A stretch of DNA of 64,000 bases, from positions 62,001 through 126,000 of the forward strand of contig JAFXZS010000016.1 of the NCBI GenBank assembly GCA_017541105.1. Direction: 5' to 3'. A program made the translations under genes and the position numbers. The stretch comes from Clostridia bacterium. GTDB taxonomy: Bacteria > Bacillota > Clostridia > Christensenellales > Aristaeellaceae. Numbering within the stretch: the stretch's first letter is position 1; each line of letters opens with the position of its first letter. Positions 1 to 64,000 of this stretch are shown in pieces. The notes beneath the pieces were generated by a model. It saw only the letters and a program-made list of their open reading frames with translations. It had not been told where the DNA came from and made no database searches.

Positions 1-492
1 ATTGTCTTTCCGGACCGGAAGGAACTGAAAGGCAGGACGCGCGCGCTGGCGCTTCTGCTTTACAAGGCGGCAGGCGCGCAGATACAGGCCGGTGTGACAA
101 AAACCCGGGAGACAGCCCTGCGGCTGTCCGCGCTCCGGCCGGGGAGGCAGATTGCGGAGCTGAATGCCAGATGCCGGTTATCCCGGGGGAATCTGATCCA
201 CGCGCTGGACAACCGGCTGGAAAACCAGGCGGGAAACCTCCGGATGGAACGAATCCGGATGGAAAACGCGATGGCCCGCCGGATGGACGCGGCTGCGACG
301 CAGACCGGGAAGATCAGGGAACGGCTGAAAGCCATGAACCCGCTGGGCATGCTGGAAAGGGGCTATGTCCTGGTGCAGAACCGGGAAGGTCGCGTGCTGA
401 CAGAGAGAAAGCAGGCACTGGAAGCCAAAGACATGACGGTACGGTTTGCGGACGGATCCGTAAACGTGACCGTGACGACGGACGGAGAATGA
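1..492 (+). CDS. xseA: Exodeoxyribonuclease VII large subunit, 3' end only
   Basis: The reading frame is open from the first base, so this is the C-terminal 163 residues of a protein that starts outside the window. Exonuclease VII degrades single-stranded DNA from both ends as a complex of one large and several small subunits. The tail has the long helical region and then the conserved closing block LGMLERGYVLVQNREGR followed by a short beta-rich end, as in XseA C-termini. The stop codon overlaps the xseB start in ATGA, which supports the call through gene order. The catalytic part is not visible. Confidence 0.9.
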   Translation: MVFPDRKELKGRTRALALLLYKAAGAQIQAGVTKTRETALRLSALRPGRQIAELNARCRLSRGNLIHALDNRLENQAGNLRMERIRMENAMARRMDAAATQTGKIRERLKAMNPLGMLERGYVLVQNREGRVLTERKQALEAKDMTVRFADGSVNVTVTTDGE

Positions 493-731
493 ACCGCATG
501 GACAGACATGAAGAGAACGGGACGCAAAGTTTTGAGGAACGGCTGGCACAGGTACAGGATATCATCGGAAGAATCGAGAGCGGTAAGCTTCCGCTTGAAG
601 ATTCCGTGACAGCGTATGAGCAGGGCATGAAACTGCTGGATGCGCTGGACGGCGAACTGAAACAGATGAACCGAAGGCTGACAGTGCTGCAGGAAGGAAA
701 GGAGACCGAAATGTCTCATGAGGACCTTTGA
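489..731 (+). CDS. xseB: Exodeoxyribonuclease VII small subunit
   Basis: 80 residues, the usual XseB size. The protein has the typical small-subunit pattern: SFEERLAQVQDIIGRIESGK, then PLEDSVTAYEQGMKLL, then a short coiled helix ending in MNRRLTVLQEG. It binds the helical C-terminus of XseA. The ATG at 489 overlaps the xseA stop by 4 nt; a second ATG at 498 is possible. Its 3' end overlaps the next gene by 14 nt, so xseA-xseB-polyprenyl synthase looks like one transcript, a common Firmicutes order. Confidence 0.95.
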   Translation: MNRMDRHEENGTQSFEERLAQVQDIIGRIESGKLPLEDSVTAYEQGMKLLDALDGELKQMNRRLTVLQEGKETEMSHEDL

Positions 732-1587
732 CGAATACCGAAGGATTACGGAAGCGGCGCTGGAGCCGATGCTGGACTCGCTCGGAGCCATTCCGGACCG
801 GCTGAAGGAGGCAATGCTGTACAGCCTGACAGCAGGCGGAAAGCGGATCCGGCCGTCCCTGCTGCTGGGCGCGTGCGAGTCCGCCAGCGGAAGCCTGGAG
901 GAGGCGCTCCCTTTTGCCTGCGCGCTTGAGATGATCCACACATACAGCCTGATCCACGACGATCTGCCTGCGATGGATAACGATGATCTGCGCAGGGGAA
1001 AGCCGACCAGCCACAAAGTATTCGGCGAGAACATTGCCATTCTGGCCGGGGACGCGCTGCTGAACGGCGCGGCGGAACTGATGACCCGTGCGGCTGTCCG
1101 GCGGAACGATATGCTGGGTGTGCGGGCGATGGAGATCATTATGCGCAGAGCCGGCGTGACCGGTATGATTGCGGGGCAGACGATGGACGTTCTGTCCGAA
1201 GGGGAGCTTCCCCGCGAGGATCTGGTGCGTTTTATCCACAGCCATAAGACAGCCGATCTGCTGGAGGCACCGGTGGAAGCCGGGCTGACGCTTGCAGGCG
1301 CTGCAGAGGAACAGATTGCCGCGGGAAGGGAATACGCATTCCATATGGGCCTGGCCTTCCAGATGACGGATGACCTGCTGGATGTGACGGGGGATGCTGC
1401 CGTGATGGGAAAAAATCCGGGCATGGACGGGAACAAGATGACCTGGGTAGCATTTCGCGGCGTGGAGGACACGAAGAAAGACGCGGCGGACGAAGTACGG
1501 AAAGCATGCGAGGCGCTTCGTAAGCTGCCGTGGGATCTGACGGCATTCGCTGTTTTCGCGGAGCAGCTGATTCACAGGGAACAATAA
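718..1587 (+). CDS. ispA: Polyprenyl (farnesyl/geranylgeranyl) diphosphate synthase
   Basis: 289 residues. It condenses isopentenyl diphosphate with allylic diphosphates to make C15-C20 prenyl precursors for undecaprenyl lipid carrier and related isoprenoids. Both aspartate-rich magnesium sites are present: the first in HDDLPAMDNDDLRRGKPT (about residues 79-96) and the second in QMTDDLLDVTGD (about 212-223). GGKRIRPSLLLGA near residue 40 binds the homoallylic substrate. The start at 718 lies inside the end of xseB, implying translational coupling. Exact chain length cannot be read safely from the sequence. Confidence 0.93.
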   Translation: MRTFDEYRRITEAALEPMLDSLGAIPDRLKEAMLYSLTAGGKRIRPSLLLGACESASGSLEEALPFACALEMIHTYSLIHDDLPAMDNDDLRRGKPTSHKVFGENIAILAGDALLNGAAELMTRAAVRRNDMLGVRAMEIIMRRAGVTGMIAGQTMDVLSEGELPREDLVRFIHSHKTADLLEAPVEAGLTLAGAAEEQIAAGREYAFHMGLAFQMTDDLLDVTGDAAVMGKNPGMDGNKMTWVAFRGVEDTKKDAADEVRKACEALRKLPWDLTAFAVFAEQLIHREQ

Positions 1588-1610
1588 GCACAAAACCGGA
1601 GGAACAAAGT

Positions 1611-2159
1611 ATGAAAGACCATTTTATGGAAGAAGTCGTTGTCAGGAAGAGCAATGGGCTGAACCGCATTCTTTACCTGCTCAGCTGGGTGATTATCATC
1701 CTGTCCGGCATGTCTGCCATGTTTATGTTTTCCGCGGTATCCAGCAGTCTCATGAGCGGCGGATTTGATCTGCAGACACTGCTGATGCTGCTTCTGTGCG
1801 CCGGCATCTGCGGATATACGTTTTTCTTTCATGACAGACTGCTGAACGAATATGAATACACGTTTACCAATGGCGCACTGGACTTTGCGGAAGTGTACAA
1901 CAACAAGAAGCGGAAATCCCTGGGCAGCCTGAATGTACGGAATGTGGAATGCTTTGCGAAGGTGAGTTCCGGGCATTTTCAGCGCTATGTGAATATGCCG
2001 GGCATCAAACGGATGAACTGGTTCCTGAACCGCGGGGCGGAACTTTATTTCTTCTACTTCACGAAGGATCAGGATAAGAAGATGATCATTCTGGAGCCGA
2101 GTGAGCAACTGGTTGAGTATATCTGCGCCTATCTGCCAAGAGGCGCATTCCGGGAGTAA
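1611..2159 (+). CDS. Small two-helix membrane protein (DUF6106-like), function unknown
   Basis: 182 residues, starting at ATG 1611 behind a GGAGG at about 1599. Two hydrophobic stretches (about residues 20-45 and 52-72) look like a membrane hairpin. A soluble C-terminal domain of about 110 residues follows, rich in aromatic residues and containing YEYTFTNGALDFAEVYNNKK. This resembles a group of uncharacterised Clostridia proteins usually placed in DUF6106; that assignment is from memory and is tentative. The stop overlaps the next start by one base (TAATG), so it is in an operon with the cysteine desulfurase and thiI. No function is suggested by the sequence itself. Confidence 0.75.
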   Translation: MKDHFMEEVVVRKSNGLNRILYLLSWVIIILSGMSAMFMFSAVSSSLMSGGFDLQTLLMLLLCAGICGYTFFFHDRLLNEYEYTFTNGALDFAEVYNNKKRKSLGSLNVRNVECFAKVSSGHFQRYVNMPGIKRMNWFLNRGAELYFFYFTKDQDKKMIILEPSEQLVEYICAYLPRGAFRE

Positions 2160-3310
2160 TGAAGATGACTGCCTATCTGGATAACAGCGCGACGACGAGG
2201 CCGGGCGCCTCCGTGGCGGCGCTGATGAAGGAATTGCCGGAAAGCGGATGGTACAATCCATCCGCTTTATATAGGCCCGCCCTTGAAATCCAGAAACGGA
2301 TGGATCAAGTGCGGGAAATCTGCCTGAAGGCCGCGGGAGCGGAAGGATACAGAATCGTTTTCACTTCCGGCGGAACGGAGAGCGATAACCTGGCGCTGAT
2401 CGGTGCCCTGAAAGCCCGAAGAAAGCCTGGAAAGGTCCTGATGTCTTCCGTTGAGCATCCGGCAGTTTCCGCCTGCGCGGAGGAGCTGCAACGGATGGGG
2501 TACCGCGTGGCCGCGATTCCCGCAGTGCGGGAGGGGACGCTGGATCTCCGGAAACTGGAGGAAGAAGCGGACGGGGAGACGGTATTAATCTCCGTGATGC
2601 AGGTGAACAACGAGACCGGCGCGACGGAGCCGCTGGAGAAAATCATCGCGATACGGAACAGAAAATGCCCGGACGCAGCGATCCATGTCGACGGGGTGCA
2701 GGGATTCCTGCGCGTTCCGATCCGCCTCCGCCGCCTGGGGATACAAAGCTATGCACTGAGCGCACACAAGATTCACGGACTGAAAGGAACCGGCGCGCTG
2801 ATGCTGGCGCCCGGATACACCGTGAAGCCGCTGCTGTTCGGAGGTGGGCAGGAAGGGAACCTTCGTTCCGGCACGGAAAACACGGCCGGGATTCTGGCAC
2901 TGGGAGCTGCCGTGGAGGAATGGCAGGAGGCGGACAGTGAACGGATCCGCGGGCTGAAAATCCGCCTGTGGAAAGCGCTGAAGGAAAAGATTCCGGAGGC
3001 GGAGGTGAACGGCCCCGAACCGGAGGACGGCGCTCCGCATATTCTGAATGTCGCGTTTGAACCGGTGCGAAGTCAGACGATGCTCTTCGCTTTGGAAGGA
3101 GACGGGGTCTATGTTTCCGCAGGAAGCGCGTGTGCCAGCAGGAAACAAAAGATTTCCCCGGTGCTCAGGGCCATGGGGACCGATCCGGCACGGGCGGACT
3201 GTTCCCTGCGGTTCAGCCTCGGCCGGGAGACCACGGAGGACGAAATAGACTATGCGGCCGAACGGGCCGCGTTCCACTACAGGGTGCTGAAGAAATACAC
3301 CCGGAGATAA
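2159..3310 (+). CDS. Cysteine desulfurase (NifS/IscS family), partner of ThiI
   Basis: 383 residues. This PLP enzyme moves sulfur from L-cysteine onto its own cysteine as a persulfide. Visible signatures are the N-terminal AYLDNSATTRP, the cofactor region FTSGGTESDNLAL, HVDGVQG, the PLP lysine in SAHKIHGLKGTGAL, and the active-site cysteine loop SAGSACASRK near residue 323. It sits 17 nt before thiI, the same order as nifZ-thiI in Bacillus, so its likely job is donating sulfur for 4-thiouridine in tRNA (inference from context). A second paralogue is at 22261. The start ATG overlaps the upstream stop; ATG 2165 is an alternative. Confidence 0.93.
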   Translation: MKMTAYLDNSATTRPGASVAALMKELPESGWYNPSALYRPALEIQKRMDQVREICLKAAGAEGYRIVFTSGGTESDNLALIGALKARRKPGKVLMSSVEHPAVSACAEELQRMGYRVAAIPAVREGTLDLRKLEEEADGETVLISVMQVNNETGATEPLEKIIAIRNRKCPDAAIHVDGVQGFLRVPIRLRRLGIQSYALSAHKIHGLKGTGALMLAPGYTVKPLLFGGGQEGNLRSGTENTAGILALGAAVEEWQEADSERIRGLKIRLWKALKEKIPEAEVNGPEPEDGAPHILNVAFEPVRSQTMLFALEGDGVYVSAGSACASRKQKISPVLRAMGTDPARADCSLRFSLGRETTEDEIDYAAERAAFHYRVLKKYTRR

Positions 3311-3327
3311 TTGCGGAGGAAAAACAT

Positions 3328-4473
3328 ATGCAGAATCTGCTACTTGTCCGATACGGAGAGATCTTCCTGAAGGGACTGAACCGGCCTTACTTTATCCGCG
3401 CGCTGGTGAGGAAGATCCGATACGCGGTCCGCGGGCTCGGCGCAGAGGTATGGGTGCATGACGGCAGAATCTTCGTGCGGGGGTTCAGCGATCCGGAGGA
3501 ATGCATTGCCCGGGTAACCAGGGTATTCGGCGTACACAGCGTATGCCCGGCTGTGGAAATGCCGAAGGAAGACTTTGACGCGGTCTGCGGCCAGGCGATC
3601 GAAATGGTCAGGGATCTTCAGGGTACCTTTAAGGTGAATGCACGGCGCAGCGACAAACGGTACCCGATGAATTCCCCGATGATTAACCAGGAGGTCGGAT
3701 ACAGGATTCTGAACGCCAATCCGAATCTGAAGGTGGATGTGCACGAGCCGGAACATCTGGTGAACATCGAGATCAGGGATATGGCGTATCTGTACGTCAG
3801 AGTGATTCCGGCTGTCGGAGGAATGCCGGTGGGAACCAACGGCAATGCCACACTGCTGCTTTCCGGCGGGATTGACAGCCCGGTGGCCGGATGGATGATC
3901 GCCAAGAGAGGGGTTCAGATCAACGCCGTTCACTTCCACAGCTATCCCTATACATCCGACCGCGCGAAGGAAAAGGTGCTTGATCTGGCGCGAAAACTGA
4001 GCTTCAGCTGCTGCGGCATCAAGGTTCATGTGGTACCTTTCACGGAAATTCAGATGCAGATCCATGAGAAGTGTCCGGAGGAATATACGACGCTGATTAT
4101 GCGGCGGTATATGATGCGCATCGCAGAGCGGATTGCCAGGCAGTCGGAAAGCGAGGCGCTGATTACCGGGGAGAGCATCGGACAGGTGGCCAGCCAAACC
4201 ATGACGGCACTGGCAACGACGGACGATGCGGTTCACATGCCGGTTTTCCGCCCGCTGATCGGATTTGACAAGAGTGAGATTATCGAGACAGCCCGCAGGA
4301 TCGGTACGCTGGAAATCTCAGAGCTGCCGTTTGAAGACTGCTGTACGGTATTTACGCCGCGGCATCCGGCGACTCATCCCAAGATGGAGAAGATCCTGGA
4401 AGGCGAGGGCAGGCTGCAGCAGGAGGAGCTGATTCAGCGGGCGCTGGACGGCACGGAAGTGATCCGGGTCTGA
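3328..4473 (+). CDS. thiI: tRNA 4-thiouridine synthase ThiI (no rhodanese domain)
   Basis: 381 residues. ThiI adenylates U8 of tRNA and receives sulfur to form 4-thiouridine. An N-terminal ferredoxin-like/THUMP region (about residues 1-165) is followed by the ATP-pyrophosphatase domain with the PP-loop LLLSGGIDSPVAGWMIAKRG near residue 174 and the signature ITGESIGQVASQT. The protein ends soon after EDCCTVFTPRHPATHP and lacks the C-terminal rhodanese domain of the E. coli enzyme, as is common in Firmicutes, so sulfur should come directly from the adjacent desulfurase. Start chosen at ATG 3328, preceded by GCGGAGGA. Confidence 0.95.
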   Translation: MQNLLLVRYGEIFLKGLNRPYFIRALVRKIRYAVRGLGAEVWVHDGRIFVRGFSDPEECIARVTRVFGVHSVCPAVEMPKEDFDAVCGQAIEMVRDLQGTFKVNARRSDKRYPMNSPMINQEVGYRILNANPNLKVDVHEPEHLVNIEIRDMAYLYVRVIPAVGGMPVGTNGNATLLLSGGIDSPVAGWMIAKRGVQINAVHFHSYPYTSDRAKEKVLDLARKLSFSCCGIKVHVVPFTEIQMQIHEKCPEEYTTLIMRRYMMRIAERIARQSESEALITGESIGQVASQTMTALATTDDAVHMPVFRPLIGFDKSEIIETARRIGTLEISELPFEDCCTVFTPRHPATHPKMEKILEGEGRLQQEELIQRALDGTEVIRV

Positions 4474-4510
4474 CGGCGCAAAGCGCCAGAAAAAGTTCGG
4501 GCCAAACGTC

Positions 4511-4539
4511 TTGAAACCGTCTCCCGGTTATGATAAGAT
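4511..4539 (+). promoter_or_regulatory. Sigma-A promoter of the cggR-pgk-tpiA operon
   Basis: A -35 box TTGAAA (4511-4516) and a -10 box TAAGAT (4534-4539) are separated by 17 bp. The predicted transcription start falls at the left edge of the operator described next, so bound repressor would block initiation or early elongation. Confidence 0.7.
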
Positions 4540-4541
4540 CC

Positions 4542-4583
4542 TTTGGGACGCGATTTGCCCATGAGGGCAAAAACTGTCCCAAA
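4542..4583 (+). promoter_or_regulatory. Candidate CggR operator
   Basis: The outer arms TTTGGGAC (4542-4549) and GTCCCAAA (4576-4583) form an inverted repeat. Read in one direction, the site holds two tandem half sites, GGGAC-N6-TGCC and GGGCA-N5-TGTCC, which match the GGGAC...TGTC direct-repeat layout known for the Bacillus CggR operator. It lies between the promoter and the cggR start, as in Bacillus, and supports autoregulation of the operon. Confidence 0.75.
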
Positions 4584-4604
4584 TGACCGGGAGGAGGGAG
4601 CCGG

Positions 4605-5633
4605 ATGGATGCGGGATTTATTACGCTGATGCGCAAGCTGGCTCCCGACCTGACGGAGGAGATGACACGCCGGGCGCTGATCCTTGAAAGAATATCCGTT
4701 CTTCAGCCTGTCGGCCGCAGGCAGCTGGCCTCGAGGCTGAACCTGCCGGAACGTGAAATCCGCAATACGGCAATCCTGCTCAAGGATCTCGGTTACATTG
4801 AGATGGATGCCTCCGGAATGACGCTGAGCCGCAAGGCGGAGGAAATTCTGGACAGTGCCCGGGAGTTTTCCAAAGCGATGAACGATCTGACGGAGACGGA
4901 GAACCGGCTGAGCGAGCTTCTGGCGGTCTCACGGGTGCTGATTGCCCCCGGCGACGCGGATGAGGACGGGCAGGTCCTTTCCGACGTGGGAAGAATCTGT
5001 GCGGCCAGGCTTCGGGCACTCCTGCAGAACGGAAATACGCTGGCGGTGACCGGCGGGCGGACCGTGGCGGCCGTCGCCCGGAACATACAGACCCAGACGC
5101 CGCTGAATGTGATGGTGGTTCCCGCCCGCGGCGGTATCGGCCGGAGCGTCGAGCTGCAGGCCAATACGCTGGCGGAGGAGATTGCCGGGCGCCTCGGCGG
5201 GCATTACCGGCTGATCCATCTTCCGGACCATATGGATGCCGCTGCCATGCAGCAGATGATGAAAATGCCGGAAGTCCACGAGGCAATGGAACTGCTGGAG
5301 CGCGCGGATGTGATCCTGCACGGGATCGGTATCGCAGCCGAAACAATGCGGGAGCGGAAGCTGGACCGGAGCATCCAGGCGGAGATGATCCAGAAAGGAG
5401 CCGCGGGAGAAAGCTTCGGCGCGTTCTATAACGTCGAGGGGACCTGCCTGATGGAGTCCTCCAGCGTCGGAGTGGATCTGGCACGGCTGAAACCCACCTG
5501 CCGGATGGTGGCTGCCGCGGCAGGCAGAACAAAAGCCGCCGCCATCGTGTCCGTCTTGAGGCACACGAAGCATGATCTGCTGGTGACGGACCAGGGTGCG
5601 GCGGAGGAAATGCTCCGGATTCTTACAACATGA
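4605..5633 (+). CDS. cggR: Central glycolytic genes regulator (SorC family)
   Basis: 342 residues. CggR represses lower glycolysis genes and is relieved by fructose-1,6-bisphosphate. An N-terminal winged helix (about residues 15-65, with LILERISVLQPVGRRQLASR) precedes a SorC-type phosphosugar-binding domain (about 95-340) containing LAVTGGRTVAAVA and IGIAAETM. It leads an operon with pgk and tpiA and follows a promoter plus CggR-like operator. RBS GGAGGAGG is at 4590. In most Firmicutes gapA follows cggR directly; here gapA is absent and pgk comes first. Function is inferred from family and context. Confidence 0.9.
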   Translation: MDAGFITLMRKLAPDLTEEMTRRALILERISVLQPVGRRQLASRLNLPEREIRNTAILLKDLGYIEMDASGMTLSRKAEEILDSAREFSKAMNDLTETENRLSELLAVSRVLIAPGDADEDGQVLSDVGRICAARLRALLQNGNTLAVTGGRTVAAVARNIQTQTPLNVMVVPARGGIGRSVELQANTLAEEIAGRLGGHYRLIHLPDHMDAAAMQQMMKMPEVHEAMELLERADVILHGIGIAAETMRERKLDRSIQAEMIQKGAAGESFGAFYNVEGTCLMESSSVGVDLARLKPTCRMVAAAAGRTKAAAIVSVLRHTKHDLLVTDQGAAEEMLRILTT

Positions 5634-5696
5634 TTGCAGATCCCGAAGGGATTCAGGCAATAAATGACTCAAAATCAAACAAAGGAGTGGAATACC

Positions 5697-6899
5697 ATGG
5701 CAAAGAAAACGGTGGATGACATTCAGGTCAAGGGCAAGCGGGTTCTGGTCCGCTGCGATTTCAACGTTCCCATGAAAGACGGAAAGATCACCAACGACAA
5801 GCGGATTGTGGCGGCGCTGCCCACCATTAAAAAGCTGATCGCCGACGGCGGAAAGGTCATTCTGTGCAGCCATCTGGGCAAGCCGAAGAACGGGCCGGAA
5901 GAAAAGTTCTCCCTGGCGCCCGTGGCGGTCCGCCTGGGCGAGCTGCTGGGCCAGGATGTCGTTTTCGCCAACGATGACAACGTGGTGGGTGAGAACGCCA
6001 AAGCTGCCGTTGCGGCCATGAAGGACGGCGACGTGGTGCTGCTGCAGAATACCCGTTTCCGCAAGGAAGAAACCAAGAATATCGAAGATTTCAGCAAGGA
6101 ACTGGCTTCCCTGGCGGATGCCTATGTGGACGACGCTTTCGGTTCCTGCCATCGTGCGCACTGCTCCACCGCGGGCGTGACCGCGTACACCAGCCCCAAC
6201 GTTGCCGGCTATCTGATCGGCAAGGAACTGAGCATCATGGGCAAAGCGCTTGAAAACGCCGACCGTCCCTTCGTGGCGGTGCTGGGCGGCGCCAAGATCG
6301 AGGACAAGCTGAACGTGATCAACAATCTGCTGGAAAAGGTGGATACCCTGATTATCGGCGGCGGCATGGCGTTTACGTTCCTGAAAGCCAAGGGATACGA
6401 AGTGGGCAAGAGCCTGCTGGACGAGAGCAAGATCGACTACTGCAAGGACATGATGGCCAAGGCCGCGGAAAAAGGCGTCAAGCTGCTGCTGCCCGTGGAT
6501 ACCGTCTGCGCTGCCGGTTTCCCGGATCCCATTGACGGACCGGTGGATACCACGGTCGTTGATTCCGACAAGATTCCGGCTGACAAGGAAGGCCTGGATA
6601 TCGGTCCGAAGAGCCGCGAACTGTTTGCGGAAGCCGTGAAGTCCGCGAAGACCGTTGTCTGGAACGGACCGATGGGCGTTTTTGAGAATCCCACGCTGGC
6701 GCAGGGCACCCTGGCCGTTGCGCAGGCAATGGCGGACAGTGAAGCCGTGACCATTATCGGCGGCGGCGACAGTGCGGCAGCTGTGGAACAGATGGGCCTG
6801 GGCGACAAGATGACCCATATCTCCACCGGCGGCGGCGCGTCCCTGGAATTCCTGGAAGGCAAGACCCTGCCCGGCGTCGCGTGCCTGGACGAGAAGTGA
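5697..6899 (+). CDS. pgk: Phosphoglycerate kinase
   Basis: 400 residues, the normal length. The enzyme transfers the acyl phosphate of 1,3-bisphosphoglycerate to ADP in glycolysis. The N-terminal signature [14 protein letters not shown], the [13 protein letters not shown] stretch and the nucleotide-binding [11 protein letters not shown] near the C-terminus are clear. Start placed at ATG 5697 behind AAAGGAG; an upstream in-frame ATG at 5664 would add an unconserved tail. It lies 63 nt after cggR and 19 nt before tpiA. Confidence 0.97.
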
Positions 6900-6918
6900 G
6901 AAAAGAGAGGATAACAAA

Positions 6919-7671
6919 ATGCGGAAAGCGATTATTGCCGGAAACTGGAAGATGAACAAGACGCCCGAAGAGGCCAAGGCTCTTGTGACGGAACTGAAGC
7001 CCCTGGTCAAGGATGCCAGCTGCGACGTGGTTGTATGCGTTCCCGCGGTGAATTTTGCCGCCGTGAAGGAAGCTGCCAAGGGCAGCAAAATCAAGCTGGG
7101 CGCGGAAAATGTCCACTGGGCGAAGAGCGGCGCTTTCACGGGCGAGCTGAGCGCGGACATGCTGAAGGCCTGCGGTGTGGAATACGTTATTATCGGCCAC
7201 AGCGAGCGGAGACAGTACTTCGGCGAAACCGACAAGACGGTGAACCTGAGGGTTCTGGCCGCAGTCGATGCAGGGCTGAAAGTGATCGTCTGCGTCGGCG
7301 AGAACAAGGAAGAGCGGGAAGCGGGATATACGGACGCGCTGGTTGAGTATCAGACGCTGATCGCCCTGAACGGCCTGACAAAGGAACAGGTCGCGAAGAT
7401 CATTATCGCCTACGAACCCGTATGGGCAATCGGCACGGGGCTGACCGCCACGGATGAACAGGCGAATGAGACCATCGGCGTGATCCGCAAGGCCGTTGCC
7501 CGTAAATACGGAAAAGCTGCGGGCAACAAGATCCGCATCCAGTACGGCGGAAGCATGAACCCGAAGAATGTCAAGGGGCTCATGGCGCAGCCCGAAATCG
7601 ACGGCGGACTGATCGGCGGCGCCAGCCTGAAAGCTCCCGATTTCAGCCAGGTCGTCAACTACGATAAATAA
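6919..7671 (+). CDS. tpiA: Triosephosphate isomerase
   Basis: 250 residues. It interconverts dihydroxyacetone phosphate and glyceraldehyde-3-phosphate. Visible catalytic elements are NWKMNK near the N-terminus (Asn/Lys), [13 protein letters not shown] (electrophilic His), [11 protein letters not shown] (catalytic Glu) and the phosphate-binding IQYGGSMNP. It is third in the CggR operon, directly after pgk. Confidence 0.98.
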
Positions 7672-7697
7672 TCCGGCCGGAAGAGGAGGAAACACAT

Positions 7698-8243
7698 ATG
7701 GCGAAATCCAATCCTTATGCCGGGACCCAGACAGAGAAGAATCTGGAAGCCGCGTTCGCCGGGGAATCACAGGCCCGCAACAAGTACACCTATTTTGCCT
7801 CCAAGGCGAAGAAGGACGGATTTGAACAGATTGCGGCCCTGTTCCTGAAGACTGCGGACAACGAGAAGGAACATGCCAAGATGTGGTTCAAGGAACTGAA
7901 CGGCATCGGAAGTACGGCAGAAAACCTTCTTGCGGCGGCTGAGGGAGAAAACTTCGAATGGACCGACATGTATGAAGGCTTTGCCGTGACCGCGGAGCAG
8001 GAAGGCTTTCCGGAACTGGCGGCGAAATTCCGCAGCGTCGGGGAAATCGAGAAGCACCATGAGGAGCGGTACAGGGCCCTGCTGAAGAACGTGGAGATGC
8101 AGGAAGTGTTCCGGAAGAGCGAGGTCAAGGTCTGGGAATGCCGCAACTGCGGACACATCGTCGTCGGAACAGAAGCGCCGGAAATCTGCCCCGTATGCGC
8201 GCACCCGCAAAGCTATTTCGAGGTCCACGCAGAGAATTACTGA
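7698..8243 (+). CDS. rbr: Rubrerythrin
   Basis: 181 residues. Rubrerythrins are peroxide-reducing diiron proteins of anaerobes. The N-terminal ferritin-like four-helix domain carries the expected Glu/His ligands ([36 protein letters not shown]). The C-terminal rubredoxin-like domain binds one iron through CRNCG and CPVCAHP. It is 26 nt after tpiA with its own GAGGAGG and no terminator between, so it may be read from the glycolytic operon; whether that is regulated or accidental is not known. Confidence 0.95.
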
Positions 8244-8259
8244 TCCTGTAAATTCAGTG

Positions 8260-8288
8260 TTGATTTTATCCGGGCGGGGTGCTATACT
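8260..8288 (+). promoter_or_regulatory. Promoter of the thrS T-box leader
   Basis: TTGATT (8260-8265) and TATACT (8283-8288) with a 17-bp spacer. Transcription would start near 8295, giving a leader of about 340 nt before thrS. Confidence 0.75.
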
Positions 8289-8294
8289 TACTCC

Positions 8295-8523
8295 ATTCTT
8301 TTCAGATGAAGGGAAACACGCGGACGGGAATCCGGCGCACAGAGAGCGGGGAAGAGGTGGGAGCCCCGCGGCGGGACCCGGGCCGATACCATTCCCGGAT
8401 GAAAAGCGGGAGCTGCCCGATAGCGCGGCACAATGAGTGGTTTGTATAAACAAGCAGGGTGGAACCGCGAATGCTGAATACCAGCATCCGTCCTTGCAGC
8501 AGCAAGGATCGGATGCTGTTTTT
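8295..8523 (+). ncRNA. T-box riboswitch controlling thrS
   Basis: The conserved T-box AGGGTGGAACCGCG is at 8456-8469. It is followed by a strong intrinsic terminator: AGCATCCG-TCCTTGC (8483-8497), loop AGCA, GCAAGGA-T-CGGATGCT (8502-8517) and a T-run ending at 8523. The T-box sequence can pair with the acceptor end of uncharged tRNA and form the antiterminator. The amino acid is taken from the downstream gene, threonyl-tRNA synthetase; I did not fix the specifier codon within the 5' stems. Confidence 0.9.
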
Positions 8524-8636
8524 CGTTGAACGGAATCCGGAGGGCTCTCCGATCGCCTTCCGGGCCACTTTCACCGTCCTCGGTGGGGATTGGCAGGACG
8601 GATGAGCACAACGAATGATGAAGGAGGCACGGGAGA

Positions 8637-10421
8637 ATGAAAATCATCTACAACGACGGACGGGTAGCGGAATGCCCGGAGGAGGAAGAGCTGGAGGTGC
8701 TGCGCCACTCTGCGGCGCATATCATGGCGCAGGCGGTCAAGCGTCTGTATCCGGATGCGCATTTTGCTTACGGCCCCGCTACGGAGAAGGGCTTCCACTA
8801 TGACATTGACCTGGGGGATGTGAAGCTGACGGACGAGGAACTGCCTGCGATCGAGGCGGAAATGCAGAAGATTGTGAAGGAGAACCTGCCTTTTAAAGTC
8901 TATCCGCTTCCCCGGGACGAGGCGGTTCAGCTGATGAAGGACCGGGGCGAAATCTACAAGGTCGAGCATATCGCGGACCTGGCGGACGATGCCGTCATTA
9001 CCTTCTACCAGCAGGGCGACTATATCGACATGTGCGTCGGGCCGCATCTGTGCTATACCAAGGCGCTGAAAGCGTTCAAGCTGACGGCCATCTCCGGCGC
9101 ATACTGGAAAAACGACCAGAAGAACAAGATGCTGACCCGGCTGAACGGCGTTGCCTTCCGGAACGCGGACGAGCTGAAGGAATACGAACGCCAGGTGGAA
9201 GAGGCAAAGGCGCGTGACCATCGCCGGATCGGCAGGGAAATGCAGCTGTTCATGACGGACGACCTGATCGGCAAGGGACTGCCCATGTTCCTGCCCAAGG
9301 GTTATACGATCTGGATGGAACTGGAGAACTACATCAAGGAGAAGGAAAGGCTGCTGGGATACCAGCATGTCATGACGCCGTGCGTCGGCACGGTGGATCT
9401 CTACCGGACCAGCGGGCACTGGGACCATTATAAGGAGAATATGTTCCCGGCGATGGAAGTCGAGGGCGAGAGCTTCGTTCTGCGCCCCATGAACTGCCCC
9501 CATCATATGATGATCTACGCAAACCGGCTGCATTCCTACCGGGATCTGCCGATCCGCATCGGTGAAGTGGCGCACGATTTCCGGTTTGAGCCCAGCGGAA
9601 CCCTGAAGGGGATTGAGCGCGGACGCCATTTCTGCCAGAATGACGCGCACCTGTTTGTGACCCCCGACCAGATCAAGGATGAGGTATCCAGCGTGGTAAA
9701 CCTGATCCGGGACGTGTACAAGGATTTCCATATCACAGACTACCGGTGCGTGTTGAGCCTGCGGGATCCGGAAGACAAGGTGAAATACCACCAGGACGAC
9801 GAGATGTGGAACCGGGCGGAAAGCGCGCTGCGCGACGTGCTGAACCAGCTTGGCATCCACTATACGGAAGAAATCGGCGAAGCCGCATTCTACGGACCGA
9901 AGCTGGACGTAAACGTGAAGCCTGCCATCGGTGCGGAATACACGCTGAGCACATGCCAGCTGGATTTCTGCCTGCCGGCGAAATTCGATCTGAAATACAT
10001 CGACGCGGACGGCAGCGAGAAGACACCGGTGGTGCTTCACCGCGCGATTCTCGGTTCCATCGACCGATTCATGGCTTATTTGATTGAAGAAACAAAAGGT
10101 GTGTTCCCGCTGTGGCTTGCGCCGATCCAGGTCAAGGTCCTGCCGGTCAGCGACAAGAGCATGGATTACGCCGCAAAGATCACAAAGGACCTGATGGCGC
10201 AGGGCGTACGCGCGGAGCTGGATGAGCGGAACGAAAAGATCGGATACAAGATCCGTTATGCGCGGCAGGAGGATAAAGTGCCGTACATGCTGATTATCGG
10301 CGAAAAGGAAATCAGCGAGGGCACGCTCGCTGTCCGGGACCGCGCCACGGACCAGACGACAAGCATGACCATGGAGGAACTGGTTGCGAAGCTCGAGAAA
10401 GAGATCACCGAGCGGGCCTGA
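8637..10421 (+). CDS. thrS: Threonyl-tRNA synthetase with a nearly absent TGS domain
   Basis: 594 residues, shorter than the usual roughly 640. It charges tRNA-Thr and clears mischarged Ser-tRNA. After a short MKIIYNDGRVAEC start the protein jumps straight to the editing domain helix LEVLRHSAAHIMAQAVKRL, so most of the N-terminal TGS domain is missing. Editing residues HSAAH and DMCVGPH are kept. In the catalytic core the zinc ligands are seen in RPMNCPHH, NDAH and LHRAILGS, and the C-terminal anticodon-binding domain is complete. RBS GGGAG precedes ATG 8637. A terminator follows at 10452. Confidence 0.95.
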   Translation: MKIIYNDGRVAECPEEEELEVLRHSAAHIMAQAVKRLYPDAHFAYGPATEKGFHYDIDLGDVKLTDEELPAIEAEMQKIVKENLPFKVYPLPRDEAVQLMKDRGEIYKVEHIADLADDAVITFYQQGDYIDMCVGPHLCYTKALKAFKLTAISGAYWKNDQKNKMLTRLNGVAFRNADELKEYERQVEEAKARDHRRIGREMQLFMTDDLIGKGLPMFLPKGYTIWMELENYIKEKERLLGYQHVMTPCVGTVDLYRTSGHWDHYKENMFPAMEVEGESFVLRPMNCPHHMMIYANRLHSYRDLPIRIGEVAHDFRFEPSGTLKGIERGRHFCQNDAHLFVTPDQIKDEVSSVVNLIRDVYKDFHITDYRCVLSLRDPEDKVKYHQDDEMWNRAESALRDVLNQLGIHYTEEIGEAAFYGPKLDVNVKPAIGAEYTLSTCQLDFCLPAKFDLKYIDADGSEKTPVVLHRAILGSIDRFMAYLIEETKGVFPLWLAPIQVKVLPVSDKSMDYAAKITKDLMAQGVRAELDERNEKIGYKIRYARQEDKVPYMLIIGEKEISEGTLAVRDRATDQTTSMTMEELVAKLEKEITERA

Positions 10422-10451
10422 CTGAAGATGAATCCGAAAAAAGGGCAAGGG

Positions 10452-10478
10452 GGTCCGGCTGATCAGCCGGGCCTTTTT
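10452..10478 (+). terminator. Intrinsic terminator after thrS
   Basis: GGTCCGGCT (10452-10460), loop GATC, AGCCGGGCC (10465-10473) and five T residues at 10474-10478. Confidence 0.85.
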
Positions 10479-10518
10479 GCAAATACGATGAACTTTTTGG
10501 GCGCGTGAAAAACCTTAT

Positions 10519-10548
10519 TTTACAACCTTCAGAGCAAAATATTATATT
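10519..10548 (+). promoter_or_regulatory. Promoter of pckA
   Basis: TTTACA at 10519-10524 and TTATAT/TATATT at 10542-10548, spacing 17-18 bp, in a locally AT-rich stretch between the thrS terminator and pckA. The remaining leader of about 100 nt has no gene; no clear regulatory element was recognised. Confidence 0.55.
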
Positions 10549-10653
10549 TTTGTTACAAAGCAGGAAATAGGGGGAAAATGTTGAAATAAAGAAATTGGGT
10601 CAGGTTGGATTTCAAATCCGGTTGGCCTGAAAGTATTGAAGGAGGTACCCCAA

Positions 10654-12267
10654 ATGGCAGCTCTCGATCTTACCAAGTACGGGATCACCGGTGTTACGGA
10701 GATCCTTCATAATCCGTCTTATGAAGTTCTCTTTGCGGAAGAGAACAAGCCCGGCCTGGAAGGCTATGACAAGGGCCAGCTGACCGAGCTGGACGCCATG
10801 AACGTCATGACCGGTATTTATACCGGCCGGAGCCCCAAGGACAAGTATATCGTCATGGACGAAAACAGCAAGGACACCGTTTGGTGGACAACGGACGGCT
10901 ACAAGAACGACAACCATCCCCTGAGCGAGGAAAACTGGGCCAAGCTGAAGGTCCTTGCGCAGAAGCAGCTGAGCGGCAAGCGCCTTTTCGTGATGGACGC
11001 TTTCTGCGGCGCCAATAAGGACACCCGGATGGCGATCCGCTTCATTATGGAAGTGGCCTGGCAGGCACACTTCGTCAAGAATATGTTCATCCAGCCCAGC
11101 GAGGAAGAGCTGGCTGCCTTCGAGCCGGACTTCGTCGTGTACACTGCCAGCAAGGGCAAGGTGGACGATTACAAGGCAATGGGCCTGAACAGCGAGACAG
11201 CCGTGGCCTTCAACATCACCAGCCGGGAACAGGTTATCCTGAACACCTGGTACGGCGGCGAAATGAAGAAGGGCATGTTCTCCATGATGAACTACTACCT
11301 GCCGCTGAAAGGCATCGCCGCGATGCACTGCTCCGCCAACACGGATATGGAAGGCAAGAACACCGCGATCTTCTTCGGCCTCTCCGGCACCGGAAAGACC
11401 ACCCTTTCCACCGACCCCAAGCGCCTGCTGATCGGCGATGACGAGCACGGCTGGGACGATAACGGCGTGTTCAACTTCGAAGGCGGCTGCTATGCCAAGG
11501 TCATCAACCTGGACAAGGAAAGCGAGCCCGACATTTACAACGCGATCCGCCGGGACGCGCTGCTGGAGAACGTGACTGTGGACGCGGACGGCAAGATCGA
11601 CTTTGCCGACAAGAGCGTTACCGAGAACACCCGCGTGAGCTATCCGATCGAGCATATCGAGAAGATCGTCAAGAACGTCAGCCCCGTCAGCGCCGGCCCC
11701 GACGCCAAGAACGTGATCTTCCTGAGCGCGGACGCCTTCGGCGTGCTGCCCCCCGTCAGCATCCTGACGCCTGAGCAGACCAAGTATTACTTCCTGAGCG
11801 GCTTTACCGCCAAACTGGCCGGCACCGAGCGCGGCATCACTGAGCCCACGCCCACCTTCTCCGCCTGCTTCGGCCAGGCCTTCCTCGAGCTGCATCCCAC
11901 CAAGTACGCGGAAGAGCTCGTCAAGAAGATGGAAAAGAGCGGAGCCAAGGCCTATCTGGTCAACACCGGATGGAACGGCACCGGCAAGCGGATCTCCATC
12001 AAGGATACCCGCGGCATCATCGACGCGATCCTGGACGGGGATATTCTGAACGCGCCGACCAAGAAGATTCCTTACTTCAACTTTGAAGTGCCCACTCAGC
12101 TGAACGGCGTCGATACCGGCATCCTGGATCCCCGGGACACCTACGCCAATCCCGCCGACTGGGACGAGAAGGCCAAGGACCTGGCCAGCCGGTTCATCAA
12201 GAACTTCGCCAAGTACGAAAGCAACGAAGCCGGCAAGGCGCTGGTTGCCGCCGGTCCTCAGCTGTAA
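10654..12267 (+). CDS. pckA: Phosphoenolpyruvate carboxykinase (ATP-dependent)
   Basis: 537 residues. It interconverts oxaloacetate plus ATP and PEP plus CO2 plus ADP. The ATP-type enzyme is shown by the P-loop [13 protein letters not shown], the metal site region [20 protein letters not shown] and [12 protein letters not shown] near the N-terminus. Start set at ATG 10654 because AAGGAGG lies 8 nt before it; an in-frame TTG at 10636 precedes the RBS. In fermenters the enzyme often runs in the PEP-carboxylating direction and yields ATP. The sodium-pumping oxaloacetate decarboxylase encoded next suggests that role here (inference). Confidence 0.97.
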
Positions 12268-12301
12268 TCCTCAGGACAGCCTGAGACACTCAGAATACCT
12301 T

Positions 12302-12331
12302 CGGGATGCCGCCGCGTAAGGCGGCATCCCG
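12302..12331 (+). terminator. Hairpin between pckA and the decarboxylase operon
   Basis: A perfect 12-bp stem, CGGGATGCCGCC (12302-12313) and GGCGGCATCCCG (12320-12331), followed by TGTGTGTTG rather than a clean T-run. It could be a weak or partial terminator, so some transcription may continue into the oad genes. Confidence 0.6.
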
Positions 12332-12373
12332 TGTGTGTTGAAAACAAAACAAGCTGAACGGAGAAGCACGGAT

Positions 12374-13774
12374 ATGAAAAAAGTACAGTTTACCGAAACC
12401 GTTATGCGGGACGCCAACCAGTCCCTGATGGCGACCCGGCTGCCTTACGCAGATTTCGAGGAAATCCTGCCGACGATGGACAAGGCCGGTTATTATTCCG
12501 TCGAATGCTGGGGCGGCGCGACCTTTGACTCCTGCCTTCGCTATCTGGGAGAAGATCCCTGGGAGCGGCTGCGGAAGATCCGGGAACGGATGCCCAACAC
12601 CCGGCTGCAGATGCTGCTGCGCGGACAGAACCTGCTGGGATACAAGCACTACCATGACGACGTGGTGGAAAAGTTCGTTGAGCTGAGCATCAAGAACGGC
12701 ATCGATATCATCCGGATTTTTGACGCGCTGAACGATTTCCGCAACCTCGGGACCGCCCTGGAATCCGTGAAGAAATACGCAACGCAGAGGACGATTGCTT
12801 CCGGCTGCATCAGCTATACCCAGAGCCCCGTGCACACCGTTGAAAAGTATGTGGAGATGTGCAAGGAACTGGTGAAAATGGGCTTTGAGACCCTGTGCCT
12901 CAAGGACATGGCCGGTACGATGAGCCCCTATGAGGCGGAACACCTGATCAAAGGCATCAAGGATGCCGTGGGTGACGTACCGGTTGTACTGCATACCCAC
13001 TGCACCACCGGTATGGCATACATGACGCTGACCAAGGCGATCGAGAGCGGCGTGGACGTCATCGATACAGCGACGAGCTGCTTCTCCAACGGCACGAGCC
13101 AGGCAGCCACCGAGACCATGTTCTACGCCTGCCAGCAGTACGGGATCGAGACCGGGCTGGATGAAAAGGTCATCAATAAGGTGAATGACTTCTTCAAGCC
13201 GGTGAAGCAGAAGTATGTGGACAACGGCATGATCAATCCCAAGAGCATGGCGACGGACAGCCAGGCGCTGGTCTACAAGGTTCCCGGCGGTATGCTGAGC
13301 AACATGATCGCGAACCTGAAGGATATGAACGCCATGGACAAATTTGACGAGGCGCTGCTGGAAATCCCGGCCGTCCGCAAGGATCTGGGATATCCTCCGC
13401 TGGTAACCCCGCTGAGCCAGATGGTCGGCAACCAGGCCGTAACCAACGTGCTGGTCGGCGAACGTTACAAGAATATTTCCAACGAAGTCAAGAACTATTT
13501 CAAGGGTGAATACGGCATTGCTCCCGCTCCCGTGGACAAGGCGCTGCAGGAAAAGATCCTGGGCGAAGGCGGACAGCCCACTGACTGCCGCATCGAAGAT
13601 TCCAAGCGGACCGGCGCGGACTTTGAAAAAGCCAAGAAGGCGCTGGGCGACCTGGCTGAAACCGAAGAGGACCTGATGAGCTGGATCTGCTTCCCGAAGC
13701 AGGCGGAAGACTTCCTCAAGGCCCGCAAGGTAAAGCGCGAGCAGGTTGTCAAGTACACCATCGAGGAAGCGTAA
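12374..13774 (+). CDS. oadA: Oxaloacetate decarboxylase alpha subunit (carboxyltransferase)
   Basis: 466 residues. It moves CO2 from oxaloacetate to biotin. The HMGL-like TIM barrel has TVMRDANQSLMATR (metal-binding Asp), LCLKDMAGTMSPYEA (carbamylated Lys) and VLHTHCTTGMAY (zinc His pair), followed by the PYC/OADA helical domain. The usual C-terminal biotin domain is not on this chain; a separate carrier is encoded two genes on. The barrel type argues for oxaloacetate, not methylmalonyl-CoA or glutaconyl-CoA, as substrate. Start ATG 12374, just past a GGAG. Confidence 0.9.
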   Translation: MKKVQFTETVMRDANQSLMATRLPYADFEEILPTMDKAGYYSVECWGGATFDSCLRYLGEDPWERLRKIRERMPNTRLQMLLRGQNLLGYKHYHDDVVEKFVELSIKNGIDIIRIFDALNDFRNLGTALESVKKYATQRTIASGCISYTQSPVHTVEKYVEMCKELVKMGFETLCLKDMAGTMSPYEAEHLIKGIKDAVGDVPVVLHTHCTTGMAYMTLTKAIESGVDVIDTATSCFSNGTSQAATETMFYACQQYGIETGLDEKVINKVNDFFKPVKQKYVDNGMINPKSMATDSQALVYKVPGGMLSNMIANLKDMNAMDKFDEALLEIPAVRKDLGYPPLVTPLSQMVGNQAVTNVLVGERYKNISNEVKNYFKGEYGIAPAPVDKALQEKILGEGGQPTDCRIEDSKRTGADFEKAKKALGDLAETEEDLMSWICFPKQAEDFLKARKVKREQVVKYTIEEA

Positions 13775-13786
13775 GGAGGCACACAG

Positions 13787-14209
13787 ATGTCATTTGCATT
13801 CGCTGATGAGGTTGCCAACGAAGTAGCGCAGGCAGCCGAAAACGTTGCAGAATCTGTCCCGACCGGGGTAAAAAGCAATTATCTTCCAACCGGAGAAGCT
13901 ATTCTTGACGCTGCCCTCGGATACCTGGTTGTGTTTATCGGACTGGTTCTGCTGATGGTGGTCATCATCATCGTCGGAAAGATCATGGTAGCTAAATTGA
14001 AAAAGCCCGCCGCGACACCTGCCGAAGCGGCGAGCGCCAAAGCGGCCGCCCCGGAAGCACCTAAACAGCTGGCTCCTGGCAGCGCCGGCGACGTGAAACT
14101 GTACGATACCGATCCGCGGGACGCGGCCATGATCATGGCGATTGTGGCGAACAAGCTCCAGAAGCCCCTGAACGAACTTCGGTTCGTATCCATCAAGGAG
14201 GTCAAGTGA
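13787..14209 (+). CDS. Sodium-translocating decarboxylase gamma/delta-type subunit (OadG family)
   Basis: 140 residues. One transmembrane helix (about residues 44-67, LGYLVVFIGLVLLMVVIIIV) is followed by an Ala/Pro/Lys-rich linker and a C-terminal block DTDPRDAAMIMAIVANKL. This is the architecture of OadG/MmdD subunits that hold the alpha and beta parts together at the membrane. It lies 12 nt after oadA and 1 nt before the biotin carrier. The N-terminal extension of about 40 residues is unusual for OadG but fits delta-type subunits. Confidence 0.82.
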   Translation: MSFAFADEVANEVAQAAENVAESVPTGVKSNYLPTGEAILDAALGYLVVFIGLVLLMVVIIIVGKIMVAKLKKPAATPAEAASAKAAAPEAPKQLAPGSAGDVKLYDTDPRDAAMIMAIVANKLQKPLNELRFVSIKEVK

Positions 14210-14210
14210 A

Positions 14211-14612
14211 ATGAAGTACAAAGTAACCCTGAAGGGAAAGACATACGAGGTTGAAGTGAATCAGGGAGAAGCGATGCTGCTGGATGAATACGAGGCCTAT
14301 GCTCCCGCACCTGCTGCAGCCCCCGCCGCAGCGCCTGTTGCCGCACCGGCACCCGCGCCTGCAGCCGCTCCCGTTGCCACCACTCCCGTGGCTGTAGCCG
14401 GCGAACAGGTGGTATCCCCGATGCCCGGTACTATCGTGAAGATGAACGTTAAAGCCGGACAGGCTGTCAAAAGCGGCGAAGTGCTGGCGGTACTGGAAGC
14501 CATGAAGATGGAAAACGAAATCATGGCGCCGCATGATGCGACTGTAGCGCAGGTACTGACCGACGTGGGAACAAAGGTGGATACCGGAACGCCCATTATC
14601 ATGCTTGGATAA
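14211..14612 (+). CDS. Biotin carboxyl carrier subunit of the decarboxylase
   Basis: 133 residues. The C-terminal biotinyl domain has the canonical EAMKMENEI motif, whose Lys carries biotin, plus VVSPMPGTIVKM upstream. A flexible linker of about 45 residues made almost only of Ala and Pro (roughly 28-63) joins a short N-terminal part, giving the swinging arm needed to carry CO2 from OadA to the membrane beta subunit. The same layout is known for MmdC and GcdC. Confidence 0.93.
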   Translation: MKYKVTLKGKTYEVEVNQGEAMLLDEYEAYAPAPAAAPAAAPVAAPAPAPAAAPVATTPVAVAGEQVVSPMPGTIVKMNVKAGQAVKSGEVLAVLEAMKMENEIMAPHDATVAQVLTDVGTKVDTGTPIIMLG

Positions 14613-14627
14613 GGGGGATGTGCAGAG

Positions 14628-15866
14628 ATGTTAGACTCCCTTTGGAAACTGGTAGTGGAATCCGGTTTCGCTGCTATGTTCAGCGGCGACGGATGGAAGA
14701 ACTTGATTATGATCGCCATCGCCTGCGTGCTGCTTTACCTGGGTATCAAAAAGCAGTATGAACCACTGCTGATGGTCGGTATTGCGGTGGGCTGCCTGCT
14801 GGCGAACGCTAGCGCGCTGGGCGGAATATTCAATCCCCTGGAGCCCAACAAGACGATCAACGCGTTATACAATCAACCCCTGTGGGACGAATTCCTGAAA
14901 GAGGGCGGAGAGCATGCCCATGATTACGGATATATCCTGGCCCATGGCGGCCTGATTGACATCCTGTACATCGGCGTCAAGGCAGGCATCTATCCCTGCC
15001 TCATCTTCATTGGTATCGGCGCGATGACGGACTTCGGCCCGCTGATCTCCAACCCCAAGAGCCTGCTGCTGGGCGCTGCCGCACAGTTTGGCGTGTTCTT
15101 CGCCTTCTTCGGTGCGACACTGCTGGGCTTCAAAGGCAACGAAGCGGCTTCGATCGGCATTATCGGCGGTGCGGACGGCCCCACGGCAATCCTGACGACC
15201 ACCAAACTGGCTCCCGATCTGCTGGGACCGATCGCCGTGGCAGCCTACAGCTACATGGCGCTGATCCCGATGATTCAGCCCCCGATTATGAAGGCACTGA
15301 CCACTGAAAAGGAACGCAGCGTGAAGATGGAACAGCTGCGGGAAGTATCCAAGACCGAAAAGATCCTGTTCCCGATTATCGTGACGATCTTCGTTATCCT
15401 GCTGCTGCCCTCCACGGCTCCGCTGATCGGCTGCCTGATGTTCGGCAACCTGCTGAAGGAAACTGGCGTGACGGAGAGGCTGAGCGATGTGGCCCAGAAT
15501 GCCCTGATGAACATCGTGACCCTGTTCCTGGGGATCAGCGTAGGCGCGACGATGGTCGGTTCCCGCTTCTTGGAAATCAAAACGATCTACATTGTCGTTC
15601 TGGGCCTGGTGGCATTCTCCTTCAGCACTGTCGGCGGCCTGCTGGTGGGCAAGCTGATGTACAAGCTCAGCGGCGGCAAGATCAACCCGCTGATCGGCTC
15701 CGCAGGTGTGTCTGCGGTACCTATGGCGGCCCGTGTTTCCCAGCGCGAAGGACAGAAGGCCAATCCTTCCAATTTCCTGCTGATGCACGCCATGGGTCCC
15801 AACGTAGCGGGTGTTATCGGCTCTGCCATCGCTGCCGGTTTCCTGATCAGTATGTTCGGAGGCTGA
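14628..15866 (+). CDS. oadB: Sodium ion-translocating decarboxylase beta subunit
   Basis: 412 residues, highly hydrophobic with about nine to eleven membrane segments. It releases CO2 from carboxybiotin and pumps Na+ outward. The conserved IIGGADGPTAILTTTKLAPD (about residues 178-197) contains the Asp needed for Na+ coupling, and the C-terminal HAMGPNVAGVIGSAIAAG is typical of the family. It is the last gene of the four-gene operon and is followed by a terminator. Confidence 0.95.
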   Translation: MLDSLWKLVVESGFAAMFSGDGWKNLIMIAIACVLLYLGIKKQYEPLLMVGIAVGCLLANASALGGIFNPLEPNKTINALYNQPLWDEFLKEGGEHAHDYGYILAHGGLIDILYIGVKAGIYPCLIFIGIGAMTDFGPLISNPKSLLLGAAAQFGVFFAFFGATLLGFKGNEAASIGIIGGADGPTAILTTTKLAPDLLGPIAVAAYSYMALIPMIQPPIMKALTTEKERSVKMEQLREVSKTEKILFPIIVTIFVILLLPSTAPLIGCLMFGNLLKETGVTERLSDVAQNALMNIVTLFLGISVGATMVGSRFLEIKTIYIVVLGLVAFSFSTVGGLLVGKLMYKLSGGKINPLIGSAGVSAVPMAARVSQREGQKANPSNFLLMHAMGPNVAGVIGSAIAAGFLISMFGG

Positions 15867-15886
15867 CACGCATCTCCGGTTTTCTG

Positions 15887-15915
15887 CTCCGTACCGTCTC
15901 TGGTACGGAGTTTTT
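15887..15915 (+). terminator. Intrinsic terminator after the decarboxylase operon
   Basis: CTCCGTACC (15887-15895), loop GTCTCT, GGTACGGAG (15902-15910) and TTTTT. Confidence 0.9.
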
Positions 15916-15939
15916 CTGTGGAAATGATTGTGGAAACTA

Positions 15940-15968
15940 TTGACAAAAAGTATAGGTGGTGATAGAGT
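15940..15968 (+). promoter_or_regulatory. Sigma-A promoter of the hrcA-grpE-dnaK-dnaJ operon
   Basis: TTGACA (15940-15945) and TAGAGT (15963-15968) with 17 bp between them. The CIRCE operator starts 10 bp downstream, over the expected transcription start. Confidence 0.8.
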
Positions 15969-15978
15969 ATGCATGTGG

Positions 15979-16005
15979 TTAGCACTCACGGGCATCGAGT
16001 GCTAA
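15979..16005 (+). promoter_or_regulatory. CIRCE operator (HrcA binding site)
   Basis: A perfect match to TTAGCACTC-N9-GAGTGCTAA. The site overlaps the predicted transcript start and is 24 bp before hrcA. Known role: HrcA binds here and represses chaperone genes until heat stress. Confidence 0.98.
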
Positions 16006-16029
16006 CAACACGGGAAAGGAGGAAACGGT

Positions 16030-17064
16030 ATGGAAATGGATGAGCGAAAAATGCGCATCCTTCAAGCCATCATCGATGATTATATTCTGACCGGCGTTCC
16101 CGTCGGGAGCAGAACAATCAGCAGAAAGTATGAGACCGGCCTTTCCTCCGCGACCATCCGGAATGAGATGAGCGATCTGGAGGAGCTCGGCTTTCTGGAT
16201 CAGCCGCATGTTTCTGCCGGGCGCATCCCGTCGGCCAAAGCCTACAGGCTGTATGTGGATACGCTGCTGAAAACCGGAACCATCCCGGACGATTCCAGGA
16301 GCAGTGTCGGGAGATACTTCGCCGGCCGTGTGCATCAGATGGAAGACGTCATTGACCACGCGGCACAGGTGATTTCCAGCCTTACGCATTACACGGCAGT
16401 GGTTCTTTCCCCGAAGGGTTCTCAGCCCAGGATCCGGACGGTGCAGCTTGTACCTGTTTCCGCGGAGATGGCCCTCGTGGTGATCGTGACGGACCAGGGT
16501 GTTGTGCGGGACAGCGTGATCCGTGTGGGCAGCCAGATGGACAGCGACACACTGTATGCCATCAGCCGGACCCTGACAATCGAGCTGCAGGGCGCCACGC
16601 TGGCGGAAGCCTGTGACCGGATTCCGGAGATCGCCCGCCGGATCAACGGGAATGACCAGATGCTCCGGGAACTGTACGGATATCTGACCGAAGGGCAGAA
16701 ATCCCCGCGGCGCAGCCATGTGGCGGTCGGAGGAACCAGCAATATGCTGGCCTATCCCGAATACAGCGATGTGGACAAGGCGAGGAATTTCCTGAGCCTG
16801 ATGGAGACACGGGACAAGCTGGCAGACATTATCCGCGGGAGCGGGGAGATGGCTTTCACGGTGCGCATCGGCCCGGAAACCGGCGTGCCGGAGATGGCGG
16901 ATTGTTCAATTGTCACGGCATCGTACTCCACCCGCGACGGCCAGCAGGGGACCATCGGTGTGATCGGGCCGACCCGGATGCAGTATTCCAGGGTGCTGTC
17001 CATTCTGAATATTATCGGGCATCAGCTGACAGACATGTTCAGCGGCGGGGACGAAGAAAGATAG
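16030..17064 (+). CDS. hrcA: Heat-inducible transcription repressor HrcA
   Basis: 344 residues. The N-terminal winged helix has RKMRILQAIIDDYILTGVPV and the recognition part SSATIRNEMSDLEELGFLDQPHVSAGRIPS, the strongest HrcA signature (about residues 38-67). A GAF-like domain and a dimerisation domain follow, closing with TIGVIGPTRMQYSRV. It sits behind its own CIRCE site, so the operon is autoregulated. Confidence 0.97.
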   Translation: MEMDERKMRILQAIIDDYILTGVPVGSRTISRKYETGLSSATIRNEMSDLEELGFLDQPHVSAGRIPSAKAYRLYVDTLLKTGTIPDDSRSSVGRYFAGRVHQMEDVIDHAAQVISSLTHYTAVVLSPKGSQPRIRTVQLVPVSAEMALVVIVTDQGVVRDSVIRVGSQMDSDTLYAISRTLTIELQGATLAEACDRIPEIARRINGNDQMLRELYGYLTEGQKSPRRSHVAVGGTSNMLAYPEYSDVDKARNFLSLMETRDKLADIIRGSGEMAFTVRIGPETGVPEMADCSIVTASYSTRDGQQGTIGVIGPTRMQYSRVLSILNIIGHQLTDMFSGGDEER

Positions 17065-17080
17065 AGGAAAGGCGAGAAGC

Positions 17081-17650
17081 ATGAAAAGCGAAAAGAAGAA
17101 CCGTCCGCCGGAAGAACTGACGGAAAAGGCGCCGGAAGACACGAAAGCGGAAGAGCAGGAGATCACAGCGGAAGAACAGATTCCGGAGGAGAATCCGCTG
17201 GAAAAACAGCTGGAGGAAGCCAACGCGAAAACCGCCGAATACCTGGCCATGGCCCAGAGAGTCCAGGCGGATTTTGAGAACTACCGGAAACGGAACGAAA
17301 CAGTGCGGGCAGACGCTTATGCCGAAGGCCGAAAGGATGTTGCCGCGGTCATGCTTCCCGTACTGGACAACCTGGAGCGGGCGGTTGAGGCAGCTGCCGG
17401 CAGCCAGGACGAAGCGCTGAAGAACGGGATGGAGCTTGTGCTCAAGCAAATGAATGATGTCTACCAGAAGCTGGATGTGACGGCCATTCACAGGCTGGGC
17501 GAGAAATTTGACCCGAATCTGGAAAATGCCGTTCTGCAGGGCACGGAGGATGAAGGAGAACCCGGAACAGTCTGCCAGGTACTTCAGAAGGGGTACCGGA
17601 TCGGCGACAAAGTGCTGCGGCATGCCATGGTCAAGGTAGTTCCGGAATAA
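17081..17650 (+). CDS. grpE: Nucleotide exchange factor GrpE
   Basis: 189 residues. GrpE releases ADP from DnaK. A charged, Glu-rich disordered N-terminus (1-45) leads into a long coiled coil with AQRVQADFENYRKRNE and a C-terminal beta domain with FDPNLENAVLQG and VCQVLQKGYRIGDKVLRHAMV. It is 16 nt after hrcA. About 100 nt with small hairpins, but no gene, separate it from dnaK. Confidence 0.96.
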   Translation: MKSEKKNRPPEELTEKAPEDTKAEEQEITAEEQIPEENPLEKQLEEANAKTAEYLAMAQRVQADFENYRKRNETVRADAYAEGRKDVAAVMLPVLDNLERAVEAAAGSQDEALKNGMELVLKQMNDVYQKLDVTAIHRLGEKFDPNLENAVLQGTEDEGEPGTVCQVLQKGYRIGDKVLRHAMVKVVPE

Positions 17651-17746
17651 AGAGGCCTGAAAGGCACCGGAAGGTGCTCAGGAGGAATCCCGGAGGGATT
17701 CCGTATAAATGGATCAATCAATGAATCAGGATAAACGGAGGAATGA

Positions 17747-19576
<1,830 letters not shown>

Positions 19577-19596
19577 GAACGATAAGGTGAAACACA

Positions 19597-20721
19597 ATGG
19601 CAGCGAAGCGCGATTATTATGAGGTACTGGGCGTCAGTAAAAACGCAACAGACGACGAGATCAAGCGCGCCTACCGGAAAAAAGCAAAGGAATGCCACCC
19701 GGATCTTCACCCGGATGATCAGGGAGCGGTGGAACGTTTTAAGGAACTGAATGAAGCCAACGAAGTGCTGAGTGATCCGAACAAACGGGCCCGCTATGAC
19801 CAGTTCGGCTTTGAAGATCCGATGAGCGGCATGGGCGGAGGCGCCGGGAATCCCTTCGGCGGATTTGATTTCGGCGGCATGGGAGACATCTTTGACCAGC
19901 TGTTTAACGGCGGCATGGGCGGCAGAAGCACCAGAAGCCAGGGCCCGGTCCAGGGGAACGATCTGCGCTATGAACTCCGGATAACCTTTGAAGAAGCGGC
20001 GAAAGGCTGTGAAAAGAGCTTCGAAATCTATCGAAATGAACTGTGCGATGTATGTAAAGGAAACGGAGCGAAGCCCGGCACCAGCCCTGTAACCTGCACA
20101 GCGTGCAACGGAACAGGCCAGATCCGCCAGACCGGCGGATGGATGACCACCTTGCGTACCTGTCCGTCCTGCGGCGGCACGGGGAAAGTGATCCGCGACA
20201 AATGCACGGGCTGCGGCGGCACCGGCAGAAGCCGCAGGAAACGGACGGTTACCGTCAAGGTACCGGCGGGAATTGACAACGGGCAGACCATCATCATGAA
20301 CGGCCAGGGCGAACCCGGAATGCGGGGAGGCCCGAGCGGGGACCTGTACATCGTGGTTGGGGTGAAACCGCATAAACTGTTCAGGCGTGACGGATACAAC
20401 CTGCTGCTTGATTTTCCGATCAGTTTTGTCACGGCTGCTCTGGGCGGAGACGTGGAAGTTCCGACGCTCAGCGGACCGGTGAAATACCGGATTCCGGAGG
20501 GAACACAGCCGGGAACGGAATTCAGGATTAAGGGCGCGGGAATTCAGATGCTCCGAAGCAGCAGCAAGGGAGATCTGGTTTTACGGGTCAAGGTTGAGAT
20601 TCCGAAACGGCTGAACAACCGGCAGAAGGAACTGCTGCGCCAGTTTGACGAAACCACAACAGATAAGGAATACGACAACCGGAAGAGCTTTATGGACCGG
20701 GTGAAGGAATTATTCCAGTAA
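19597..20721 (+). CDS. dnaJ: Chaperone DnaJ
   Basis: 374 residues. The J domain carries the HPD tripeptide in AKECHPDLHPDD. A Gly/Phe-rich stretch (about residues 78-112) precedes the zinc-binding domain with four CxxCxGxG-type repeats (CDVCKGNG, CTACNGTG, CPSCGGTG, CTGCGGTG). The C-terminal substrate-binding domains are complete. It stimulates DnaK ATPase and is the last gene of the operon before a terminator. Confidence 0.98.
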   Translation: MAAKRDYYEVLGVSKNATDDEIKRAYRKKAKECHPDLHPDDQGAVERFKELNEANEVLSDPNKRARYDQFGFEDPMSGMGGGAGNPFGGFDFGGMGDIFDQLFNGGMGGRSTRSQGPVQGNDLRYELRITFEEAAKGCEKSFEIYRNELCDVCKGNGAKPGTSPVTCTACNGTGQIRQTGGWMTTLRTCPSCGGTGKVIRDKCTGCGGTGRSRRKRTVTVKVPAGIDNGQTIIMNGQGEPGMRGGPSGDLYIVVGVKPHKLFRRDGYNLLLDFPISFVTAALGGDVEVPTLSGPVKYRIPEGTQPGTEFRIKGAGIQMLRSSSKGDLVLRVKVEIPKRLNNRQKELLRQFDETTTDKEYDNRKSFMDRVKELFQ

Positions 20722-20742
20722 AACCGGATATAGGAACCCGGG

Positions 20743-20780
20743 AAAAGCCGGAGATCTTTTCAGAGGATCCTCCGGCTTTT
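20743..20780 (+). terminator. Intrinsic terminator after dnaJ
   Basis: AAAAGCCGGAG (20743-20753) pairs with CTCCGGCTTTT (20770-20780). The stem's own T-rich 3' arm ends in a short T-run. Confidence 0.8.
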
Positions 20781-20781
20781 C

Positions 20782-20810
20782 TTGACGCTTTCGGAAATGG
20801 CAGGTAGAAT
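20782..20810 (+). promoter_or_regulatory. Promoter of the vanZ-like/trmL/cysteine desulfurase run
   Basis: TTGACG (20782-20787) and TAGAAT (20805-20810), 17-bp spacer, immediately after the dnaJ terminator. Because transcription would start near 20817, translation of the next gene must begin later than the in-frame ATG at 20797. Confidence 0.7.
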
Positions 20811-20880
20811 ACGGGAGGGCTGTAAACAGAGAAGGAGGCTGGAAACTACGGAAACCGGATTGCAGAGGAATTGGGTTCGG

Positions 20881-21354
20881 ATGCTGCTGACGGGACTGAC
20901 CGCCGGTATGATGATCCTGATTTTTTGCTTCAGCATGGAGCCTGCGGAACAGTCGGACAAAACCAGCGGGCATCTTACCTGTGCTGTGATTGCATTGGTG
21001 TATCCGGAGCTTGAGCAATATCCGGCTGAACAACAGCGCGTTCTGTACGATCAGATACAGTATGCAGTCCGAAAAACCGCGCATTTCATGGAATACGCAA
21101 CACTGGGGCTGCTGATCCGGCTCTGCCTGGAAAGCTGGTTCGGCCGGCGGAAAGGACTCGTTCCAATCAGCTGGTTATGCGGTACAGCCTACGCAGGAAC
21201 GGATGAGATTCACCAGATCATGATTGACGGGCGAAGCGGTATGATGGAGGATGTGCTTCTTGACAGCTGCGGCGTGATCACGGGAGCAATGATTGCGGCC
21301 GGGGTGCTGGCGCTGATTCATCGGAGAATAAAGCGGAGGAATTCTGAAGGATGA
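20881..21354 (+). CDS. VanZ-family membrane protein
   Basis: 157 residues from ATG 20881. VanZ-like proteins are small membrane proteins of unclear activity; VanZ itself gives low-level teicoplanin resistance. The family signature is seen in LIFCFSMEPAEQSDKTSG, then VRKTAHFMEYATLGLLI and the C-terminal YAGTDEIHQIMIDGRSGMMED. Three to four hydrophobic helices are visible. The start is uncertain: an in-frame TTG at 20860 would add MQRNWVR, which resembles other family N-termini, and the best Shine-Dalgarno (AGGAGG at 20833) is far upstream. The stop overlaps trmL by 4 nt. Confidence 0.85.
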   Translation: MLLTGLTAGMMILIFCFSMEPAEQSDKTSGHLTCAVIALVYPELEQYPAEQQRVLYDQIQYAVRKTAHFMEYATLGLLIRLCLESWFGRRKGLVPISWLCGTAYAGTDEIHQIMIDGRSGMMEDVLLDSCGVITGAMIAAGVLALIHRRIKRRNSEG

Positions 21355-21872
21355 GTATGCATATCGTTCTGGTAAATCCCGAGATTCCCCAAAACACGGG
21401 AAATATTGCCCGAACCTGTGCGGCAACGGGAGCAGTCCTCCATCTGATTGAACCGCTTGGTTTTTCCCTGGCAGACAGATACCTGAAAAGGGCCGGCCTT
21501 GATTACTGGCAGCTGATGGAGTATCATGTATACAGCAGTCCCGAGGATTTTCAGCGGCAGCATTCAGATATCCGGGCTCATTTTGCAACCACGAAGGCGC
21601 CCAGGGCCTACCATGAAGCACAATACCGGGACGGGGATTTCCTGTTTTTCGGATGCGAAACACGGGGCCTTCCGGAAAACCTGCTGGCAGGAGCATATGA
21701 CCGGTGCATCCGCATTCCCATGCGTGAGGAAGCGAGGAGCCTGAACCTTTCCAATTCCGTAGCCATCGTACTCTATGAAGCACTTAGGCAGAACGGCTTT
21801 TCAGGGCTGAAAAAAGAGGGAAGCCTTACGGGCCGGCAGGAAACAGAGAATCCATGGCTGGATTATGTATAG
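21351..21872 (+). CDS. trmL: tRNA (cytidine/uridine-34-2'-O)-methyltransferase TrmL
   Basis: 173 residues. A SPOUT-class methyltransferase acting on the wobble base of tRNA-Leu isoacceptors. It begins IVLVNPEIPQNTGNIARTCA and has the knotted SAM-binding motifs FFGCETRGLPE and SLNLSNSVAIVLYEALRQ. The size and lack of an extra N-terminal RNA-binding domain distinguish TrmL from TrmH/RlmB. Confidence 0.94.
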   Translation: MSMHIVLVNPEIPQNTGNIARTCAATGAVLHLIEPLGFSLADRYLKRAGLDYWQLMEYHVYSSPEDFQRQHSDIRAHFATTKAPRAYHEAQYRDGDFLFFGCETRGLPENLLAGAYDRCIRIPMREEARSLNLSNSVAIVLYEALRQNGFSGLKKEGSLTGRQETENPWLDYV

Positions 21873-21887
21873 AATGGAGATAAAAAC

Positions 21888-22247
21888 GTGGCGTATTTCC
21901 GAAGAAACAGGGAAGACAATTCACGGGAGAACCTGCCCGCCGGTGAAATCGGGAGAGCCGGAGAAGAGGATTACTCCGAATCCTACGATCATGCCGCGGA
22001 GGATGATGAGGATGACGGCTTTGATGAAATCACGGACGAGGAAGAGGACGGGGAGGAGCTGCCGGAAGAGTATAAACAGGAGCTGCGGCGGAAAAGAATC
22101 CGCGCGGCATCCGGCGCAGGCAATATTTCCGCGGTGATCATCGGCGCTTTGGCCATTCTCGTGCTTCTGACGCTCCTGCTGAGCATGATCAGCTTTGTGA
22201 TCAACGATGCCAGCAGGAATTTTACCCTTTTTCAGACAAAGCTCTAA
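21888..22247 (+). CDS. Acidic single-pass membrane protein, unknown function
   Basis: 119 residues, GTG start. The first 80 residues are very hydrophilic and acidic (runs such as AEDDEDDGFDEITDEEEDGEEL). They are followed by a basic patch KRIRAASGAG and one hydrophobic helix (about residues 81-105, AVIIGALAILVLLTLLLSMI). This suggests a tail-anchored or single-pass protein with its acidic part in the cytoplasm. It is packed between trmL and a cysteine desulfurase (15 and 13 nt gaps). I recognise no family. Confidence 0.7.
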   Translation: MAYFRRNREDNSRENLPAGEIGRAGEEDYSESYDHAAEDDEDDGFDEITDEEEDGEELPEEYKQELRRKRIRAASGAGNISAVIIGALAILVLLTLLLSMISFVINDASRNFTLFQTKL

Positions 22248-22260
22248 CAGGTGATGCACA

Positions 22261-23415
22261 GTGAAAGACCGGATTTATCTTGATTATGCAGCGACGGCGC
22301 CGGTGCTTCCGGAAGTGGTGGATGCCATGCTGCCTTTTTTTATGTCCTGTTACGGAAACCCTTCAGGGATTCACGGCACCGGGCGTGAGGCGCGCAAAGG
22401 GATCGAACAGGCCAGGCGGCAGACAGCTGCGGCGCTTGGGGCGGAAAGCAGTGAAATCCTCTTTACTTCCGGAGGGAGCGAGAGCGACAATCTGGCTGTT
22501 CAGGGCACCGCCTATGCGCTTCGGGACAGGGGAAATCACCTGATTACAAGCAAAATTGAGCATCCCGCAGTGCTGAATACGTGCAGATGGCTGGAAAAGC
22601 AGGGGTTTCAGGTTACCTATCTGCCCGTGGATTCCTATGGAATGATTGATCCGGAAGCAGTACGGAATGCGATCCGGCCGGAGACGATTCTCGTCAGCAT
22701 CATGACTGCCAACAATGAAATCGGAACAGTGGAACCGGTGGCAGAAATAGGGGAAATCTGCGGAGACTGCGGGGTTCTGTTCCATACGGATGCCGTGCAG
22801 GCGATCGGCGCGATGGAACTGCAGGCAGACAAAATCCACGCGGATCTGATCAGCCTGAGCGCACATAAATTCCACGGCCCCAAAGGCACCGGCGCGCTGT
22901 ATATCCGGAAGGGAACCCGGATCGAAACCCTGATTCACGGGGGATCACAGGAAAGAGGTTTGCGTGCGGGGACCGAGAATACCGCGGGGATCGTCGGAAT
23001 GGGAAAAGCGATTGAGATCGCGGAGAATACGCGGACGGAAAACGTACGGAAGACCGTGGAACTGAGGGATCTGCTGATCCGGGAAATCCTGAACCGGATT
23101 CCCGGGGCCGTGCTGAACGGACATCCGGACAGGCGGCTGCCGAACAACTGCCATTTTTCCTTTCCGGGAGTGGAAAGCGAAGCCTTGCTGCTGCGGCTGG
23201 ATCTGGCAGGGATTGCGGCGTCCGGAGGAAGCGCGTGTACCAGCGGAAGCATGGAACCCAGCCATGTGCTGCAGGCGATCGGCCTGCAGCCGGAGCGGCT
23301 CGGCAGCAGCATCCGCCTGACCCTTGGACGGGAGACCACCCGCGAAGAGATTCTGCAAACGGTTCAGGCGCTTACGGAGATCGTGGCGGATCTGAGGAGC
23401 ATGCGAAACCTGTAA
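22261..23415 (+). CDS. Cysteine desulfurase, second copy
   Basis: 384 residues, GTG start. PLP enzyme of the NifS/IscS class: YLDYAATAPVLPEV at the N-terminus, FTSGGSESDNLAVQG, HTDAVQAIGAMEL, the PLP lysine in SLSAHKFHGPKGTGALYI and the active cysteine in ASGGSACTSGSMEPSHVL. Unlike the 2159 copy it is not beside thiI; no scaffold gene (iscU/nifU) follows. It may serve Fe-S assembly or other thiolation, which the context does not settle. Confidence 0.93.
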   Translation: MKDRIYLDYAATAPVLPEVVDAMLPFFMSCYGNPSGIHGTGREARKGIEQARRQTAAALGAESSEILFTSGGSESDNLAVQGTAYALRDRGNHLITSKIEHPAVLNTCRWLEKQGFQVTYLPVDSYGMIDPEAVRNAIRPETILVSIMTANNEIGTVEPVAEIGEICGDCGVLFHTDAVQAIGAMELQADKIHADLISLSAHKFHGPKGTGALYIRKGTRIETLIHGGSQERGLRAGTENTAGIVGMGKAIEIAENTRTENVRKTVELRDLLIREILNRIPGAVLNGHPDRRLPNNCHFSFPGVESEALLLRLDLAGIAASGGSACTSGSMEPSHVLQAIGLQPERLGSSIRLTLGRETTREEILQTVQALTEIVADLRSMRNL

Positions 23416-23487
23416 ACTGGCGGACCATTCAACAAGCTATATGCCGGTCCCTGCGGAAGGATGCAAAGTCCGACGCAGGGTTTTCTC

Positions 23488-23516
23488 TTGTCACGGCGGG
23501 ATGAAAACGGTATAAT
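23488..23516 (+). promoter_or_regulatory. Promoter of the priA-def-fmt operon
   Basis: TTGTCA (23488-23493) and a consensus TATAAT (23511-23516) with a 17-bp spacer, 38 bp before the priA start. This also argues that the in-frame ATG at 23461 is not the start of priA. Confidence 0.8.
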
Positions 23517-23553
23517 AATACTGGTTTTCTGTGTCCGGAAAGGAGGGAAAAGG

Positions 23554-25791
23554 ATGTATTGCCGGGTGATCGTGGATATTGTTCACGAAAATGTGGCAAA
23601 GCCTTTTACCTACCGGATTCCGGAGGGAATGGAGCTGGTGCCCGGGCAGCGGGTGGCGATTCCTTTCGGACACAGGGAAAAGGAAGGAATTATTACGGAG
23701 CTTACGGAGGAATCCGATATAGAGCCGGAAAAACTGCGGGAAGTGCTTCATCCGCTGGAAGAGTATGCGGCGGTTCCGCCGGAGCTGATGGCGCTGGCGG
23801 AGGAAATGGCCCGGAAAGCGCACTGCCCGCCCGCGGAGACGCTCCGCCTGATGATTCCCGCCCAGATGCGGGGAGGCAGAATCCACGCCAGGACGGAAAG
23901 GACTGCCCGGAGAACCGTTTCAGAAACGGAAGGGCATGCGGCGCTGGAAAAGGCACGGCCGGGCAGCAAACGCCGAAAGCTGCTGGAACTGCTGACGGAC
24001 GGAGAGGAGCATACGATCCGGGAACTGAGCGAACAGGTGCGGGATCCGGGCGAAGCACTGAAAAAGCTGCAGCAGGACGGGCTTATCCGCATCGAAAACC
24101 GGGAGACGATGAGAAGCCCCGCCGGGATCTATGCGGAACCAAAGGACCCGGGATACGCACTGACAGAAGGACAGAAAGAGGCGCTGGAAGAAATCCTGCC
24201 GGGACTGAAGAAGGGCGAAGGCCGTTTCCTGCTGCACGGCGTTACAGGCAGCGGGAAAACGGAAGTCTTTATGAAGGCGGTGCGGGAAACCCTGAAGGAG
24301 GGGAAGTGCGCCATCATTCTGGTGCCGGAGATCGCTCTGACGCCGCAGATGGTAGCCTGGTTCCGCGGGCGGTTCGGCTCCGTGGCCGCAGTGATTCATT
24401 CCAGGCTGAGCGCCGGGGAACGATACGATGAATGGCGCCGGATCCGGCAGGGAGAGGCCCGCGTCGTGATTGGTGCGCGAAGTGCCGTGTTTTCACCGGT
24501 GGAAAAGCTCGGGTTAATTGTGGTGGATGAGGAACACGAGTCCACCTATCTGAATGACCGGCAGCCCCGGTATGACACAAGGGAAGTGGCGGCCAGCCGG
24601 TGCGGACGCGAAAAAGCCGTTCTGATTCTGGCCAGCGCGACTCCGAGCATTCTGAGCTTTGCACGGGCCCGGCGAGGTGACTATACACTGCTGGAAATGC
24701 CCTGCCGGGTACAGGGAAGACCCCTACCGGAGGTGGAAATCGTTGACATGCGCCGGGAACTTGAGAGGGGAAACAGGACGGTGCTCAGCGGAGTCCTTCG
24801 GAAGGCATTAAAGGAATGCACGGCGAGAGGGGAACAGGCAATCCTGCTGATGAACCGCAGGGGATATAACTCCTTTGTCAGCTGCAGAAGCTGCGGATAT
24901 GTGGTGAAATGCCCGAAGTGTGATATCAGTATGACTTACCATCTCGGAAGCAGTGACGGAATGCTGCGGTGCCACTATTGCGGAGAGGAAAGAAGGCCTC
25001 CGGAAACCTGCCCGGAATGCGGGGGGCATTATATCCGCTATTTCGGCGCCGGAACACAGAAGGTGGAAGAAGAAGTACACAGGCTGCTGCCGGGTGTTGA
25101 GACTGTCAGAATGGATTATGATACCACCAGCGGAAAAGACGGGCATGGGAAGATTCTGGAGGAATTCAGGAGCAGGCGGGCCAGCATCCTGATCGGCACG
25201 CAGATGATTGCGAAAGGACTGGACTTTCCGCAGGTAACGCTGGTGGGCGTGGTGGCCGCGGATCTGGCACTGAACCTGCCGGATTACAGAAGCAGGGAAC
25301 GCGCATTCCAGCTGTTTACACAGGCTGCCGGCAGGGCGGGCCGCGGACAGCACAGCGGTCGGGTGATCCTGCAGACCTACAAACCGGAAGATCCGGTTAT
25401 TCACTTTGCAGCCGGGCAGGATTACCGCGCGTTTTTTGAAAGTGAATTCAGGCGCAGGAGGAACGGATTATATCCGCCCTTTACGGTGCTCGGAAGAGTG
25501 CTGGCGGAAAGCGGCACCGAGGAGGCGGCGGACCGGGCAGCGGAGGAAGCCGACCGAAGAATCCGTGAGATCCTGGCCGGGCATCCGGAATGGCAGCGCA
25601 AGGTGCTGACGGTCCTGAAGGACACACCATCGGTGAAATACCTGAAAGGGCAGTTCCGGAAGCATGTGGTGATCAAGGCGCTGGTCAGCACCGAGACGGA
25701 TGCGTTTTTCGGCGCGGTGACAGAATTGGCGGCTGCCGGTGCGGAAGGCGCGGAGATCCGCTTTGAGATTAATCCCGCAACCATGATGTAA
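23554..25791 (+). CDS. priA: Primosomal protein N' (replication restart helicase PriA)
   Basis: 745 residues from ATG 23554 (AGGAGGG before it). PriA reloads the replisome at stalled forks. The N-terminal 3'-DNA-end binding domain begins YCRVIVDIVHENVAKPFTYR. The helicase core has the P-loop LLHGVTGSGKTEVFM, the DEAH-type VVDEEHES and GTQMIAKGLDFPQVTLVGVV. Zinc-binding cysteines are visible in CRSCGYVVKCPKCD and CHYCGEERRPPETCPECGG. It heads a dense housekeeping operon. Confidence 0.97.
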   Translation: MYCRVIVDIVHENVAKPFTYRIPEGMELVPGQRVAIPFGHREKEGIITELTEESDIEPEKLREVLHPLEEYAAVPPELMALAEEMARKAHCPPAETLRLMIPAQMRGGRIHARTERTARRTVSETEGHAALEKARPGSKRRKLLELLTDGEEHTIRELSEQVRDPGEALKKLQQDGLIRIENRETMRSPAGIYAEPKDPGYALTEGQKEALEEILPGLKKGEGRFLLHGVTGSGKTEVFMKAVRETLKEGKCAIILVPEIALTPQMVAWFRGRFGSVAAVIHSRLSAGERYDEWRRIRQGEARVVIGARSAVFSPVEKLGLIVVDEEHESTYLNDRQPRYDTREVAASRCGREKAVLILASATPSILSFARARRGDYTLLEMPCRVQGRPLPEVEIVDMRRELERGNRTVLSGVLRKALKECTARGEQAILLMNRRGYNSFVSCRSCGYVVKCPKCDISMTYHLGSSDGMLRCHYCGEERRPPETCPECGGHYIRYFGAGTQKVEEEVHRLLPGVETVRMDYDTTSGKDGHGKILEEFRSRRASILIGTQMIAKGLDFPQVTLVGVVAADLALNLPDYRSRERAFQLFTQAAGRAGRGQHSGRVILQTYKPEDPVIHFAAGQDYRAFFESEFRRRRNGLYPPFTVLGRVLAESGTEEAADRAAEEADRRIREILAGHPEWQRKVLTVLKDTPSVKYLKGQFRKHVVIKALVSTETDAFFGAVTELAAAGAEGAEIRFEINPATMM

Positions 25792-25813
25792 AAGCAGGAG
25801 GAGACAGGGAAAC

Positions 25814-26314
25814 ATGGCAACCAGAAAGATTGTAAAGGTCGGAGACGATACGCTGCGGAAGATCTGCCGGAAACAGGAAAAATTCGATCTCCGGCTGACG
25901 CTGCTGCTGAAGGATATGGCGGAAACAATGTACAAGGCGGAAGGGGTCGGGCTGGCTGCGCCGCAGGTGGGAATTCTGCGGCGTGTGGCCGTGGTGGACG
26001 TCACGGAGGACCACAGCGGATTGAAGGAACTCATCAATCCGGAGCTGCTGGAAGAAGAAGGTACGCAGACCGGGCGGGAAGGCTGCCTCAGCGTGCCGGG
26101 GCGGCAGGGCGTCGTGACCCGGCCGAAGAAGATCCGAATCCGCTATCAGAACCGGAAGGGCGAGAGCATGGAACTGGAAGCGGAAGGATTTGAAGCAAGG
26201 GCAATCTGCCATGAAATGGATCATCTGGACGGAAGACTGTATATCGACGTAATGGACCGGGAACTGAGCGAGGAAGAAATCGAGGGGCATATTCCGGAGG
26301 ACGACGAGCAATGA
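25814..26314 (+). CDS. def: Peptide deformylase
   Basis: 166 residues. It removes the formyl group from nascent proteins. All three motifs are present: GVGLAAPQVG, EGCLSVPG and the metal-binding CHEMDHLDG. It is 22 nt after priA and overlaps fmt by 4 nt (ATGA), the common def-fmt pair. Confidence 0.98.
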   Translation: MATRKIVKVGDDTLRKICRKQEKFDLRLTLLLKDMAETMYKAEGVGLAAPQVGILRRVAVVDVTEDHSGLKELINPELLEEEGTQTGREGCLSVPGRQGVVTRPKKIRIRYQNRKGESMELEAEGFEARAICHEMDHLDGRLYIDVMDRELSEEEIEGHIPEDDEQ

Positions 26315-27222
26315 GGATTGTATTCATGGGGACACCCGAATTCGCCGTGCCTTCGCTGAAAACGCTTCTGGCACACGACGGCGCGGAAGTGGTCGGCGTG
26401 TTCACGCAGCCGGACCGGCCGAAGGGGCGCGGCAACCAGATGACGGCCAGTCCGGTGAAGCAGGCCGCGGCGGAAGCCGGAATTCCCGTTTTTCAGCCGG
26501 AGAGGATTCGGCGTGACGGCGTGGAGGCCCTCCGGGATCTGCATCCGGATCTGTGTGTGACCGCGGCATTCGGGCAGATTCTGAGCCAGGAGATTCTGGA
26601 TATTCCTCCGATGGGAAACATCAACGTGCATGCTTCCCTGCTTCCGCGGCACAGGGGATCCGCTCCGATTGCGCATGCGATCCTCTGCGGAGACCGGAAA
26701 ACAGGCGTGACCACCATGATGATGGACGCCGGTATCGATACGGGAGACATGCTGCTGAAAGCAGAAACGGAGATCGGTGAGACGGAGACCTGCGGGGAGC
26801 TGACGGAGCGGCTGAGCCGGATCGGCGCGGATCTGCTGGAAGAGACGCTGAAGGCACTGGAAAACGGCACGTTAAAGCGGACTCCGCAGAACGAAGCGGA
26901 GATGACCTATGATCCCATGCTGACGAAGGATATGGGGATTGCGGACTTCACGCTGTGCCCGGAAAAGGTCAAAGGGACCATCAACGGGCTGAATCCCTGG
27001 CCCTGTGTGCGGCTCGTGACGAAGGAAGGAAACCTGAAGCTGCTGCGCGCTGAATGCGCGGAAGGTGAGGGAAAACCGGGGACCGTCCTGCGGGCGGATT
27101 CAAAAGAAGGGCTCCGGATTGCCTGCAACGGCGGCGCAGTGCGAATCCTGGAGATACAAGCACCGGGCGGGAAACGTATGCGGACGGAAGACTATCTGAG
27201 AGGACACCGAATTGAGATATGA
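26311..27222 (+). CDS. fmt: Methionyl-tRNA formyltransferase
   Basis: 303 residues. It formylates initiator Met-tRNA with 10-formyl-tetrahydrofolate. The N-terminus RIVFMGTPEFAVPSL and the catalytic block INVHASLLPRHRGSAPI (with the conserved Asn and His), followed by TGVTTMMMDAGIDTGDMLL, are diagnostic. The C-terminal tRNA-binding domain is complete. Confidence 0.98.
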   Translation: MRIVFMGTPEFAVPSLKTLLAHDGAEVVGVFTQPDRPKGRGNQMTASPVKQAAAEAGIPVFQPERIRRDGVEALRDLHPDLCVTAAFGQILSQEILDIPPMGNINVHASLLPRHRGSAPIAHAILCGDRKTGVTTMMMDAGIDTGDMLLKAETEIGETETCGELTERLSRIGADLLEETLKALENGTLKRTPQNEAEMTYDPMLTKDMGIADFTLCPEKVKGTINGLNPWPCVRLVTKEGNLKLLRAECAEGEGKPGTVLRADSKEGLRIACNGGAVRILEIQAPGGKRMRTEDYLRGHRIEI

Positions 27223-27223
27223 A

Positions 27224-28612
27224 ATGAACGGACGGACGAACCGATCCATGAATGAACGAAAGAAACAACCGGATGCGCCCGGCATGCCGGCCCGCAGGCT
27301 GGCATTGCGGGTCATTCGCCAGGTGACGGAACAGGGGGCGTACGCGTCTCTGAGCCTGGATCAGGCACTGAACGGATGCGGACTGTGCGCAGCGGATAGG
27401 CGCCTTGTTTCCAGGCTGGCGTACGATACGCTGGATCATCTGATCTACCTGGATTACGTGCTGAATCAGGTGATGGCCCGGGAAGATACGGATATCCGGC
27501 TTCGGAATGTTCTTCGGCTGGGAGCCTGCCAGATTCTTCTGGAAGACCGGATTCCCGAAAGCGCGGCGACGAACACCAGCGTGCAGCTCTGCGCGGAAGC
27601 AGGAATGGAAGGCCTGAAGGGAGTATGCAACGGCATTCTCCGGAACCTGATCCGCCGGCGGAATGAACTGGTGTTTCCGGATGCGGAGAAGGAACCCGAC
27701 CGGGCAGCGGCCATCCGCCTGAGCGTTCCAGAATGGCTGTGGCGAAAGCTGAAAGAGGCTTACGGCGCGGAGGCGGCCGAACAGATCCTCCTTGTGCGGG
27801 AACCTGCGGACAGCTGGACGGTCCGGCCGAATCTGACCCGGATGGATGATGCGGCGTTTGAACAGCTGCTGGCAAAAAAAGTGTGGGAGAAGGAAAAGAC
27901 GGATCTTCCCCACGCATGGAGAATCCGCGGAGCACTGGATATTGCCCGGGATGCGGACTTCCAGTCCGGAAACTTCTCCATTATGAGCGCCGGAAGCATG
28001 ATGGCATGTCTTGCGATGAATCCGAAACGCGGGATGCAGCTGCTGGACTGCTGTGCGGCACCGGGAGGCAAATCCTGCTATCTATCCGAACTGATGGCCG
28101 ACACGGGGCGGGTGCAGGCCTGGGAGCTTCATGAGCACCGGGCAGCGCTGATATCAGCCCAGGCAAAAAGGCTGGGGTTGGAAAACATTCGCCCCATGGT
28201 ACGGGACGCGACCCGGAAGCGGGAAGACCTGGCAGGGGCCATGGACGGTGTTCTTCTGGACGCGCCGTGTACCGGACTGGGTATGCTGCGGGAAAAACCG
28301 GATGTTAAAATGCGGGTGACGGAGGAAAGCGTCCGGGAGCTGACGGAGCTGCAGCGAACCCTGCTGGATACCGTGTGCGAATATGTGCGAACCGGCGGAA
28401 CGCTGGTTTACGCGACCTGTTCAATCCTGCCGGAGGAAAACGAAGAGCAGGTGAGGGCGTTCCTTGAACGGCACCCGGAATTTGAAGCGGCAGAACTGCC
28501 GGAGAGCATCCCGGCCAGATTCCGGGAACACCGGCGCCTGGGGCTTCAACTGCTGGAACACCGGGACGGCGCTGAGGGATTCTATCTGTGCAGGATGAAG
28601 AGAAAGGGCTGA
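27224..28612 (+). CDS. rsmB: 16S rRNA (cytosine-967-C5)-methyltransferase RsmB
   Basis: 462 residues from ATG 27224. An N-terminal NusB-like domain (about 20-160, from ARRLALRVIRQVTEQGAYAS) precedes a SAM methyltransferase domain with LDCCAAPGGKSCYLSELM, the PC-motif DAPCTGLGMLREKPDVK and the catalytic YATCSILPEENEEQV. Starts at TTG 27212 (better spaced behind GAGAGGA) or ATG 27248 are also possible; conservation begins only near residue 18. The gene follows fmt by one base. Confidence 0.93.
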   Translation: MNGRTNRSMNERKKQPDAPGMPARRLALRVIRQVTEQGAYASLSLDQALNGCGLCAADRRLVSRLAYDTLDHLIYLDYVLNQVMAREDTDIRLRNVLRLGACQILLEDRIPESAATNTSVQLCAEAGMEGLKGVCNGILRNLIRRRNELVFPDAEKEPDRAAAIRLSVPEWLWRKLKEAYGAEAAEQILLVREPADSWTVRPNLTRMDDAAFEQLLAKKVWEKEKTDLPHAWRIRGALDIARDADFQSGNFSIMSAGSMMACLAMNPKRGMQLLDCCAAPGGKSCYLSELMADTGRVQAWELHEHRAALISAQAKRLGLENIRPMVRDATRKREDLAGAMDGVLLDAPCTGLGMLREKPDVKMRVTEESVRELTELQRTLLDTVCEYVRTGGTLVYATCSILPEENEEQVRAFLERHPEFEAAELPESIPARFREHRRLGLQLLEHRDGAEGFYLCRMKRKG

Positions 28613-28616
28613 ACCC

Positions 28617-29684
28617 ATGACGGAACTGACGGGCATGACCCGGGACGAGATCACAGCCTGGCTTGCGGAGAAAGGGGCGCCTGCCTTCCGGGGAAAGCAG
28701 GTGTTCGAATGGATTCACCGCGGCGCTGACTTTGATGAGATGACGAACCTGCCGGCAAAACTGCGCGATGAGCTGAAGGCCTGCTCGGTCGCGCAGCCGG
28801 TCAGCATCCGTCTGCACCGGACCAGTGAGCTGGACGGAACCGTCAAGTTCCTGTACGAGCTGAAGGACGGAAACTGCGTGGAAGGTGTGCTCATGCGGTA
28901 TCATTACGGCATCAGCCTGTGCATCTCAACGCAGGTGGGCTGCCGGATGGGCTGCCGCTTCTGTGCGTCGACGCTGGAAGGAAAGGTACGTGATCTGACT
29001 GCCGGCGAGATGCTGGGAGAGATCCTGGCAGCCAATCGTTTCCTGGAGCATGAAGGGAAAAAGGTCAGCCATGTAGTCCTGATGGGCAGCGGAGAGCCGC
29101 TGGACAATTACGAACAGGTTATTCGGTTTCTCAGGCTGCTGCGGGAGGAGGACGGAATCCGGATCAGCCTCCGGAACGTGTCCCTTTCCACCTGCGGCAT
29201 CGTTCCGAAGATGTATGACCTGGCAGAGGAAAAACTGCCCGTGACGCTGAGCGTTTCCCTGCATGCGCCGAATGATGAGATACGCAGAAAACTCATGCCC
29301 GTGGCAAACAGCTGGGGAATCCGGGACATCCTGGGCGCCTGCGAAAACTATATCCGGAAAACAGGCCGCCGCGTCATCTTTGAATATGCACTGACGGAAG
29401 GGATCAACGCGGGAGAGGCAGAAGCCCGCGCACTTGCGAATCTTTTGCGGGGAATGCAGTGCCACGTCAACCTGATTCCCCTGAACGAAGTCAGGGAGCG
29501 CCGGCTGAAAGGCGTCCGTGAAGAAACGGTAAGGCGATTTATGGATATTCTGGAGGAAAGGCATATTTCCGTCACCCGCCGGCGGGAGATGGGAGACGAT
29601 ATCGGCGGAGCCTGCGGACAACTGCGCCGGCAGACAGTACAGGAAATCTCAAGGAGAGAAAGCGTATGCGAAAGTTCCATCTGA
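28617..29684 (+). CDS. rlmN: 23S rRNA (adenine-2503-C2)/tRNA methyltransferase RlmN
   Basis: 355 residues. A radical-SAM enzyme methylating A2503 of 23S rRNA and A37 of some tRNAs. The 4Fe-4S cluster motif CRMGCRFCAST (CxxxCxxC) follows ISTQVG; an N-terminal helical domain with GKQVFEWIHRG and the substrate-binding GSGEPLDNYE are present. C-terminal GACGQLR carries the second catalytic cysteine expected near residue 338. Its end overlaps prpC by 19 nt. Confidence 0.96.
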   Translation: MTELTGMTRDEITAWLAEKGAPAFRGKQVFEWIHRGADFDEMTNLPAKLRDELKACSVAQPVSIRLHRTSELDGTVKFLYELKDGNCVEGVLMRYHYGISLCISTQVGCRMGCRFCASTLEGKVRDLTAGEMLGEILAANRFLEHEGKKVSHVVLMGSGEPLDNYEQVIRFLRLLREEDGIRISLRNVSLSTCGIVPKMYDLAEEKLPVTLSVSLHAPNDEIRRKLMPVANSWGIRDILGACENYIRKTGRRVIFEYALTEGINAGEAEARALANLLRGMQCHVNLIPLNEVRERRLKGVREETVRRFMDILEERHISVTRRREMGDDIGGACGQLRRQTVQEISRRESVCESSI

Positions 29685-30553
29685 AAAACGCGGCAGCCCA
29701 ACGGATGCAGGACCCGGGATCCGGGCCTCAGATTCCCGACTCCTCTATTGCGGAGGAACAGAGCGGAAGGGGATTTCCGGAAGAAATCCGTCTGGTATGG
29801 CGGACGGATGTGGGCCGTGTGCGGAAAAGCAACCAGGATGCGGTGATCCTGGGCGACGGCTTTGCCGGTGTGGCAGACGGTATGGGAGGGCATAACGGCG
29901 GTGAAACCGCTTCCAGCGGACTGCGGGACGGCCTCCTTCGGGAGCTGAAAGGGAAAAATCCGGACCCCGCGTTACTGGAAAACGCTGTCCGTAAGATCAA
30001 TCTGGAGCTTTGGGAGCAGCAGGAGCATAACGCTGCGCTTACAGGCATGGGTACGACGCTGACGGTACTGTGGGCCGCGGAGAACGAGATGATTATCGCC
30101 CAGGTAGGAGACAGCCGGGCATATTTGCTGCGCGGGGGAGAATTGCGCCAGATTACCGCGGATCATTCTCTTGTTGCGGATATGGTACGCCGGGGTGTTC
30201 TGACGGAAGAGCAGGCAGCGTGCCACCCCATGCGCAACTATATTACAAGAGCGGTCGGAACCGATGATACCATTGAAGTGGACATGTATTGTGAAACCAG
30301 GGAACCCGGCGACCGCTGGCTGATCTGTTCAGACGGCCTTTACGGACAGATGGGCCGGGCGATGCTTCAGGAACTTGTATCCCTGGAAAACGAAAACACT
30401 GCGGCCGACCGATTGCTGCAGACAGCGCTGGATCAGGGCGGAAAAGACAATATTTCACTGATTCTTCTGACAGACCTGACAGGAAAGGGATCCATGCCGG
30501 AGGGAGCTTCATCCGAGGAAGAGAAGCAGTCTGAAGAGGAGGCGGAGGCATGA
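29666..30553 (+). CDS. prpC: PP2C-type protein serine/threonine phosphatase
   Basis: 295 residues. It reverses phosphorylation by the PASTA kinase encoded next. PPM-family metal-binding motifs are seen in TDVGRVRKSNQDAVIL, FAGVADGMGGHNGGE, TGMGTTLTVLW, QVGDSRAYLLR, DRWLICSDGLYGQM and GGKDNISLILL. A 40-residue N-terminal extension before the catalytic domain is longer than usual. The gene is between rlmN and prkC, the standard Firmicutes order, overlapping both. Confidence 0.95.
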   Translation: MRKFHLKNAAAQRMQDPGSGPQIPDSSIAEEQSGRGFPEEIRLVWRTDVGRVRKSNQDAVILGDGFAGVADGMGGHNGGETASSGLRDGLLRELKGKNPDPALLENAVRKINLELWEQQEHNAALTGMGTTLTVLWAAENEMIIAQVGDSRAYLLRGGELRQITADHSLVADMVRRGVLTEEQAACHPMRNYITRAVGTDDTIEVDMYCETREPGDRWLICSDGLYGQMGRAMLQELVSLENENTAADRLLQTALDQGGKDNISLILLTDLTGKGSMPEGASSEEEKQSEEEAEA

Positions 30554-32457
30554 CGGATCGTATTCTCGCGAGCCGTTACCGCCTGACAGAACAAATCGGC
30601 ATGGGCGGCATGGCAATCGTATACCGTGCTGTGGATTTGCGCACAGGGCATAATGTGGCAGTCAAACTGCTGCGTCCGGAATATAATGAGGATCGGGAAT
30701 TTATCGGACGGTTCCAGCGGGAAGCGGAAGCAGCCAGCAAGATGACCCACCATAATATCGTCAATCTGCTGGATGTGGGCATGGACGGTGAGAACCGGTA
30801 TCTTGTCATGGAATACGTCCAGGGAAAAACGCTGAAGGCAGTGATCCAGGAACGGGGACGCCTCAGCGCGCCGCTGGCCTGCCAGATTACCATCCGGATC
30901 CTCAGCGCGCTGGAGCATGCCCACAGGAACGGCATTGTCCACCGGGATATAAAACCTCAGAACATCCTCGTTCATGAAGACGGCCATATCAAGGTTGCGG
31001 ATTTCGGCATCGCACGGATCGCGGACAGTGCCACGCTGACCCGCGGCGACAATGTGATGGGTTCCGTTCACTATTTTTCTCCGGAACAGGCGCAGGGAGA
31101 AGGCGCCACCGCGGCCAGCGATATCTATTCCACCGGTATTGTGCTGTATGAAATGCTGACGGGCCGCGTTCCGTTCGACGGAGACAATCCTGTGGCCGTG
31201 GCCATGCAGCATCTGCATTCCGCACCGCCGCCGATCCAGAGCCTGGCACCGGATGTGCCGCAGAGCGTCATCCGGGTATGTATGCGGGCGCTGGAGAAAA
31301 AACCGGCAATGCGCTACCAGACGGCCCGGGATATGGCCGCGGAATTGCGCGCTGCACTGGAAGAACGGGGAGAACCTCCTGTAAATCCGGAGGCGGAACT
31401 GGTCATTCGCCAGCCGAAGCCTCAGATTCTCGGAGAAAAGAACACAAATACAGGCTCCCGGCATCATCTGCAGGACAGGGTTCAAAGACGTTCTCTCCGG
31501 ATCGCACTGGATGTTCTCCTTGGGATGATCGTGATGGCGGGGATCTGGTTCGGCGGAAAGGCGATTTTTCAGCGGACCATCTATACGGTTCAGGTGCCGA
31601 ACGTACTCGGCATGGATTTGGAAGAAGCAGTGCAGATCCTGACACAGAGCGGGCTTACGGAAACACACAGAACCATGCCGAACGATCAGGCGGCACTGAA
31701 TGAAGTCTATGTCCAGAATCCGGAAGCAGGATCCACGATCCGGAAGGGGGATGCCGTCATACTGGTGGTTTCCAGCGGGCCGGTACCTTTTGATATGCCG
31801 TCTGTGGTCGGCATGCCTGCGGATGAGGCCACGGCATTGCTGACAGGAAAAATGATGACCGTGACAAGGGAACGTGCAGCCAGCGGCGAGGTGGCCAAGG
31901 GATACGTGATGAATCAGTCCCCGGCCGCGGGAAAACCGGTGACCCGTGACGATCCGGTCCTTCTGACGATCAGCGGCGGGCTGGCTGTGGTGCCGGACCT
32001 GGAAGACATTCCGCTGGAGGAGGCGGAGGAAATCCTGACCAAGCAGAATCTGACCATTCAGGTGCCTTTGAAGTATGTGGTTGCAGATCTTGAGGAGGAT
32101 CACGGGAAAGTCTATGCCACATCGCCGGAAGCTGAAAACCGGGTGCCGGAAGACACACCGGTTCAGCTGACACTGTACCGCTATCCGGAAACGGAATGCA
32201 CCGCGAACTTCCAGGTCAAACTGCCTGATGAGCTGAAGGGGCAGACCCTGAAAGTGCGGATCAGCATCCGGTCAGAGGATACCGGAATAGAAATCGATTC
32301 ACGGACCTATACCGTTGAGCCTGACAGTGCCTGGACGATCGAGGATACGGTGGATATTCCGGATCACAGGAATTATACTTACACCGTGTATATCGGAGAT
32401 TCCCAGTATGAGCAGAAACTTCTGAACCCGAAGAATCCGGAGGAAAGCCATGAATGA
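30550..32457 (+). CDS. prkC: Membrane serine/threonine kinase with PASTA domains
   Basis: 635 residues. A cytoplasmic Hanks-type kinase domain (about 10-270) has the glycine loop IGMGGMAIVYRA, VAVKLL, the catalytic HRDIKPQNILV, DFGIAR and the activation segment GSVHYFSPEQA. One transmembrane helix lies near 317-337. Outside are three PASTA repeats (about 348-408, 409-475 and 478-552) that in relatives sense muropeptides and lipid II. An extra C-terminal beta-rich segment of about 80 residues follows. It is translated with prpC (4-nt overlap) and rsgA (8-nt overlap). Confidence 0.96.
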   Translation: MTDRILASRYRLTEQIGMGGMAIVYRAVDLRTGHNVAVKLLRPEYNEDREFIGRFQREAEAASKMTHHNIVNLLDVGMDGENRYLVMEYVQGKTLKAVIQERGRLSAPLACQITIRILSALEHAHRNGIVHRDIKPQNILVHEDGHIKVADFGIARIADSATLTRGDNVMGSVHYFSPEQAQGEGATAASDIYSTGIVLYEMLTGRVPFDGDNPVAVAMQHLHSAPPPIQSLAPDVPQSVIRVCMRALEKKPAMRYQTARDMAAELRAALEERGEPPVNPEAELVIRQPKPQILGEKNTNTGSRHHLQDRVQRRSLRIALDVLLGMIVMAGIWFGGKAIFQRTIYTVQVPNVLGMDLEEAVQILTQSGLTETHRTMPNDQAALNEVYVQNPEAGSTIRKGDAVILVVSSGPVPFDMPSVVGMPADEATALLTGKMMTVTRERAASGEVAKGYVMNQSPAAGKPVTRDDPVLLTISGGLAVVPDLEDIPLEEAEEILTKQNLTIQVPLKYVVADLEEDHGKVYATSPEAENRVPEDTPVQLTLYRYPETECTANFQVKLPDELKGQTLKVRISIRSEDTGIEIDSRTYTVEPDSAWTIEDTVDIPDHRNYTYTVYIGDSQYEQKLLNPKNPEESHE

Positions 32458-33349
32458 GCAAGCCGGCAAACGGCTCCGCGGCAGGCTGATCCGCGGAATC
32501 GGCGGATTCTACACGGCGAAGACGGAAGAAGGAGAATGCTTTACCCTGCGCTGCAGGAAGAAATTCAGGCATCAGGGATTGTCTCCGCTGACGGGGGACG
32601 AGGTGCTGTTTACACCAGGAGAAGGGGAAAAACACGGATGGATTGAGGAAATTTTCCCCCGAAAAACCACGTGCCTCCGGCCGCCCGTGGCGAATGTTTC
32701 CCGGCTTGTGATTGTGCTGGCGCCCGTACCGGAAGCCGATCTGCTTCTGACGGACCGCCTGATCTCCCGCGCGGCCGCGCAGGGGATGGAAGTGATCCTG
32801 GCAGTGAACAAATCCGATCTTGATCCGTCCCTCGGCACTGTGATTGCGGGAGAATATGCCGCTGCCGGAATTCCCGTTTTCTCCGTCAGCGCCAGAAACA
32901 ACACCGGGCTGGAACCATTGAGGGAATCGATGAAGGGAGCGCTGTGCTGTTTTACGGGGCAGAGCGGCGCGGGAAAGAGCACCCTGCTGAACGCACTTCT
33001 GGGACTGCAGCTGGAAACGGGAGATCTTTCACGGAAAATAGCCAGGGGGAAAAATACAACACGGCAAACGGAGCTGATCGAGAAGGACGGCCTGCAGGTG
33101 ATGGATACAGCGGGGTTCAGCCTTCTGGAGAAGGAGAAGCTACTCGCTCCGGAAAAACTGAAGGAACGCTATCCGGAATTCATGCAGTATGAGGGGCAGT
33201 GCAGATTCCGCGAATGCCTGCACGACCGGGAACCCGGATGCGCCGTGCAGGCTGCGGCGGACGCAGGCCGGATCAGCTTACGCAGACTGGAACGATACCG
33301 GGTTCTGCTTTCAGAGACCCGGGAAGGATGGAAGGAAAGATATGATTAA
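32450..33349 (+). CDS. rsgA: Ribosome small-subunit biogenesis GTPase RsgA
   Basis: 299 residues. A circularly permuted GTPase with an N-terminal OB fold (1-70), then NKSD (G4) before the P-loop GQSGAGKSTLLNAL (about residues 169-182), DTAGF (G3) and a C-terminal zinc finger with CRFRECLHDREPGCAV. Permuted motif order is the family hallmark. It acts in late 30S assembly. Confidence 0.96.
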   Translation: MNEQAGKRLRGRLIRGIGGFYTAKTEEGECFTLRCRKKFRHQGLSPLTGDEVLFTPGEGEKHGWIEEIFPRKTTCLRPPVANVSRLVIVLAPVPEADLLLTDRLISRAAAQGMEVILAVNKSDLDPSLGTVIAGEYAAAGIPVFSVSARNNTGLEPLRESMKGALCCFTGQSGAGKSTLLNALLGLQLETGDLSRKIARGKNTTRQTELIEKDGLQVMDTAGFSLLEKEKLLAPEKLKERYPEFMQYEGQCRFRECLHDREPGCAVQAAADAGRISLRRLERYRVLLSETREGWKERYD

Positions 33350-33995
33350 GATTGCTCCGAGTATTCTGGCAGCAGATCCCATCAATCTTGAGCGGGATAT
33401 TCGCCGGGTGGTTGACGCCGGGTGCGACTGGCTGCATGTGGATGTGATGGACGCGCATTTTGTTCCGAACCTGGCATATACTCCGGATGTGGTCAGGCGC
33501 CTGAAAGAGGCCTTCTCCGTACCCCTTGACGTTCATCTGATGATGGACCATCCGGAAACAATGCTGGATGCTTTTCTGAAGGCCGGTCCGGACAATCTGA
33601 CAATTCACGCGGAAATCGGAGAGCAGCTGCCCGGGCTGCTGAAGGCTATCAGAAATGCCGGGGTGTCCGCGGGAGTCGCACTCAAACCGGGGACGCCTGT
33701 GGAGGCTGTCCGTGAGATCCGGGAGCTGGCAGACCTGATCCTGCTGATGACCGTTGAACCCGGATTCGGCGGGCAGCATCTGGATCCGCATGTGCTCCGC
33801 AAGATTTCCGAATTGCGTGATTCCGGCTATTCCGGATGGATTGAAGCGGACGGAGGAATCAGGGAAGAAAACCTTGGAATGCTGATTGATTCCGGCCTTT
33901 CGGTTGCGGTCATGGGTACGGCACTGTTTGAAATCAAGCATCCGGAAGAACTGAAGCATATGATTTCACGGCTGCATACGATGGGTCTGCGCTGA
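33342..33995 (+). CDS. rpe: Ribulose-phosphate 3-epimerase
   Basis: 217 residues from ATG 33342. It interconverts ribulose-5-phosphate and xylulose-5-phosphate. The N-terminus IKIAPSILAADPINLERDI, the metal sites HVDVMDAHFVPN and LDVHLMMDHPE, MTVEPGFGGQ and EADGGI are all present. The start overlaps rsgA by 8 nt, the common rsgA-rpe order. Confidence 0.97.
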   Translation: MIKIAPSILAADPINLERDIRRVVDAGCDWLHVDVMDAHFVPNLAYTPDVVRRLKEAFSVPLDVHLMMDHPETMLDAFLKAGPDNLTIHAEIGEQLPGLLKAIRNAGVSAGVALKPGTPVEAVREIRELADLILLMTVEPGFGGQHLDPHVLRKISELRDSGYSGWIEADGGIREENLGMLIDSGLSVAVMGTALFEIKHPEELKHMISRLHTMGLR

Positions 33996-34016
33996 ACGGC
34001 AAAGGGCGGGAACAGA

Positions 34017-35369
34017 ATGAATCAGGATACGATAGCAGCGATTGCGACGGCACCCGGACAGGGAGGGATCGGCATCATCCGGATCAGCGGGCCCGAATCG
34101 GAAAGGATCCTTACCGAAATTTTTGAGCCTGCCGGGCACCGGCGTTCCACACTGCCTGAAAGCCACCGGCTTGCCTATGGCAGGATTCTGGACGGAAAAG
34201 AAATGCTGGATGAGTGTATGGCTGTGCTGATGAGGGCACCGCACAGCTATACGCGGGAAGATGTTGCCGAAATTCAGATTCATGGAGGCTTAAAGGTACT
34301 GGACAGCGTGCTGTCTCTGTGCCTGAGAAAAGGTGCCCGGCTGGCGGAAGCCGGAGAATTTACCCGAAGGGCATTTCTGAACGGGCGGATTGATCTGACC
34401 CGCGCGGAGGCGGTGATGGCCCTGATTTCCGCCCGCGGTGAGCAGGAACACAAAGCGGCCGTACGCCAGATGAATGGCGGGACGGCGGACTTTATCCGAA
34501 AAGCGTCGGAAAAGCTGTATTTCCTTCAGGCCGGCCTGGCAGCCTGCATCGATTATCCGGAGGAAATCACAGAGGAGGAAGGCGCCGGAAATCTGCGTTC
34601 AGGGCTGACGGAGCTGATCAGCGAACTGAGTGACGCAGTGGATGAGCATGCGTCAAGCCTGATCTATAACGGGCTTCGCGTCACGCTGTTCGGAACGCCC
34701 AATGCAGGGAAAAGCAGCCTGCTGAATGCGCTGCTGGGGCAGGAAAAGGCCATTGTTACAGAAATTCCGGGAACTACCCGGGATACCGTTGAAGGGGAAA
34801 TGATGATTGACGGGATCCGGATCTGCCTTACAGATACTGCAGGGATCCGGGAAACACAGGATCTCATAGAACGCCTCGGCGTGGAACGCTCGGAGAAAGC
34901 TCTCCGGAGCGCGGACATCGCGCTGCTTGTTCTGGACGGATCCAGGCAGCTCAGCGAAGAAGAAAAGAAACGTATTGAAGCGCTGGGAGAAGAGGACGCG
35001 GTGATTCTGAACAAATCAGATCTGCCCGGGATCACGACGGAGGAAACGGTCGCCGCTCTGCGTCCCGGAATTCCGTGCATGACAGTATCTGCGCTGAACG
35101 GCGGAACGCTGGAACCGATCCGGTCCTTTTTCCGTAAAAAAGCCGAGGTCAGCGATCGGCTTGCAGTCACACAGCCCAGGCATCTGGAAGCGCTGAAACG
35201 GGCGATTGCCTCCCTGCGGGATGCGCTGAACACGCTGGACCATATGACGCCTGACATGGCGGCCACGGATCTCCAGGCTGCACAGAATACGCTGAGCGAA
35301 ATCACCGGGGACCGTGCGGATGAGAAACTTCTGGATTTCGTGTTTTCCGGATTCTGCGTAGGCAAATAA
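34017..35369 (+). CDS. mnmE: tRNA modification GTPase MnmE
   Basis: 450 residues. With MnmG it makes the carboxymethylaminomethyl group on wobble U34. The N-terminal folate-binding domain (1-118), helical domain and inserted G domain (GTPNAGKSSLLNALLG near 221-236, TDTAGIRETQDLIE, NKSD) are intact, and the C-terminus ends in the expected FCVGK. Its usual partner mnmG is not adjacent and not in this window. A potential weak hairpin with TTTTTT follows near 35382-35400. Confidence 0.97.
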   Translation: MNQDTIAAIATAPGQGGIGIIRISGPESERILTEIFEPAGHRRSTLPESHRLAYGRILDGKEMLDECMAVLMRAPHSYTREDVAEIQIHGGLKVLDSVLSLCLRKGARLAEAGEFTRRAFLNGRIDLTRAEAVMALISARGEQEHKAAVRQMNGGTADFIRKASEKLYFLQAGLAACIDYPEEITEEEGAGNLRSGLTELISELSDAVDEHASSLIYNGLRVTLFGTPNAGKSSLLNALLGQEKAIVTEIPGTTRDTVEGEMMIDGIRICLTDTAGIRETQDLIERLGVERSEKALRSADIALLVLDGSRQLSEEEKKRIEALGEEDAVILNKSDLPGITTEETVAALRPGIPCMTVSALNGGTLEPIRSFFRKKAEVSDRLAVTQPRHLEALKRAIASLRDALNTLDHMTPDMAATDLQAAQNTLSEITGDRADEKLLDFVFSGFCVGK

Positions 35370-35447
35370 TCCGGAGCTCCGGCCGGGAAGGAGTTTTTTG
35401 TCCGGGCCGAAAAAAGAAGAGCGTGCGGACAGAAAGGAAACGAAAGA

Positions 35448-36584
35448 ATGGGAGATAATTATCAGAAGGTATTCCGGGGCAGGGACAGCCTTAAAAAGAT
35501 CCCTCAGATGGCGGAAAAGCTGGGCATAACCCGTCCCATGGTGATCGGTTCGGAAAAACTTGTTCAGGGGCTGCTGAAGAAAGCGCCGTTCCTGCTTCAG
35601 GCACCTGTTTTCACGGGATACCATGCGAATCCGGATCTTCGGGACGCGGAACCTGCGGCGGAACTGTTTCAAAAGCAGGGATGCGACGGACTGGTTTCCA
35701 TCGGCGGAGGCTCCGCCATGGATACAGCCAAGGCTGTGAAGGCGCTGCTGAATGCGGAGAAAACGGAGGATGTGGTGGCAAACCGCTTTCCGGAAAAGAT
35801 GCGGAATCCGCATCTGGCGATTCCGGGGACCGCCGGATCCGGCGCGGAAGCCACGCAGACGGCGGTTGTATATCAGGACGGTAGGAAACTGAGCCTGAAC
35901 CATCCGGCGCTTCGTCCGGACGGAGTGATTCTGGATGCCTCCCTGCTGGACACCCTGCCGGACTATCACAGAAAATCCTGTGCGCTGGATGCGCTATGCC
36001 AGGGAATTGAGAGCTACTGGAGCACCGCGTCCACGGAGGACAGCAGGGTGCATGCGTACCTGGCAATCCTGGGCGTGCTTGACAATCTGAAGGCATATCT
36101 GGCAGGGGATGCGCATGCGGCGGAAGAGATGATGGACGCAAGCTATCAGAGCGGGAAAGCGATTCAGCTGACCCGTACGACAGCCGCTCACGCCATGTCT
36201 TACCAGCTGACAAAGACAATGGGCCTCGCGCACGGGCATGCCTGCATGCTGACACTCCCCGTGCTGTGGGAACATATGGAAACACGGGAAGAAGGAAAGG
36301 AAAAGTTACGGGACCTCAGCGAAAAAATGCGCCTGGGAGATCTGAGGATGGGCCCCAGGCTGCTTCGGGGGATTCTGTTTGATCTTGATATGCAGATTCC
36401 TTCTATGCCGGAAGAATCCATCCTGGATATGCTGGCGGATACGGTGAACACGGAAAGGCTCGCGAATCATCCCGTTCCGATGAGCCGGTCGGAGGTGCGC
36501 GAGGTGTACAGGCAGGCTTTCCTGCCGCTGTGCGAAGCGGAAAAGCAGGCTTGCCTGGATCTCTGGAATTATTACGGAGCCTGA
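35448..36584 (+). CDS. Iron-containing alcohol dehydrogenase family protein
   Basis: 378 residues. Group III dehydrogenases reduce aldehydes or ketones with NAD(P)H and an Fe2+ or Zn2+. The nucleotide-binding GCDGLVSIGGGSAMDTAKAV and the family PGTAGSGAEAT are clear; the C-terminal metal-binding region has TTAAHAMSYQLT and GLAHGHACMLTLP with the expected histidines. The substrate is unknown; the sequence feels closer to phosphonoacetaldehyde-reductase-like members than to ethanol dehydrogenases, but that is an impression. It lies 25 nt before radC. Confidence 0.85.
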   Translation: MGDNYQKVFRGRDSLKKIPQMAEKLGITRPMVIGSEKLVQGLLKKAPFLLQAPVFTGYHANPDLRDAEPAAELFQKQGCDGLVSIGGGSAMDTAKAVKALLNAEKTEDVVANRFPEKMRNPHLAIPGTAGSGAEATQTAVVYQDGRKLSLNHPALRPDGVILDASLLDTLPDYHRKSCALDALCQGIESYWSTASTEDSRVHAYLAILGVLDNLKAYLAGDAHAAEEMMDASYQSGKAIQLTRTTAAHAMSYQLTKTMGLAHGHACMLTLPVLWEHMETREEGKEKLRDLSEKMRLGDLRMGPRLLRGILFDLDMQIPSMPEESILDMLADTVNTERLANHPVPMSRSEVREVYRQAFLPLCEAEKQACLDLWNYYGA

Positions 36585-36609
36585 AACGGAACGGGAGGAA
36601 TCAACAGCC

Positions 36610-37323
36610 ATGGATAAAAAAGCAGAGAATCCACATATCGGACATCGGGAAAAGCTGCGGAACCGGTTTATGCAGGAAAACGGATTTGAGAGCTTTGAGG
36701 ATCATCAGATCCTTGAATTGCTGCTGTTTTACGCGAATGCCCGTTCGGATACCAATCCGATTGCACACGCGCTGCTGGATGAGTTCGGCTCCCTCAAGGG
36801 TGTGCTGGAAGCCCGTCCGGATATGCTGGCCCGGGTTCACGGCGTCGGGGAGCGGGCCGCAACGCTGATTTCCATGGTCGTACCGCTGACGCGGGTCTGG
36901 AACCGCTGCGCGATGGAGGTTCCGGACAAAATTTCCAACAGCAGGGAAGCAGAGAAATACTGCCTTTCACTTCTGGCCGGACACAGGACGGAACACTTCT
37001 ATGTGATTTCACTGAATGCCAAATGCGCGGTAGTAGGAAAAAGGATGATCTCCGAAGGTTCCCTGAGTGAGGTTTCCGCTTATCCGAGAAAGGTGATGGA
37101 GACCGCGCTGAACTACAATGCGCACAGTGTTCTGTTCTGCCATAACCATCCGGGCGGGACCTGCGCGCCGTCGCCGGAGGATATCGCATCCACTCTGCAG
37201 CTTCAGCGGCTGCTCAACGGCGTCGGTATCCTTGTACTGGATCATATTATTGTTGCCAATGAAAGCACATACAGCATGATTCAGCACGGGGATATTGATT
37301 ATCGAACGAAAACGAGGAACTGA
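36610..37323 (+). CDS. radC: RadC-family JAB-domain protein
   Basis: 237 residues. A helix-hairpin-helix-like N-terminal domain (about 20-100, with HGVGERAATLISM) and a C-terminal JAB metalloprotease-like domain with the metal motif FCHNHPGGTCAPSPEDI. Despite the name, RadC's role in DNA repair is unproven. Complete length. Confidence 0.94.
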   Translation: MDKKAENPHIGHREKLRNRFMQENGFESFEDHQILELLLFYANARSDTNPIAHALLDEFGSLKGVLEARPDMLARVHGVGERAATLISMVVPLTRVWNRCAMEVPDKISNSREAEKYCLSLLAGHRTEHFYVISLNAKCAVVGKRMISEGSLSEVSAYPRKVMETALNYNAHSVLFCHNHPGGTCAPSPEDIASTLQLQRLLNGVGILVLDHIIVANESTYSMIQHGDIDYRTKTRN

Positions 37324-37333
37324 GAGGCTGCCT

Positions 37334-37975
37334 ATGAAAAAGGAAAAAACCGTCAGGAGCGGATGGAAACGCCTGCTCCGCGTTCTGGCCGTTCTGATCG
37401 GCCTGGGGATCCTGGCGTTTGCGCTGCTGGTGGGGATGCTGTGTATTCAGGAGGGAAGGGTTCCCGGAGATATGACAGAAGTGCATGAGGATTATGACGC
37501 GGTAATCGTTCTGGGGGCACAGGTAAAACCGGACGGTGAGCTCAGTGTGCAGTTGACGTGGCGCCTGGATGCCGCATTGCAGGCCTGGCAGCGGAAAAAC
37601 GTGCCGGTAGTCGTATGCGGTGCGCAGGGAGAGACCGAACCGGAAACGGAAGCCTCCGCCATGAAGAAATACCTTGTCGCGCAGGGAATTCCGGAGGAAC
37701 GGATCCTGACGGACCCGGATTCCTTCAATACCCGGGAAAACCTGGTCAACGCAAAAGCACTGCTGGAGAAGGCTCCTGAGGAAATCCGGAAGGTGCTGGT
37801 GGTGACGAGCGATTATCATATGCCGCGGTCTCTGGCGCTGGCCCGGGATCTCGGATTGGAAGCGGCCGGCCTGGGAAGCCCGTGCCTGCCGGAGTTCTGG
37901 CTGAAAAATCACGGAAGGGAAGCGCTGGCCTGGTGCAAATATTTCATGAACAAGTATCTGCACCTGGGCCTGTAG
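37334..37975 (+). CDS. Membrane-anchored DUF218 (SanA/ElyC/YdcF-like) protein
   Basis: 213 residues from ATG 37334. One N-terminal transmembrane helix (about 18-40) precedes a DUF218 domain starting DYDAVIVLGAQVKPDGELS and containing VVVCGAQGETEPETEA, SFNTRENLVNAKALLE and VVTSDYHMPRS. Relatives have roles in envelope and peptidoglycan precursor handling, but the reaction is not known. It is located between radC and rsmG in the same run. Confidence 0.88.
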   Translation: MKKEKTVRSGWKRLLRVLAVLIGLGILAFALLVGMLCIQEGRVPGDMTEVHEDYDAVIVLGAQVKPDGELSVQLTWRLDAALQAWQRKNVPVVVCGAQGETEPETEASAMKKYLVAQGIPEERILTDPDSFNTRENLVNAKALLEKAPEEIRKVLVVTSDYHMPRSLALARDLGLEAAGLGSPCLPEFWLKNHGREALAWCKYFMNKYLHLGL

Positions 37976-37984
37976 GAGAATCGG

Positions 37985-38707
37985 ATGAATTGTGGCGGGA
38001 TCGGCGACAGACTGAAAAAGAACGGTATTCCGTTTACGGCGGAGCTGCCGGAAAAACTGGAGATATACCTGAATCTGCTGATCGAATGGAATGCCCGGAT
38101 GGATCTGACGGCTGTGCCGGAAGAAGAGGAAATCCTTGACAGGCATTTTGCGGACAGCCTGAGCATTCTGCGTACGCCGGTTTTACTGCCGGAGCGTTCA
38201 ATGATCGACGTGGGAACCGGCGCGGGGTTTCCCGGGATGGTACTTGCCATGGCCCGGGAAGACATGCAGGTAACCCTGATGGATGCCCAGCAGAAACGGC
38301 TGAACTTCCTGCATGCCGTTCAGGAGGCTGCAGGCGTCCGGAATATCCGGCTGCTGCATGCCCGGGCAGAGGATGCGGGACGGGACCGGATTCACAGGGA
38401 ACAGTATGACTATGCGGTTGCCCGCGCGCTTGCGCCGCTGAATGTATTATGTGAATATCTCCTTCCCTTTGTGAAGCGGGGAGGCTATGCGCTGTGCTGG
38501 AAAGGGCCGGCGCTGGCGGAAGAGATGGAGGCCGGAAAACGTGCTTCGCAGATTCTCGGCGGAACCCCGGAACCGCCGATCCGCTGCCCGGTGGAAGGCA
38601 GGGACTGGGATCATCAGATTCTTCCGATCCGCAAGATCAACAAAACCCCGCCTTCCTATCCGAGAAAAGCGGGGACCCCAAAGGCCAGACCTTTGGGGGA
38701 AACATGA
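37985..38707 (+). CDS. rsmG: 16S rRNA (guanine-527-N7)-methyltransferase RsmG
   Basis: 240 residues. SAM-binding motifs IDVGTGAGFPGMVLAMA and VTLMDAQQKRLNFL, plus the upstream LIEWNARMDLTAV and RHFADSL, are typical of RsmG (GidB). The C-terminus with KINKTPPSYPRKAGTPKARP also matches. It is the last plus-strand gene of the long run; a stem GGCGG-TTATT-CCGCC with TTTT at 38715-38733 lies just behind it and overlaps the end of the convergent uxuA. Confidence 0.96.
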   Translation: MNCGGIGDRLKKNGIPFTAELPEKLEIYLNLLIEWNARMDLTAVPEEEEILDRHFADSLSILRTPVLLPERSMIDVGTGAGFPGMVLAMAREDMQVTLMDAQQKRLNFLHAVQEAAGVRNIRLLHARAEDAGRDRIHREQYDYAVARALAPLNVLCEYLLPFVKRGGYALCWKGPALAEEMEAGKRASQILGGTPEPPIRCPVEGRDWDHQILPIRKINKTPPSYPRKAGTPKARPLGET

Positions 38708-38714
38708 CGGAAAC

Positions 38715-38733
38715 GGCGGTTATTCCGCCTTTT
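38715..38733 (+). terminator. Short terminator after rsmG
   Basis: GGCGG (38715-38719), loop TTATT, CCGCC (38725-38729), then TTTT. It overlaps the last codons of uxuA on the other strand. Confidence 0.6.
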
Positions 38734-39799
38734 GCTGCTTGTCGATGGCTTCCCAAAGCCCATTGATGTACGCGACGCCCAGGGCCCGGTCATACAATCC
38801 GTAGCCCGGACGGCCCTTTTCATCCCAGATCATCCGTCCATGATCCGGACGGATATACGTATCTGGACAGGTTTCATAAACGGCTTTCACAATCTCATAC
38901 AGATCCAGATCACCGGAAGCGCTGAGATGCGCAGCTTCCCGGAAATGATGATAGCCCAGATACCGGACATTCCGGATATGCATGGCTCCGATCCGGTCCA
39001 TCTTTCCGAAATGGCGAATGATGGCCGGGAGATCATTGTCAGGGTTGCTGCCCAGGGAACCCGTACACAGGCAGATGGCATTGGCTGGACTGTCATGCAG
39101 CCTGACCATCTGATCAAAATCTTCCTGGCTGTGGGCAATCCGCGGAAGCCCGAAAATCGGCCAGGCCGGATCATCCGGGTGGCAGGCCATACGAATCCCG
39201 ACTTCTTCACAAACGGGGATGACGGCATCAAGGAAATACTTGAAATTCCGGCGCAGATCCTCCGGGCCGATGGATTCATACTGTTTCAGCGTGGTTTCCA
39301 GAAGCGCCAGACGCTCCGGTTCCCAGCCGGGGAGGCTGAAACCGTGGCTGTCCTCCGCTGTTTTGCGGACGATTTCCAGCGGACCCATTTCCCCCAGGTC
39401 TTTTTCATCAAAATACAGGCTGTTGCTGCCGTCCTCCGGAATAACGCGTGCCAGATCCGTGCGCAGCCAGTCAAAGACAGGCATGAAATTATAGATGACG
39501 ACTTTCACGCCGTGCTTCGCGAGCATACGAAGTGTGGAAATGTAGTTGGCAATATACTCTTCCCGGCTGGGGAGCCCCATTTTGATATCTTCATGAACGT
39601 TTACAGACTCAATCACTTCAATCTCTAGGCCGGCCTCATTGACTTCCTTCTTCAGAGCGGCAAACTCCTCTTCGGGCCAGTCCACGCCCGCGGGTTTGTC
39701 CAGCAGGCCCATCACCCCGGACATTCCCGGGATTTGTTTCACATATTTCAGGGGAACGGGATCAATCGCGCTGCCATACCAGCGAAAGGTCATTTTCAT
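38720..39799 (-). CDS. uxuA: Mannonate dehydratase
   Basis: 359 residues from the ATG at 39799, just after GGAGGAG on the minus strand. It dehydrates D-mannonate to 2-keto-3-deoxygluconate in glucuronate breakdown. The start [38 protein letters not shown] (metal-binding His/Asp) and [20 protein letters not shown] are family hallmarks. It has its own promoter and stands alone; no uxaC, uxuB or kdgK is next to it. Confidence 0.95.
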
Positions 39800-39841
39800 C
39801 GGGATACTCCTCCTTCGTGCGGACGCTGTGATTCTTTCCGC

Positions 39842-39870
39842 ATTGTAGCAGATATGGGGAACGCTGACAA
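39842..39870 (-). promoter_or_regulatory. Promoter of uxuA
   Basis: On the minus strand TTGTCA (39865-39870) and TACAAT (39842-39847) with a 17-bp spacer, 43 bp before the start codon. Confidence 0.75.
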
Positions 39871-39924
39871 GAAATCCCCGGAATATATATATGAAATCCG
39901 GAGAGATGCATGGAAGGGGATAGG

Positions 39925-40725
39925 TCAGCTGCCCGCGGAACGATAGAAGCGCATGCTTCGTGAGAAAAGAAACACCATGAACCCGAAAACCGCGAATCCG
40001 GAAAGGGGACTGATCCAGGCAGCCCATGCGGGCCAGCCGAAAACAGGCTTGCCGAGGATTACGGATGCCGGAACATGCATGACAAGCGCGAAAGGAGCGA
40101 TGACCGTAAAGAGCATCCGGAGCGGCCGGGGGAACACATCCACGGGATACTGGCACGCGCTGCGTCCGCCGTAGGTCAGCGCATTGGCAATCTCAACGGA
40201 TTTTACACTGTGAATACACAGGACGGCTTCGATCAGGAACAGCCCCAAAACCAGCCAGAAACCGCAGAAAACGCTCTCTGCGAACAGAAGGATGTTTTGC
40301 GGGGACCAGCGGACCTCTGCCATCCGGCTACCGAGGACCAGGCTGACCGTGCCGACAGCGATGCAGGAAATCCGCCGAGGATCCACTGCGCTGCACATGA
40401 CCTGTGTCAGGATTCCGCGCGGATGGGTCAGCAGCAAATCCAGCTGTCCGGTGCGTACCATGTAGGGGAAATTGCCGGTAATACCCCTGCCGAAGCATTC
40501 AGTGAGATAGAATGTGACAGACATGAGGCCGAAAAAGAAATACAGGTCGCCGGCATTCCATTGATTCAGATGGTCAAACCGATCCACCAGCAGGATGACT
40601 GCCAGCATTTCTCCGCCCTCCATAATCAGCTGTGCCAGCGTCTGCAGCATAAAGGAGAGCGGATACTGCATCTGGCACTTCAGGAGGATCCCCATGGAAC
40701 GGAGATATAATTTTAGGGTGTTCAT
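39925..40725 (-). CDS. ABC-2 type exporter permease (second)
   Basis: 266 residues with six predicted membrane helices. It belongs to the ABC-2 membrane protein group with the pattern [18 protein letters not shown] and, later, [24 protein letters not shown], which is typical of paired permeases driven by a DrrA-like ATPase. It is 4 nt downstream of the other permease. The cargo cannot be told from sequence; relatives are often linked to drug or glycolipid export. Confidence 0.9.
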
Positions 40726-40729
40726 CCGT

Positions 40730-41521
40730 TTATCCTCCCTGAATGATCAGCCTGCGCTGATTCCGCTGCCAGAAAAGGCAGCCTGCGCCAACCAGCAACA
40801 GTGTCCATCCGGCCTGCAGCAGAAGGATTGCCGGCGCCTGGGGAACGGCAGTTTCTCCGGTATACAGGCGGATCGGGGCATCCAGCATCTGCGCATAGGG
40901 CAGCAGTGTGATTATCCGCTGCCAGCTGTCCGGGTACAGAGTCAGGGGAAGCACATTGCCGCTCAGGATCATCATCAGCAGGTTCATCATTGCCTGGATT
41001 CCCCGCTGGTCCAGGGTGCGCATGGTAAAGGCCATGGTGAGGTTCTCCATGGCGCATATGCAGCAGAGGCCGAGGGTAAGGGCGGCCAGAGAAAGGATCA
41101 GAGCCGGGACAGATGCGGGCAGGGCGATACCCCAGCCTTCCGGCAGGAGGGCGGCAAAAAGAAGCATGGGACCCGCGCGAAGCAGGCTGCCCATCAGTTT
41201 CTGTGCCATGATCCGTACATAGTAAAAGCCATACAGATGAAGCGGACGACACAGGTCATAAGCGATGCCGCCTGAACGGATCTTATCCATCAGGTCGGCA
41301 TCGGAAGCCAAAAGCATCCGGAAAAACGCCTGCTGCAGCCAGACATAGGTTGTTACGTGGGACAGCGGCATGCTTTGCGGTTTCCCGGCATACAGCGCAC
41401 GATACAGTGCGACCAGAATCAGCCCGAAGAAAACCTGGCAGGCAATTCCTCCGAGAGCCGCTCCGCGGTAATGGGTTTCAAGGCGAAAACGCATCCGGAA
41501 AACGGAGAGGTATGCTTTCAT
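40730..41521 (-). CDS. ABC-2 type exporter permease (first)
   Basis: 263 residues, about six membrane helices, partner of the permease at 39925. The N-terminus is YLSVFRMRFRLETHYRGAAL; DKIRSGGIAYDLCRPLHLYG and NVLPLTLYPDSWQRIITLLP match the same family. The start overlaps the end of the ATPase gene by 4 nt, so the three genes are translated together. Confidence 0.9.
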   Translation of the reverse strand: MKAYLSVFRMRFRLETHYRGAALGGIACQVFFGLILVALYRALYAGKPQSMPLSHVTTYVWLQQAFFRMLLASDADLMDKIRSGGIAYDLCRPLHLYGFYYVRIMAQKLMGSLLRAGPMLLFAALLPEGWGIALPASVPALILSLAALTLGLCCICAMENLTMAFTMRTLDQRGIQAMMNLLMMILSGNVLPLTLYPDSWQRIITLLPYAQMLDAPIRLYTGETAVPQAPAILLLQAGWTLLLVGAGCLFWQRNQRRLIIQGG

Positions 41522-42483
41522 AGGCCCATCTCCCGATACATTTCGGCAATCAGATAGTCAATATTCTGCGGCTGGACGGTCATTTCCCGAATCGACCCGG
41601 CCTGCTGAAGCAGTGCAAGCAGTTCCGCGGTCGGAAGCGTTTCCGGCTGATAGGCCAGGCGGAATCCGTCTCCTTCCCGCTGCATTGTGACAGAAGCGGG
41701 AAGTACCGGTATGCAGCCGCTCCGGTCGTAACGGATTTCCACCGTCCGCCTGCGGTCATAGCGCCGCAGGAGATCCTGCAGCTGCCCGTCATACAGCTTC
41801 CGGCCGTGCCCCAATACCATGACCCGGGAACAAAGCGCGGCAATATCCTCCATATCGTGGGTGGTCAGCAGAATGGTTGTCCGATGTTCCTGATTCTCCC
41901 ATTTCAGGAAATCCCGGAGGGCCAGCTTACTGACCGCATCCAGCCCGATGGTCGGCTCGTCCAGGAACAGTATTTCCGGCCGATGCAGAAGGGAACCGCA
42001 CAGTTCCGAACGCATCCGCTGGCCGAGGCTCATCTGGCGCAGCGGCGTCCGGAGAAGATCCCCGAGGTTCAGCGCTTCCGAAAGCTCGCTGAGCCTTTTC
42101 CGATAGGCATCTTCCGGGATGCGGTAGATATCCTTCAGCAGGCTGTAGCTGTCCAGAATCGGAACATCCCACCAAAGCTGCATCCGTTGGCCGAAAACGA
42201 CGCCGATATGCTTTACATAGCTTTTGCGGTCCTTCCAGGGGATCTGGCTGCCGACCCGTACTTCACCGCTGTCCGGGGTCATGATGCCGGAAAGGATTTT
42301 CACCGTTGTGGACTTGCCGGCCCCGTTGGGGCCGATATATCCGATTAATTCTCCCCGGTCAATATCGAAAGAAACATCTGCCAGGGCCTGAATCGTTTCC
42401 TTTTCCCGCAGGAACGATTCGCTGCTGCGCTTTTTCCGGACATAAAAGCGCTTGCACAGATCCCGTACCTGAATATAACTCAT
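41518..42483 (-). CDS. ABC exporter ATP-binding protein
   Basis: 321 residues from the ATG at 42483. Walker A is [17 protein letters not shown], the signature is [16 protein letters not shown] (a G-Q-R variant of LSGGQ) and Walker B is [12 protein letters not shown], followed by the switch [10 protein letters not shown]. The N-terminal [21 protein letters not shown] insertion and the [15 protein letters not shown] block after Walker A are typical of the ATPase paired with ABC-2 permeases of this type. It is first in the three-gene operon. Confidence 0.93.
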
Positions 42484-42558
42484 GCCAGATCTTCCTTTTT
42501 CTTTTCTGTGATTGTCGGCCGGATGATAGCCACGGTTGAAATGCCGGGTTCTTAAAAG

Positions 42559-42641
42559 TGCGGATGGCGGGACTCGAACCCGCACGCTTGTTAGGGCAGG
42601 GGATTTTAAGTCCCCGGTGTCTGCCATTCCACCACATCCGC
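42559..42641 (-). tRNA. tRNA-Leu (anticodon TAA)
   Basis: 83 nt on the minus strand. The acceptor GCGGATG pairs with CATCCGC; the anticodon arm GGGGA-CTTAAAA-TCCCC gives TAA; the long variable arm and the T arm GCGGGTTCGAGTCCCGC are typical of a class II leucine tRNA. CCA is not encoded. Confidence 0.95.
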
Positions 42642-42658
42642 AGGACGCAGAAAGTATA

Positions 42659-44491
42659 TCACCCGGATGATTCCTGCGTCAAGGTGCTGAAATAGATCGT
42701 ATACGGCTCATCCGTCACGTCACAGAGCGGGATGAGGCGGAAGTTTTCAGGCTGGTTCAAAGTCCGGTAGGTGTTCTGCTGCCAGACAAAGGTGCTGTAG
42801 GTATGAGGGATTTCGGGAAGGAGGAAGGAGGATGGTTCGGACAGATCTCCGCGGAGCGGCCTGTCTGTTTCCGTCAGTCCGGCCAGAACAAGGGGACCGT
42901 CCACCAGGGAGACCATGCCCGGAACGCCTTCCAGCGGTTCGCACCGGACAGTGCTCGGGAAGAACAGATCCAGTGTATCGTCGGACCACACGCGGGAAAG
43001 ATGAATATAACCGCCCCGGGAAATGCAATCCGTGACGGGCTGGCCGTTCAGGGAAACCTCCGGGCTTCCGGCGCACCAGGAAGGGATCCGAAGCTTCAGG
43101 CACCAGGCATCGGCAGCATCTGTTTTTACGGTGAAGCGCAGGCTCCAGCGGGAAACATGCCCGCCGCCATGCTCGTCAAAAAGCACCTGATTGTTATAGT
43201 TTTTCATATGGATTGCCTGGGAAAGAGAAACGTTTCCGGCGGAAAGGTGAATCTTTGCCTCGGACGGAATATACTGGCTGACGGTTACCGTGTTTTCACC
43301 GGCATACCAGATCAGCTCCGGGTACAGGGTCTGAGCCTGAACCATGGTGCCGAAACAGCACCAGAAATCCCTGGTGCGGCTGCCCCAGGTTTTCCGGCTC
43401 CCGGGCGCCATGGGAAGGAAATAGGTCGGCATGCCGGTGCTCCGGTTTTGCTGTGCCAGGAATCCGTTGTATATCGCCCGTTCTATGTAGTCCGCATAGG
43501 ACGGGTCCTCTGTCCAGCGGTACAGGTATTCTGCTGTACGGACCATATTATAGACTGTACAGAATTCCTGATCGGTTCCGCACAGATAGCGGCCGTGGCT
43601 GTGGGGCGGGATCCAGAATTCCCCGGCGTTGGATCCGGTGGTGCTGAACATCCCGCGGTCGGTAACGGCTGTTTTCCAGAAAGCCTCCATCCGGCGCATC
43701 CATTTTTCATCCCCTGTAATCTCATAGAGGCGGCCCGCCCCGTGAGAAACCGGAATCGAGGCATTGGCATGATCGTCGGACAGGGCGTCACCCCCTGCAT
43801 CCAAACGGTCAAAGAGTGCGTTTCCCTCGTAGGCTTTTGTCAGGAAACGATATTTCTCCTTCCCTGTCAGGGCCAGCAAATCCGCCCAGACTTCCAGCAT
43901 ACCGGCCTGTTCCCCGGAGAAAACCGCCTCCGGAGCGGATGTGCTTACGGACTCGACCCATCGGACGTACCAGTCTGCAAGATGATCAAGGATTTCAATG
44001 GCTACCGGGTTTCCCAGCCGGTCATAGACATCCTTGAGTCCCATAATGGTTTTATGCATGGTATACTGCGGAGACCAGATATATTGGCTCGTCGCCATCA
44101 AGGTGAAATATTTTTCCGGGATAGATCCGACCCATTCTCCGCCGTTGAGCTTCTGACAGCGGGCAAGCTCGCTGACAATCCAGTCCAGCTTTGCCCTCAG
44201 CTGCGGATGGCTTTCATTGGCGCAGAGGGATGCGGCAGCGGACAGCCAGTGCCCGAGAAAATGGCCGCGTAGCTGGCAGCTGGGAGCTTCCCAGCCCCAA
44301 TGAAGCCTTGCCGATGCCGGATCAGGCAATACCTGCTGATCCGGAAGAATAATGCCGGCTTCCAGATAGAAGTTCTGCAGAAGGCAAACGGAGTCCAGCT
44401 CCATCAGATAATTCTCATTCAGCTTCATGCGCTGATGGAAAAGCCCCGGAAGAATCCGGACATCCGGAAGGGAGAACCGTTTCAGCATCAT
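42659..44491 (-). CDS. GH127-family (DUF1680) glycosidase, probable beta-L-arabinofuranosidase
   Basis: 610 residues from the ATG at 44491 (a second ATG follows at once; a TTG at 44509 is less likely). It has the (alpha/alpha)6 barrel motifs of DUF1680: LHWGWEAPSCQLRGHFLGHW, QYTMHKTIMGLKDVYD, ETCG-like EFCTVYNMVRTAEYLYRW and the metal-site cysteines in RDFWCCFGTMVQ. A C-terminal beta domain follows. Known members cut terminal beta-L-arabinofuranose from plant glycans. No signal peptide is seen, so it should act on imported oligosaccharides in the cytoplasm. It is divergent from the sensor gene at 44657. Confidence 0.9.
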   Translation of the reverse strand: MMLKRFSLPDVRILPGLFHQRMKLNENYLMELDSVCLLQNFYLEAGIILPDQQVLPDPASARLHWGWEAPSCQLRGHFLGHWLSAAASLCANESHPQLRAKLDWIVSELARCQKLNGGEWVGSIPEKYFTLMATSQYIWSPQYTMHKTIMGLKDVYDRLGNPVAIEILDHLADWYVRWVESVSTSAPEAVFSGEQAGMLEVWADLLALTGKEKYRFLTKAYEGNALFDRLDAGGDALSDDHANASIPVSHGAGRLYEITGDEKWMRRMEAFWKTAVTDRGMFSTTGSNAGEFWIPPHSHGRYLCGTDQEFCTVYNMVRTAEYLYRWTEDPSYADYIERAIYNGFLAQQNRSTGMPTYFLPMAPGSRKTWGSRTRDFWCCFGTMVQAQTLYPELIWYAGENTVTVSQYIPSEAKIHLSAGNVSLSQAIHMKNYNNQVLFDEHGGGHVSRWSLRFTVKTDAADAWCLKLRIPSWCAGSPEVSLNGQPVTDCISRGGYIHLSRVWSDDTLDLFFPSTVRCEPLEGVPGMVSLVDGPLVLAGLTETDRPLRGDLSEPSSFLLPEIPHTYSTFVWQQNTYRTLNQPENFRLIPLCDVTDEPYTIYFSTLTQESSG

Positions 44492-44542
44492 CAACACCGC
44501 CCTGTCCAAGAATCACGGCCGAAACCGCCGATTGTGCTGTAT

Positions 44543-44570
44543 ATTTTATCACAAGTAAACCTAAAGTCAA
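44543..44570 (-). promoter_or_regulatory. Promoter of the GH127 gene
   Basis: On the minus strand TTGACT (44565-44570) and TAAAAT (44543-44548), 16-bp spacer, in an AT-rich region shared with the divergent promoter at 44588. Confidence 0.6.
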
Positions 44571-44587
44571 AATGATTCTGTGAATGC

Positions 44588-44616
44588 TTGTACGATGATT
44601 TTGAAAGTGGTATATT
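44588..44616 (+). promoter_or_regulatory. Promoter of the sugar-binding/GGDEF gene
   Basis: TTGTAC (44588-44593) and TATATT (44611-44616) with a 17-bp spacer; 40 bp before the start codon. The two -35 boxes of the divergent promoters are only about 17 bp apart, so one regulator could control both. Confidence 0.65.
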
Positions 44617-44656
44617 ATGAACACATGCGACAGAAGAAAAGGGGAACAGAGAAACG

Positions 44657-46543
44657 ATGTCCAAGAGAATTGCTGTCCTGGTTGCGAGTATTGACCGTGA
44701 ATACCAGCAGGATTTCGCATCGGGGCTGGCTTCCGCCGGGGTGCAGTATGATGCGGATATCTGCATTTTCAACAGCCAGGGCCATATGAATGTCGCTATT
44801 TCCACCAACAGTGAAGTCGGGGAAAGCATGATTTACGATCTCCCCGATCTGAACGAATTTGACGGCGTGATTACCATGCTGGCCACGATGGGAAACGATA
44901 TTGCGCATCAGAAGGTTCTGGATGTTGTCCGTCCGTTTGCAAAAACCGGAAAGCCCCATGTTTCCATCGACGTGCCGATGGAGGGGGCGGTATGTATTCT
45001 GTTTGATGACGCGATCAGCGTGGGAGAGCTGACAGATCATCTGATCAGCGAACACGGCGCCAGGAGGATAGCGTTTGTCAGCGGGCCGAAGAATTCAAAC
45101 GTATCGTCTGCCCGGCTGGAAGCCTGCAGGGAGGCAATGCGCCGGCATGGGCTTACCCTGGATGACAATCTTGTTTTTGACGGTGAATGGACACGGGTAG
45201 GCGGACGCAGAGCCGCAGAACGGATTCTCGAATCCGGAGGTCAGATTCCCGACGCGGTGATCTGCGCCAATGATGATATGGCGCTGAGCGTGATCGAATA
45301 TATGAGCGAACATGGCATCCGTGTTCCGAAGGATGTCATGGTGACAGGCTTTGACGCGCTGCGGGAAGCAGTGATGCGCGGAGTCACATCAGTCTGCCGC
45401 CCCGTTGACAGGTCAGCACGGAAAGCCGTGGAAATCCTTTGCAGATGGATTGACGGGGAGGCCCCGAAGGAGAAGGAAATCCTGCTTTCCACGATCCCCA
45501 TATACGGCGTCAGCTGCGGATGCTCACAAAGCCTGGAGCACATGAATGAAAAGCTTCGTGCCCTCGGGACGGAACGCTGGAACATGGAAACGATCCTGAC
45601 GCGGGTCAGTATGTATTCCGGTACGCTCGCCGGGGTCGGGGATGAGCTGGAAGCCGCGGAAAAGATAAGGGATTTTACGGACAGCTGGAATATACGTGAA
45701 TTGTATCTATGCGTGGATCCGGTCATCTGCGGCCGCGAAAACCGTACAGCGGAAGGCTCGTCTTTTCCGGACGAGATGTATCTGCTCTACGGGATCCGGA
45801 ACGGGAAGGAGTACAGGCAAACCCTGATTGACAGGCGGGATCTGGTTCCCGCCTTGCAGGAAATGCGCAAAAACCCGTCCTGCCTCGTTTTCTGCCCGCT
45901 GTACTACAGAAACAAGAACTTCGGATATGTTGCCATGGACCTGGGCAACGGAACAGGATCAGCTTTGTATTCCGTCCTGATGCTGCTCAACGGTGCGCTG
46001 ATCAGTCTGTACCTGCAGACGAATATCAAGCAGTATGCCGCGAAAATTGAAGATATGGCTGTTCATGATATTATGACCGGCCTGCTGAACCGGCGGGGAT
46101 ATATGGAACAGGCACCCATCGCGATGGGAAAAGCCAGAAAAACAGGAAAGTATTTTGCCCTGCTGAGTATGGACATGGATCATATGAAGAAAATCAATGA
46201 TGAGCACGGGCATATGATGGGGGATGAGGCAATCTGCAGAATGGGGAGAGCGCTGCGTGTCCTGGAGCGTCAGGGTGTTACCCCGGTACACATCAGCGGA
46301 GATGAATTCCTGGCCTATGGCATCATGGATTCCCAGGCGGAAGCGGAGGCGCTGATTCCCGCAATTCAGGCGGAACTGGACAGAATGAACCGGGAGGAAC
46401 CATGGATCAGCGAGATTGGCGCCAGTATCGGCCTGTATGCTGCTGTTCCCGAATCGAGTGATCTGATGGATGAATACATGAGCAAAGCAGACAGGGCCAT
46501 GTATGAGGACAAAGCCCGCAGGAAAAAAAGCAGACCGGTATGA
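44657..46543 (+). CDS. LacI-type sugar-binding domain fused to a GGDEF domain
   Basis: 628 residues. The first part (about 1-290) is a periplasmic-binding-protein fold of the LacI/GalR kind (RIAVLVASIDREYQQDFASG, RIAFVSGPKNSN, DAVICANDDMALSVIEYMSE, VMVTGFDALREAVMRGVTSV), but there is no helix-turn-helix before it and no signal peptide or membrane helix. A linker region (about 300-455) leads to a GGDEF domain (about 458-625; HDIMTGLLNRRGYME, MDMDHMKKINDEHGHMMGDE) whose active-site loop reads SGDEF near residue 546. This suggests a soluble, ligand-controlled diguanylate cyclase or a degenerate c-di-GMP sensor. The divergent GH127 gene hints at a plant-sugar ligand (inference). Confidence 0.88.
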   Translation: MSKRIAVLVASIDREYQQDFASGLASAGVQYDADICIFNSQGHMNVAISTNSEVGESMIYDLPDLNEFDGVITMLATMGNDIAHQKVLDVVRPFAKTGKPHVSIDVPMEGAVCILFDDAISVGELTDHLISEHGARRIAFVSGPKNSNVSSARLEACREAMRRHGLTLDDNLVFDGEWTRVGGRRAAERILESGGQIPDAVICANDDMALSVIEYMSEHGIRVPKDVMVTGFDALREAVMRGVTSVCRPVDRSARKAVEILCRWIDGEAPKEKEILLSTIPIYGVSCGCSQSLEHMNEKLRALGTERWNMETILTRVSMYSGTLAGVGDELEAAEKIRDFTDSWNIRELYLCVDPVICGRENRTAEGSSFPDEMYLLYGIRNGKEYRQTLIDRRDLVPALQEMRKNPSCLVFCPLYYRNKNFGYVAMDLGNGTGSALYSVLMLLNGALISLYLQTNIKQYAAKIEDMAVHDIMTGLLNRRGYMEQAPIAMGKARKTGKYFALLSMDMDHMKKINDEHGHMMGDEAICRMGRALRVLERQGVTPVHISGDEFLAYGIMDSQAEAEALIPAIQAELDRMNREEPWISEIGASIGLYAAVPESSDLMDEYMSKADRAMYEDKARRKKSRPV

Positions 46544-46570
46544 AAAAGCCCGGGCCGAAACAGCCCGGGC
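46543..46570 (-). terminator. Terminator of the ruvX/DUF1292 transcript
   Basis: GCCCGGGC (46548-46555), 7-nt loop, GCCCGGGC (46563-46570); on the minus strand it ends in a T-run (46547-46543). It also lies right behind the plus-strand GGDEF gene. Confidence 0.75.
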
Positions 46571-46576
46571 AATGCT

Positions 46577-46879
46577 TTAATCCTGATTTAAATCATCCGT
46601 GAGCCGGAGAAGCTTTTCAAAAACCGCATCCGCCACGTCATCTTCGGGAACGTTATACACATCCTCGCCGTTTTCATCCTGCTCAATCTTCAGAATGAAC
46701 ACTTCCAGATCGTCTTCATCCGCATCCGGGTCGCACAGTGCCAGATAGCTTTCTCCTTTATACTCCAGGGTGGCAAGGTGCTCAAAAACGGTTGTTTCCC
46801 CGTTTTCGTCAATCAGCTCCACCAGATCGTTTTCTTCTTCATTTTCTTCGGGATCAAATTTTCCGATTTCGTCTGCCAT
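46577..46879 (-). CDS. DUF1292 protein (YrzB-like)
   Basis: 100 residues, strongly acidic. The DUF1292 pattern LVELIDENGETTVFEHLATLEYKGESYLALCDPD is clear. The family is widespread in Firmicutes next to ruvX (yrzB-yqgF) but has no known function. It follows ruvX by 15 nt and ends in a terminator. Confidence 0.92.
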   Translation of the reverse strand: MADEIGKFDPEENEEENDLVELIDENGETTVFEHLATLEYKGESYLALCDPDADEDDLEVFILKIEQDENGEDVYNVPEDDVADAVFEKLLRLTDDLNQD

Positions 46880-46894
46880 AATTCTTCTCCTTGC

Positions 46895-47314
46895 TTATGA
46901 TCGATATCCGGATTCGAGCCACTGCTCCAGAATCAGAGCTGCCGCGACCTTATCCACCGTGTCCTTCCGTTCCTGACGGGACATGCGGCCCTCCAGCAGC
47001 GTATCTTCCGCGGCGACGGTGGACAGCCGTTCGTCCTGGAAAAAGACCGTGAGGCCTGCCTGCTCCAGCTGGCGGCACAATTCCCGGACTTTTTTTGCCT
47101 GAAAACCTTCCGATCCGTCCATGTTCAGAGGAAGTCCGGAAACAACCTGTGTGGTCTCATACCGGTTGCAGATCTCCAGAATTTTACGGGTATCCGGTCC
47201 CCAGCCGACACGGGTTATGACCTCCACGGGCGTGGCAATCATCCGGGAAGCATCGGAAACAGCGACGCCAATGCGTACATCTCCGATATCCAGTGCAACA
47301 ATTCGTTCGTTCAT
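46895..47314 (-). CDS. ruvX: Putative pre-16S rRNA nuclease / Holliday junction resolvase RuvX (YqgF)
   Basis: 139 residues. RNase H fold with IVALDIGDVRIGVAVSD (first acidic residue), VSGLPLNMDGSEG and FFQDERLSTVAAEDTLLE. The family matures the 16S rRNA 5' end; the resolvase name is historical. It lies about 80 nt after pnp and directly before the DUF1292 gene. Confidence 0.93.
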   Translation of the reverse strand: MNERIVALDIGDVRIGVAVSDASRMIATPVEVITRVGWGPDTRKILEICNRYETTQVVSGLPLNMDGSEGFQAKKVRELCRQLEQAGLTVFFQDERLSTVAAEDTLLEGRMSRQERKDTVDKVAAALILEQWLESGYRS

Positions 47315-47392
47315 CCGGTTTGAAAAGGCAGCCCTCGAACCAGCCGGACAACATGTCTCCGGCCGGTTATCGGGAGCTGCCGGATCCTTTCA

Positions 47393-49540
47393 TCAGTCCT
47401 GGCTGTTCCGACGCGGCGGACGGCGGAAGCCGCCTTCCGAATGGCGGGGGGATTCAGAATAGGAAATGTCGTTCCGAATCAGATTGATCCGGCCCTGCGC
47501 GTCAATTTCATTGACTTTCACTTCCAGCTCGTCTCCGATGTTCACGACATCTTCCACTTTTTCCACCCGCTTGGTATCCAGTTTGGAAATATGGATCATT
47601 CCGTCCTTGCCGGGAGCGAGCTCCACAAAAGCGCCGAAGTTCATGATCCGGACAACCTTTCCGGTAAAGACGTCGCCGACTTCGATATCCTTGGCGATTC
47701 CCTCAATGATTCTGCGGGCTTTTTCAGCGGCAGCCTGGTCGGGAGTGGAGATGAAAACGCGGCCGTCATCCTCAATATCGATTTTCACGCCGGTTTCAGC
47801 AATGATTTTATTAATCATTTTGCCGCCGGGCCCGATGACTTCACGAATCTTGTCCGGATTGATGGTAAAGCGGATAATCTTCGGCGCGAAGGGGCTCAGG
47901 TTTTCTCTGGGCTGGCCGAGGGTGTCCAGCATGATCTTCAGGATATACAGACGACCTTCCAGCGCCTGGTGAAGCGCCTGCTGCAGGATTGCCCGGTTGA
48001 TACCGGCGATCTTGATATCCATCTGCAGGGCAGTGATACCGTTCATGGAACCGGCCACTTTAAAGTCCATATCGCCCAGGAAGTCTTCCAGCCCCTGAAT
48101 ATCGGTCAGCACAGCCAGCTTGCCGCTTTCCTTATCGGTGATCAGGCCCATGGCCACACCTGCAACGGGAGCATGGATCGGAACACCCGCGTCCATCAGA
48201 CTCAGGGTGGAACCGCAGACGGAAGCCATGGAAGAGGAACCGTTGGAGGAGAGGATTTCACTGACCAGGCGCAGGGCATAGGGGAATTCATCCTCGTCGG
48301 GAATCACGGGAAGAAGCGCCCGCTCCGCCAGGGCACCATGACCGATTTCGCGGCGGCCGGGGCTCTTCATCCGGCCGGCTTCACCGGTCGCGTAGGGCGG
48401 CATATTATAATGGTGGATATAACGCTTAAAGTCCTCATTGCTGAGGCCGTCAAGCGTCTGTCCTTCGCTGACCGTACCGAGTGTCGTAACGGTGAGCGCC
48501 TGTGTCTGGCCGCGCGTGAAGATCGCGCTGCCGTGGGTGCGCGGAAGGACGCCGACATCACACCAGATGGGACGGATCTCTGTCACTTTCCGGCCGTCCG
48601 GGCGAATTCCCTCATTCAGGATTTTCGCGCGCATGACTTCCTTGTTCAGATAGTACAGCGCGTCCTCAATTTCACTGCTGCGATCCGGGAAACGTTCGGA
48701 AAGGGCGGCAAGAGTTTCCTCCTTCGTCTGCGCTTCGCGCTCCTGGCGCTCCTTGCGGTCAAAGGTTTCAAAGGTCCAGACGCATTTTTCATACGCGAAT
48801 TCACGCACCGCGGATTTGATATCGTCGCCGGTGGTAATCAGCGGAACAACTTTTTTCTCTTTGCCGATCTCGGCAACGATCTGCTTCTGGAAGGCGACAA
48901 GCTTCTTGATCTCTTCATGGCCGAAGAGGATGGCGTCAAGCATCGTGTCCTCAGAAAGCTCTTTCGCTCCGGCTTCCACCATCATGATGGCTTCTTCCGT
49001 GCCGGCGACATAAAGGCTCAGATCGCTTTTTGCGCGCTGTTCCTCATCCGGGCAGATGATGAATTTTCCGTCCACGCGGCCCACCTGCACGGCACCGGTC
49101 GGACCGTTCCACGGAATGTCGCTGACCGCAAGCGCGATGGAGGAGCCGATCATGGCAGGGATCTCAGGCGGAGCATCCTGTTCCACACTCAGAATGGTGA
49201 CGACGACCTGTACATCGTTCCGCATGCCCTTGTCGAACAGAGGACGAAGGGGACGGTCGATCAGGCGGCAGGTGAGCGTCGCTTTTTCGGAAGGCCGACC
49301 CTCCCGCTTGATGAATCCGCCGGGAATTTTCCCCACGGAATACTGCTTTTCTTCCACGTCCACAGCCAGCGGGAAGAAATCCACTCCGTCCCGGGGGCTG
49401 GGGGCCATGGTGGCATTAACCATTACAACCGTATCCCCGTGGTGAACCCAGACAGAACCGTTGGCCTGCTCACAGTAGCGGCCGAATTCCAGTGTGAGCG
49501 GTTTGCCCGCGAAATCCATGGTATAGCACTTGTGTTCCAT
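47393..49540 (-). CDS. pnp: Polyribonucleotide nucleotidyltransferase (PNPase)
   Basis: 715 residues. A 3'-5' phosphorolytic RNase and polymerase. Two RNase PH domains (VWVHHGDTVVMVNATMAPSP, and the second with GRREIGHGALAERAL), the helical linker, a KH domain (REVIGPGGKMINKIIAETGVK) and a C-terminal S1 domain (VGDVFTGKVVRIMNFGAFVE) are all present. The tail is short and basic (RRPPRRNSQD). It follows rpsO, the usual order. Confidence 0.98.
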   Translation of the reverse strand: MEHKCYTMDFAGKPLTLEFGRYCEQANGSVWVHHGDTVVMVNATMAPSPRDGVDFFPLAVDVEEKQYSVGKIPGGFIKREGRPSEKATLTCRLIDRPLRPLFDKGMRNDVQVVVTILSVEQDAPPEIPAMIGSSIALAVSDIPWNGPTGAVQVGRVDGKFIICPDEEQRAKSDLSLYVAGTEEAIMMVEAGAKELSEDTMLDAILFGHEEIKKLVAFQKQIVAEIGKEKKVVPLITTGDDIKSAVREFAYEKCVWTFETFDRKERQEREAQTKEETLAALSERFPDRSSEIEDALYYLNKEVMRAKILNEGIRPDGRKVTEIRPIWCDVGVLPRTHGSAIFTRGQTQALTVTTLGTVSEGQTLDGLSNEDFKRYIHHYNMPPYATGEAGRMKSPGRREIGHGALAERALLPVIPDEDEFPYALRLVSEILSSNGSSSMASVCGSTLSLMDAGVPIHAPVAGVAMGLITDKESGKLAVLTDIQGLEDFLGDMDFKVAGSMNGITALQMDIKIAGINRAILQQALHQALEGRLYILKIMLDTLGQPRENLSPFAPKIIRFTINPDKIREVIGPGGKMINKIIAETGVKIDIEDDGRVFISTPDQAAAEKARRIIEGIAKDIEVGDVFTGKVVRIMNFGAFVELAPGKDGMIHISKLDTKRVEKVEDVVNIGDELEVKVNEIDAQGRINLIRNDISYSESPRHSEGGFRRPPRRNSQD

Positions 49541-49604
49541 ACTTTACACTCCTTTTGTTGCGAAGCGGTGCTTCGCATAGAATGATCCCGGAGTGCCGTA
49601 TGCT

Positions 49605-49634
49605 ATCATATGAAAACCCCGCCGGGATTTTCAA
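49605..49634 (-). promoter_or_regulatory. Possible promoter of pnp
   Basis: On the minus strand TTGAAA (49629-49634) and TATGAT (49605-49610), 18-bp spacer, between the rpsO hairpin and pnp. Confidence 0.5.
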
Positions 49635-49666
49635 GGGATAACACACGAAACTCCGAAAATGTTTAA

Positions 49667-49700
49667 AGCCGCCGGAAGGAAAGGGATCCATCCGGCGGCT
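49667..49700 (-). terminator. Hairpin between rpsO and pnp
   Basis: AGCCGCCGGA (49691-49700 read on the minus strand) pairs with TCCGGCGGCT (49667-49676), followed by TTTAAAC. Either a weak terminator or an RNase processing stem, as known between rpsO and pnp in other bacteria. Confidence 0.6.
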
Positions 49701-49736
49701 CTAAAGGCAATTTAGGTACCGGGAGACCGGAGAAGC

Positions 49737-49991
49737 TTATTTCCGCAGGTTCAGCCGTGCGATCAGCGTACGGTACCGCTCGATATCTGTCTTCTTCAGG
49801 TACTCCAGCATATTGCGGCGGCGGCCGACCATCAGCAGCAAACCACGGTTGGAATGATGATCGTTTTTGTTGAGCTTCAGATGCTCATTCAGGTGATTGA
49901 TCCGTTCTGTCAGCAGAGCGATCTGCACCTCAGGGGAACCGGTGTCGCCTTCATGCTGCGCATAGGCGGCGATGATCTCAGCTTTGTTCAT
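49737..49991 (-). CDS. rpsO: 30S ribosomal protein S15
   Basis: 84 residues, slightly short of the usual 88-89. It has the rRNA-binding helices with [39 protein letters not shown] and [16 protein letters not shown]. The start [12 protein letters not shown] lacks about four residues found in other S15 proteins. AAGGAGG precedes the ATG. Confidence 0.97.
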
Positions 49992-50114
49992 GGGGAACCT
50001 CCTTAAATATTATGCCGGATAAGTGGCAGAATCGGCCCGTTAATCGCCGTGAGCTCAGTGAAGCGTCGGAGATTCGGCAGCCTGAGCTTACGGTTCATTT
50101 AAGAGCCTTCGCAT

Positions 50115-50143
50115 ATATTACCAAAATAACACTGATTTGTAAA
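50115..50143 (-). promoter_or_regulatory. Promoter of rpsO
   Basis: On the minus strand TTTACA (50138-50143) and TAATAT (50115-50120), 17-bp spacer. It leaves a leader of about 115 nt before rpsO that could hold an S15 autoregulatory structure; I could not match a known one. Confidence 0.7.
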
Positions 50144-50210
50144 CATAAAAATCGCAGTTTTCGATGAATTCACCGCTTATGGAAGCGGACAGATCCCGGG
50201 CGGGGAAGAA

Positions 50211-50747
50211 TCAAAGCTGATAAAGGCATACTCCGGTTTTCCCGTCATACTGATTCGTCATGACAGAAACCATTTCCGTATGGCTGGTGGGTATGTTTTT
50301 TCCGACGTAATCGGGCCGGATCGGCAGCTCCCGATGGCCGCGGTCAATGAGCACGGCCAGCTGGATGCTTCTGGGACGGCCGTAGTGAAAAACGGCTTCG
50401 ATGGCGGCCCGTACCGTACGTCCGCTGTAGATCACATCATCCACAAGCACCACCGTTTTGCCGGTTAAATTGCACGGAATATGGCTGGTTCCTTCCGTCG
50501 GAAGATCGGACAGCTCTGTCAGGTCATCCCGGTAAAGAGAAATGTCGATACTGCCGATGGGTACGCTTTTCTCTTCAAAGCGGGCAATGTTCTCCTGAAG
50601 CATGACGGCCAGGGACATTCCCCGGCGGAGGATTCCCAACAGGACAAGATCATTGACTCCGCTGTTTTTCTCGATGATTTCATGGGTAATCCTGGTCATG
50701 CTGCGGCGCACGGCAGCCTCATCCATGATAACTGATTTTAGTTTCAT
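50211..50747 (-). CDS. pyrR: Bifunctional pyr operon regulator / uracil phosphoribosyltransferase PyrR
   Basis: 178 residues from the ATG at 50747. The PRPP loop VVLVDDVIYSGRTVRAAIEA and the N-terminal MDEAAVRRSMTRITHEIIEKN are typical. PyrR binds pyr mRNA leaders with UMP or UTP and causes attenuation. It follows the permease gene on the same strand, with a G/C-rich hairpin between them (50759-50784). Confidence 0.95.
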   Translation of the reverse strand: MKLKSVIMDEAAVRRSMTRITHEIIEKNSGVNDLVLLGILRRGMSLAVMLQENIARFEEKSVPIGSIDISLYRDDLTELSDLPTEGTSHIPCNLTGKTVVLVDDVIYSGRTVRAAIEAVFHYGRPRSIQLAVLIDRGHRELPIRPDYVGKNIPTSHTEMVSVMTNQYDGKTGVCLYQL

Positions 50748-50758
50748 GACTGAATAAT

Positions 50759-50784
50759 ATGCGGGGCACATAAGTACCCCGCAT
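50759..50784 (-). terminator. Hairpin between the permease gene and pyrR
   Basis: ATGCGGGG and CCCCGCAT (arms at 50777-50784 and 50759-50766) form a strong stem, but there is no real T-run behind it on the minus strand. It may be a partial terminator or mRNA stabiliser rather than a full stop. Confidence 0.45.
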
Positions 50785-50804
50785 TGCCTTTCGCAAAGAT
50801 GTGA

Positions 50805-52199
50805 TTACTGCTTGCTCTTCGCGGGACGGTTGAACAGGAGGTTCACAATCACGCCCAGAATCAGCGCGCACGCGATTTCCGTGATTGTGACGGAACCGAT
50901 TTTCATGGTCATGCTTCCGATGCCTGCAATCAGGATCACAGAAGCCGTGAACAGGTTCCGGTTATCATTCAGATCCACAGGCTGGAGCATTTTCAGGCCG
51001 GATACGGCAATGAAACCGTACAGCGTAATGCATACGCCGCCCATGACACAGGTCGGGATCGTGCTCAGGAAAGTGACGAAAGGAGAAAAGAAGCTGACGG
51101 CGATCGCCAGAATGGCGGTGGCCAGGATCGTAACGATGGAGGCGTTTCCGGTGATGGCGACACAGCCGACAGACTCACCGTACGTTGTGTTGGGACAGCC
51201 GCCGAAGAAGGCGCCGACGATCGAACCCACGCCGTCACCCAGCAGGGTGCGGTGCAGGCCGGGCTCTTCAAGCAGATCCTGCCCGATAATTGTGGAAAGG
51301 TTTTTATGATCTGCGATATGCTCCGCGAAAACCACAAAGGCGACAGGAACGAAGGCGACAGCGATGGAAGCGATATACTGTCCGTTGAGCTCCTTAAAGC
51401 CTTCGAAAGCATTCGTAAAGGTAAAGTTCGGGACCTCAAACAGCTTCATACCGTCAAAAGCAGCGAAATTAAGGATCTTCAGTGTGTCATTGCCGGTGGA
51501 ATTGCCGATCAGCGTGAAGACCAGAGCCGCCAGGTAGCCGGCGATGATGCCGAGAATGAAAGGGATCAGCTTCAGCATCTTCCTGCCCTTGACCGAAAAG
51601 AAGATCACGGTCAGCAGGGTCACGAGCGCACAAACCAGATTGATCCAGAGGGAAGTATCCATCGTATAGGAGGACTGGGGGCTGCCGAATCCAAATGAAT
51701 TGCCGATTGCATTTCCGGCCAGGGAAAGGCCGATGATGGCAACGGTAGGACCGATGACAACCGGGGGCATCAGTTTGCGGACCCAGTTGACACCGCCGAT
51801 CTTCACAAAGAGGGCGATCAGCACATAGACCAGACCGGCAAAGGCAGCACCGATCACGAGGCCCGCGAAACCGAGGTTTTCCGTTGCACCGGCAGTCGCG
51901 GCACCGGTAAACGCGGCAGCCATGGACCCGAGGAACGCAAAACTGGAGCCCAGGAACACGGGACTTTTAAACTTGGTGAAGAGCAGATAAACAATTGTAC
52001 CGGCCCCGGCGCCGAAAAGCGCCGCGCTCTGGCTCATCAGGAAAGCGCCCTCACCGAAACAGCCCGGATCGGTAATCGTTCCGTTTGTAATCGCCGGAAC
52101 AGCAATCGTGGCAGCCAGAATCGCAAGAAGCTGCTGGAAAGCAAATACAATCAGCTGCAAGAATTTCGGCCTGTCATTCACTTTGTAAACAAGATTCAT
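50805..52199 (-). CDS. uraA: NCS2-family uracil permease
   Basis: 464 residues from the ATG at 52199 (AGGAGG before it). Twelve to fourteen membrane helices, with the NCS2 start FLQLIVFAFQQLLAILAATI, conserved FFGGCPNTTYGESVGCVAITGNAS (family motif with the substrate-binding Glu) and AEHIADHKNLSTIIGQDLL. Pairing with pyrR points to uracil as the substrate over xanthine. A leader of more than 100 nt lies upstream. Confidence 0.92.
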   Translation of the reverse strand: MNLVYKVNDRPKFLQLIVFAFQQLLAILAATIAVPAITNGTITDPGCFGEGAFLMSQSAALFGAGAGTIVYLLFTKFKSPVFLGSSFAFLGSMAAAFTGAATAGATENLGFAGLVIGAAFAGLVYVLIALFVKIGGVNWVRKLMPPVVIGPTVAIIGLSLAGNAIGNSFGFGSPQSSYTMDTSLWINLVCALVTLLTVIFFSVKGRKMLKLIPFILGIIAGYLAALVFTLIGNSTGNDTLKILNFAAFDGMKLFEVPNFTFTNAFEGFKELNGQYIASIAVAFVPVAFVVFAEHIADHKNLSTIIGQDLLEEPGLHRTLLGDGVGSIVGAFFGGCPNTTYGESVGCVAITGNASIVTILATAILAIAVSFFSPFVTFLSTIPTCVMGGVCITLYGFIAVSGLKMLQPVDLNDNRNLFTASVILIAGIGSMTMKIGSVTITEIACALILGVIVNLLFNRPAKSKQ

Positions 52200-52370
52200 A
52201 GGAAGTATTCCTCCTTTCAATTTCGGAGGGCCTCAGACATAAAAAGAGCCTGTCGGCTGTTTCGGCAAGCTACGATCAACTCTTTCTGACACACTGGCCA
52301 TTCGGTCGCATCTTGTCGGCATCCCGTACCGTCTTAAAGACCCACCTGAAAAACTATATCATGTATACCG
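52200..52370 (-). promoter_or_regulatory. Long 5' leader of uraA, possible attenuator
   Basis: No gene fits here. On the minus strand AGCTTG (about 52267-52272) can pair with CAGGCT (about 52248-52253), directly followed by a T-run (about 52243-52247), and an outer AAAG/CTTT pair adds to the stem. This would form a terminator-like hairpin about 45 nt before the start codon, as in pyr-type attenuators. I could not match the PyrR-binding loop consensus with confidence. Confidence 0.4.
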
Positions 52371-52419
52371 GCCGGAAACAAGAACAACTTTTTTACAAAT
52401 AAATGAATAAAAAATCATC

Positions 52420-52448
52420 TTGACAAACCATATTCTATGGGATATCAT
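52420..52448 (+). promoter_or_regulatory. Promoter of the tRNA array
   Basis: TTGACA (52420-52425) and TATCAT (52443-52448) with a 17-bp spacer, 54 bp before the first tRNA. Confidence 0.8.
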
Positions 52449-52501
52449 AACAAAGCCGCTTGCGAGGCGGAGCCGGTTCCGGCAGATCTTGCACGGTATC
52501 C

Positions 52502-52577
52502 GGGAGCATAGCTCAGCTGGGAGAGCATTTGCCTTACAAGCAAAGGGTCACAGGTTCGAGCCCTGTTGTTCCCACCA
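52502..52577 (+). tRNA. tRNA-Val (anticodon TAC)
   Basis: 76 nt with encoded CCA. Acceptor GGGAGCA pairs with TGTTCCC; anticodon loop CTTACAA gives TAC; T arm CAGGTTCGAGCCCTG. Confidence 0.97.
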
Positions 52578-52583
52578 TTTAAT

Positions 52584-52660
52584 GGCCCGGTAGCTCAGTT
52601 GGTTAGAGCGCCAGCCTGTCACGCTGGAGGTCGAGGGTTCGAGCCCCTTCCGGGTCGCCA
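52584..52660 (+). tRNA. tRNA-Asp (anticodon GTC)
   Basis: 77 nt with encoded CCA. Acceptor GGCCCGG pairs with CCGGGTC; anticodon arm CCAGC-CTGTCAC-GCTGG gives GTC; discriminator G fits aspartate. Confidence 0.97.
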
Positions 52661-52666
52661 TCCTGT

Positions 52667-52742
52667 GCCTTGGTAGCTCAGTCGGTAGAGCATGTGACTG
52701 AAAATCACAGTGTCGGTGGTTCGATTCCGCCCCAAGGCACCA
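52667..52742 (+). tRNA. tRNA-Phe (anticodon GAA)
   Basis: 76 nt with encoded CCA. Acceptor GCCTTGG pairs with CCAAGGC; anticodon arm TGTGA-CTGAAAA-TCACA gives GAA; discriminator A. Confidence 0.97.
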
Positions 52743-52747
52743 TATAT

Positions 52748-52823
52748 GCGGTAGTAGCTCAGTTGGTAGAGTGCCACCTTGCCAAGGTGGATGTCGCGGG
52801 TCCGAGTCCCGTCTACCGCTCCA
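52748..52823 (+). tRNA. tRNA-Gly (anticodon GCC)
   Basis: 76 nt with encoded CCA. Acceptor GCGGTAG pairs with CTACCGC; anticodon arm CCACC-TTGCCAA-GGTGG gives GCC; the T loop has TCCGA in place of TTCGA. Confidence 0.97.
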
Positions 52824-52828
52824 ATTTC

Positions 52829-52900
52829 GGTGCCATAGCCAAGTGGTAAGGCGAAGGTCTGCAAAACCTTTATTCTCCAGTTCGAATCTGGATGGCACCT
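52829..52900 (+). tRNA. tRNA-Cys (anticodon GCA)
   Basis: 72 nt. Acceptor GGTGCCA pairs with TGGCACC; the anticodon loop CTGCAAA gives GCA; discriminator T (U73) is the cysteine identity base. Unlike the other four in the array, CCA is not encoded. Confidence 0.96.
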
Positions 52901-52904
52901 CTTA

Positions 52905-52933
52905 AAAGAAAGCATGAAAAGCTTTCTTTTTTT
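52905..52933 (+). terminator. Terminator of the tRNA array
   Basis: AAAGAAAGC (52905-52913), loop ATGAAAA, GCTTTCTTT (52921-52929) running into more T residues. Confidence 0.85.
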
Positions 52934-52944
52934 GTGAAAAAGTC

Positions 52945-52973
52945 TGTACAAAATAAAAACATCATGATATAAT
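52945..52973 (+). promoter_or_regulatory. Promoter of the zinc-ribbon gene
   Basis: A weak -35 TGTACA (52945-52950) and a consensus TATAAT (52968-52973), spacing 17 bp. The transcript would have a leader of about 130 nt (52980-53110) containing the possible stem ATGGTT...AACCAT near 53021-53041; no known riboswitch was recognised there. Confidence 0.65.
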
Positions 52974-53110
52974 CATAAAGTAAGCCCAACCCCTGGTCGT
53001 TACGGCGGTTCATTTCCTCCATGGTTGTAACTCATAACCATTGTCTGGAACGGGGCACGGTTCATCACCAATGGCGCGGGTAAACAACTATATTTTAGGA
53101 GGATTCCAAC

Positions 53111-53401
53111 ATGTACGAGGACAAAACCCTGACCTGCCGTGAGTGCGGCACCGAATTTGTTTTTTCTGCCAGCGAACAGGAGTTCTTTGCGCAGAAAGGC
53201 TTCCAGAACGAGCCCAGCCGCTGCCCTGCGTGCCGTGCTGCCCGTCGGGCGCAGAACGGTAACGGCGGCGCTCCCCGCCAGATGTACACTGTGATCTGCG
53301 ACGGCTGCGGATGTGAGACGCAGGTTCCCTTCCAGCCCCGCGGAGATCGTCCGGTATACTGCCGTGAGTGCTTTGAGGCGCAGCGCCAGTCCCGGTTCTG
53401 A
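53111..53401 (+). CDS. Zinc-ribbon protein with two CxxC pairs per domain
   Basis: 96 residues. The first half has CRECG and CPACR (a zf-trcl-like ribbon, about residues 9-46), the second half CDGCG and CRECF spaced 17 residues apart (CxxC-x17-CxxC). Such proteins are common and often abundant in Firmicutes and candidate phyla, and their role is unknown; nucleic-acid binding is a reasonable guess because of the basic RQMY and RAARRAQN segments. TAGGAGG lies before the ATG, and two hairpins follow. Confidence 0.9.
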   Translation: MYEDKTLTCRECGTEFVFSASEQEFFAQKGFQNEPSRCPACRAARRAQNGNGGAPRQMYTVICDGCGCETQVPFQPRGDRPVYCRECFEAQRQSRF

Positions 53402-53414
53402 TTCGGAGTATCAG

Positions 53415-53442
53415 TCAGGCTGCCGAAAGGCAGCCTGATTTT
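53415..53442 (+). terminator. Terminator after the zinc-ribbon gene
   Basis: TCAGGCTGCC (53415-53424), GAAA tetraloop, GGCAGCCTGA (53429-53438), then TTTT. Confidence 0.85.
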
Positions 53443-53479
53443 ATATAAAAACCCCACTCAGCGTGGGGTTTTTATATAA
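53441..53479. terminator. Bidirectional terminator, perfect 17-bp palindrome
   Basis: TTATATAAAAACCCCAC (53441-53457), loop TCAGC, and its exact complement (53463-53479). A/T flanks on both sides let it end transcription from the zinc-ribbon gene and from the convergent gene at 53510. Confidence 0.85.
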
Positions 53480-53509
53480 AAAATCCGCATCGATCATCGA
53501 CGATGCGGA

Positions 53510-54037
53510 TCAGACAACGCCCTGGCGTGCTGAAGCATACAGCTGATGCTTACGGAAGGGGCGAACTTTTACGGTGTCCCAGGAGAAACCATCCAGCGAA
53601 AGACGTATTCCGCACTCCGCGAAAAGATTGGAAATATCTTCAAACAGCACATAAAGATGGCGGGCAAAGAAACCCAATTCGGAACAGGCCGGCTCACAGA
53701 TCAGGTCGTTGATGCCCCATACACGGATCGGATCATATCCGTCAAACGCAAACGAAGAGGCATAAGGGGAAACATCCGATGCCCTGAGATCTACCGGCGA
53801 GGAACCAAGCCAGCTTCCGGCATTGCGAAGAAGACCGTAAAAGCATTGAAGAACCCGGTCCGGCAGGGAGAAACAGAGCTCATCCAAAAAACGACCGCCC
53901 ACGTCATAGGTGCTGAAGGAAAGAATTCTGTTTTCATACAGGATGATACAGAACCCTCCGTCCGCTACGCGGGGATCGTTCATCAGGGGGCGGAACTGAT
54001 ATTTGAATACCGGCTTGCAGTAATATCCGGCAATCAT
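53510..54037 (-). CDS. Hypothetical protein of 175 residues
   Basis: No family recognised. Start at the ATG at 54037 behind a purine-rich GGGGGGATT and a good promoter, which decides for this strand over the overlapping plus-strand frame. The protein has no membrane helix or signal. It is rich in aromatic residues and Asp (VADGGFCIILYENRILSFST, FDGYDPIRVWGINDLICEP) and looks like a folded alpha/beta protein. It is monocistronic and ends at the palindromic terminator. Confidence 0.72.
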   Translation of the reverse strand: MIAGYYCKPVFKYQFRPLMNDPRVADGGFCIILYENRILSFSTYDVGGRFLDELCFSLPDRVLQCFYGLLRNAGSWLGSSPVDLRASDVSPYASSFAFDGYDPIRVWGINDLICEPACSELGFFARHLYVLFEDISNLFAECGIRLSLDGFSWDTVKVRPFRKHQLYASARQGVV

Positions 54038-54069
54038 CTCAATCCCCCCTTTTGTTCAATCACCATAAG

Positions 54070-54098
54070 ATAATAACTAAATATGCCAAATCCGTCAA
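54070..54098 (-). promoter_or_regulatory. Promoter of the 175-residue gene
   Basis: On the minus strand TTGACG (54093-54098) and TATTAT (54070-54075), 17-bp spacer, 32 bp before the start codon. Confidence 0.75.
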
Positions 54099-54148
54099 CA
54101 GGATAACACTACATCTTGTGGTCAAATTTATGAACTTTTTGTAACAAT

Positions 54149-54174
54149 TAAAAAAGGATGCCTATGAAGCATCC
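54149..54174 (-). terminator. Terminator after capA
   Basis: On the minus strand GGATGC (54169-54174), loop, GCATCC (54156-54161) and a run of T (54155-54149). Confidence 0.75.
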
Positions 54175-54257
54175 ATCAACGGCAGGGGAGCTGTTCATCC
54201 GGAGAAAACCGGCGCAAACGCGCTCCCGGCTTTTCCGGAAAAAGATTCAGAGGGTGT

Positions 54258-55403
54258 TTACTGGGGCCATTCCAGGGGAAAATCGGTTACGGCATACGGA
54301 AGGTTCCGGATGTTATCCTTGCTGCTGAGAACAAGCAGAACGGATTCTCTTTCATACCCGTCAGGGAAAGGAGTCGGAATGAAGTCGTTTTTTTCCTTGG
54401 TTGAAGAGATCCGGATGGGAATGATCCGAAAATCACGGAACGTGACATTACCTTCCTTGACCCGGTATCTGATCTGAAAGATAATGGAAGACATATCGCT
54501 GGGCTTGGAGTTGCCGGCGAAGCAGAAATTGCCGAGGGAATAACAGATATATTTGCCGTTATAGCATTCAATGGGCTGAATGCGGTGGGAATGATGCCCG
54601 ATGACCAGATCCGCACCGCTGTCAACGGCCATTCGCCCCAGCCGGATCTGGTTTTCCGTGGGGGTATACATCAGCTCAACCCCCCAATGGAAGGAAACAA
54701 TCACCAGGGGATATTTTGCTTTGGCGTCCTCAATGTCCTTGCAGACCTTTTCCTCAAAAGTGTCGTATCCTTTATACGGCTTTCCGTACCGGTCGATGCA
54801 CAGATAGGAGAGCATCGCCACCTGCAATATCCCCTTGTAATCAAAAACACCGATCTCATCGGAATTCGAATAGATGATCCCCGCATTTTTCAGAGTGTTT
54901 TTTGTGTCCTCATATCCTTCTTCCCCATGATCCATCACATGATTGTTTTCCAGAGAAACGGCTTCCACACCGTTTTCTGATAGGACAGCGACACTTTCGG
55001 GAGAAACCGAGAAAAGGAAATCGTTCCCCCGTTTGTTTTTGGGGACGGATTTGGAATCGGTCAGCGTTCCTTCAAAATTCAGGAGGGTAAGATCGTCATC
55101 CATGAATATATCACGGACATTCTGCATGATGAAATGGATGTTGTTGCCATGCTTTTTCAGCTCAGGGGTAAATATATCCTTATGATGGTAGGTATCCCCG
55201 CCGATGGTGAAATCCCCTGTGCAGGTGACGGTCATGATCAGTGCGCCGTCGCTGTCCTTCTTGTCCTTCGCCTTTTCTTCCGGCAGGTCTTCGATCAGAT
55301 CGGTGATATCCAGATCGATTTCTTCTATTTCGATTCCTTTTGCCGGAAACAGAAACGTAACCGACAGCAGAAAAAGGAACCATGCCATCCGTTTTCGAAT
55401 CAT
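54258..55403 (-). CDS. CapA-family exported metallophosphatase-like protein
   Basis: 381 residues. A signal peptide (MIRKRMAWFLFLLSVTFLFP, about 1-23) and an acidic linker precede a CapA/PgsA fold with TVTCTGDFTIGGD (metal ligands), LLNFEGTLTDS, VSLENNHVMDHGEEG, VIVSFHWGVE and DLVIGHHSHRIQPIE. In Bacillus such a protein is part of poly-gamma-glutamate synthesis, but capB and capC are absent here, so the role is open. It is 21 nt after an aminotransferase gene and probably in the same operon. Confidence 0.9.
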   Translation of the reverse strand: MIRKRMAWFLFLLSVTFLFPAKGIEIEEIDLDITDLIEDLPEEKAKDKKDSDGALIMTVTCTGDFTIGGDTYHHKDIFTPELKKHGNNIHFIMQNVRDIFMDDDLTLLNFEGTLTDSKSVPKNKRGNDFLFSVSPESVAVLSENGVEAVSLENNHVMDHGEEGYEDTKNTLKNAGIIYSNSDEIGVFDYKGILQVAMLSYLCIDRYGKPYKGYDTFEEKVCKDIEDAKAKYPLVIVSFHWGVELMYTPTENQIRLGRMAVDSGADLVIGHHSHRIQPIECYNGKYICYSLGNFCFAGNSKPSDMSSIIFQIRYRVKEGNVTFRDFRIIPIRISSTKEKNDFIPTPFPDGYERESVLLVLSSKDNIRNLPYAVTDFPLEWPQ

Positions 55404-55424
55404 AACAATCCTCCGATCAGCGTC

Positions 55425-56606
55425 TCAGGTGTTTTCCGCGACAAACTCGGCGATCCGCTCCAACGCGATATTCAGCTTATCCAGGGCGGTCGCATAGCAG
55501 CAGCGGATATTCCCTTCTCCACCCGGGCCGAAAGCCGTGCCCGGAACGGCGGCAACGTTCTTCTCCTGCAGCAGCCGGGCACAGAAATCCTCGCTGCTCA
55601 TGCCGGTGGAACGTATGGAAGGAAAGGCGTAGAATGCCCCGTAAGGCTCAAAACAATGGAGCCCCATCTTCCGAAAAGCATCCACCATCAGCCGGCGGCG
55701 GCGGTCATAGCTGTTTCGCATGCGGGTGATTTCCTCATAACCGTTTTCTCTTCCGACCTTCAATGCGGCAGCTGCCGCAATCTGGCCCTGACGGGGCGCG
55801 CACATAATGGCATATTGGTGAATCTTGTTCATTACGGATATGATTTCCTTCGGACCGCAGGCATACCCGACACGCCAGCCGGTCATTGCAAAGGATTTGC
55901 TGAAGCCGTTAATCGTCAGGCTTCTTTCTCGCATTCCGTCCAAAGAGGCAAAGGCAGTATGTTCATGTCCTCCGTAGACCAGCTCCGAATAAATCTCATC
56001 CGAAATGACAAACAGATCATGCTTCAGGATTACCCCGGCGATTGCCTCCAGGTCTGCCCGGCTCATCACGGCGCCGGTGGGATTGTTGGGATAGGGAAGA
56101 ATCAGCGCCTTGGTTCTCGGAGTGATTGCCTTTTCCAACAGGTCGGGTATCAGCCGGAATTCATCCGATTCCATCGTTTCCACGCCGACGGGATCGCCCC
56201 CGGCAAAGACCACTCCAGGCGCGTAGGAAACATAACTCGGCTCAGGTACAATGACTTCATCCCCGGGAGCCACCAGCGCCCGCAACGCAAGATCTATGGC
56301 TTCGGAAGCGCCGATTGTGACCAGAATCTCCTGTTCCGCGTCATAGGAGATATGATATCGTCCGGAAAGATACGCGGAAATCTCCTGCCTGAGTTCCGGC
56401 AGGCCGCGGTTGGCTGTATACTGTGTATCGCCGTCCATCAGGGATTCGATCGCTACATTCCGGATCGGGTACGGGGTTTTGAAGTCGGGTTCGCCAACAC
56501 CCAGGGAAATTGTATCCCGCATGCCGGAAGCCATGTCGAAGAAGCGGCGAATGCCGCTGGGCGGAACCGAAGCAATCCGCCGGTTCAGGAAACGATCGTA
56601 GTTCAC
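55425..56606 (-). CDS. Pyridoxal-phosphate aminotransferase (class I/II, AspC/PatA-like)
   Basis: 393 residues, GTG start. PLP-binding lysine lies in TINGFSKSFAMTGWRVGYA; YPNNPTGAVMS and SDEIYSELVYGG are typical of fold-type I aminotransferases of the Lrp-linked group. The start overlaps the stop of the Lrp regulator in GTGA, so the two are co-translated. The amino donor (aspartate, alanine or aromatic) cannot be fixed. Confidence 0.93.
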   Translation of the reverse strand: MNYDRFLNRRIASVPPSGIRRFFDMASGMRDTISLGVGEPDFKTPYPIRNVAIESLMDGDTQYTANRGLPELRQEISAYLSGRYHISYDAEQEILVTIGASEAIDLALRALVAPGDEVIVPEPSYVSYAPGVVFAGGDPVGVETMESDEFRLIPDLLEKAITPRTKALILPYPNNPTGAVMSRADLEAIAGVILKHDLFVISDEIYSELVYGGHEHTAFASLDGMRERSLTINGFSKSFAMTGWRVGYACGPKEIISVMNKIHQYAIMCAPRQGQIAAAAALKVGRENGYEEITRMRNSYDRRRRLMVDAFRKMGLHCFEPYGAFYAFPSIRSTGMSSEDFCARLLQEKNVAAVPGTAFGPGGEGNIRCCYATALDKLNIALERIAEFVAENT

Positions 56607-57094
56607 GGGGAAATCACCAGCCTGCGGTCAGAATCTCCGCTGTCAAAAATCACGCCTTCTTCCTTGTAGCGCTTCAGCACAAAGCTGGTTGCCGTACCTG
56701 TCACGGTTTCCAGCGGGGAAAGCTTTCCGCTGACAAAGGCAGCAAGCTCTTTCAGGGTTCTGGCCTCCACCAGCACAAGGAGGTCATACGAACCGGACAT
56801 CAGGAAGACGCTCTTGACTTCATCAAAGCAATAGATTCTCCTGGCGATGGCATCAAACCCCATATCCCGCTGCGGTGTGACGCGGACCTCGATCATGGCT
56901 TCCACCCGCTCCCGGTCCGTCAGATCCCAGTTGATCATCGGCGCGTAGCGAAGGATAATACGCCGCTTTTCAAGCCCGTCAATGGCTTCGGCGACTTCCT
57001 CGACAGAGGATCCGGTCATCACGGCCAGTTTCTCCAGGGGAAGTCGGCAGTCTTCCTTCAAAAGGTCCAGCAGATCCGTTTCCAGTTTCGTCAT
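56603..57094 (-). CDS. Lrp/AsnC-family transcription regulator
   Basis: 163 residues. N-terminal winged helix with LLDLLKEDCRLPLEKLAVMTGSS (about 8-45) and a C-terminal RAM/AsnC effector domain (VEAMIEVRVTPQRDM, VFLMSGSYDLLVLVEARTLK). Its linkage with the downstream aminotransferase suggests amino-acid-responsive control of that operon. It is the first gene of the group. Confidence 0.93.
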   Translation of the reverse strand: MTKLETDLLDLLKEDCRLPLEKLAVMTGSSVEEVAEAIDGLEKRRIILRYAPMINWDLTDRERVEAMIEVRVTPQRDMGFDAIARRIYCFDEVKSVFLMSGSYDLLVLVEARTLKELAAFVSGKLSPLETVTGTATSFVLKRYKEEGVIFDSGDSDRRLVISP

Positions 57095-57226
57095 GGTCTG
57101 ACCTTCCTTCTCCGAAAATTAGACAAAAAAATTCTACATCAGAACAAAACCGATGGCAAGATTTTTTCTCAGAGACAAAACGGATCTGCCGCAAAGGAAA
57201 AAGAAAAGCGCGCGCCGGATCCCGGT

Positions 57227-58303
57227 TTATATAATCACCCGGTTCCGGCCGCTGTTTTTACCGATATACAGCTTGTGATCCGCAGATTTAAGCAGTTCTT
57301 CCAGCGTGGACTTGAAGTCTGTCTCCTCCACGCCGATGGTGATGGTGATGGAGAAAGGAACCCCGTCAAACTCCAGGGGCATCTGCTCCACGGCAAAGTT
57401 CAGATCGTTCATGATAACGCCGGCTTCATCGATGTTCTTCTCCGGCAGGAAGAAACAGAACTCTTCACCGCCCCAGCGGCAGGCGCGGTAACGGCCCTGG
57501 GACTCGGACTCAAAAAGGCTGGTCAGCGAAACCAGTGTTTTATCCCCGCAGGAATGGCCGTACGTGTCATTGATCTTCTTAAAAAAGTCAATATCCGCGA
57601 TCGCAATGCTGAAAGGTGTTTCCGGGAAGCTTTTCTGATAATTCTCAATGATGCTGATCATTTCCCTCCGATTCGGAAGGCCGGTGAGCGGATCTGTCCC
57701 GGCTTCCTTGTTCAGCGTTTCGTTATCCAGCCGAAGCTTTCGTTCCGTATCCTGAAGACTGGAACTGAAAAGGATGCATGCGACGGCAACCAGCAGGAAA
57801 AAACCCGTGCTGTTGGCAGTCTGGAAAATGATGCCGGTGGTATGGTCCAGGCTGTATACCGGCGTGCGGGAACCGGCATAGGAAAAAAGCCCCATCCGGT
57901 AAGCCAGAACAGCAAGGCACATGAGTATTTTCATCTTGGGAGGGATGCATACATTGAAAAAAAGGAACAGCAGCAGGACGACCAGAAAATGCTGCAGGCC
58001 GTAACTCCAGCCGAAATGATGGATTCCCCAGCCGCACCAGATTACAACCGCGGCAGTGAACAGAAGAAAATTCTGAATGATGTTCAACTTGTTAATCCTT
58101 ATGACCAGGGCCACCGTAACAAGGCACATCAGCGCGGGAACCCATTCCCAATGGCCGCTCATCAGAGGAAAAAGGAAAAAGGACATAAGAAAATAACACG
58201 CCAGGATGGATTCGCTGGCGACAAGCGCTCTGCGATAGTATGCCGGCATCACCCTGCCGGCCGCAGGAACTTTCTGATGAAGAAATTCAAGAAAAACCTG
58301 CAT
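57227..58303 (-). CDS. Membrane diguanylate cyclase (GGDEF)
   Basis: 358 residues from the ATG at 58303, chosen because GGAGGA lies 7 nt before it. The first 190 residues form about six membrane helices without an obvious sensor domain. The GGDEF domain (about 195-355) has DPLTGLPNRREMI, ADIDFFKKINDTYGHSCGDK and an intact GGEEF active loop, so it should make c-di-GMP. It follows the histidine phosphatase on the same strand by about 100 nt. Confidence 0.92.
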   Translation of the reverse strand: MQVFLEFLHQKVPAAGRVMPAYYRRALVASESILACYFLMSFFLFPLMSGHWEWVPALMCLVTVALVIRINKLNIIQNFLLFTAAVVIWCGWGIHHFGWSYGLQHFLVVLLLFLFFNVCIPPKMKILMCLAVLAYRMGLFSYAGSRTPVYSLDHTTGIIFQTANSTGFFLLVAVACILFSSSLQDTERKLRLDNETLNKEAGTDPLTGLPNRREMISIIENYQKSFPETPFSIAIADIDFFKKINDTYGHSCGDKTLVSLTSLFESESQGRYRACRWGGEEFCFFLPEKNIDEAGVIMNDLNFAVEQMPLEFDGVPFSITITIGVEETDFKSTLEELLKSADHKLYIGKNSGRNRVII

Positions 58304-58404
58304 ACTTCCTCCGATTATCATACTGTGCGGCTGATCATTCTTATTATGCACGATTTCCGTCTCAATTTCAAGCCTGCCGGAGAAAAAGAAGGCAGATAAG
58401 AAAG

Positions 58405-59097
58405 TCACATCATCGCAAGCCGGTGATATTTTATTCCGTGGATATGCCGGCCGTCATTTGCCAGTTCGAGACAGGGAAGCGAGGCGGATCCGGGCTTCCT
58501 GCCAAGGCGTATGATTGTGATGCCGGTGAACTCCATATGCAGCAAGGCACATACAAAGGGAAAAGGAAGGTTCAGCATATGGGCGATGGCCGCGCTGGAG
58601 GAACCGCCGTGGCTGAAAAGGGCAACGGTGGCCTGCGCATCATCAGCCTGTGTGCAGCGGTAATAAAATTCTTCCCGCTGGTATCCGAGGGCCAAAAGCC
58701 AGCTGTCAATGCCGCTTTCCACCAGATCCACCGATTCACAGACACGGTTGTTTCTGAAATACACAGATTCCCGCCAGTCGCTTCGGTTCAGGCTGATTCC
58801 GCGGCGGGCGATTTCATCCGCGAGATCCCAGGGGTGCCCGTTCGCGAACAGGGGAGTCCCGTCACGGCTGCCCCAGTGCAGTTCACGCATGAAGTCAAGT
58901 GTCTGAACAGGGAGATTCAGCAGGGAAGCGGTGACATCGGCAGTTTCCCGGGCACGCCCGAGCGGAGAAGACCAGACGGCGCTGATTTCTTCTTCCCGGA
59001 GCCGTTCCGCAACGGCTGACGCCTGGAGATGCCCGGCTTCAGTCAGGCAGTCTTTCTCGTAATTCGGCTCCCCATGGCGGACAAAGATAATTCTCAT
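58405..59097 (-). CDS. Histidine phosphatase superfamily protein
   Basis: 230 residues from the ATG at 59097. The catalytic RHG motif is in RIIFVRHGEPNYEKD, with SSPLGRARETADV and ALFSHGGSSSA supplying the second histidine. A longer frame to an ATG at 59160 exists, but a TATAAT-like box lies right before that ATG, which suggests it is promoter. Similar proteins include phosphoglycerate mutase-like and alpha-ribazole phosphatase enzymes; the substrate is not defined. Confidence 0.88.
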   Translation of the reverse strand: MRIIFVRHGEPNYEKDCLTEAGHLQASAVAERLREEEISAVWSSPLGRARETADVTASLLNLPVQTLDFMRELHWGSRDGTPLFANGHPWDLADEIARRGISLNRSDWRESVYFRNNRVCESVDLVESGIDSWLLALGYQREEFYYRCTQADDAQATVALFSHGGSSSAAIAHMLNLPFPFVCALLHMEFTGITIIRLGRKPGSASLPCLELANDGRHIHGIKYHRLAMM

Positions 59098-59169
59098 CCG
59101 GTACACATCCTCTCCCGGCCTGTACAGGCTTTCCTGCAGCAGGAATTCTTCTGATTGCATCCTATTATA

Positions 59170-59549
59170 CCACAGATTGCCTGTTCCGTTTTCTTTTCAG
59201 AGCAGGAAGATTAACAAAACAAAAAGGCTGCCTTAATCTTAACAAGACGGCCCCTCCATTTGAAGGATTTGCCGAATAAACAGCGAATGAATATATACAT
59301 TTCAGATAGCTGCAGAAAGAAAATATAACGGAATGGGAATAAGACATGTCATTATTGAAGATCCCCCGACAGTTATTGAAGAATAAGCCCTCACAGATTC
59401 TTTTAGTGAAACAGTATTAGGTTCAATGGCACAATCACCTATGACGGCGTGGAATTCACCGTGGTAAGATGGCGGTGTAAAAAGGGGACGGAGAACCGTT
59501 TCCTGTGACTCACTTGACTCGACTCAAGAAGAACGAAAGGAGAATCATC
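59170..59549. other. AT-rich intergenic stretch with a possible gene remnant
   Basis: No intact gene. At 59420-59508 a plus-strand frame reads like protein (FNGTITYDGVEFTVVRW) but has no start and stops soon, so it could be debris of a lost gene. At about 59485-59505, GGGGACGG-AGAA-CCGTTTCC forms a small hairpin of a type often seen in Clostridia repeats. Low confidence for both. Confidence 0.35.
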
Positions 59550-59816
59550 ATGGATGGGAATCAAAAGCAGATGCTAAATGAGGAAGATCTGGATAAGGTC
59601 AGCGGAGGAAGCAATGATCCTATGGATAATCCTTTAAAGGAAATTCTGAAGGATTCAATTAAAAGAAGTCTCCCAATGTATTGTCCGATTTGTGAAGAGA
59701 AAGATGCTGTATACGAAATGATAAGTTGGTTTGGTAGTAATGAGGCTAAGTTTCTACACAGCGGATGTAATGGATGTTTTTTCTGCGATACGTTAGGAAA
59801 CATCCACTTCGAATGA
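59550..59816 (+). CDS. Double-glycine leader peptide with a cysteine-rich body
   Basis: 88 residues from ATG 59550 behind AAGGAGAA. The first 20 residues MDGNQKQMLNEEDLDKVSGG match the double-glycine leader of bacteriocins and related secreted peptides (E-x-L-x-x-V-x-GG). The 68-residue remainder has CPIC, then about 38 residues on GCNGCFFC, like a zinc ribbon or a disulfide-bonded peptide. No exporter, immunity or modifying enzyme is next to it. Base composition is lower in GC than the core genes, hinting at recent arrival. Confidence 0.7.
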   Translation: MDGNQKQMLNEEDLDKVSGGSNDPMDNPLKEILKDSIKRSLPMYCPICEEKDAVYEMISWFGSNEAKFLHSGCNGCFFCDTLGNIHFE

Positions 59817-60093
59817 TAAAAGTTTGCCTGCAGATCCCCGGCATCCGGGACGGGGCGTTCGACCTGCTGAAATCAAGCTGCAGGTAACCGGATTCCGGAG
59901 TCGATCCGCAGTACCCGGATTCCCTTGGATTCTGTTTTCAAGTAGCAGATATCTCCATGTGCTTCCCTGCCGATATTCAGGAGTTTTACTGATTGGCTGC
60001 AGGCAAAAAATGAAATCAAGTATTCTTTACAGACAGTATTGAGTCCACCAAGCTGTCTTCACTGACGGCCCGTTCGAATCCACTGTTCCAAGG
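59817..60093. other. Gene-free stretch with an 11-bp inverted repeat
   Basis: No coding frame of note. TTTGCCTGCAG (59823-59833) and its exact complement CTGCAGGCAAA (59997-60007) enclose 163 bp. It could be a relic of a small insertion sequence or chance; nothing else was recognised. Confidence 0.4.
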
Positions 60094-60133
60094 CAAACAA
60101 ATACCCCCACACAAGGTGGGGGGTATTTGTTTG
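60094..60133. terminator. Palindromic terminator behind the tRNA-Trp fragment
   Basis: CAAACAAATACCCCC (60094-60108) and GGGGGTATTTGTTTG (60119-60133) form a perfect stem with A/T-rich flanks; it directly adjoins the CCA end of the tRNA-Trp fragment on the minus strand. Confidence 0.75.
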
Positions 60134-60175
60134 GCAGGGGCAGAAGGATTCGAACCCTCAACAAAGGTTTTGGAG
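60132..60175 (-). other. tRNA-Trp 3' half: probable attachment site (att) of an integrated element
   Basis: On the minus strand the sequence runs from the anticodon loop CTCCAAAACC through the variable region and T arm GAGGGTTCGAATCCTTC to TGCCCCT-G-CCA. Anticodon CCA identifies tRNA-Trp. The 5' half (acceptor AGGGGCA, D arm, 5' anticodon stem) is missing beyond 60175. This is what integration into the 3' part of a tRNA gene leaves at the distal end of an element; the element should then lie to the right. Confidence 0.75.
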
Positions 60176-60515
60176 TTAGTATAGAACGGTTTTGAAGGAT
60201 TGTCATCAAAAACGAACGATCTACACAAGCCTTTTAAAATAAGTGTTCAACCCGGTAACGATCAACAACCATTCAAAACAAAAACGAACAGTTTCGGGGG
60301 TAGTAGTCCCCAGAATAGTCCCCTGGATTCAACAGCATAAGCATTCTTTTTCTTATGCATTTCAAATGTTATTTGATAACACTGCACACTGTATGATATA
60401 ATAATATTGCGTTTGAGGGAATTGGATACCTACCAATTATTTAACCCGGCCAGAATTGGGGGCAACGCGAAAAAAACACACTGGTTGGATACCACCACCA
60501 GACCAAATAAACAAG
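60176..60515. other. AT-rich left end of the putative integrated element
   Basis: No plausible gene. Two TAGTCCCC direct repeats (60304-60311 and 60316-60323) lie close to the att site and could be recombinase arm sites, but this is speculative. A TATAATAATA stretch near 60397-60406 could be a promoter. Confidence 0.35.
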
Positions 60516-60567
60516 TGGGGCGGACAGTATGCACACGCAATAACCTGCATACAGACCGCCCCATTTT
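60516..60567 (+). terminator. Long two-part hairpin with T-run
   Basis: TGGGGCGG-ACA-GTATGC (60516-60532), 14-nt loop, GCATAC-AGA-CCGCCCCA (60547-60563) and TTTT. A symmetric 3-nt internal loop splits the stem. It could end transcription at the element edge or be a structured RNA. Confidence 0.6.
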
Positions 60568-60591
60568 GTTTTAGTAAGGAGTGAGGCAGAC

Positions 60592-60780
60592 ATAGAAACA
60601 CAGACCCAGCGCCACGAGGATCCGGGCCGGCGCGAATATCACCGGCGATGGAGAGCGGAACACCCGGAAGCCGTCCGCGCTGCACAGATTCGGTATTGGG
60701 TAAAACAGGCAGAGCAGACAAAGGACAATACCAGAGAACAGGACAAAGGACAGAACACGGGGAGGAGTGAACATGGATAA
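60592..60780 (+). CDS. Short basic phage/ICE-type protein with no standard start codon
   Basis: 62 codons from 60592. The product has EYHRRWRAEHPEAVRAAQIR followed by YWVKQAEQ, like small basic proteins often found in Clostridia phages and conjugative elements. An AAGGAG sits about 10 nt before the frame, but the codon there is ATA, not ATG, and no in-frame ATG, GTG or TTG follows in a useful place. Either ATA initiates or a mutation has silenced the gene. It overlaps the next start by 8 nt, as in a compact operon. Confidence 0.5.
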   Translation: METQTQRHEDPGRREYHRRWRAEHPEAVRAAQIRYWVKQAEQTKDNTREQDKGQNTGRSEHG

Positions 60781-61096
60781 GAAACCAAGCACGGTCACAA
60801 TACGGGAGGACGGAATTAGTATGATTTTTATAGCACACAACGAATGGAAACGGCTCACAGAATCCAACTTTAGCTCTATTCAAGGATACAGAATAGTCTG
60901 CATGTTCAATGGTTCAGGTGGTGTTTATCAGATTCTGAAAGATATGACACTGGAAGCATTGTACCATGATAACTTCAAATTCTTGAAAGTAGTAACCGAT
61001 GAAGAAACCGGGAAATGTATCCTGTATATTATGGATATCTCAGCGGATGAAGCAAAACAGCTTATCGATATAAGAAATGCCATCTGGGAAAACTAA
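60773..61096 (+). CDS. Hypothetical protein of the integrated element
   Basis: 107 residues from ATG 60773, with GGAGG 7 nt before it (a GTG at 60767 overlaps this RBS). No family recognised. The mixed alpha/beta pattern with FNGSGGVYQILKDMTLEALY and YIMDISADEAKQLIDIRNA lacks membrane segments. Lower GC than the core and no neighbours of known role. Confidence 0.65.
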   Translation: MDKKPSTVTIREDGISMIFIAHNEWKRLTESNFSSIQGYRIVCMFNGSGGVYQILKDMTLEALYHDNFKFLKVVTDEETGKCILYIMDISADEAKQLIDIRNAIWEN

Positions 61097-61240
61097 TGCT
61101 CTGTCAAGCATGAATTGGGCTTTCGGCCCCGCATCCGCCGAATACATCAGTTTTCATGCAGCTGGTAATGAAACCCTCCCAGTACCAGCGGTTGTTTGGA
61201 CAAACTAATACAACAGAAAACAGAAAGGAAAAAAGTGCAC

Positions 61241-61843
61241 ATGGAAAAACTGAAAGTAGTTACCGAACTCGAAAACAGAATTGACTGGATCCTGTCCGAC
61301 CGAAAAGCAGAGCTGGAGCAGCTCGACGAAAAAATCCAGGCAGCGGAAACCGCGATCAGTACGGCTGACGCTCAGATGCAGAAAGCGACGGTCAGCGGAG
61401 ATCTGGACGAATACCGGCAGGCAAAAGCAGAACGGCAGACCGCGCTGGATATGTGTGAGATGTCCGAAAGTCGGCGTGTTGCCCTGGAGACGAAACCACT
61501 GATCACTGAAGCCGAATACCGGCGGACACTGGCAGATGTCCGCGCCGAACTCGCAGCGGAAAACGATGCAGCGAAACAGAAGTTGACTGCGCTCTCCGAT
61601 CAGATGAACGGAATCGCGGAGGAACTCCATGACAAGCTGAACCGCGCGAACGATGCGCTTGCTCGCTTGCAGCATGATGTATATCGGGATGCAGACCGTT
61701 CCCGCAACTCAAAAACCGGCGAGATCCTGCCGATTGAACATGAGCGGGCACAGGTTCCCCAGGCGTTTTATGGAACTGTAAAATGGGGCCGTGTTGGCGT
61801 AGAAAATCCAGGATATTCTGCATACACAACCGGGAGGCAGTGA
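61241..61843 (+). CDS. Coiled-coil hypothetical protein of the integrated element
   Basis: 200 residues from ATG 61241 (AAAGGAA upstream). Residues 5-160 are almost all charged helix with a coiled-coil pattern (AELEQLDEKIQAAETAISTA, LADVRAELAAENDAAKQKLT). The last 40 residues are different, with Tyr and Gly (FYGTVKWGRVGVENPGYSAY). This could be a phage-type structural or scaffold-like protein, but no phage structural genes are in view. It is followed after 3 nt by the next small gene. Confidence 0.7.
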   Translation: MEKLKVVTELENRIDWILSDRKAELEQLDEKIQAAETAISTADAQMQKATVSGDLDEYRQAKAERQTALDMCEMSESRRVALETKPLITEAEYRRTLADVRAELAAENDAAKQKLTALSDQMNGIAEELHDKLNRANDALARLQHDVYRDADRSRNSKTGEILPIEHERAQVPQAFYGTVKWGRVGVENPGYSAYTTGRQ

Positions 61844-61846
61844 CAG

Positions 61847-62035
61847 ATGAACAACCTTAATCATCTATGCAACGAGCTTGTGCGGGATAATCACCGGCGG
61901 GAGATGGAAGAGGCAGAACGCGCCGCAGAGGAATCTGGCACGGAGTATCAGGGAATGATTGACACGGCGAACCGCGACGCAGAATTGAAGGAAATGCTGC
62001 GAGATGTGCGCGGCGTACCTGGGCGAGATTACTAA
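61847..62035 (+). CDS. Small hypothetical protein of the integrated element
   Basis: 62 residues, charged and helical (RREMEEAERAAEESGTEYQG, DAELKEMLRDVRGVPGRDY). GGGAGG lies about 10 nt before ATG 61847. It is tightly spaced with the preceding gene and likely co-transcribed. No family recognised. Confidence 0.6.
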   Translation: MNNLNHLCNELVRDNHRREMEEAERAAEESGTEYQGMIDTANRDAELKEMLRDVRGVPGRDY

Positions 62036-62055
62036 CAAAGAGAGGAGGCGAGATC

Positions 62056-62155
62056 ATGGGGTAGTTATCAGGACAACTGGCAGCAACTCAAACAGGCCCC
62101 CAACAGATGGAACACCATGCTGCTGACTATCATCCGGAGCTGGCCGGAAAACTGA
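62056..62155 (+). pseudogene. Frameshifted small gene
   Basis: A strong AGGAGG precedes ATG 62056, but the frame ends after two codons (ATG GGG TAG). Skipping one T restores MGSYQDNWQQLKQAPNRWNT followed by MLLTIIRSWPEN and a stop at 62153. After that stop the same frame goes on with a hydrophobic stretch (SVVIGMTPVMTSGIGTV) to about 62250. This looks like a decayed small membrane-protein gene. A sequencing error is the alternative. Confidence 0.45.
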
Positions 62156-62252
62156 CTCCATTCGGAATCGATGTCGGTGGTTATCGGAATGACACCTGTG
62201 ATGACTTCCGGCATAGGAACTGTGAGGAACAAAACATGGCATGTCCAATAAT

Positions 62253-62286
62253 ACGGAGGGGGCAGGCTAGAATCCCCCCCCTCCGT
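62253..62286. terminator. G/C-run hairpin
   Basis: ACGGAGGGGG (62253-62262) pairs with CCCCCTCCGT (62277-62286). It is similar in style to the hairpin at 62984-62998. There is no T-run, so it could be a terminator relic or an element-specific structure. Confidence 0.45.
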
Positions 62287-63090
62287 GATCCCAATCGATC
62301 GGCAGTATGGAAATAGCCTCAGAAATGCGGCCTAGCTAATATACCCCTTGGCTGGATCGATGTACCGTTATAATTCTTCCTCTGTTTCCTATCCGTTTCA
62401 GTCTCGAGCTGAACGCAGATGCTGATGCAGCAGGAATACTCTAAAACGTGACTGATGAATTTGACAGGAAATGAAAACTGATAGCCAGCGAGTGGAAGAG
62501 CTTGAATCATCAGCTGCATTTTTCAGAAGGAACGGTAGTTGTTAATTGTACCCCCTACATATTTCATATAACCATGAGCATTTATACGACTTTATCGAGT
62601 GATAAGTTTTTCACAAGAAAGGCAGCGAACAGGATTCTTCTTTGTTCTTAGGATAATTAATCAGTTTAAGCAGATAAAGAACAACTTCTGGTAGGTTTGC
62701 AAGAAGAAAGAGAAACACATGTGATGATCATCGTTATTGATTCGGAATTAGGAAATCTAACCGTCATAGAAAGAATAATTGTTCATTGTATGCTTGCTCA
62801 TAGGGATAATACTCAAGATCTTATCAGCGATCATCAGCGGGAATATCGATCGAGTTATATAAGTTCACCCTCCAGGTTTACTGGATCCACTAGACATGGG
62901 CGGACGCATATTGGCATTAACGGTACTGGGGGAAAAGGAAAAAGCGTCTGCGCACCACTGACGACTATATCCCTATAGACGGGGGGGGGATACCCCCCTC
63001 CCCGCCTTCGGTGCGACCTTCCTTTCCGCCGTCTGGGAAAATTCACTGGGGATCCATGATTCTACACAGGAAGGATGGATATACCTACAC
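62287..63090. other. Mostly non-coding stretch of the element with one doubtful frame
   Basis: AT-rich with no clear gene. A frame at 62724-62978 (84 residues, starting MIIVIDSELGNLTVIERIIV) has a weak RBS and an unlikely C-terminus; I do not call it. At 62984-62998, GGGGGG-ATA-CCCCCC forms a small hairpin within a run of nine G (62981-62989). Confidence 0.3.
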
Positions 63091-63612
63091 ATGAAAAACA
63101 GCATGATATCCTGTGTAATCTGCGGGGAAAAGTTCGTACCATCGACACCGAACGCGAAGTATTGTTCTCCTGAATGCGCGGAAACTGGACAGAACGCGCG
63201 TCGGCGCGAATGGGAACAGCGCACAGGATACCTTGAGAAGAAGAGAAGACAAGCCCAGGAACGCCGGAACGCGATAAAAGCTGCCGCACAAGCCGAGAAA
63301 GATGCAGCTGCAAGACAAGCGGCGGAGGAGCGCCAACGGCTGGGAAAAGAGCGTATAGAGGTCGCGCAGAATGCGCTTATTCAATCAATCGAGCGCGGGG
63401 AACCGCTTGCCAGGATGAGGGTCTATCCGCCGAATACGCTGGAATATTGGGAAGCTTATCGGGACTATGATATCAGTTATGCCGAAAGCATAGGAAAAAG
63501 ATGCTATACGACTGTTAATGATATATATGTTACGGATGCTGATTTCCCAAACTTAATGATTATAAGCATTCGAGAACTTGGACAGATCCGGGAGGATGTG
63601 CGTCATGTATGA
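63091..63612 (+). CDS. Zinc-finger and coiled-coil hypothetical protein
   Basis: 173 residues from ATG 63091, with AGGAAGG before it. The N-terminus has a zinc-finger pattern CVICGEKF then KYCSPECAETG (CxxC...CxxxC), common at the start of small phage and ICE proteins. A charged helix (about 35-105, RRREWEQRTGYLEKKRRQ onward) and an alpha/beta tail follow. No specific function. Its stop overlaps the next short frame. Confidence 0.7.
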   Translation: MKNSMISCVICGEKFVPSTPNAKYCSPECAETGQNARRREWEQRTGYLEKKRRQAQERRNAIKAAAQAEKDAAARQAAEERQRLGKERIEVAQNALIQSIERGEPLARMRVYPPNTLEYWEAYRDYDISYAESIGKRCYTTVNDIYVTDADFPNLMIISIRELGQIREDVRHV

Positions 63613-63694
63613 CCATATAATCATTGTCACCGGTGAGACAGGCAGCAGGATCCGCAGTGAGTACAGACTTCCGTTACGAAAGGATAGTCCATGA
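63605..63694 (+). CDS. Very short gene, 29 residues
   Basis: MYDHIIIVTGETGSRIRSEY followed by RLPLRKDSP. It overlaps the upstream gene by 8 nt and the downstream start by 4 nt (ATGA), which is the best evidence that it is translated. GGGAGG precedes the ATG at about 63590-63595. Function unknown. Confidence 0.5.
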   Translation: MYDHIIIVTGETGSRIRSEYRLPLRKDSP

Positions 63695-63894
63695 GAAAAG
63701 ACATCTACAGCCTCAGAGAACACGAAGACAGTCCGACACCAAAGCAGGGATATGGTAAATATGGACGCAGCAAGGCACAGTGGCAACAGCGCAACAAAGA
63801 AGATGCCAGAAAAAAACTGAACCCACGCCTTGTACTATCAGATCCAGACATATTCTTTTCTGATTTGCTGATGGAGCAACAAGAACATACCTGA
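63691..63894 (+). CDS. Small basic hypothetical protein
   Basis: 67 residues. Very polar and basic in the first 45 residues (GYGKYGRSKAQWQQRNKEDA), ending in a short helix DPDIFFSDLLMEQQEHT. GAAAGGA precedes ATG 63691. It is translationally coupled to the 29-residue frame. No family recognised. Confidence 0.55.
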   Translation: MRKDIYSLREHEDSPTPKQGYGKYGRSKAQWQQRNKEDARKKLNPRLVLSDPDIFFSDLLMEQQEHT

Positions 63895-63915
63895 CCGGGG
63901 AGGGAGGGGATTCCA

Positions 63916-64000
63916 TTGGATGAACTGATTCGGGATGCAGATATTCCAACGGCTGACCCTGCCGATATTGTCGAACAGTATAAAAGATGGGTTTGCAAGA
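63916..64000 (+). CDS. Start of a gene cut by the window end
   Basis: A TTG start behind GGGAGGGG opens a frame that runs off the end: LDELIRDADIPTADPADIVE and then QYKRWVCK. 28 codons are visible. It is fourth in a tight run of small element genes. No function can be given. Confidence 0.5.
   Translation, partial: MDELIRDADIPTADPADIVEQYKRWVCK

Follow-up and report, generated by a model that had tools for sequence, protein, structure and literature searches.

A LacI-type ligand-binding domain, a conserved middle region and a GGDEF domain in one protein: a candidate ligand-gated diguanylate cyclase of Clostridia

LacI/GalR proteins normally couple a ligand-binding domain to a DNA-binding headpiece, which raises the question of what such a domain might control when it is joined to a GGDEF domain instead, and whether its ligand can be read from the genes that surround it. 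This combination is encoded at 44657..46543 (+) of the window, by which we mean the whole stretch of 64,000 nucleotides analysed here, from a Clostridia bacterium whose genome we call G000. A preliminary description of the locus proposed a cytoplasmic sugar sensor without headpiece, fused to a GGDEF domain with an SGDEF loop, and placed back to back with a glycosidase gene in a manner suggesting a direct link between hemicellulose sugars and c-di-GMP.

Domain architecture and distribution

The open reading frame of 628 codons starts with ATG, 11 nt downstream of the ribosome-binding site AGGGGA (44640..44645, +). A Pfam scan of the protein (E up to 0.01) returned four matches above their family cut-offs, namely Peripla_BP_3 at residues 127-287 (2.2e-27), Peripla_BP_1 at 4-265 (6.7e-14), Peripla_BP_4 at 121-239 (7.6e-11) and GGDEF (PF00990) at 468-623 (2.3e-25), the last of which also matched TIGR00254 above cut-off (1.2e-25). 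Together with the alignment to E. coli LacI and the solved LacI-family relatives, this assigns residues 1-287 (44657..45517, +) to a LacI/GalR ligand-binding domain and residues 463-628 (46043..46540, +) to the GGDEF domain. The ligand-binding domain is C-terminal in LacI/GalR proteins; here it is N-terminal and the headpiece is missing. No helix-turn-helix (HTH) family matched the 628 residues at E up to 0.01. The stop-to-stop frame comprises 640 codons with the start at codon 13, so there is no hidden headpiece: the 12 codons upstream are too few for a corrected start to reveal one. Pfam and frame length thus rule out a hidden HTH, and conservation rules out a chance open reading frame. In 23 relatives, too, a start codon is available at the corresponding position. 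The fusion and the loss of the headpiece therefore stand as first described, the fusion is real and the gene conserved, and a protein that lacks the N-terminal HTH headpiece is not to be filed as a LacI transcription factor.

The description as a sensor plus a GGDEF domain was nevertheless incomplete, since it overlooked residues 288-462; the protein has three parts, not two. This middle region (45518..46042, +) includes a hydrophobic helix at residues 435-453 that leads into the GGDEF domain. Pfam gave no match to it in the window sequence (residues 289-468) and a single weak, unrelated match (0.0098) when eight such regions were scanned, and the PDB gave no credible match (best 0.25). A profile built from the eight proteins found 19 matches in 8 genomes of the genus, all 19 of them within LacI-GGDEF matches. 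The region, of about 175 amino acids, is a candidate new domain family, encountered in these 8 genomes only together with a LacI-type sensor and a GGDEF domain; it looks GAF-like by eye only.

Hydropathy also bears on where the sensor resides. The N-terminus of the window protein peaks at 0.95 over its first 40 windows, which gives no indication of a signal peptide, and a 19-residue stretch at 435-453 scores 1.68. The earlier statement that the protein has neither membrane helix nor signal consequently holds, as far as hydropathy goes, for the N-terminus, while the stretch at 435-453 is borderline. A membrane-anchored receptor, with this helix spanning the membrane and the LacI-type domain facing outward, would fit the value of 1.68 and those found among orthologues, which range from 1.37 to 2.03 where the peak lies there. 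The absence of any hydrophobic stretch at the N-terminus argues against it, as do nine more distant or paralogous proteins, of which eight have their peak elsewhere and none exceeds 1.58; on this hydropathy evidence we consider a transmembrane receptor highly improbable. Because of the same nine proteins, residues 435-453 are read as a buried, packed or dimer helix feeding the GGDEF domain, and the LacI-type sensor is probably cytoplasmic. A helix entering a GGDEF domain would resemble other cyclases with helical linkers, such as DgcR, for which register switching of these linkers is described in the part of the source available (PMC8041772).

Of the 45 genus genomes, 27 contain an orthologue (at least 51% identity), which in one of them (G040) is split over contigs, and 36 contain some match at E 1e-20. 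A scan of contigs found relatives at 36 loci; at some with lower scores the match is confined to the LacI-type part. The 26 orthologues aligned below are all those of the genus except one truncated sequence (L035); two more distant relatives (L034 and L036) were also left out. Within the order, the full-protein profile matched at E 1e-50 in 16 out of 297 genomes, in 14 cases over nearly the full length; 13 of these 14 belong to the same family. Within the phylum it matched at E 1e-60 in 7 out of 398, three near full length. G000 is counted each time, and each set of genomes is a sample from a larger group. Relatives beyond the family include Lachnospiraceae records. The three-part receptor is thus mainly a feature of its own family, with scattered relatives. 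A plasmid collection yielded 36 matching records, in none of which the match covered more than 80% of the query, and among the matches listed 15/15 were LacI regulators.

The ligand pocket and the GGDEF active site

Alignment with E. coli LacI places D149, R197, W220, N246 and D274, which we take to be its sugar-contact positions, at D105, R153, W178, N205 and D233 of the window protein, and all five are invariant in 26/26 orthologues. In the other aligned rows the R197 and D274 places are kept throughout and the N246 place in all but one. The D149 and W220 places vary among the paralogues, as would be expected if these bind other ligands. A loop in the N-lobe, R14-E15-Y16-Q17, is invariant in the 26 orthologues and different in the paralogues. 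R14 and R248, both invariant in the 26, occupy the places of L73 and Q291 of LacI, and their position near the pocket points tentatively to a ligand that is acidic or phosphorylated. The ligand is most likely a small cytoplasmic molecule, either a sugar or a sugar acid or sugar phosphate.

PurR and CcpA rank high among the solved relatives found by profile search, and the gene lies mostly beside housekeeping genes rather than sugar genes. Both points would suit a cytoplasmic sensor that gates the GGDEF domain in response to a metabolite other than a sugar, such as a purine in the manner of PurR, or to a protein partner as in the CcpA-HPr pair. The Trp at the W220 place and the Asp at the D149 place are, however, those of LacI itself and differ in several paralogues, and this leaves a non-sugar or partner sensor unlikely. 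Taken together, the Pfam matches and the 26-orthologue alignment uphold the core of the preliminary description, a LacI-type and probably cytoplasmic sensor with a sugar-type pocket on a GGDEF domain with its catalytic positions intact.

Within the GGDEF domain, D506, K511, N514, D523, D549, E550 and K619 do not vary among the 26 orthologues; by comparison with PleD, these presumably serve as metal, guanine and phosphate contacts. Among the solved GGDEF chains with which the domain aligns is 6zxb (DgcR). The active-site loop, S547-F551 (46295..46309, +), is indeed SGDEF as first noted, and reads H-[IV]-SGDE[FY] in each of the 28 sequences that extend this far, the 29th (L035) ending before this point. 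Two positions ahead of the loop the usual Arg is His in the window protein (HISGDEF versus RxGGDEF). The canonical RxxD I-site upstream is absent: the window protein has RQGV there, and by eye no orthologue combines the Arg and the Asp. D523 lies at the position, mapped by alignment, that decides between c-di-GMP and cGAMP, and it is Asp in 26/26 orthologues. In the cGAMP-making Hypr GGDEF enzymes this guanine-reading Asp is replaced by Ser, according to the accessible part of PMC6456294; the Asp, as in canonical cyclases, rules out a Hypr enzyme here.

Is such a GGDEF domain active? It could instead be silent or nearly so, and act under the LacI-type sensor as a receptor for GTP or c-di-GMP or as a protein-docking module. 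This reading draws on the departure from RxGGDEF in the orthologues, whereas the four GGDEF-only LacI-type paralogues in G000 keep R-x-GGDEF, and on VCA0965, whose activity was abolished when the first loop residue was changed to Ser (PMC3974145, as far as available). On the other hand, the remaining catalytic and GTP positions that we checked are invariant in the 26 orthologues, the RxxD site that some inactive GGDEF receptors use is missing, and SGDEF domains have been reported active elsewhere. Within the available text of the sources, these are ECA3270 (as cited in PMC3974145) and MbaA, which earlier work held to be inert and which in vivo evidence now presents as active (PMC8079147); loops of the [G/A/S]G type are likewise assigned as active (PMC6456294). 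Given VCA0965, activity of SGDEF appears to depend on context, and Ser in the first loop position would be compatible with catalysis. A silent domain therefore strikes us as a rather doubtful reading, if slightly less so than a non-sugar sensor.

The explanation that best accommodates these observations is that the protein is a soluble, homodimeric, ligand-gated diguanylate cyclase, and on the strength of the conserved residues we consider this probable, though well short of certain. According to such a mechanism, binding of a cytoplasmic small molecule would close the LacI-type domain, and the change would be relayed by the middle region and by the helix that runs into the GGDEF domain. Two GGDEF domains would then align and turn two GTP into c-di-GMP, presumably with ligand as the activating signal, and product inhibition via a canonical I-site would not be expected. 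Points against this reading are the Ser and His of the loop in the light of VCA0965, the borderline hydrophobicity of 435-453 and the absence of a PilZ match from eight genomes of the genus, described below.

The divergent glycosidase gene and other neighbours

Directly upstream and on the opposite strand lies a gene for a GH127/GH146-type glycosidase (42659..44509, -; start codon uncertain within 44485-44509). Its earlier assignment to GH127 agrees with the match to the Pfam GH127 model (PF07944, 2.4e-73), but the nearest solved chain is 5opj (3.2e-52), presumably a GH146 enzyme, followed by 8k7y/8k7x (7e-25 and 2e-24) and only then by the chain named GH127, 4qjy (1.9e-13), with 3wre/3wkw further behind (6e-6). 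Beta-L-arabinofuranosidases of this clan are known from hydroxyproline-linked and pectic arabinosides, which are not typical hemicellulose. The two genes are separated by an intergenic region of about 150 bp (44510..44656). A promoter scan of this gap found one sigma-70-like site (44570-44543, 10/12), on the minus strand and thus on the glycosidase side, and none for the sensor gene; over the whole window the scan returned five sites, against 2.3 expected by chance. Of the back-to-back promoters originally proposed, the divergent orientation is confirmed and a candidate site is seen on the glycosidase side only.

An obvious proposal from this arrangement is that the receptor is a dedicated sensor of the arabinose or arabino-oligosaccharides that the adjacent enzyme releases. 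With at least 60% identity required for presence of GH127 (relatives at 40-42% in G006, G009 and G016 were not counted), the 45 genus genomes contain the orthologue in 27 and the GH127 gene in 20 cases: 15 have both, 12 the orthologue alone, 5 GH127 alone and 13 neither, a weak co-occurrence (Fisher two-sided p 0.078). Many of the genomes are incomplete, making single absences weak, and among the 25 that are at least 85% complete the corresponding counts are 9/10/1/5 (p 0.34). In the 27 genomes with an orthologue, GH127 is the divergent neighbour in 7 (G000, G006, G008, G019, G020, G035 and G039), lies elsewhere in 8 and is not detected at this threshold in 12. On a tree of 29 sequences the adjacency requires four gains or losses (bootstrap range 3-5), a value as low as this arising in 8 of 500 label shuffles, with L034-L036 on long branches. 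Adjacency is thus clustered on the orthologue tree but not stable.

This clustering and the weak co-occurrence are what a sensor of arabinose compounds has in its favour. Against them stand the 20 sensor genomes in which GH127 is elsewhere or not detected and the mapped pocket residues, which are identical in GH127-adjacent and non-adjacent orthologues. The invariant R14 and R248 would also be unusual near a pocket for a neutral pentose, and the commoner neighbours of the gene are DUF1292-ruvX-pnp. By eye, no shared operator stands out when the intergenic regions of the seven loci with this arrangement are compared, nor is the region of the sigma-70-like site visibly conserved among them. A dedicated arabinose sensor is accordingly very unlikely. 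A ligand specifically tied to GH127 is not supported; the same holds for a conserved operon or regulon, in view of adjacency in 7/27 and the variable neighbours. The direct link from hemicellulose sugars to c-di-GMP through this enzyme likewise lacks support, and the expectation that the gene would be conserved beside carbohydrate genes largely fails for GH127, which stands outside any conserved unit. The orthologues, and with them the candidate ligand-gated cyclase, are conserved independently of GH127.

Downstream, the DUF1292 gene (46577..46879, -) is the start of the commoner neighbourhood DUF1292-ruvX-pnp-rpsO-pyrR-uraA, the first two genes of which stand directly after the sensor gene in 19/28 loci of relatives and in the window. 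These 19 comprise 14 from the set of 20 loci L018-L037 and 5 from the set of 8 loci L059-L066; in the former set, two sequences (L029 and L035) end before the DUF1292 point, two (L034 and L036) are without the block, and two (L028 and L033) have it nearby in another arrangement. Upstream of the orthologue, L024 carries an amino-acid ABC transporter and L037 a Na+/H+ antiporter-type gene. In two loci an integrase-type gene sits directly upstream, in the position that GH127 occupies in sister species: L018:6373-7623 (Phage_integrase, 3.2e-24) and L020:4008-5165, the latter sharing by eye the N-terminus of the former. Further out in the window, a tRNA-Leu gene (42558-42641, -) overlaps the 5' end of an ABC ATPase frame as listed (41518-42627), the true start of which is for this reason probably later; six tRNAs are all that reached the gathering score when the window was searched with Rfam.

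Known systems and the paralogues of G000

The protein shares with LacI/GalR regulators (LacI, RbsR, AscG, PurR and CcpA) the ligand-binding domain over 287 residues, with the five LacI contact positions kept, but it lacks their headpiece and has a GGDEF domain, after the middle region, as its output. From sensor diguanylate cyclases such as DgcR, WspR, PleD and the GAF- or PAS-GGDEF proteins, with which it has in common an N-terminal sensor, a helical linker and a C-terminal GGDEF domain with its metal and GTP residues, it differs in the LacI-type and probably cytoplasmic sensor, the HISGDEF loop and the missing RxxD I-site. A binding protein likewise controls an SGDEF domain in NspS-MbaA of Vibrio cholerae (PMC8079147, as far as available), but there the binding protein is separate and periplasmic, the receptor is a membrane protein with an EAL-type domain, and the ligands are polyamines. 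EIIA-Glc/PdeS of the same organism also ties carbohydrate state to c-di-GMP, according to the part of a 2022 review that was available (PMC8846402), although through PTS phosphorylation of a partner protein and not through direct ligand binding within one polypeptide. That review, in the same part, gives a PTS route for carbohydrates, and the LacI-type Periplas_BP figures there only as a putative sensor of GGDEF, EAL and HD-GYP proteins that may bind sugars, an entry derived from homology and given there with no tested example. The literature matches listed, in which subscription papers are mostly outside coverage, included no experimental work on a protein joining a LacI-type sensor to GGDEF; two papers on AI-2/LsrB (PMC12268683 and PMC9540692, as far as available) deal with sensors of other types. 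For these reasons the domain pair is already known as a catalogue entry; new here are its delimitation as a clade, the pocket map, the middle region, the lineage-specific HISGDEF loop, the set of paralogues with an EAL member, and the GH127 test. If the receptor is sugar-gated, it would represent a one-protein mechanism joining sugars to c-di-GMP in gut bacteria and, being probably soluble, could be easily assayed and used for sugar-controlled c-di-GMP tools.

The gene has relatives in its own genome. G000, which is 62% complete, yielded 17 GGDEF matches, counted as 15 open reading frames, and five EAL matches. At least four further LacI-type GGDEF proteins have the same order of domains and the same size (L002/L054, L004/L056, L005/L057 and L009/L058), and the middle-region profile matches three of them, the exception at E 1e-5 being L054. 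A sixth protein, of 1295 amino acids (L016/L055), combines a LacI-type sensor with a degenerate GGDEF domain and an EAL domain. Neighbours vary among the paralogues: one has GH67 and GntR genes no more than 8 kb away, another has an amino-acid-type ABC transporter next to it, and the EAL form has shikimate-pathway genes nearby. PilZ gave no match in G000 or in seven relatives at least 94% complete, as compared with matches in 5 of 14 control genomes. A search of eight genomes for the c-di-GMP-I riboswitch also returned nothing, but was uninformative, as the positive control matched nowhere either.

Tentatively, one may imagine that LacI repressors gave rise, in this uncultured lineage of gut Clostridia, to a second-messenger system independent of DNA. 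At least five cytoplasmic LacI-type paralogues would make c-di-GMP and a sixth, with the EAL domain, would destroy it, each reading a different intracellular metabolite, in genomes that gave no PilZ match. We consider this possible, if clearly less probable than ligand gating of the window protein itself. If true, such a system would connect catabolite sensing to behaviour by a route additional to transcription.

Some details of these proteins may be added. The EAL form is encoded at L055:7426-11313 (contig C14); its degenerate GGDEF motif reads ISEDQF by eye, and its C-terminal tail of about 420 amino acids looks repetitive by eye and matched no Pfam family at E 0.001. Frames of 1297-1562 codons that include LacI-type matches turn up repeatedly across the genus. 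The window itself holds a second GGDEF gene (57227-58408, -), whose product has, by eye, a hydrophobic, membrane-like N-terminal half and carries a canonical WGGEEF motif.
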